From a virus: DNA of 23,014 bases. Positions 1 to 23,014 of the stretch are shown piece after piece. Where the stretch lies: the IMG/VR virus record IMGVR_UViG_3300025890_000169, positions 1 to 23,014 of that record; one strand, given 5' to 3'. The translations under genes and the position numbers were made by a program. The notes below the pieces were generated by a model. It searched no databases. It saw only the letters and a program-made list of their open reading frames with translations, and was not told the DNA's origin. How positions within the stretch are numbered: position 1 is the stretch's first letter; the number at the start of each line of letters is the position of its first letter.

Positions 1-216
1 AGCGAGAGCCTTCCAAATATTTAATTTCTCTTGATTCTTACACTCCCACGAAAACTCTGACATAATAGAATTATCGTCAATGCATAAAATATCCCCCTTA
101 AAATCCATACCGCCTGAAAGCGGAGTCCTTCGAATTTTACAGTTAAACTCTTTGCTTAATTCGTTTGCTATTTTTCTCTCGAAATTTTTTCCTTTTTTAT
201 TTGCGTTCAGTGCCAT
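1..216 (-). CDS. Resolvase-like PD-(D/E)XK nuclease, 3' end cut by window edge
   Basis: The first 72 codons are visible and the frame is open to the left edge, so the C-terminus is missing. The start is the ATG at 216-214, preceded by an A-rich leader. The N-terminus has KNFERKIANEL with Glu13, then RRTPLSGG (residues 29-36), KGDI with Asp42, and WECK with Glu58 and Lys60. This order (helical Glu, R-T-x-x-S-G, G-D, E-x-K) is the metal-binding core of PD-(D/E)XK endonucleases such as phage Holliday junction resolvase-like enzymes. It lies at the end of the replication/recombination run and overlaps the preceding 63-residue gene by 20 bases. Role (inference): resolving branched DNA before packaging, or a related nuclease function. 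The superfamily call is fairly secure; the exact substrate is not. Confidence 0.72.
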   Translation of the reverse strand, partial: MALNANKKGKNFERKIANELSKEFNCKIRRTPLSGGMDFKGDILCIDDNSIMSEFSWECKNQEKLNIWKALA

Positions 217-388
217 CTGTTATTAGTTTTCTTATTTGTTGTCCTAAGTCTTTATCGTTTGGAAATTTATCACAATACTTTTTTAATATATAACTAAGTA
301 TTCTATTAGTCTTTAACTCGTCCTCGTAAATGTGAGTATAAACTGAGTCTTTAACTTGTCGGTATTCGTTAAGCGTTCTTTTCTTCAT
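197..388 (-). CDS. Hypothetical protein, 63 aa
   Basis: A small charged protein starting MKKRTLNEYRQVKDSVYTH and ending DGTERK. The frame can be extended upstream to a TTG at 406, but the ATG at 388 is preferred because the upstream stretch lies inside the 37-residue membrane gene and TTG is a rare start. It overlaps that gene by 20 bases and the downstream nuclease by 20 bases, a coupling pattern common in this cluster. Sequence is mostly helical in character (Lys, Glu, Leu, Tyr rich) with no signal peptide or membrane segment. I do not recognise a family. It may be a small early phage protein; the tight packing supports that it is translated. Confidence 0.55.
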   Translation of the reverse strand: MKKRTLNEYRQVKDSVYTHIYEDELKTNRILSYILKKYCDKFPNDKDLGQQIRKLITDGTERK

Positions 389-482
389 CTTTAAAATATA
401 TGTCAATTAATCTTAATAAAAACATTCCAGTCAATATAGCAACAAAATGAGATACTAACAAATAAAGAGTAATTACTTCCAT
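369..482 (-). CDS. Single-pass membrane peptide, 37 aa
   Basis: Read directly from the gap between two larger genes. The ATG at 482-480 sits inside the last codons of the coiled-coil gene, and the TAA is at 369-371. The peptide starts MEVITLYLLVSHFVAIL and ends FKDEEKNA. Residues about 4-28 form one continuous hydrophobic helix, followed by a charged tail; Arg and Asp occur near the end of the helix. It overlaps the upstream gene by 10 bases and the downstream 63-residue gene by 20 bases. No function can be assigned. Small membrane peptides are common in early regions of phages, where some act on host membrane processes. It is more likely real than chance because of its overlap-coupled position and clear hydrophobic pattern. 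Confidence 0.5.
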   Translation of the reverse strand: MEVITLYLLVSHFVAILTGMFLLRLIDIYFKDEEKNA

Positions 483-742
483 TCTTCTAAAGTATTTATT
501 TTTAGTTTAAGTTCTACTATATCCTTTGTCTGTACTGCATTATTCAGTCTAAGCTTTCTTACTTCTTTTAATAAGTTTCTATTGTGTTCAGCTAACTCGT
601 GAATGGTCTCCATTGACGTTTTAAGAGTGTCTAACGCATCTAATCTATTTTTAGATGGTTTACCATTCTCGCAATCGTGCATTGCTTTTATAATTAAAAT
701 ATGTAGTTTGTTCTTTCTAAGTAATAGCTCTAATTCATCCAT
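473..742 (-). CDS. Coiled-coil protein, 89 aa
   Basis: Starts MDELELLLRKNKLHILIIKA at an ATG that overlaps the end of the helicase gene by 8 bases. Residues about 36-89 show a heptad-like pattern of Leu, Ile and Val with many Lys, Glu and Asn, which indicates a long coiled coil. No enzyme motif is present. Its position directly after the helicase and DUF1376 genes suggests an accessory replication role, for example a helper or dimerising partner of the helicase, but this rests on position only. It could equally be a general small early protein. Confidence 0.65.
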   Translation of the reverse strand: MDELELLLRKNKLHILIIKAMHDCENGKPSKNRLDALDTLKTSMETIHELAEHNRNLLKEVRKLRLNNAVQTKDIVELKLKINTLEEWK

Positions 743-1604
743 AATTGTCTGTGTTTTTTAGTGGGTTTATGCCTCCGATTGTAAAGCCTAAACCGTTGTT
801 AAAATCAAATCTTAAAGGCTCTCCTAACATTGTAGGCTTTCCTCCGCTCTCTCTGTCTTTTATTTTCATAACGTGAACTTCAGTATAAGGCCAAAGTTCC
901 TTATGTGAAATATGTCTGTGAACTACAAATAGAGAATCGACTCTGTTGGGGAACACCTGGCCTCCCTCGCAGTCAGATTTTCTAGGATTTTGTATGTGTC
1001 CGTTTAGTAAGTGGTCAGGAGGGTAGACTCTACGAGCTGCCTCAGTCATAGGATGTATGCTCACAAATAAAGTCTTCCCTGTCTTATTACAAAACTTTCT
1101 CGCACTATTACAGAAGTTATAATTCCTGTCAAACTGATTAACTCGTCTGTCGTGATTCAATCCAGTGTAGGGGTCGATAGCACAAACATCAGCGTCAGAC
1201 TTTGCGAAGATGTTAAACAAATCAATAGGACTGTAAAGTTTTTCGTTATCTATAAACTTAAAATATTTACTTATTTCATTATTAAATTTTAGTATTTCAA
1301 ACTTCGTTAAGTCTTTTATTTTATTGCCTGACCACATTTCGATAATATCTCTTTTTAATTGTGAGGACCTATTTTCACCACTCCAAATAATAAACTTTAA
1401 TTTGTGTTTTTTTGCTAGTGTTGTAAAATACCATAATAACCAAAACGTCTTACCTACATTGTCCAACCCTAAACAAAGGTTAAACTCTCCTCTTTTTAAA
1501 ACTAAATGTTCGTCTAATAAGCAATCAATTTTAAGACCTTGTTTAATCTTACCGTCTTTATAGTCGTATAAGTATTTTAAGGCGTTGTCGTCTTCAACTA
1601 TCAT
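735..1604 (-). CDS. DnaB/RecA-like replicative helicase or helicase-like ATPase
   Basis: A 289-residue P-loop ATPase. Walker A is GLDNVGKT (residues 46-53), of the G-x-x-N-x-G-K-T type typical of DnaB, T7 gp4 and Twinkle-like helicases. Glu77 in SGEN fits the catalytic Glu that follows strand 2 in that family. Walker B is CAIDPY with Asp144, and VSIHP (residues 181-185) fits the conserved His motif. MKIKDRESGG near residue 246 resembles the arginine-finger region. It lacks the N-terminal domain of full DnaB, so it may be a core-only helicase or a RepA-like hexameric ATPase. It is coupled by a 4-base ATGA overlap to the upstream DUF1376 protein, which suggests that initiator and helicase act together at the phage origin. 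Confidence 0.82.
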   Translation of the reverse strand: MIVEDDNALKYLYDYKDGKIKQGLKIDCLLDEHLVLKRGEFNLCLGLDNVGKTFWLLWYFTTLAKKHKLKFIIWSGENRSSQLKRDIIEMWSGNKIKDLTKFEILKFNNEISKYFKFIDNEKLYSPIDLFNIFAKSDADVCAIDPYTGLNHDRRVNQFDRNYNFCNSARKFCNKTGKTLFVSIHPMTEAARRVYPPDHLLNGHIQNPRKSDCEGGQVFPNRVDSLFVVHRHISHKELWPYTEVHVMKIKDRESGGKPTMLGEPLRFDFNNGLGFTIGGINPLKNTDNYG

Positions 1605-2017
1605 TTTTTAAGAAGTTTTTTAACCTCTTCAGATACTTTTAAGACGTTGTCGTTTTCGTAATTATCTTTTCTGTTCTTTTCTTTTCTTAATGCTCGAGCA
1701 TTGCTTAAGCTATGCTTACCGCCTTTTCTTCCTGACTCTACTCGTTTAGAGTGAGATTCTTTACGCTCTTTGTATTGATTATCTAGCCAATCAATTGCAA
1801 TATTTTTTCCTTTTTGTTTTACTATTCCAACTTCTAAAAGACTTTTATAGTCGTTAGGAATTATTCTTTTATATTGTTCTAGAGGTACTTTACATTCTTT
1901 GCTCCAGTAGTAACATAGGACTTTCATAAATGCTCCTTGCTGTTCTAAGCTGAGAAAACTGATTGTGCCTGTGAGCCACTGATTAGGATTGAATTTAAAC
2001 CAAGGTAAATCTGTCAT
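1601..2017 (-). CDS. DUF1376/YdaU-like phage replication protein
   Basis: A 138-residue protein beginning MTDLPWFKFNPNQWLTG and continuing with a leucine-rich helix and FMKVLCYYW. This WF-K-F-N-P-x-x-W-L opening followed by L-S-x-x-x-x-G-A-F is the signature of the DUF1376 (YdaU) family, a winged-helix-like domain found at the N-terminus of phage replication initiation proteins. The C-terminal third is basic (KESHSKRVESGRKGGKHS), likely a DNA-contacting or flexible segment. The start has the leader AAACAAACAACAATG shared with another early gene. The gene overlaps the helicase by 4 bases (ATGA). It probably binds the origin or loads the helicase; the family assignment is solid, the role is by analogy. 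Confidence 0.78.
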   Translation of the reverse strand: MTDLPWFKFNPNQWLTGTISFLSLEQQGAFMKVLCYYWSKECKVPLEQYKRIIPNDYKSLLEVGIVKQKGKNIAIDWLDNQYKERKESHSKRVESGRKGGKHSLSNARALRKEKNRKDNYENDNVLKVSEEVKKLLKK

Positions 2018-2043
2018 TGTTGTTTGTTTTTATTTGTTTATAA

Positions 2044-2511
2044 TTAAAAGCACTTTAATTGTTCATAAGCTGATATTTTAATTTTAGTTTCATCGTGTTT
2101 CTCAGGCTTAAAAAAATCTATTAAAAATTTATCATTTGTTACATTATACTCGTTCTCTATAAAATCTTTTGGTTCTTTTCCGTAATTATTATTTTTTATT
2201 TCTTGTATATATGTAATTCCATTTATTGTTTTAGCGTTTAAAAAATCATCATCAATTTTTATTTCACTTTTAACAATAAAACATTTAATAATTGTATTGT
2301 CATTTAATTTTATGTTGCTTAAATTACTTAATTGTTTATATAAGTTAATACTACATTTATCGTTTTTATTTTTATGGTCAATTATAAAAGTATATTTTGT
2401 ATTGTATTTTGTAATTAAAGTATCAATATCCATTATAGTTCTTAATCTGTCTGAATTAATACTAAGTAAAAAGTTTAATTTATTATTGTGATATTTTTCA
2501 TTGTATTTCAT
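2044..2511 (-). CDS. Unknown AT-rich early protein, 155 aa
   Basis: The chosen start is the ATG at 2511, directly after the leader AAACAAACAACAATG; an upstream in-frame ATG at 2568 lies inside the ABC-GNAT gene and would add 19 residues of unlikely sequence. The protein opens MKYNEKYHNNKLNFLLS and is very rich in Asn, Lys, Ile and Asp. It has no membrane segment and no motif I recognise. Its coding sequence looks even more AT-rich than its neighbours, which may reflect recent acquisition or relaxed selection. It starts 17 bases after the ABC-GNAT stop, so it may be co-expressed with that protein, and its first 19 bases resemble those of the ABC-GNAT gene. Function unknown. Confidence 0.62.
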   Translation of the reverse strand: MKYNEKYHNNKLNFLLSINSDRLRTIMDIDTLITKYNTKYTFIIDHKNKNDKCSINLYKQLSNLSNIKLNDNTIIKCFIVKSEIKIDDDFLNAKTINGITYIQEIKNNNYGKEPKDFIENEYNVTNDKFLIDFFKPEKHDETKIKISAYEQLKCF

Positions 2512-2528
2512 TGTTGTTTGTTTTAAAT

Positions 2529-3674
2529 TTAAAATAATGATATTTGGTCTTGTGATACATCTTTCCAAGCGTCAGCATTAAAAAGAATAATATCTGTTGA
2601 GTCTTCTGACTCAGGGCCATCGTATCTAAAACTATAAGCGGCGGAATCTCGTAACTTTCTGCCTTTCAGTTTACCGCCCTCTTCTGAAGACTTTGTTTTT
2701 CCGTTAAAATGATAGTGAGTATCAGCCATACGTTTATTAACTAATGCTGGGTTAACGCTTTTGACATACATAAGTTTTCCTGTTTTCACAAACAGCGAAT
2801 GAAGATACTTTGAACAAGCATAGCCAATACCCAAACCTTGATAGTCGGGCAATACAACGCTTCTACTACCTCTCCAAGCGTTTTGAATAGTCCCTGAAGG
2901 CATTGGTAAAAATGCAAAAAAGGCAACAGGTCTGTCGTTCCAAGTGACTAAAAAACATTTAGCGGCGGGATTCAAGTCTTCGCTTATATAGTGATGTTGT
3001 TTGAATATTTTCCAAGTCGCATATCGACATCGAAATATCTGTAATTTAATTTTTGGTCTTGATTGCCGAAGTAAGGAGGGCTTTTCAACCCTCCCTTTTA
3101 ATGGTGAGTAAGTCCAATCTGGTAATAACCATTCCATAATATCAAAATGACAACTTGCTAATATTATTTTTTTATTATTACGTCTTATAAATTTTTGTAA
3201 AGCGTTGCTCATAGCTTTTGCCACGTCTCTATCTACAACAGATGTATACTCGTCAATTAATATAGTTTCGTTTTCTTTTGCGTTTCCAACTTTATAAGCT
3301 AATTCTGCTCTATATTGTTCACCGTTTGATAAAGTATGAAAAGGTCTTAACCAAGTCGGAACAGAACTTAAACCCATTGAACTTAGTAACATTGTAGCTT
3401 CGTTTGGTTCTAACCAATCAAAATTACTTATTAAAGGTTTTTCATTGCTGAAAACACATTTATTTAAAGTACCAAATTCTTTCAATAATGTTGTTTTTCC
3501 CGTTCCAGAACCTCCATAAATAACACCAATATTCCATTTAAAAGTTTTACAATCAGAAAAATTAATTGGAATTTTAACTGAAGTTTGCTCATTGTTTTGT
3601 ATGTCAAATGCTTCATATATGTAATTTGTATATTTATCATTTATTATATTACTTGATTTTTCTATGTATTTCAT
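2529..3674 (-). CDS. ABC-ATPase fused to GNAT acetyltransferase-like domain
   Basis: A 381-residue two-domain protein. The N-terminal half is an ABC-type ATPase: Walker A GGSGTGKT (54-61), signature-like LSNGEQ (115-120), Walker B ILIDE (138-142), D-loop SVVD (145-148) and switch His176 in ASCHF. There are no membrane segments, so it is not a transporter by itself. From about residue 205 a GNAT-like domain follows, with the acetyl-CoA loop region VLPDYQGLGIG (274-284) and later KSVNPALVNKR. GNAT-related folds in phages include Mu Mom, which modifies adenine in DNA, so DNA modification or another nucleic-acid acylation is a reasonable hypothesis. It is coupled by ATGA to the HTH-like gene upstream. 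Domain calls are strong; activity is inference. Confidence 0.8.
   Translation of the reverse strand: MKYIEKSSNIINDKYTNYIYEAFDIQNNEQTSVKIPINFSDCKTFKWNIGVIYGGSGTGKTTLLKEFGTLNKCVFSNEKPLISNFDWLEPNEATMLLSSMGLSSVPTWLRPFHTLSNGEQYRAELAYKVGNAKENETILIDEYTSVVDRDVAKAMSNALQKFIRRNNKKIILASCHFDIMEWLLPDWTYSPLKGRVEKPSLLRQSRPKIKLQIFRCRYATWKIFKQHHYISEDLNPAAKCFLVTWNDRPVAFFAFLPMPSGTIQNAWRGSRSVVLPDYQGLGIGYACSKYLHSLFVKTGKLMYVKSVNPALVNKRMADTHYHFNGKTKSSEEGGKLKGRKLRDSAAYSFRYDGPESEDSTDIILFNADAWKDVSQDQISLF
3073..3096. other. GC-rich hairpin at the ABC-GNAT domain linker
   Basis: On the plus strand GGAGGG (3075-3080), loop CTTTTCAA, CCCTCC (3089-3094) form a perfect 6-bp stem; on the coding (minus) strand a G-U pair and an A-U pair can extend it. 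The hairpin encodes the segment around residues 190-202, which is the linker between the ATPase and GNAT domains. On the plus strand it is followed by CTTTT, weakly terminator-like. Its loop resembles that of the terminator behind the capsid gene (CTTTTACA). Confidence 0.45.
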
Positions 3675-3955
3675 ATGTTATTAGCTTTTAAGTTATCGTA
3701 ATAAAAAGACTTTTCTTCTTTGCTTATGTCTTCCCACTTATAAGTAGGAGTAGAACCGTAGTCCCACTCCTCGTTATAATATGCCTCTCTTTTGTAGTTT
3801 GGTATTTGATTTACTTTTATAGGCTTATACAATTGACATAAATAAACAGCATTAACATTCCACTGCTCCGCTAGTTCAGGGATTGTATATCCCTCAATTA
3901 TTAAATCTTGTATAAGACTCGAAAACCATATCGAATTCCTTTTTATTGAAGTCAT
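3671..3955 (-). CDS. Small HTH-like protein coupled to the ABC-GNAT gene, 94 aa
   Basis: Starts MTSIKRNSIWFSSLIQD. Residues about 15-45, with GYTIPELAEQWNVNAVYLC, look like a helix-turn-helix: a helix, the turn around Gly22-Thr24, then a recognition-like helix after WNVN. The rest is acidic and aromatic (YYNEEWDYGS, EEKSFYYDNL). Its stop overlaps the ABC-GNAT start as ATGA, so the two are probably made together and may work together, for example with this protein providing DNA recognition. No family is recognised with certainty. It ends 17 bases after the SSB-like gene stop on the transcript, in the middle of the recombination cluster. Confidence 0.6.
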   Translation of the reverse strand: MTSIKRNSIWFSSLIQDLIIEGYTIPELAEQWNVNAVYLCQLYKPIKVNQIPNYKREAYYNEEWDYGSTPTYKWEDISKEEKSFYYDNLKANNI

Positions 3956-3972
3956 TAATTATCTGTTTAAAC

Positions 3973-4251
3973 TTAAAAGGGTAAATCATTTGACGACTCC
4001 CAGGAGTCAGATTCTTGTTTCACAGGCTGTCCTTTTTGCTCTGTGTCAGGCTTCCAAGTGTCAACAGAGACAGCTACGTTCTTTCCGTATTGGTCAGCTT
4101 CGTCTTTTACGTTTATATTTAATTTAATAAACTTATTACCGTTATACTCTTGAATGTAGTCTTTAATTTTAGCGGGGTTAATTGTTACTTTTAACCACTT
4201 GTCATTCATTGCTTTACCGCTTCCACAGTATATTGTTTCTTCTTTCTTCAT
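3973..4251 (-). CDS. Single-stranded DNA-binding-like protein with acidic tail
   Basis: A 92-residue protein with a beta-rich core: WLKVTINPAKI, then FIKLNINVKDEADQYGKNVAVSVDTW, followed by a polar linker (about residues 68-82) and the C-terminus WESSNDLPF. The architecture of a compact OB-like core, disordered linker and acidic tip ending in D-[IL]-P-F matches bacterial and phage SSBs, whose tip recruits repair and replication proteins. It is shorter than E. coli SSB (about 178 residues) and its core is diverged. The tail could let it substitute for host SSB and recruit host SSB partners. It lies just after the exonuclease gene and two small genes, a normal place for an SSB. Leader before ATG is repeated AACAAATAA units. 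Confidence 0.68.
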   Translation of the reverse strand: MKKEETIYCGSGKAMNDKWLKVTINPAKIKDYIQEYNGNKFIKLNINVKDEADQYGKNVAVSVDTWKPDTEQKGQPVKQESDSWESSNDLPF

Positions 4252-4263
4252 TTTTATTTGTTT

Positions 4264-4452
4264 TTATTTGTTATTATTTGTTATTATTAGCATATTTTTT
4301 AGTTTAAATTGTATATCATCAAATAAATCTCTTACACCATTATAATGTTCTCCACTATGAAAACATAGTGTCTCTTCTCTTGTGTATTTTACACAATTTA
4401 TTATTTGTTCAATTTCATAATCTTCTAATTCTATTTTTCCTGTTACTTTCAT
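4264..4452 (-). CDS. Hypothetical protein, 62 aa
   Basis: Starts MKVTGKIELEDYEIEQIINC and ends IITNNNK. The opening has a beta-strand character (KVTGKIEL) followed by an acidic helix (EDYEIEQIINCVKYTREE), then a second helix near FDDIQFKLKNML. No known motif, signal peptide or membrane segment. It sits between a 33-residue acidic gene and the SSB-like gene, with leader sequence made of TTTATTTA-type tandem repeats (AAATAAATAAA on the coding strand). It is probably a small early protein linked to the recombination genes; function unknown. Confidence 0.58.
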   Translation of the reverse strand: MKVTGKIELEDYEIEQIINCVKYTREETLCFHSGEHYNGVRDLFDDIQFKLKNMLIITNNNK

Positions 4453-4461
4453 TTTATTTAT

Positions 4462-4563
4462 TTATTTATTTGTTTTATAATATCCGTTATTTAGTCTTTC
4501 ATCGACTAGCCTGTCATAGGCTTCGTCTATTAAGTCAAAAAAGTCTTGTTCTTCGTCTTCCAT
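4462..4563 (-). CDS. Acidic small protein, 33 aa
   Basis: Found by reading the 113-base gap after the exonuclease. The ATG at 4563-4561 follows the exonuclease TAA by two bases, and the frame ends at TAA 4462-4464. It opens MEDEEQDFFDLIDEAYDRLV, with nine acidic residues in the first 20, and ends LNNGYYKTNK. The pattern is one amphipathic acidic helix. Tight spacing to the exonuclease and full use of the gap support a real gene. Acidic phage peptides sometimes mimic DNA or bind nucleases, but nothing here proves that. Function unknown. Confidence 0.48.
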   Translation of the reverse strand: MEDEEQDFFDLIDEAYDRLVDERLNNGYYKTNK

Positions 4564-4565
4564 AA

Positions 4566-5216
4566 TTATTTATTTAATTCAAATTTTATGTACATTCTGC
4601 AATCTATAACTCTTTTATAAATGCTTTCAATTACTTCGTTATCTCTTTCAATATTAAATACTTTAATTCTATACTTTGAGTCAATATTACTGTACTTATA
4701 ATGCTGACAAAATAAGTCATAATTATCAGCATTACTAAACTTATATTCTCGCTCAATCAACTCGTCAGGAGTGTCCATAAGAGTGTAAATTAATTTATAA
4801 TTGTCTAATCCAGTTAGAGCCATATATCCTTGAGCTTGATAGTAGTAAGCTTTGTTAGGTATTGCGTCAAAGAATAAAGGAAAGCTATAACAATCCCAAC
4901 TGTTTTTAACGTCAATTAAGTGGTCTGAGAGTATTGCGTCAGGCGTTCCAGTTAAAAAGTCGTTTTCAAAACTCTTTTCGTTTTTAATTATCTCTTTATA
5001 ATATAAATTTTTAGCTATATAATTAAGAGACTCCTGTTCGACTTTATTTCCTTTCTCTGTGTATTTACTACTAAACTCTTTTTTACGTCCGTAGATTTGC
5101 TCTTTTAGCCAATCCTGACAATAAGATTTAGTCGTTTTTGATATTGTGTCTGTCTTCCTTTGTGGCTTTGTCATTATCTGACCTATTGCCGAACATCTTA
5201 TTTTGAATTCTTGCAT
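4566..5216 (-). CDS. YqaJ/lambda-exonuclease-like recombination nuclease
   Basis: A 216-residue PD-(D/E)XK exonuclease. Residues 5-16 (KIRCSAIGQIMT) are the typical N-terminal R-C-S-x-x-G-x-I-M-T motif of YqaJ-family phage nucleases, which supports the chosen ATG at 5216. Downstream are GNKVEQESL with Glu60 and Glu62, GTPDAIL with Asp93, IDVKNSW with Asp102 and Lys104 (the D-x-K end of the catalytic motif), and YYYQAQGYM (124-132), the conserved Tyr-Gln motif. Such enzymes degrade one strand of double-stranded ends 5' to 3' and feed the strand to an annealing protein. The gene just upstream may be that annealing protein. Overlaps a 52-residue gene by 89 bases. Confidence 0.85.
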   Translation of the reverse strand: MQEFKIRCSAIGQIMTKPQRKTDTISKTTKSYCQDWLKEQIYGRKKEFSSKYTEKGNKVEQESLNYIAKNLYYKEIIKNEKSFENDFLTGTPDAILSDHLIDVKNSWDCYSFPLFFDAIPNKAYYYQAQGYMALTGLDNYKLIYTLMDTPDELIEREYKFSNADNYDLFCQHYKYSNIDSKYRIKVFNIERDNEVIESIYKRVIDCRMYIKFELNK

Positions 5217-5286
5217 AATCTATTTTATTAAATAATTCGTCTAAAAAATTGTTGTTTTCGTCTGTGTTTGCTTTGTTGTCTTGCAT
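5128..5286 (-). CDS. Hypothetical acidic/polar protein, 52 aa, long overlap with exonuclease gene
   Basis: Starts at ATG 5286 (MQDNKANTDENNNFLDELF); a longer in-frame start at 5316 lies inside the upstream gene and is less likely. The start is two bases past the upstream TAA. The second half (KMFGNRSDNDKATKEDRHN) is highly polar and overlaps the first 89 bases of the exonuclease gene in another frame. The N-terminal half has a short acidic helix (FLDELFNKIDYARIQ). No family recognised. The exonuclease N-terminus is well supported, so either this overlap is genuine or this small gene is not translated as drawn. Confidence 0.4.
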   Translation of the reverse strand: MQDNKANTDENNNFLDELFNKIDYARIQNKMFGNRSDNDKATKEDRHNIKND

Positions 5287-5287
5287 T

Positions 5288-5665
5288 TTATTTCTTTTTA
5301 AAGTCGTCAGATTCATCTTCTCCGAATACGCCTAAACTATATAGTCCCGATAATTTTAAGACTATTCTCGACATTGCTCTTTTTTCTGCTATTGCTACAG
5401 GATAAGCGTTTCTATTATTGTCGGGAGCTGCCTCTCCGAATGTTTCAATAACTACGTCTTTTAATTGTCCTATGGCTTTAATTACACAGGTTTTAGTTTC
5501 AGGGTTGTAGTGTTTAAGTGTGTATTCAATTAAGATTCCTGAATCTGCCTGAATTTTGTCTATTCCGCTTCTCGTTATAATGTGGTAATGAGAGTGTTTA
5601 AAAGTGTCCTCTTCAGTTAGATTAAACTCTATGAAGAGCCTGTTTAGTTGTTCTTTGCGTGTCAT
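5288..5665 (-). CDS. Possible Rad52/ERF-like single-strand annealing protein, 125 aa
   Basis: Starts MTRKEQLNRLFIEFNLTEED. Residues about 25-85 appear beta-rich (HYHIITRSGIDKI, ILIEYTLKHY, CVIKAIGQL), and the end contains AIAEKRAMSRIVLKLSGL followed by a glycine-phenylalanine turn and the acidic GEDESDD. The A-x-K-R-A-x-x-R-x-x-x-x-L-x-G pattern recalls the C-terminal helix of Rad52-superfamily phage annealing proteins (Sak, ERF, DdrA-like). Placement just before a YqaJ-type exonuclease is what would be expected of an exonuclease-annealase pair. At 125 residues it is shorter than most ERF or RecT proteins, so this may be a minimal or diverged version. Overlaps the upstream gene by 44 bases. 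Confidence 0.5.
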   Translation of the reverse strand: MTRKEQLNRLFIEFNLTEEDTFKHSHYHIITRSGIDKIQADSGILIEYTLKHYNPETKTCVIKAIGQLKDVVIETFGEAAPDNNRNAYPVAIAEKRAMSRIVLKLSGLYSLGVFGEDESDDFKKK

Positions 5666-5957
5666 AATTTTTGATTTTAACTATTGATTTTTTTATTGTT
5701 TTAAGTCGTTTGGGAAAGTAATTATAATTAATTAATTTAAGTTTTGAGCTTATTTCTTTAAATAATTCAAGATACTCTTCAAATCGTTCTTTGTGTCTTA
5801 TGATGTCTTTTTGAGTTGGTGTCCAGGTCTTAGAGCTTAAAAGTCTTTTATTAAAATTAATTCTTACTACTAAAAATCTAAGTTCTTCGTATAAGTCTTT
5901 TGATGCCTCAAAGCGTTCCCACTCTTCTAGGTATTCGCTATAACTTCCCCAACTCAT
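5622..5957 (-). CDS. Hypothetical helical protein, 111 aa
   Basis: Opens MSWGSYSEYLEEWERFEASK and is mostly helical and charged, with long Lys/Glu/Leu stretches (KERFEEYLELFKEISSKLKL) and a basic C-terminus (RLKTIKKSIVKIKNY, then RTTKQALHRV). A coiled-coil or helical bundle is likely. No membrane segment, no catalytic motif. Coupled to the upstream 65-residue gene by ATGA and overlapping the downstream annealase-like gene by 44 bases, so it is part of the early operon. The basic tail could contact nucleic acid. Function unknown. Confidence 0.6.
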   Translation of the reverse strand: MSWGSYSEYLEEWERFEASKDLYEELRFLVVRINFNKRLLSSKTWTPTQKDIIRHKERFEEYLELFKEISSKLKLINYNYFPKRLKTIKKSIVKIKNYDTQRTTKQALHRV

Positions 5958-6151
5958 AACAGTTCTTTTATTTTGTTTACTATGTTGTAAAGCTCCATAA
6001 ACTCTCCTGTCTCTACTAATAAGTGGTAATTAGTTTTAAAGCTAGTAAACTCTATTATAGTTGGATTGCCATCTCTTTTGTCTATTGAGACTTTTACGTC
6101 TGTGTGATGGTCTTTAAATTGATAAGTTCTCTTTGTTGGTGTTGCTTTCAT
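5954..6151 (-). CDS. Hypothetical protein, 65 aa
   Basis: Starts MKATPTKRTYQFKDHHTDVK and ends IVNKIKELL. The pattern of alternating strands (TYQFKDHHTDVKVSIDK, TIIEFTSFKTNYHLLVE) and one C-terminal helix suggests a small alpha-beta fold. Nothing identifies the family. Its stop overlaps the start of the 111-residue gene as ATGA, and it begins four bases after the ribbon-helix-helix candidate's stop. It belongs to the early cluster of small genes; role unknown. Confidence 0.58.
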   Translation of the reverse strand: MKATPTKRTYQFKDHHTDVKVSIDKRDGNPTIIEFTSFKTNYHLLVETGEFMELYNIVNKIKELL

Positions 6152-6155
6152 TATT

Positions 6156-6293
6156 TTAGTTTTTATTATTAATATAATCTTCCATAAATTTGACTAGTAG
6201 TTTAGAATAGCTTACTCCGTTCTCTTCAGCTTTCTCTACAAATTTTGTCATTGTTTCTCTTTTGTCTTCAGGTATGTAAAATGTTCTTACCAT
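6156..6293 (-). CDS. Ribbon-helix-helix-type small DNA-binding protein, 45 aa
   Basis: Read directly from the 240-base gap between two larger genes. ATG at 6293-6291, TAA at 6156-6158. It opens MVRTFYIPEDKRETMTKF: a short strand (VRTFYIP), a first helix (KRETMTKFVEKAEEN), a turn at Gly-Val-Ser, and a second helix (SYSKLLVKFMEDYI). This strand-helix-turn-helix layout with a Gly-x-Ser turn is that of ribbon-helix-helix (MetJ/Arc/CopG) repressors, which bind DNA as dimers through the N-terminal strand. Its start overlaps the upstream 30-residue peptide stop by one base (TAATG). A transcription regulator of the early genes is a reasonable inference, given its place near the start of the early run. 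Confidence 0.6.
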   Translation of the reverse strand: MVRTFYIPEDKRETMTKFVEKAEENGVSYSKLLVKFMEDYINNKN

Positions 6294-6385
6294 TATGCTA
6301 TTTTTAAAATTATTATTATTATTAAGTTATAAGCTACATATATAGCTCCGATTAATGTTAGTGATTGTAATAGTAATTTTTTCAT
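6293..6385 (-). CDS. Membrane peptide, 30 aa
   Basis: ATG at 6385-6383, TAA at 6293-6295. It opens MKKLLLQSLTLIGAIYVAYN and continues with a run of isoleucines, giving two basic residues followed by a single hydrophobic helix, with Lys and Ala at the end. It may be a single-pass membrane peptide or resemble a signal peptide. The start carries the leader ending AACTAACAACAATG, close to that of other early genes, which supports translation. Stop and next start share one base. Function unknown. Confidence 0.48.
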   Translation of the reverse strand: MKKLLLQSLTLIGAIYVAYNLIIIIILKIA

Positions 6386-6390
6386 TGTTG

Positions 6391-6615
6391 TTAGTTGTTA
6401 ATAGAATAAAAAATTGATTTGTTTAAATTGTAAATACTTGGCATTGATTCAATAGAAAATAAACCTTGACTATCGCACTCAATACCAGAAACTTTTATTT
6501 CTGTACCTTCTTTTATTTTAAACTCATTAAAACCTGTTACTTTAAATAGTTCGCCTGTTGGTTGCCAAATTAATATTGTACCTATTTTAATTTTTTTAAT
6601 TTCTTGATTTTTCAT
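6391..6615 (-). CDS. Hypothetical beta-rich protein, 74 aa; first gene of the early run
   Basis: The ATG at 6615 (MKNQEIKKIKIGTILIWQPT) is preferred over an upstream in-frame ATG at 6696, because the upstream part encodes a low-complexity Tyr-Ile run from the AT-rich leader and because the ATG at 6615 has the leader AAACAAACACAATG. The protein seems to be a small beta-barrel-like fold: KIGTILIWQPTGELFKVTGF, then EIKVSGIEC and LFSIESM, similar in pattern to small SH3-like or KOW-like domains. It ends six bases before the next small gene on the transcript. Function unknown. Confidence 0.55.
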   Translation of the reverse strand: MKNQEIKKIKIGTILIWQPTGELFKVTGFNEFKIKEGTEIKVSGIECDSQGLFSIESMPSIYNLNKSIFYSINN

Positions 6616-6722
6616 TGTGTTTGTTTTAAGTTTATGATTGTAAATATATATATAAATATAATACAAATTACATTTTACTATAACTTTTTTTAACAAAACT
6701 TTAAGCTACTTCGAGAAAATAA
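6616..6722 (-). promoter_or_regulatory. AT-rich intergenic region, probable early promoter
   Basis: A 107-base gap between the metallophosphoesterase stop and the first early gene, one of the longest non-coding gaps in the window. On the coding strand it holds a TTTTG near 6698-6694 and GTAATTTG ending near 6664, about 22 bases apart, which loosely resembles the Bacteroidota promoter elements TTTG and TAnnTTTG, although the match and spacing are imperfect. Downstream of that is an alternating TATATATA tract and then the leader AAACAAACACAATG. I see no clear terminator hairpin for the upstream genes here. Confidence 0.35.
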
Positions 6723-7787
6723 TTAGAATAAATGTGTCAGCCTTGCTACTTGACCGTAGTTTTTAGATATAAGAAAGCCTTCAATTCCTTTATTATTTGA
6801 GCTTTGATAACCGCTCTTATGATGCCAGTTGTCAGATTCGGAAGGTGACATAAGTGACTCGATATGAATTCCTGGAAATTGTTTGCTACTTAATTTATGA
6901 TGTATGTGCTGTGTGAACATATAGCGAAACTTGCAGCTACTCCAATCGCTACACTCGTCAGCCATTATTAAAGGTAGTGTGTCAAATTTAATCTTATCAC
7001 CGTGGCAGCTACCAATTAAAGAAGCGTTCTCATTAGTACCGTATTTGTAATATTTTCTCATTCTTAAACTAACATCAAAAGAAGTGTTTTTGTTGTGTCT
7101 AAAGTGAGTCTGTAGTATTTGAGCTAACATCCAACCGCTTACTAAATCGTGATTCCCAGGCGTATACATACAGTGAACGTCTGCAACCTGTAAAAGTGTT
7201 TCAATTACTTCTACCATTAAGCGTTTTGCTATCATAAAATTGTCTGAAAACAATCCCGAAACATCCTGCGGAGTATTGTTTGTTGTAGTATTGCTGAAGC
7301 TGTCAACGTGCAGCAAATCTCCCGCTAATAATAAAACTACTTTATCAATATTAAAGCCTTGAGCCTTTTTAATTAAAGACCTTATACCCTCTAAGGTCCT
7401 AATAACTGCGATTTGTGAGTTATACTCTTGGTCTGCATTAAACGACTTACAGAGCTTCCCTATGTGTAAATCAGACGGAGAACAAAAGAACAGATGCGGG
7501 TCTTTGTATTTATCTCTATCTAGTTTAGGATATTCAGGAGAAAATTCTTTTAACTCTTTTATTAAGTCTTTTCCTAATTTAAAAAAGTCTTTTTCTTTTG
7601 GGTTGGGTTGTTTAAAGTATAAAGAGGCGTTTTTATTCTTAATCCATCCACTATGAACTGTCTCAACGTCTAAGCCTTCATTCTCTGCCTCTTGCTTAAT
7701 ACGTCTATATTTAAGAAGTATTTTTTCCTCGTCCTCTTTTAGACGATACCTAGCGGCACCCTTGCCTCTTATTCTTTTGTTTTTCAC
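6723..7787 (-). CDS. Calcineurin-like metallophosphoesterase
   Basis: A 354-residue protein with all metallophosphoesterase motifs in order: SDLHIG with Asp106 and His108, AGDLLH with Asp157, GNHDLV (211-216), CHGDK with His262, and QHIHH with His294 and His296. These residues bind two metal ions and hydrolyse phosphoesters. The fold includes SbcD/Mre11-type nucleases, DNA repair phosphatases and nucleotide phosphodiesterases; the first 90 basic residues (RIRGKGAARYRLKEDEEK) are not part of the core and might bind nucleic acid. No SbcC-like partner is adjacent. The gene lies between the lysis cassette and the early region, five bases after the holin-like gene. Enzyme class is firm, substrate unknown. 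Confidence 0.85.
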   Translation of the reverse strand: MKNKRIRGKGAARYRLKEDEEKILLKYRRIKQEAENEGLDVETVHSGWIKNKNASLYFKQPNPKEKDFFKLGKDLIKELKEFSPEYPKLDRDKYKDPHLFFCSPSDLHIGKLCKSFNADQEYNSQIAVIRTLEGIRSLIKKAQGFNIDKVVLLLAGDLLHVDSFSNTTTNNTPQDVSGLFSDNFMIAKRLMVEVIETLLQVADVHCMYTPGNHDLVSGWMLAQILQTHFRHNKNTSFDVSLRMRKYYKYGTNENASLIGSCHGDKIKFDTLPLIMADECSDWSSCKFRYMFTQHIHHKLSSKQFPGIHIESLMSPSESDNWHHKSGYQSSNNKGIEGFLISKNYGQVARLTHLF

Positions 7788-7792
7788 TTTGA

Positions 7793-8239
7793 TTAATTAC
7801 GCTTTTTGGCGACAGAGCCAAAGTAATAACCTACAATTGATAAAACGATTCCTTCTACAATTCCAGTTGTGTGAATCATTAACTCACTATTATGCTCAGG
7901 AACTGTAACAAACACAATTGCAATAATTAAAAATACAAAACTCGATAGTCCTATGATACCCGTTACATTCATCATCCAATCAACACCGCCATTTTTAGTC
8001 AATTCAACCTCTCTCTTTCTCGCTGAGTCTCTGTCCTGAACCTCTAAGTTATATAATTCGACTGTCTGTTGATGTAATTGTGCTTTCTCTTCAGGTGTTA
8101 AATCAGGGTCTGAGTCTATTAAGTTCTTTACTACTCCCATAACACCTTTGTCGGGTAATAAGTCGCCAACAATATCTAACACTTTTGGAGCTTTCTCAGC
8201 TAATAACTTCCCTAATTTACTGTTTTTTAATTTGCTCAT
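7793..8239 (-). CDS. Holin-like protein with C-terminal membrane segments
   Basis: The ATG at 8239 is chosen because it overlaps the upstream stop as ATGA; an upstream in-frame ATG at 8266 adds nine residues. The 148-residue protein has an amphipathic N-terminal part (residues 1-80, with LTPEEKAQLHQQTVELYNLE and ARKREVEL) and two hydrophobic helices (about 89-113 and 121-143), ending in a basic tail VAKKRN. This resembles the phage and gene-transfer-agent holin family with soluble N-terminus and C-terminal membrane hairpin. It would form the membrane lesion at lysis. Adjacent to a candidate endolysin upstream and a membrane-anchored coiled-coil protein, so a lysis role is the best reading. 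Confidence 0.7.
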   Translation of the reverse strand: MSKLKNSKLGKLLAEKAPKVLDIVGDLLPDKGVMGVVKNLIDSDPDLTPEEKAQLHQQTVELYNLEVQDRDSARKREVELTKNGGVDWMMNVTGIIGLSSFVFLIIAIVFVTVPEHNSELMIHTTGIVEGIVLSIVGYYFGSVAKKRN

Positions 8240-8694
8240 TCTACTATTATTTGTATTGCTCCACACTCTTCAATATGGTTTGCAATAATTGGATAAATTC
8301 TTTTATAAGCTTGTGTCGAATAACTGCCTGTAAACTTTTTAGCGTCTACAACATCATTCAATAATAAACACCCCGCAGTATGTTCGTCTGTGTTTCCTGT
8401 GTGTATTAAAATATACTGAAATTTTAGTCCTTTATTTTCTAAGGTCCAGTTAGGCTTATTATATAAACACAACATTCCTTTATGGTTCTTAAACTTCTTA
8501 GAGTATCTATTGTGGAAACCCCCCTCTTTTCTTAGGTCTATATTATACACACCTTCAGGAATACGAGTTTCAGCGTAGACTTTCTTCGTTCTTTGCTCGT
8601 CTTCTATTACAAAGCATTGAAATTCATCGTCTATATAAAATAGACTGATTGAAGTGTCTCCGTTGTCTGCTATTCTTTTGAGTCTAATTTCCAC
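8236..8694 (-). CDS. DUF5675 family protein, candidate endolysin
   Basis: A 152-residue protein whose core CFVIEDE, AETRIPEGVYNI, GGFHNRY, HKGMLCLYN and ILIHTGNTDEHTAGCLL matches the DUF5675 family, common in phages and in bacterial genomes. His98 in LIHTG and the Gly108-Cys109 pair 10 residues later resemble the His and Gly-Cys active-site layout of YkuD-type L,D-transpeptidases, which act on peptidoglycan. It has no signal peptide. It is coupled by ATGA to the holin-like gene, exactly where an endolysin is expected, and no other wall-degrading enzyme is visible in the window. Family assignment is good; the enzyme role is inference from motif and position. Confidence 0.72.
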   Translation of the reverse strand: MEIRLKRIADNGDTSISLFYIDDEFQCFVIEDEQRTKKVYAETRIPEGVYNIDLRKEGGFHNRYSKKFKNHKGMLCLYNKPNWTLENKGLKFQYILIHTGNTDEHTAGCLLLNDVVDAKKFTGSYSTQAYKRIYPIIANHIEECGAIQIIVE

Positions 8695-8986
8695 TATTTG
8701 GACGCTTTCTTGAAACTTTTGATTTAGCGTTTAATATAAGTCTCTCTTCCATTTTCGCTAATTTAACTCTTAATTGTGTATTTTCAGTTATTAATACATC
8801 AATTTTTAATTCTAATTCGCTAATCTTATCTTTTAACTCTTCAATAACTTTAATAGACAGACCGTCAACTCTTTCTTCCTTAGCTGCGTTGATGTCCATA
8901 CGCTTTTTAACTATGTTCCAAATCTCCTTAATTCCTAACGCTCCGACTAAGGTGCTAACTATCATTATTAAGCTGTGGTCTTCCAT
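8684..8986 (-). CDS. Membrane-anchored coiled-coil protein (spanin- or holin-like?)
   Basis: The ATG at 8986 gives 100 residues; an in-frame ATG at 9010, two bases after the upstream stop, adds MNKNNNII and cannot be excluded. After MEDHS there is one hydrophobic segment (LIMIVSTLVGALGIKEIW), followed by a long charged coiled coil (EELKDKISELELKIDVLI, then ENTQLRVKLAKMEERL) and a basic end. This layout, one N-terminal membrane helix plus coiled coil, is that of inner-membrane spanins and also of small phage membrane proteins next to lysis genes. It overlaps the DUF5675 start by 11 bases. Placed in the lysis cassette by context only. Confidence 0.6.
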   Translation of the reverse strand: MEDHSLIMIVSTLVGALGIKEIWNIVKKRMDINAAKEERVDGLSIKVIEELKDKISELELKIDVLITENTQLRVKLAKMEERLILNAKSKVSRKRPNSGN

Positions 8987-9012
8987 TATTATGTTATTAT
9001 TTTTATTCATTA

Positions 9013-9258
9013 TTATTCTTCAGGCATCGGTTGTGACCAGTCAGACGTACTCATTAGCTGCAAACATTGCTCGTGGTTCATTTTATCACCTACAATCGGC
9101 AAAGCTCCACTTGTTACAAAACTTGGCTCTGTAATATATGAAAGCAACCCTTGTGTGTTTGCTAAATTTCTTCGCATTGTCTGTGCAGATGTTTGATTTA
9201 CTTGTGAGTAATCTACTTTGCTTGTTTCTGTTAATTCTATTACTATGTATGTTGCCAT
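9013..9258 (-). CDS. Small protein after the tail-fibre genes, 81 aa
   Basis: Starts MATYIVIELTETSKVDYSQV and ends MSTSDWSQPMPEE. The N-terminal strand (TYIVIEL) leads into a Ser/Thr/Gln-rich region with a conserved-looking VNQTSAQTMRRNLANTQGLLSY. No membrane helix or catalytic motif. Position between LamG tail proteins and the lysis cassette suggests a small virion or fibre-assembly protein. The leader is a long A-tract directly before ATGGCAACA, similar to the LamG gene upstream. I do not recognise the family. Confidence 0.6.
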   Translation of the reverse strand: MATYIVIELTETSKVDYSQVNQTSAQTMRRNLANTQGLLSYITEPSFVTSGALPIVGDKMNHEQCLQLMSTSDWSQPMPEE

Positions 9259-9277
9259 TTTTTTTTATTTTAATATT

Positions 9278-11479
9278 TTATGTTGGTACTGATGTTGATT
9301 TTGCGGTTACGCTCATATTGTAAGATACTGCATTATTTTCAGAATACGGTGCATCACCTGTTCTATTTGTTCCGCTTGACATACCTGAAGATGTTCCAGA
9401 ACCTGTTGCTCCAACTCCATCAACTAAATCTGCTTGAGTCATATTGGCCGATGTGCCATTGTTTCCACTTGTAGAAATTTCATCCAATACAGTCCAGTTT
9501 GTTCCATCAAATGATGAATTTACACTTCCTAACCTCCACCAAGATACAGGTGTAACTGCAAAGGTGTTTAAGTCAAAAGGTTTACCCTCATTGTAAAGAG
9601 TTTTTACTTGTGCTGCTGATAATTCTGAACTATAAATTGATACATTTGAAAGAGAACCATTAAAATTGTAATTAGTAACGCCAAAAACAGCTTCTGAAAT
9701 TTTATTTTGTGGATTTGCTATTGCCCCTGTCCAAGTTCCAAAGTTAGATAATGTTTTGTTAACTCCATTTATGTAAATATTATCAATAGAATTAGTAGAT
9801 TTAATTACTACTATATGATGCCAAACATCAGTACTTATTGTTTCTTCAACTGTTCTTCTTGTAGTTGAGGTATTACTTGTTTGAACTTGTATATAATCTT
9901 GCCATAATGCAATACTAATATAATCACTTGTTCCGCTTGTTGGAACTATTGTTAAAATACCTCCATCATTACTTGCAGAACCAACAGCTCTTTTTATCCA
10001 AAACGAAAAAGATTTATCGCCTGTAACATCTATAGATGAAGTTTCTATTCTGTCATCTGTTCCATCAAATAAAAGTGAAAAAGGGTCATAGGATTGATTG
10101 ATTACCAAATCCGATAAAATTAGGTTTGCAGCAGTCATTCCTGACGATGTGCCTGTGTTAGAATTACTTGAAGCATCAGGAATACTCCAATTTGAACCAT
10201 CAAAGGTTGCTGAAGCGTCTAATTCCCACCATCCTTGTAAGTTGCTATAAGAAGCTATATTAGGTGGTGTACCGTAGTTATATAAAGAAGCAACTGATTC
10301 TGTTCCTGTTGCAGGTAATGCTGAATCAAAAATTGAAACGTTTGAAATAGAGCCATCAAAACTAAAACTACCAGACCGACTGCCAATTCTTGTAATGTCT
10401 GTTGAGCCAATAGGCGTTCTTGTTAAAGAAACTGTATTTAATTGCTCACCATTTACAAAAAATGTTACTTGGTTTGGTGTTGTTGTTCTTACTATTGCAA
10501 CTTGATACCATAGCCCTGTAACTAAAGAAATACCCGAACTGTCCACATATTCTTGCGTGCCATCACCAGTATGAAATCTAATAACATTATTTCCACCAAT
10601 AGAAGCCGTTCCAAAATCATAATCTTTGTTAGTACTTTTTCCAATTATTAAATTATAAGTACCAAATGAATCTGCTTTTATCCAAGCTGAAATAGTTATA
10701 TTATTAGTGATGTTTAAACTACTATCATTTCCACAATTTATATAATCATTTGTTCCATCAAAATCAAATACATAATCTTGTTCTGCTCCGTTAGGTGTTA
10801 AAAACTCACCGTTAAAAGCTGAATTTCCTAAAGGGTAATATGCAACAGGTTTTCTACCGTTTGTAATTGCCATAGGGTTTCCAATAGCTGAGCCAGTTCC
10901 GTATAGTTCTGTAACTTGTGGAGCTGAAAGTGAGTAATCAAAAAATGAAACCTCTGTTAGTTTGCCGCTAAAATAATAACCAGATAAAGCACCATATCTT
11001 CCTATTGCTGTAGTTTGATTTGCAGGTGGGTTAGTAGTTGTGCTTAATGTACCGCCATCTGAAGAACTTCCATCTATATACATAGTGTAAACCCAGTTGC
11101 TTGTTGTTCCAGATTTTGTTATACAAACGTGATACCAAGTATTAGTGTTTATAGTTAAGCTGCTTGTTAAAATTGGAGGCCCAGACGTTAAAAAACTTAT
11201 TTTACCAACTGTTCTGTGTATGTCTATTAAATATTGATAACTACTTGCACTTGAATTAGTATTTCCTAAAATAGCTTTTAATCCTGAAGCTGTATCTGAA
11301 TTAATCCAAAAAGAAATAGACATTTCACTTGTTTGAAAATCTAAGTCACTTGTACTTCCTAAATCTATATATTGACTACTTCCAGCATCAAAATCCAAAG
11401 AATAGTTTGACACTCTATTTGCTTCTGCATTTGCGTTCGTTGGCATTAGCCAACTATTAGATATAAATTCTGTTGCCAT
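9278..11479 (-). CDS. Triple LamG-domain tail protein, likely receptor-binding
   Basis: A 733-residue protein with three LamG/concanavalin-A-like domains at about residues 25-205, 233-405 and 466-635. Each starts with an aromatic-Asp-Phe motif (YSLDFDAGSSQYIDLG, YVFDFDGTNDYINCG, FSLLFDGTDDRIET), contains SFWIN, SAWIK or SFWIK, and ends with EVSFFDYSLS, NVSIFDSALP or NVSIYSSELS. Between and after them lie WW-containing linkers (GWWELDASATFDGSNW, SWWRLGSVNSSFDGTNW). The tail (about 690-733) is Ser/Thr/Gly/Asn-rich. LamG domains bind carbohydrate or protein and occur in adhesion parts of phage tails. Position after the connector genes and before lysis fits a tail fibre or spike. The repeats suggest duplication; binding target unknown. 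Confidence 0.75.
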   Translation of the reverse strand: MATEFISNSWLMPTNANAEANRVSNYSLDFDAGSSQYIDLGSTSDLDFQTSEMSISFWINSDTASGLKAILGNTNSSASSYQYLIDIHRTVGKISFLTSGPPILTSSLTINTNTWYHVCITKSGTTSNWVYTMYIDGSSSDGGTLSTTTNPPANQTTAIGRYGALSGYYFSGKLTEVSFFDYSLSAPQVTELYGTGSAIGNPMAITNGRKPVAYYPLGNSAFNGEFLTPNGAEQDYVFDFDGTNDYINCGNDSSLNITNNITISAWIKADSFGTYNLIIGKSTNKDYDFGTASIGGNNVIRFHTGDGTQEYVDSSGISLVTGLWYQVAIVRTTTPNQVTFFVNGEQLNTVSLTRTPIGSTDITRIGSRSGSFSFDGSISNVSIFDSALPATGTESVASLYNYGTPPNIASYSNLQGWWELDASATFDGSNWSIPDASSNSNTGTSSGMTAANLILSDLVINQSYDPFSLLFDGTDDRIETSSIDVTGDKSFSFWIKRAVGSASNDGGILTIVPTSGTSDYISIALWQDYIQVQTSNTSTTRRTVEETISTDVWHHIVVIKSTNSIDNIYINGVNKTLSNFGTWTGAIANPQNKISEAVFGVTNYNFNGSLSNVSIYSSELSAAQVKTLYNEGKPFDLNTFAVTPVSWWRLGSVNSSFDGTNWTVLDEISTSGNNGTSANMTQADLVDGVGATGSGTSSGMSSGTNRTGDAPYSENNAVSYNMSVTAKSTSVPT

Positions 11480-11503
11480 ATTTTTTTTTAATTAATCATT
11501 TTT

Positions 11504-12391
11504 TTACTCTCCACATCTATACCAAGCGGTTGGACTTGATGCATTGCTTAAAGTATCTAAATCGTTAGGAACTCCAGAATTCCAAATTTCCGTTACTGCG
11601 GTTGAATTTAATCCTGTTCCTTTCCATATTGCTACTTCATCAAGGTTTCCATTAAAATAATTTACATTATTAAATCTTGCGCCTAAAATAACACTTGTAG
11701 TTGAAATTAAATCTGTAGTATTTGATACGGATTGGTCAAGATTTCCATCAATAAAAGTGCTTAATGTGCCACTATTTCTAATTAACATTACATTAGTCCA
11801 ATTATTTAAAGGGATTGACCTTGTAGCATTATTAGCATTTATAACTGCTGAACCATTTATCCAACATTCAAGTTTAGCGTCTGATTGTCTATAATAAAAA
11901 GCAATTGTATTCTCAGTATCTGAATCTCTAAAATCTATTAAATACGGAAAGCTTGATGAATTTGAATTTCTATATACCCAAATTGAAATACTAAAATCAC
12001 CAGTTCCAAATGTAAAATTTGATGAAGGATTTATACTAAAGTAGTCATTCACCCCATCGAAAGAAAAGCTTCTTGTACTTGCAAACGCTGCGGACTCTAT
12101 ACCTAAAGAACGATTTTCAAACGTTCCGCTAGGTAAAGTATAAGTAACTACATAGGAGTTAATAACAGACGAAGAAAGAGTTATTTCTCCAGTTGAGCTG
12201 TTTAGCGTTAACCCTTCAGGTGTTGCTGTAAACGTTCCGCCTGTGTCTCCTGTAATCGTTGGAGTAGGATTAGACTCGTCAACTCTATAACTGCTCTGAG
12301 AATAACTAAAAGCGGCACTCTCTGACTTTATAGCTCCTGACGGGATAAAAAATAAACCTTTTCTTTTATTTGGATTGTATATTGTAGGCAT
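11504..12391 (-). CDS. Single LamG-domain tail protein with N-terminal Ig-like module
   Basis: A 295-residue protein. The N-terminus MPTIYNPNKRKGLFFIPSGA probably anchors it to the virion. Residues about 27-95 (YRVDESNPTPTITGDTGG, LTLNSSTGEITL) look like a putative Ig-like or cadherin-like beta module. Residues about 107-290 form a LamG domain: SFSFDGVNDYFSIN, DFSISIWVY, a late LDEVAIWKGTGLN and the end AWYRCGE. That LamG is a paralogue of the domains in the next gene. The pair therefore forms a receptor-binding module. It begins four bases after the upstream completion gene. The ligand is unknown. Confidence 0.72.
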   Translation of the reverse strand: MPTIYNPNKRKGLFFIPSGAIKSESAAFSYSQSSYRVDESNPTPTITGDTGGTFTATPEGLTLNSSTGEITLSSSVINSYVVTYTLPSGTFENRSLGIESAAFASTRSFSFDGVNDYFSINPSSNFTFGTGDFSISIWVYRNSNSSSFPYLIDFRDSDTENTIAFYYRQSDAKLECWINGSAVINANNATRSIPLNNWTNVMLIRNSGTLSTFIDGNLDQSVSNTTDLISTTSVILGARFNNVNYFNGNLDEVAIWKGTGLNSTAVTEIWNSGVPNDLDTLSNASSPTAWYRCGE

Positions 12392-12394
12392 CTT

Positions 12395-12862
12395 TTAAGT
12401 TATTGGTAAATTACAATTGTTATAGTTAAACGGTATTTTAAGACCTATATTCATCCCCCATCCTGTAAGCTCGTCTTCAAATCTTTCTGTAAAACTCGAC
12501 ATAGTTCCCGAACGTACTAATTGAACTTTTAACCAATCTGAATTATTTGTCGTTGAGGTCTTTTGTTCAAAGTATGCTACTAAATCAAGCAACACTTGAC
12601 ACATATCAGACTTAACATCATTCTCATTGCTCTCATCTTTCTTCACTAAGTCCATTGCTAAAACGTTAAAGTTCCAGGTAAACGTTCCTTCTCCTAACGT
12701 TGCAGGTTGGTCAACTACCCAAAACAGAGGATAGTTAAAATCTAAAAGTTGATTATGTTCAACTATCTCCCATAGGTCACCATTACCAAAGTTTTGAATT
12801 TGCTTATGTGCTGAAGCAAAGTCAGAAAATTCTTTTAATATTTGATTATAAGTCAATATCAT
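12395..12862 (-). CDS. Probable tail/neck completion protein, 155 aa
   Basis: Starts MILTYNQILKEFSDFASAHK. Residues 40-75 contain LDFNYPLFWVVDQPATLGEG and a beta strand (FTWNFNVLAMDLV), followed by helical SDMCQVLLDLVAYFEQK and late GWGMNIGLKIPFNYNNC. The layout is a small alpha-beta protein like the neck or tail-completion proteins that cap the connector in tailed phages. It overlaps the connector gene by four bases, and sits between connector and LamG genes. No family name can be given with certainty. It probably seals the head-tail joint or helps tail joining. Confidence 0.6.
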   Translation of the reverse strand: MILTYNQILKEFSDFASAHKQIQNFGNGDLWEIVEHNQLLDFNYPLFWVVDQPATLGEGTFTWNFNVLAMDLVKKDESNENDVKSDMCQVLLDLVAYFEQKTSTTNNSDWLKVQLVRSGTMSSFTERFEDELTGWGMNIGLKIPFNYNNCNLPIT

Positions 12863-13407
12863 TTTTTAGCGTTGTTGTATTCGTCTCTCCAACAATACGA
12901 AGAACCTGCAGAACCTAAATAATAACTCGTTTGAAAAGCTGTCTTTCTAGGGTTTAAGTCGTCTGAGTGTTCTTTGTATTTAGGGAATAAACTATCGTTG
13001 TCACATAGGTAATTAATTAGTCTAGCTTCTCTCTCTTCCGCTTTGTTCTTCCACTCATCTCTCAAAAACTGTAAATCTTGATAGCTTATAGGCTGACTGT
13101 TTTCACTCGATTTTGTTGCTACTGACTTATTTCTGTATTTAAACAACATTGACGCAGAACACTCATAAAGAGTCCACTGACCCATTGCAGGAGCAATATA
13201 GTTGTCTAATAGATTAGTCTCGTCTGAGTTTAACGTTCCTGCTGTTATCTTTGTTTTTAAATCGTTATATAAAGGAGTCCCTAATATTGGATGGATTCTC
13301 AACTCCTGACAGTCTCTAATTGACGGTAATATCAACCTCATATCGACATTAGGGTCGATTAAAGTTGTGTTCTTAACATATGCTTCTGATATAAATAAAA
13401 CTGCCAT
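12859..13407 (-). CDS. Head-tail connector protein (DUF6712-like)
   Basis: A 182-residue protein starting MAVLFISEAYVKNTTLIDPN, with a helical core: ILPSIRDCQELRIHPILG, LYNDLKTKI, NLLDNYIAPAMGQWTLYEC. Such N-termini with I-x-x-A-Q-x-x-x-I-x-P-x-L-G-x-x-L-Y pattern are typical of gp6/DUF6712-type connector (adaptor) proteins of Bacteroidota phages. The end (KYKEHSDDLNPRKTAFQTSYYLG) is polar and might contact the tail. It would form a ring under the portal. It begins three bases after the portal stop and overlaps the next gene by four, so it is in the same operon. Confidence 0.68.
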   Translation of the reverse strand: MAVLFISEAYVKNTTLIDPNVDMRLILPSIRDCQELRIHPILGTPLYNDLKTKITAGTLNSDETNLLDNYIAPAMGQWTLYECSASMLFKYRNKSVATKSSENSQPISYQDLQFLRDEWKNKAEEREARLINYLCDNDSLFPKYKEHSDDLNPRKTAFQTSYYLGSAGSSYCWRDEYNNAKK

Positions 13408-13410
13408 AAT

Positions 13411-15261
13411 TTATCTTTTTAATTTTACAACTTGCATTTCCCAAATGTGACGACAAAACGGAGTATTTTGACCAGTTTCAGGGTTGTGATACCATCCGCC
13501 TCGTTTAGTAAATATTGAAATTCCCGTTTGACCAAAGTCATTAGTTAACAATTCCAATTGCTGAAGTGTATAGCGTTTAGTTGTTGCTAATAACATCATT
13601 TTACGACAAAAAGGTCTACTCTCTGTCTTTAGTGGCGGAGCGTCAGGTCTTTCAATATATTGATAAACAATAAAAGTCTCTTCTTTTGGTTTTTGTATTG
13701 TGTCTCTAGCGTCTGCTGTTGGCTTAAAATCTTTATCTAAGGCTTTTGCATCAACTAAGTTAGACACCGCTTCGCTAATATCACTTATAGGAACGTTTAA
13801 TCCTTTGCTTAATTCTGTAATAGGAAGGTCAGGAGTCTTAATTAATAGACTTAAAACGTCTTTTTCTAATTCGTTTAAGACTGTTGTTATAGCGAAAGAC
13901 TCTTTTTTAATCTGCTCCTCATACATTTTAGCGTCTTCTAAGGACGTTATTGGCTTTATGTAAGTATCTAACACCTCTAAATCTGTCTCGTTGTAACCTG
14001 TGTCTTTTAATTGACTTAAAATAATCTCATCTTCGCTGCTATTCATCTGCACTTGTTGCCCTACTTCTAAAGGTGCTAATCCTATCTTCTCTCTAATCTC
14101 GTCAGGTGTCATCACATTAACAATTGTCTGTTCTGAGAATTGTCTTTGTACTGGCTCTATCTTAACAATGTGAACAGGTGAACCTACAACACCGTTAAAA
14201 TTAAGTATTGAGTTAATTAACTCATTAAATATCTTTTGCTCAGGGTCTATCTGTAAGTTTTGATACAACTGAGATGCTACAGCTATCTCGTCGGCGTTGT
14301 TTCCTAGTCCTGAGTTATCTTTTATTCCAAATAATTTAGGACTCGTAATACCGTGAGCTGTGAAAATTTCTTCTCTTATTTGGTTGTTTAAATTAATAAA
14401 CCTTTCATCCTGTCCGTTAACTGGAATAGGCATAATTTGAGGATGGTCTGAAGCTTGGTCTGTAAAAGACAAAAGAGGCTTCCCTGCATTGTCTGAGCCT
14501 GTAGCGTAGTTCTTAAACCTTCTCTCTATCTCGTGCATTTCCTCCTCTGTAGGCTGTCCGTTATTAAAGCTAATTACATAACCCGCAGAAAGATTATTTT
14601 TTATGTTCTGTAAAGTAAAGTTAGCAATCTGTGCGTCTGACTCTAAATAAGGTATTGCTGAAACGTAGTCAGGCAAAGGATAAACACCCACATCTGGTCT
14701 ATATTCTTTGTAATAAATTAAGTAATCAACATCACTCTTCGCAGTATCGTCATAAGGAAACTGCATTAATATTTTAAAATCTTCGTTATTTTCAGGGTTT
14801 CTAGTAGTCCAATCGTCAGTATAATAGTAAAGATTATTATCAACACCGCAACGAATGTCACAAAAGTCGATGTGATTAACTGCTGCAATCTTACCGTTTT
14901 TAGACATTCTCACCTGTAGAGAAAAACCTCCGTAAACCTTTTTGTCTTTTGCTAATTTAGTTAATAAATCGTCTAGGTTTTCGTCTTCGTTTGGCATCCT
15001 TAAGAATCCATCTATATAAGCTCTCTCTTTAAACGATAAATTCCCTTCTATACTAAACCCCTGTCCAACTATAAACTTAACCTTAGAGTTAATTATTTGA
15101 TTGTGCTTTGAGCTTTCATTATATAACTTAGTTAAGTAATCAGGATAAGTATTTTTATAAGGTCTTTCTGTTCCGTATTCATACCAGTCACCTTTCTTTG
15201 ATTCTTTGAATTGAGGTAGCTCATAACCTCCAAAATCTAACGGTAATAATTTAATGCTCAT
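13411..15261 (-). CDS. Portal protein with wHTH-like and MuF-like C-terminal extension
   Basis: A 616-residue protein. Residues about 40-440 look like a phage portal: YPDYLTKLYNESSKHNQIIN, KVKFIVGQGFSIEG, GGFSLQVRMS, PIPVNGQDERFINLNNQIRE and the ITSPKLFGI clip-like region are characteristic of Bacteroidota phage portals. It forms the dodecameric DNA channel in the capsid. The C-terminus is unusual: about 463-520 reads as a winged-helix-like segment (VLSLLIKTPDLPITELSKGL), and 548-607 carries SRPFCRK, GGWYHN and PFCRHIW, resembling the Cys/His end of Mu gpF-type minor head proteins. Coupled to the upstream gene by ATGA. Portal call firm; tail assignment tentative. Confidence 0.8.
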   Translation of the reverse strand: MSIKLLPLDFGGYELPQFKESKKGDWYEYGTERPYKNTYPDYLTKLYNESSKHNQIINSKVKFIVGQGFSIEGNLSFKERAYIDGFLRMPNEDENLDDLLTKLAKDKKVYGGFSLQVRMSKNGKIAAVNHIDFCDIRCGVDNNLYYYTDDWTTRNPENNEDFKILMQFPYDDTAKSDVDYLIYYKEYRPDVGVYPLPDYVSAIPYLESDAQIANFTLQNIKNNLSAGYVISFNNGQPTEEEMHEIERRFKNYATGSDNAGKPLLSFTDQASDHPQIMPIPVNGQDERFINLNNQIREEIFTAHGITSPKLFGIKDNSGLGNNADEIAVASQLYQNLQIDPEQKIFNELINSILNFNGVVGSPVHIVKIEPVQRQFSEQTIVNVMTPDEIREKIGLAPLEVGQQVQMNSSEDEIILSQLKDTGYNETDLEVLDTYIKPITSLEDAKMYEEQIKKESFAITTVLNELEKDVLSLLIKTPDLPITELSKGLNVPISDISEAVSNLVDAKALDKDFKPTADARDTIQKPKEETFIVYQYIERPDAPPLKTESRPFCRKMMLLATTKRYTLQQLELLTNDFGQTGISIFTKRGGWYHNPETGQNTPFCRHIWEMQVVKLKR

Positions 15262-15659
15262 AATGACGGATTGTATACTATATTAGTATTTGTTGCGTTT
15301 GTGTGTTGTGTATAAGACGGAGTGTAAGTGCTATCTAATAGTTTTACTTTTCCCTCTTCTACTTTTGTCAACCCTGTCGGGTCTAAGTTTGTAGAGCTAA
15401 CCTGCTCAAAAATCTCATAGGAATAAAAACCACCTTTTCCAAGGATTAAACTACCGTTAACAGCATCGTCAACACCCTCAATAAAATTAAACTCATTGTA
15501 TCGAGTCTTATTGGTGCTTATGTCTGCTATTATTGTAAAGTAACTCACTTTTGTTTGGTCGCTCGTAAATTTAAACAAATAATTCGGATTTGTTAAAGTA
15601 CTTAACTCATAAAGTGTCGCTACAAAATTAGTAGTTTGGTTCTTATTTAGCACTATCAT
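15258..15659 (-). CDS. Conserved structural protein before portal, 133 aa
   Basis: The true start is probably the ATG at 15659 (MIVLNKNQTTNFVATLYELS); an earlier in-frame ATG at 15686 adds a poly-basic MKKRKKRRR that belongs to the overlapping 50-residue gene region. The protein is beta-rich (LFKFTSDQTKVSYFTIIADI, GKGGFYSYEIFEQVSSTNLD) and ends TNIVYNPSL. The motif YEIFEQ-x-S-S-T-N-L-D and the NTIV-Y end recur in virion proteins of flavobacterial phages, as far as I can recall. It is likely a virion component of the head or neck. It overlaps the 50-residue gene by 17 bases and the portal by ATGA. Confidence 0.62.
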   Translation of the reverse strand: MIVLNKNQTTNFVATLYELSTLTNPNYLFKFTSDQTKVSYFTIIADISTNKTRYNEFNFIEGVDDAVNGSLILGKGGFYSYEIFEQVSSTNLDPTGLTKVEEGKVKLLDSTYTPSYTQHTNATNTNIVYNPSL

Positions 15660-15795
15660 TCTTCTTCGCTTTTTTCTTTTCTTCAAAGATATGCTCTGCT
15701 CCTAGTTGTTTAAGTAGTTTAATATTTTCTTCTTTTACTTCTACTTTAAAACCTTTTATGTGTAGTGTGTGACCTAAAAATTCTTTTTTTATCAT
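15643..15795 (-). CDS. Small head-region protein, 50 aa
   Basis: Read from the 200-base gap before the 133-residue gene. ATG at 15795-15793, TAA at 15643-15645. It opens MIKKEFLGHTLHIKGFKVEV, then KEENIKLLKQLGAEHIFEEK, and ends in basic KKKAKKNDSAK. The central L-K-Q-L-G-A-x-x-I-F motif recalls short proteins that follow the capsid gene in many siphophages, whose small fold links to head or connector proteins. It lies just downstream of a terminator-like hairpin. Basic C-terminus could contact DNA or acidic scaffold. Function not known; gene existence supported by spacing and motif. Confidence 0.5.
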   Translation of the reverse strand: MIKKEFLGHTLHIKGFKVEVKEENIKLLKQLGAEHIFEEKKKAKKNDSAK

Positions 15796-15808
15796 AACTT
15801 ATTTTTTT

Positions 15809-15841
15809 AAAAAAAAGGAGATGCTACTTAAAACACCCCCT
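15809..15841 (-). terminator. Rho-independent terminator behind the 171-aa structural gene
   Basis: On the coding strand AGGGGGTG (15841-15834) pairs, with two G-U pairs, with CATCTCCT (15823-15816) around a ten-base loop, and a run of eight U follows (15816-15809, the first U closing the stem). This lies 22 bases after the structural gene stop and before the 50-residue gene, so it would limit read-through into the portal genes. Confidence 0.6.
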
Positions 15842-15862
15842 CTTCCAAACAACAAAGAACTA

Positions 15863-16378
15863 TTATGCAATAGTCAATCCTGCTATTACTGAAGCCTCAA
15901 CTCCGTAACAGCTAAATTTTGATTTATCAGTAATTTCAATTTGATACTGATTAGCATCTCCGAAAGCTTGACCTGTTTGTGCAACAAGTGAAGAACCTTC
16001 AGCGAAAGCGTCTGCTCCCAACGCCCAGTAAAGGCCGTTGTTATCTTTTATTATACAAAAAAGACGAGCTAAAATCATTAAACGCAATTCGTTCGACTTT
16101 GCGGCTGATAATTTATTTATTGTGAAAGCGGCAACATTATCGTAAAACGATGTTCCGCCAACTGGGTCAATGGTAGACGTTGAAGTAAGAGAACCCGCTT
16201 CTTTCTTTAATTCATACTTGTAGAAGTTTGTTGCTGCTACTTGTGTGATTGCTGAAATATCGTGATTCGCTACTGTAAACGCTGACACATTGTCCCTTTC
16301 TGATATAAGAATTTCTTCGATGCCGCCGATTGAATCGGAGCAATCTCTGGAAAATCCTGTAGCTAATGGACAACTCAT
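15863..16378 (-). CDS. Conserved Bacteroidota phage virion protein (possible tail tube or head component), 171 aa
   Basis: Starts MSCPLATGFSRDCSDSIGGI. This opening (M-x-C-P-L-x-x-G-F-x-R-D-C-x-x-x-x-G-G-I) and the later GQAFGDANQYQIEITDKSKF resemble proteins in flavobacterial and Bacteroides phages, where such sequences sit close to capsid genes. The core has beta strands and FYDNVAAFTINKL. No membrane helix or signal. Position between two terminator hairpins and after the major capsid gene suggests a virion protein made in large amounts. A tail-tube role is possible because no other major tail protein is seen in the window, but a head decoration role is equally possible. Confidence 0.62.
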   Translation of the reverse strand: MSCPLATGFSRDCSDSIGGIEEILISERDNVSAFTVANHDISAITQVAATNFYKYELKKEAGSLTSTSTIDPVGGTSFYDNVAAFTINKLSAAKSNELRLMILARLFCIIKDNNGLYWALGADAFAEGSSLVAQTGQAFGDANQYQIEITDKSKFSCYGVEASVIAGLTIA

Positions 16379-16402
16379 AGGTTTAAATTTTTTTAATTAA
16401 TT

Positions 16403-16429
16403 AATAAAAGGGAGCTTTTACACTCCCTT
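16403..16429 (-). terminator. Terminator hairpin directly behind the major capsid gene
   Basis: On the coding strand AAGGGAG (16429-16423), loop TGTAAAAG, CTCCCTT (16414-16408), then a short T-rich run (TTATT). The 7-bp perfect stem lies 11 bases after the capsid stop. It likely terminates part of the transcripts or stabilises the capsid mRNA 3' end, so capsid is made in excess over the portal and connector. Confidence 0.68.
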
Positions 16430-16440
16430 AATTTTTATTC

Positions 16441-17385
16441 TTATGCTAAGATAAACTCAACAATTTGGTCAGGGAAAGCAACGTTTACACCTCTTCTAAA
16501 AGCCATAGTGACTTTGTAGATTCTGTCGTTGTCATCATACCAAGACCTTACATCGTTAGACTCTTCGTTTGGTAAATCAACACCTACATAAATGTTTGAA
16601 GCTCTCATTAAGAAAGACTCACCACCTGCAAGACCTGTTAGTCCTGGAGTAGCACAAACTGTAATGTTTGGGAATCCAATTAAAGGAAGCTCAGCAGTAA
16701 AGTCACCGTCTACAACATAATGGAAATAGTTTCCGTCAGCTATTGCTTTTTGGTACTTTAAGAAAGTATCCATTCCAACAAATAGTTTAAGGTCGTCAGC
16801 GTCCATAATATCTTCAGGAGTTAGCTCAGCCATACCAGTTAAGATACCAATAACGTTAGCGTTTGTGATACCAGTTGCAACAGTAATCCCAGTTGGGTTT
16901 CCGTTAACTGCTGTAGCAGCAGCGATAATCTTATTAAGACCATCATACTTTGATAAGTTAGCATTTCCTGAAGTTGTGTCACCTTGCCAATCAGCTACCT
17001 CGATAGCTTTTTGTAGTTTAGCAACTTTATCAGCGAAGTATAACTCTTCGAAAGGAATCTCTTCTTTTTCGTTTGTTAATCCTTGCTTTAACATTACTGC
17101 TGTATATTTAGCAGCTAAATCAGTCATACATAGGTCTTCGTGTATTGCTACAGCTCCTGGAGTAATTGTTCTTTGTGACAAAGTAGTTGAACCACTAGCA
17201 CTTCTAGAACATCCGTCAGCTTGAAAAACAACGTCTGTTGAAAGTATGTTTATTGTAGTCGGTCCTTTCACACCGTCTTGGATGTTAGCATATTCAGCTA
17301 ATCTTCCACCTGCTACAGACTTAACTATTAAGTCCATTGCATTTTGTTCTGTATACGCGGGTAACGCAGTTACATCAAAACTCAT
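16441..17385 (-). CDS. Major capsid protein
   Basis: A 314-residue protein starting MSFDVTALPAYTEQNAMDLI. The layout fits HK97-fold capsid proteins of Bacteroidota phages: an N-terminal helical part, a strand segment (GPTTINILSTDVVFQADGCS), the spine-like helix (FADKVAKLQKAIEVADWQGD), the A-domain (LKLFVGMDTFLKYQKAIADG), and late IYVGVDLPNEESNDVRSWYD with RIYKVTMAFRRGVNVAFP. Codon use looks slightly richer in C-ending and G-ending codons than neighbours, as often in strongly expressed genes. It follows the acidic scaffold-like protein and the XkdF-like protease, the classical order for capsid assembly, and is followed by a strong hairpin. The leader is a long A-tract before ATG. Confidence 0.82.
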   Translation of the reverse strand: MSFDVTALPAYTEQNAMDLIVKSVAGGRLAEYANIQDGVKGPTTINILSTDVVFQADGCSRSASGSTTLSQRTITPGAVAIHEDLCMTDLAAKYTAVMLKQGLTNEKEEIPFEELYFADKVAKLQKAIEVADWQGDTTSGNANLSKYDGLNKIIAAATAVNGNPTGITVATGITNANVIGILTGMAELTPEDIMDADDLKLFVGMDTFLKYQKAIADGNYFHYVVDGDFTAELPLIGFPNITVCATPGLTGLAGGESFLMRASNIYVGVDLPNEESNDVRSWYDDNDRIYKVTMAFRRGVNVAFPDQIVEFILA

Positions 17386-17398
17386 AATTTAATTTTTT

Positions 17399-18082
17399 TT
17401 AGTTAATAATTTTTTTAGATTTTAGAATCTTAATAATATCTTTATTAGATTCCTTTTTTAATGCCTTAAAAGCTGAACTTCTTTTCTTTACAGCTTCTTT
17501 TGTTGGCTCGACTAAAAGCTTTTCAGTCAGTCCTAAAAGTTTAGCGAAAGATTCCTTAAGGTTTGCAATGTCGTTTTTTAGTTCTGTGAACTCTTCAGAA
17601 AGCGTAGCTTCCATCCCGAAAACTCTTTCTGTGACAATGCTCTCAATAATTTTCTTCGCTTCTCTTTCTTGAGACTCAGTCAAAGGTGCTGACATTTCCG
17701 CTTCCTCTTCTTCTTCAGCTTCAACCTCGGGAGCTTCTTCTTCTTCTACCTCTACAACCTCAACGATAACACCTGCCTCTGTAACAATCTTACGACCGTC
17801 AGAAAGTTCGTGTTCTCCGTCTGGAGCGGGTAAAAGTTCTCCCTCAACCTCAACTACAACAGCAGCACCAACAACTACTTCAGGCTCAATTTGAGCGACT
17901 GTTCCGTCTGCTAATACTACGTCTTCAAACTTTTCAGTCGTAGACTCTACAGTCTCCTCGCTTACTTCCGTTTGTTCCGTTTCGGTGGTTTCTGTCTGAA
18001 CTTCAGATTTTGCTTCAACTTCAACGCCTTCGTTTTTGAAAATGCTTTTGATGTCGTTAAACAATTCTTTTAATTCATTCAT
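17399..18082 (-). CDS. Acidic scaffold-like head assembly protein
   Basis: A 227-residue protein. Residues about 20-130 are Val/Glu-rich and acidic, with VVLADGTVAQIEPEVVVGA, GELLPAPDGEHELSDGRKIV and EAGVIVEVVEVEEEEAP; these DGT and DG-x-x-x-L-x-DGR patterns recall scaffolding-type proteins in other Bacteroidota phages. The C-terminal half is helical (REAKKIIESIVTERVFGMEA, FTELKNDIANLKESFAKLLG) and ends in a basic segment (KRSSAFKALKKESNKD). Scaffolds of tailed phages typically have this acidic helical form and a basic end that contacts the capsid. Position between the protease and capsid genes supports the role. Not a member of a family I can name exactly. Confidence 0.68.
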   Translation of the reverse strand: MNELKELFNDIKSIFKNEGVEVEAKSEVQTETTETEQTEVSEETVESTTEKFEDVVLADGTVAQIEPEVVVGAAVVVEVEGELLPAPDGEHELSDGRKIVTEAGVIVEVVEVEEEEAPEVEAEEEEEAEMSAPLTESQEREAKKIIESIVTERVFGMEATLSEEFTELKNDIANLKESFAKLLGLTEKLLVEPTKEAVKKRSSAFKALKKESNKDIIKILKSKKIIN

Positions 18083-18145
18083 AATAAAACTTTTTTATAT
18101 TAAGTATATATAACAAATAATTCAATTTTTGAACGTAAGTGATAT
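18083..18145 (-). promoter_or_regulatory. AT-rich gap before the scaffold gene, possible promoter
   Basis: A 63-base gap on the coding strand, the longest between head genes apart from the terminator regions. It contains TTCAAAAATTGAA, a short inverted repeat, and TTGAAT followed after 17 bases by TAATAT. These could be chance in such AT-rich sequence, so a promoter for scaffold and capsid is only a candidate. Confidence 0.25.
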
Positions 18146-18748
18146 TTATTTTAAATTTTCTTTATATCTCTTTACTACGTCTCTAATCTTTTTAATTAAG
18201 TTAGTCGGGTATTTAACAGTCTTATCCTGACCGAACATTCCTTCAACTGAAAAGCCTTTGAAAGTTCCGTCTTTTACCATTTGCCACACCTCATCGTTTT
18301 CAACTCTCATTGAACCAAACCAACTTCCATCGGGTGCGTCTTCAAAACCTTCAGGAGCTTTTGTTCCTCGTTTAGAATCTATTATTAAAGACTCTATAAC
18401 ATAAACACCTTTCGCCTGTAGGTTGTTGTCGTGCATTAAATTAACGTTTGCGTTGTAACCGTTCTTAAAGAATTTGTTTACTATCTTCTCTATTGTCTCT
18501 CTACGAAATACTACATAATACTTTTCGTTTTTATCGTTAAGTCTTATGATTGGTAAATCAGCCTTCATAAAGTAACCGCTTACAATTCTTTTTTCTTCGT
18601 CTTGAATTTGAAATATTTGTTTAATATCTTCTTTATTAAATGCCATCCAATTTGACTCAATTGCAGGACTGTCAACCAATGCAATATAGTCAACTCCTGA
18701 CTCGTCCTCTTCGTCAATAATTAGTTCTAATAATTCGCTTTTTTCCAT
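18146..18748 (-). CDS. XkdF-like prohead protease
   Basis: A 200-residue protein. Residues 16-40 (ESGVDYIALVDSPAIESNWM), EKRIVSGYFMKADLPI (52-67) and the end of the domain match phage XkdF-type serine proteases. His106 in NLMHDNN and Ser167 in KGFSVEG are the likely catalytic pair; the K-G-x-S-[VI]-E-G motif is diagnostic. These enzymes cleave the scaffold and capsid N-termini during prohead maturation. The gene lies just before the scaffold-like and capsid genes, the normal order. The C-terminus (LIKKIRDVVKRYKENLK) is basic. Starts ten bases after the tape-measure stop. Confidence 0.78.
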   Translation of the reverse strand: MEKSELLELIIDEEDESGVDYIALVDSPAIESNWMAFNKEDIKQIFQIQDEEKRIVSGYFMKADLPIIRLNDKNEKYYVVFRRETIEKIVNKFFKNGYNANVNLMHDNNLQAKGVYVIESLIIDSKRGTKAPEGFEDAPDGSWFGSMRVENDEVWQMVKDGTFKGFSVEGMFGQDKTVKYPTNLIKKIRDVVKRYKENLK

Positions 18749-18758
18749 AATATAAATT

Positions 18759-20981
18759 TTAACTTAGTGTTGCCTGTCCTTGTATGACATTCACTTGATT
18801 TTGTGTGTTAGTAATATCTGTCTCAGTTACGAAAACTTGAGTCGGTCCTTGTGGAACAATTGTACTCGTATTTGTAACAGGTGACAATTGAGGAGCTGTT
18901 CCTCCACCGCCTGAAAAGTCAGGAGCTTTGTTCCCACCACCACCAGGACTTCCACTCTGAAACTGTTGTTTACTTATTGTCGCAACGTTTGCCAATCCGT
19001 TAGCAATTGCAATCCCTGCCGCAATAAAAGGCTGAGCGGGAAATAAAATACTTTGAGGGTTCATAGCTTGTGCCGCAAAGATAGCGTTAGCACCCTGATA
19101 AGTTTGAATAATTGCCTGTGCAATTTGTAGTCTTTTATTTATTTCAAAAGCTCTCTTTTGACTCTTCTCGTTGTCCTTTGCAAACGCTGTTGTCAAATTA
19201 ATTAGAGCCGCAACTCCGTCAGCTGCTAAACTTAACTTTGCATCTTCTAAAGCTATTTGTCTCTCTAGTTCTTTTTGTGCCTTTGCTTCTTTCTCATCGT
19301 CAAGTTTATCTTGTTTGTCTTTCTCAAGTTTTATGTACTTATCTTTTATTGCTAAAATATCAATTTGTTGCTGTTCTTCTAAAGCTTTCTCAAGTTCAGC
19401 GTTGCCTTGAGCTAATAAAAACTTTTCGTCATAATCTTGAGCTAGTTTAAAAATCTCTTGCTCTTGAGCTGAGTTTCTTATTTGTTGTAAAAGATTGTAT
19501 TGTTCATCTTCAATTTCTTGCTCTTTTTTATTGTTTTCTATAAGGTCTTTTAAAGCTTGAGCGTCAGCTTTCTTTTGTGCTTCGTCATCTTTTTTCTTTT
19601 GAGCTGCTCTTTTTTTGGCTTTTGCATCCGATTTCTTTTTTTTGTCATCTGCCTCTTTTTGTCTGTCAGCCTCCTCTGCCGCAGTTTCAGCGTCTACAGC
19701 GTTCCCCTCAATTGCTATTTTTTTCTTTTCTTCTAATCCTTTAACGAGTCCGTCAATACTATCAATATATTCTTTGTTTTTATTTATTGATTCGTCTGTT
19801 TTTAGATTAGCTAATTCCTGAGACGAAATGTCTCCCGCTATTCCTGTCCGTCTTAAAGCAAAAGCCTGAACAGATTCAAACAACCCTTTATTAACGCCAG
19901 TTTGTGCTTCTATTTCTAACTTTAAATTCTCTTTTGTTTTCTCCTGTCTTAATTCTGCTAAAGCCTCTAACTGTGCTTTAATAGTAATTAATTCAATGTT
20001 TTTTTCTAAGGCTACACTTACAGCGTCTAGACCGTCTTTCTCTGCGTCAACGTTGTCTAGTAGTCCAGGGTATTCTTTTTGTAAATCTTTAACAGCTTGA
20101 ACTTTTTCCTCTCTCGTTGCTGTATCGTCTTTTAACGTTTTTTGTAATTTATCAGCAGCGTCTAATTCTTTTCCTATGCTGTCAATTGCTTTTGCTGTTG
20201 CGTCATTATATGCGTTTTGTGCCTCTGTTGTAGTTCCTAAAGCCTTAGTCACCTTATCCCAGTTAGCTATTAAAGTTCCTATTAACACAACCAAAGCACC
20301 TATCCCCGTAGCTATTAAAGCACCCCTCATTAACTTAAACGACTTTGTCGCTGTATCTGTTGAAAGTCCTAAAGCTTTGTTTGCTATTGTAGTCGCTTTT
20401 GTTAGTGCTAGGTTTGCCTTTTCTGCTGTGTTTTTAGCAACGAGAACAATAGTACTTTCTTTCTCTAAATTTTTTCTTAATGTTTCAACACCCATTAAGA
20501 CAGACTGAGCCCCTTGCAGCTTAACCATCGTCTCTCTCAACTCTTCACTCTCAACACCACTTAAAGCCATAGCACCCTGAAACGCTGTGAACCCTGCCAC
20601 TACAGTTGTACCAATATCTAGAGCTGCCTGAAGTTTGACTCCGTCATTTGCGAGTCTATTAACTTCGTTCTGAATATCAATATATCTGTCTTTTAAGGCT
20701 GCCGCTTTTTGTATTGCGTCTTTTCCTAAAGGTGATGTTCTTCCCGCTTCTAAAGCAATAGCTTGATACTGCTGTATTTGCTTATTCATTGCCCTGATAT
20801 TAACAGGAGCTTCCTCTATCTCTTTGTTTAATGAGTCAAATTGTTGCTGAAGACTCTGTGTTTCTTTGTCAGACTTATCAATAGTGTTATTTAGTTGCTT
20901 CGTTGCCTTTTCTAACTCTCCCAAATTACTAACAGCCTTGCCTGTTTGTACGTCTAATTCTAATGCTATCTTTTCTGCCAT
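18759..20981 (-). CDS. Tape-measure-like tail protein
   Basis: A 740-residue, largely helical protein. The N-terminus (MAEKIALELDVQTGKAVSNL, ELEKATKQLNNTI) and long coiled coils (residues 20-140) are typical of tape-measure proteins. A hydrophobic segment near residues 219-240 (LIATGIGALVVLIGTLIANW) follows, then charged helices rich in Lys, Glu and Ala (KKKSDAKAKKRAAQKKKDDE, EQQQIDILAIKD), and a Gly-rich C-terminal part (GSPGGGGNKAPDFSGGGGT). Tape measures set the tail length and leave the tail during infection; using about 0.15 nm per residue would predict a tail near 110 nm if the whole protein counts, an inference only. It lies between the baseplate gene and the XkdF protease gene. Confidence 0.72.
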   Translation of the reverse strand: MAEKIALELDVQTGKAVSNLGELEKATKQLNNTIDKSDKETQSLQQQFDSLNKEIEEAPVNIRAMNKQIQQYQAIALEAGRTSPLGKDAIQKAAALKDRYIDIQNEVNRLANDGVKLQAALDIGTTVVAGFTAFQGAMALSGVESEELRETMVKLQGAQSVLMGVETLRKNLEKESTIVLVAKNTAEKANLALTKATTIANKALGLSTDTATKSFKLMRGALIATGIGALVVLIGTLIANWDKVTKALGTTTEAQNAYNDATAKAIDSIGKELDAADKLQKTLKDDTATREEKVQAVKDLQKEYPGLLDNVDAEKDGLDAVSVALEKNIELITIKAQLEALAELRQEKTKENLKLEIEAQTGVNKGLFESVQAFALRRTGIAGDISSQELANLKTDESINKNKEYIDSIDGLVKGLEEKKKIAIEGNAVDAETAAEEADRQKEADDKKKKSDAKAKKRAAQKKKDDEAQKKADAQALKDLIENNKKEQEIEDEQYNLLQQIRNSAQEQEIFKLAQDYDEKFLLAQGNAELEKALEEQQQIDILAIKDKYIKLEKDKQDKLDDEKEAKAQKELERQIALEDAKLSLAADGVAALINLTTAFAKDNEKSQKRAFEINKRLQIAQAIIQTYQGANAIFAAQAMNPQSILFPAQPFIAAGIAIANGLANVATISKQQFQSGSPGGGGNKAPDFSGGGGTAPQLSPVTNTSTIVPQGPTQVFVTETDITNTQNQVNVIQGQATLS

Positions 20982-20983
20982 TT

Positions 20984-23014
20984 TTATTTAGTGCTTATAA
21001 TATTGTATGTATCTCCATCCCATTGAAGCTCAACTGTGTCATATGCTGCTGTCATTGTGTAAGTTGATGCTCCGTCTATTAAGTTAGTTCCTGCGTTAAT
21101 AATTGCTTGATGTGATGAGTGTAGTTTTTTAAATATCCAAATTTTCCCATAAGTCGCAGTTGTTGGGAAAGTCAAAGTAACATTTGCCACAGATGTGTCA
21201 ATTAAGTAAGTTCTTACACTCTCTAAAACTCTCGCATTTATGTTAACAGTTCTTATAGTTCCTGTTCCTTGTATCTCGTTATTTATGTAAGATATATTAC
21301 TATTTATAACTTCTGTATTGTCTGTGTTTATTAAACTAACGTTTTTGGCTCCTGAGACTAAATTATTATTTCCGTTAATTGTTACATTTTCACTTCCTGC
21401 TGTAACATAATTATTTGAACCTATGATACTCACATTTTTAGCTGATGCGTCAATGTGATTATTTGAACCAAAAGCTCGAACGCTTTCAGAGTTTATAATA
21501 TTATTATTTGAGTGTTGTATCATTCCGCTTTGATAGAGTGGAGTGTTTTCTCCTGCTAACACGCCAGTCCCTCCGTTTATTATTGCTGTAGTCAGTTGGA
21601 ATACTGTTGCTAGTTTAATCTTTAAAAACTCGCATTTTGTCACAGGGTTTGACGGATTGTAATTCTCTATTTTATTTAATCTAAAATAAGAACCATTAAA
21701 GTAATATTGTTTTTTAAACGACAGTGTTTTTATGTCTCCAGGTGTTAAGTAGAAATAAGCGTTTACTATCTTACTGTTAACGTCTGTTATCTCTTCAATA
21801 AACTTAGAGTAGTATTTATTAAATAAGTTATTATTTGTTAATGTTATAGGATAGAAAGTGTCATCGTAATAAATCTCTTTTGTTAATCCGAAATTTATAT
21901 CTAAGGTCGGAGTGTAAGGGTCGTCAAAGTGACCTGCATACGGATAAGTTGTGTTGAAAGTTGAAGACACTAAAGAGCCTCTATGCTCCCAAATAGAATT
22001 ACAACTTTTTAAACCTCCGTAATATAAGATTCTAATATTTGACTCTGTTCTCGCCTGTCCGTTGTTTTCATCGTATTTTTTAATTGATGGAATTATTCTG
22101 TCTTGGTCTAATTGACCAACTAACGGAGTAGGTGAAAATATAAGTTCTGTCTTATTTGTTTTATTTAAAAACTCGTTGTTAATTTCGTATTCTCTTTGAC
22201 CGTAGCTCTCTCCCCACGTTGCTGAATAAAGGTCGTTATAATAGTCTTTATCGTCTTTGTATTTGTATAAGTATTCTTTTGAGTCAATTGCTGCCATAGG
22301 TAAAGACTCAATAACTTGAGAGTTATCTAATTTGTCAGACCAGTCAACAATAGTGTTATTATAAAAGTCCTCTTTTGGTTCTATCAATAAGTTTTTATCG
22401 TTGTTTTCGTCAGGCTGAATATATAAATTAAACATCTTTACAATAGACATAAAGAAGTTTTTTTGTTTTATCTTCTTAGGTATTACGTTATTAAAATTAA
22501 TTGTATCACCTTCAATATAGTTGTTATTAGCAACCTGATTTTTAAAGATACCGTTTGAAACGTTTAAAGCGATTGTTCCAGTAAATAAGTCAGCAGTTGA
22601 AACAATGCTGCCAGGAGGGTTTTTCACAAATATAGGATTTGTAGCAACACTTCCACCGCCTCCTCTTACAAAACCGTTGTAACCTCTAAGTTGATAATAT
22701 TCGTTGTAGAGTTCTGTTATTAAATTTGTCTCTATTGTGTCTCCAACTTCTAACTCTACGCTATTAACGACTACCCAATATCTGTTCGGCTGAACAGACT
22801 CTGCTCTCGGAATTGCTTGGTTCGTCACAATACTTTGATTATATTTAATTGTCGGACCATTAACGTCACTAAAACTTGTGTATTCAATGTCTTGATAATC
22901 TTGTAAATAAGAGTTGTCAGGATAAGTAGCTCCTGAAGTTGTTACACTTGCTGTGCCTGTTGGAATATTAATTCCATCATAATTTATTAAAAACTCTTTA
23001 CTACCTAAAATTCC
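20984..23014 (-). CDS. Baseplate/tail-tip protein with C-terminal beta-repeat region, 5' end outside window
   Basis: The reading frame is open from the TAA at 20984 to the right edge, so the GTG at 22828 is an internal Val codon and the real start lies beyond the window; 677 codons are visible including the stop. The visible N-terminal region (residues beginning GILGSKEFLINYDGINIPTG) and KNFFMSIVKMFNLYIQPDEN, LIEPKEDFYNNTIVDWSDKL resemble baseplate hub or tail-tip proteins of Bacteroidota phages. Near the C-terminus four short repeats with GSNN or GNNN form a likely beta-solenoid, followed by a final beta-rich domain (YGKIWIFKKLHSSHQ, YDTVELQWDGDTYNI) as seen at fibre tips. It directly precedes the tape-measure gene on the transcript. 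Probably part of the adsorption apparatus. Confidence 0.7.
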   Translation of the reverse strand, partial: GILGSKEFLINYDGINIPTGTASVTTSGATYPDNSYLQDYQDIEYTSFSDVNGPTIKYNQSIVTNQAIPRAESVQPNRYWVVVNSVELEVGDTIETNLITELYNEYYQLRGYNGFVRGGGGSVATNPIFVKNPPGSIVSTADLFTGTIALNVSNGIFKNQVANNNYIEGDTINFNNVIPKKIKQKNFFMSIVKMFNLYIQPDENNDKNLLIEPKEDFYNNTIVDWSDKLDNSQVIESLPMAAIDSKEYLYKYKDDKDYYNDLYSATWGESYGQREYEINNEFLNKTNKTELIFSPTPLVGQLDQDRIIPSIKKYDENNGQARTESNIRILYYGGLKSCNSIWEHRGSLVSSTFNTTYPYAGHFDDPYTPTLDINFGLTKEIYYDDTFYPITLTNNNLFNKYYSKFIEEITDVNSKIVNAYFYLTPGDIKTLSFKKQYYFNGSYFRLNKIENYNPSNPVTKCEFLKIKLATVFQLTTAIINGGTGVLAGENTPLYQSGMIQHSNNNIINSESVRAFGSNNHIDASAKNVSIIGSNNYVTAGSENVTINGNNNLVSGAKNVSLINTDNTEVINSNISYINNEIQGTGTIRTVNINARVLESVRTYLIDTSVANVTLTFPTTATYGKIWIFKKLHSSHQAIINAGTNLIDGASTYTMTAAYDTVELQWDGDTYNIISTK
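21300..21510 (-). repeat. Tandem beta-solenoid repeats in the tail-tip gene
   Basis: Four units of about 16 residues: SVRAFGSNNHIDA, NVSIIGSNNYVTA, NVTINGNNNLVSG and NVSLINTDNTEVI. The pattern N-V-x-I-x-G-x-N-N suggests one turn of a beta-helix per unit, as in trimeric adhesin heads and phage fibres. At DNA level the first two units share ATTATTTGAACC on the plus strand. Confidence 0.6.

Follow-up and report, generated by a model that had tools for sequence, protein, structure and literature searches.

Analysis of a 23,014-base window, comprising one complete IMG/VR virus record, identified a gene whose product joins an ABC ATPase to a GNAT domain in a single protein, and comparison across its family suggests that these proteins are brought to DNA in one of two ways, by a ParB partner or, in the window phage, by a C-terminal tail resembling a β-clamp-binding motif. 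We lean towards reading the fusion protein as a phage-encoded, ATP-driven DNA-modifying acyltransferase, in which an ABC dimer would bring the GNAT domain to a base amine, a ParB protein or the clamp-like tail would provide recruitment and the resulting modification would act against host restriction. The window is a tailed-phage fragment, and for the ABC-GNAT gene the closest annotated relative is Nonlabens phage P12024S, which has a cultured host and whose homologue shows 66% identity. The features of the gene and its product are given below.

2529..3674, minus strand: ABC-ATPase/GNAT fusion gene, 381 aa, ATG start; phrog_11143
3492..3515, minus strand: Walker A GGSGTGKT, residues 54-61; G54, S56, G57, G59 and K60 invariant in 70 homologues
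3318..3332, minus strand: ABC signature LSNGE, residues 115-119 (LSNGEQ 115-120); L115, S116 and G118 invariant
3249..3263, minus strand: Walker B ILIDE, residues 138-142; D141 and E142 invariant
3147..3149, minus strand: switch histidine H176 in CHFDIMEWLLPDW; invariant
2619..3044, minus strand: GNAT domain, residues 211-352; AF2 models, Foldseek matches to RimI, YncA, 2ae6 and 1y9k
2982..2996, minus strand: HHYIS motif, residues 227-231, past the first GNAT helix; H228 and Y229 invariant
2823..2840, minus strand: acyl-CoA-binding loop QGLGIG, residues 279-284; Q279 and G280 invariant
2592..2822, minus strand: hypervariable C-terminal part of the GNAT domain, about residues 285-361
2532..2546, minus strand: C-terminal QISLF, residues 377-381; matches the β-clamp-binding consensus QLxLF

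All ABC motifs are present in the N-terminal 200 residues, including a D-loop (SVVD, residues 145-148), and the C-terminal half is the GNAT domain with its QGLGIG loop. The Walker A, the signature, D141/E142, H176 and Q279-G280 varied little or not at all among 70 diverse homologues, and whole-gene dN/dS values of about 0.11-0.25 in comparison to three relatives indicated purifying selection. The full AlphaFold2 model had a mean pLDDT of 87.4 and a pTM of 0.81, and the GNAT part modelled on its own reached a pLDDT of 86. Foldseek searches against the PDB matched the N-terminal part to ABC ATPases and the C-terminal part to GNAT enzymes, the nearest folds being the canonical acyl-CoA GNATs listed above (TMt up to 0.71). 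The intact motifs, confident model and matches to both folds confirm the original prediction, made from the sequence alone, of an ABC ATPase and a GNAT domain in one protein, including the GNAT fold of its C-terminal half. The ABC domain was closer to transporter NBDs than to DNA-acting ABC proteins, and no transmembrane partner for it was seen. Residues 281-360 showed 24–46% mean pairwise identity within the clade in comparison to 58–92% in the ABC part, and in four relatives (L009, L012, L013 and L020) nucleotide similarity was lost across the C-terminal part of the GNAT domain while the flanks were conserved. Such hypervariability past the loop among close relatives appears as if substrate specificity were diversifying. 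In L009 the flanks of this part (window 2592-2822) were 84–86% identical in nucleotides.

The gene lies in an early replication and recombination block, as had been proposed, with neighbours that include a YqaJ-type exonuclease and a primase/helicase-type P-loop gene (both by PHROG profile), an ERF-like gene (by synteny with P12024S) and an SSB-like gene. The SSB-like gene product (92 aa; window 3973-4251) ends in SSNDLPF, which resembles the SSB acidic tip, and is probably a phage single-strand-binding protein judging from these sequence features.

The fusion protein matched phrog_11143 ('unknown function') with an E value of 3.6e-129 over residues 3-358 of 381, and homologues were found in 63 records of the phage collection, carried by phages of Bacteroidota, Actinomycetota, Bacillota, Pseudomonadota and Leptospira. 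Several Bacillota phages encode the ATPase and the GNAT in two genes side by side. Statements in PMC7824862, citing Iyer et al. 2013, describe an ABC ATPase-coupled GNAT family with the same two fused domains and the same role, that of a predicted nucleobase-acylating system. The window protein belongs to this family by its phrog_11143 profile match, its intact ABC motifs and CoA loop, and its homology over all or most of its length to two members named there, the pT24 protein (57% identity over residues 1-315, E 4e-104) and QAX98348.1 (36% identity, E 7e-54), which an accession check showed to be the Aeromonas AsFcp_2 protein. The pT24 gene (L083 5001-6173) is annotated as two ORFs, and same-frame homology continues past the first stop. 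The proposal that the window gene serves DNA modification or anti-restriction thus keeps the backing of its GNAT fold and genomic context but is not new, given the prediction reported in PMC7824862 from Iyer et al. 2013. A modified nucleoside measured for any family member was not found in the open-access literature. Of 63 genome loci whose downstream sequence was long enough, 41 had phage packaging-type neighbour genes, the terminase large subunit and portal near ABC-GNAT being confirmed on representatives of these loci, and a cellular (non-phage) role of the family was rejected on this basis.

A ParB_N gene, confirmed by Pfam, immediately preceded the family gene in 58 of the 88 groups (defined at 70% identity) that had upstream sequence, all 58 of them outside the window's clade, and many of these ParB-linked loci had a terminase gene downstream. 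ParB_N was absent from the window and from the complete genome of P12024S, and no ParB gene was adjacent to ABC-GNAT in the window's clade. Mom of phage Mu (phrog_1384, PDB 8bv8), a GNAT-superfamily DNA modifier and in this respect like the role predicted here, has ParB partners and a genomic slot in common with the ABC-GNAT family in some phages. The Mom gene of Microbacterium phage Appa is preceded and overlapped by a ParB gene. The ParB encoded there and the one encoded upstream of ABC-GNAT in Arthrobacter phage EastWest share 44% identity, and this type of ParB also matches DNA methyltransferase profiles. ABC-GNAT and a PurN-like formyltransferase occupy the right end of Porphyromonas phages 011a and 008a, where phage 012a carries a homologue of Mom (phrog_1384, E 8e-41) in the slot of both genes, flanked by 3.2 kb at 88–90% identity on the left and 91 bp at about 81% on the right. 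ParB shared with Mom and methyltransferases, and the slot shared with Mom, link the family through its gene neighbourhood to DNA modification, and together with the methyltransferase-like tail described below this context supports a DNA-modifying role. In Porphyromonas and Pseudomonas phages the PurN-like formyltransferase gene overlaps the end of ABC-GNAT (L090 4616-5089, L095 4586-5203, L294 5349-5822), and a ParB-methyltransferase fusion (L074 6260-7387) was without a QxxLF tail.

Specific kinship with Mom, which had been suggested as a point of comparison, was not upheld. Mom is without the ABC domain and has no significant profile match to ABC-GNAT (no phrog_1384 match by the fusion protein; hhalign probability 2.6%), aligned Mom sequences lack the QxxGxG loop that the ABC-GNAT family keeps, and the nearest folds were canonical acyl-CoA GNATs, with Mom 8bv8 absent from the top 50 structures found by Foldseek. 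Mom membership was consequently rejected. An invariant H-Y-S occurs in Mom at the same place as HHYIS of the fusion protein, possibly by chance.

For binding to the bacterial β-clamp the established C-terminal consensus is QLxLF (PMC4549789; PMC9690074), found in clamp-binding transposases and polymerases, and the fusion protein likewise ends in Q-[ILT]-x-[LIM]-F within a flexible tail (residues 378-381 with pLDDT below 50), so that clamp binding is putative here. Among members of the window's own Bacteroidetes-phage clade, 80 of 81 end in Q-[ILTV]-x-[LIM]-F, with 36 distinct tails that all hold the Q and the F; in the sole exception (L044 1887-3026) a stop codon stands directly ahead of NQISLF. 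Only 6 of 849 other ORFs at the same loci had a QxxLF tail, namely five DNA methyltransferase ORFs and one ERF recombination protein. The tailed methyltransferase ORFs fall into two unrelated families in similar phages (L002 7917-8558, L050 9839-10390, L016 2666-3265), and wider sampling of the two families (loci L302-L461) recovered QxxLF in 62/68 and 67/71 distinct proteins, proportions that are not unbiased as these loci were picked by overall similarity to one query each. The QxxLF tail was present in no ParB-adjacent group representative in the family tree. A second ParB-less lineage, placed by the tree within the ParB-linked part of the family, has HDLF, YDLF or YNLF at its C-terminus, and may represent a comparable tail with weaker support since its NHDLF is without the Q. 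Members with neither ParB nor tail were VmeM-32, AsFcp_2, Komp_PAO1_1 and the Porphyromonas phages. The tail and ParB patterns are phylogenetically clustered, indicating few independent events, and since the tree was midpoint-rooted it suggests rather than fixes the direction of change. Neither ParB exchange nor a clamp-like tail is mentioned in the open-access statements on the family, although the ParB linkage may stand in Iyer et al. 2013.

Under the mechanism that we favour, two ABC domains, given their intact motifs and the behaviour expected of such domains, would dimerise on ATP and place the fused GNAT domains on DNA, where dimerisation could serve the GNAT by gripping DNA, exposing a base or gating. 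The GNAT would take an acyl group from acyl-CoA, the probable donor because the QGLGIG loop is intact, and pass it to the amino group of a base, which would probably shield phage DNA against restriction by the host. Most of the family would rely for targeting on the ParB_N protein whose gene lies immediately upstream. The window's clade is without ParB, and there the unstructured QISLF tail may instead attach the enzyme to the β sliding clamp of the host, in which case DNA would be modified during replication, a form of replication-coupled DNA acylation. Eukaryotic DNMT1, a DNA modifier that the sliding clamp PCNA recruits to newly made DNA, would be a precedent, although both the enzyme and the type of clamp-binding motif are unrelated to ABC-GNAT. 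More tentatively, and with rather less confidence than in the role of the fusion protein itself, we suggest that phage DNA modifiers use interchangeable recruiters (ParB_N or a clamp tail), that C5-methyltransferase, N6/N4-methyltransferase and ABC-GNAT converged on the tail in Bacteroidota phages so as to mark DNA at the fork, and that ABC-GNAT installs an undescribed acyl base. If true, clamp-tailed modifiers would explain how newly made phage DNA is protected before restriction acts and would form a bacterial parallel to DNMT1 on PCNA. A widespread phage family with a decade-old prediction would thereby gain testable hypotheses on the base acylated, the need for ATP and the route to phage DNA, and the QxxLF tail offers a simple sequence flag for spotting further phage DNA-modifying enzymes.

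Two alternatives keep the acyltransferase but move it to another substrate. The fusion protein could acetylate a host replication or transcription protein, being brought to the replisome by its clamp-like tail, and such a role would agree with the presence of that tail, with RimI-type protein acetyltransferases among the nearest solved GNATs and with the description in PMC7824862 of phage GNATs such as phiKMV Rac as acetylating RNA polymerase; we nevertheless regard it as unlikely, as the sharing of ParB and slots with Mom and of the tail with methyltransferases fits a DNA substrate better. A slightly less probable substrate is tRNA or rRNA, with the enzyme acting in the manner of TmcA, whose target is the tRNA wobble cytidine, in opposition to host tRNA-targeting defences. 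TmcA, the tRNA(Met) cytidine acetyltransferase (2zpa), holds an ATPase and a GNAT in one chain as here, acetylates a nucleobase amine and was among the top Foldseek matches, spanning both the ATPase and the GNAT parts. However, its ATPase is of a different class, its substrate is RNA and its structural similarity to the fusion protein is low (TM-scores 0.15-0.25); the fusion protein has an ABC-type ATPase with the LSxGE signature, which sets it outside the TmcA family, and the family is found beside genes for DNA replication, ParB and terminase and in Mom slots rather than beside RNA genes.

Two further alternatives draw on the genes around the fusion gene, the features of which are as follows.

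3671..3955, minus strand: HTH-like gene, 94 aa; a neighbour and not an obligate partner
2042..3677, minus strand: exchangeable cassette (fusion gene and 155-aa companion); flanks 87–97% identical in relatives with other genes
2044..2511, minus strand: companion gene, 155 aa, fold unknown; product ends in EQLKCF

The fusion gene start shares ATGA with the upstream 94-aa gene, in agreement with the overlap noted originally, and this arrangement suggests a model, along the lines first envisaged, in which the HTH protein recognises the target site within one obligate complex with the ABC ATPase and the GNAT. That overlap and the adjacency of the genes in the close clade are in its favour, but the adjacency was conserved only there, and most Bacteroidetes-phage homologues had unrelated genes upstream. 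Moreover, seven further near-identical phages (L295-L301) carried the HTH gene at 88–96% identity without an ABC-GNAT gene. In six of these the flanks were 87–97% identical to the window, up to 3677 and again from about 2041, with a 170-aa or 119-aa gene between them instead; the contig of the seventh stops just past the HTH gene. Positions of about 2042-3677 thus form a swappable cassette, and since the HTH gene stays in all seven relatives while the cassette is replaced in the six with continuing contigs, its role as DNA-recognition partner is not supported and the obligate arrangement is largely refuted, leaving it a very slight probability. It is only by its sequence pattern that the 94-aa protein resembles an HTH protein, as Pfam, PHROG, NCBIfam and PADLOC profiles did not identify an HTH in it.

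The cassette position and the companion gene could also be interpreted as a component of superinfection exclusion or defence, rather than of protection of the phage's own DNA, and jumbo-phage Mom domains are described in PMC7824862 as typically fused to restriction-type nucleases. We consider this improbable, more so than either change of substrate, as the companion has no PADLOC family, the fusion protein has weak generic ATPase matches only and the locus lies in an early replication operon. A DNA-modifying acyltransferase remains our preferred reading of the fusion gene, with which the companion travels in the close clade. The sequence pattern of the 155-aa protein made it a candidate nuclease, but it had no match in Pfam, PHROG, PADLOC or PDB sequences; its distant homologues end in QQLLF or QQFLF. 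Of the genes that occupy the cassette slot in relatives, the 119-aa gene (L300 2782-3141) is phrog_13596 (unknown function), and the 170-aa gene (L295 2799-3311) has a nuclease-like FDIKGK pattern and ends in QQQLF.
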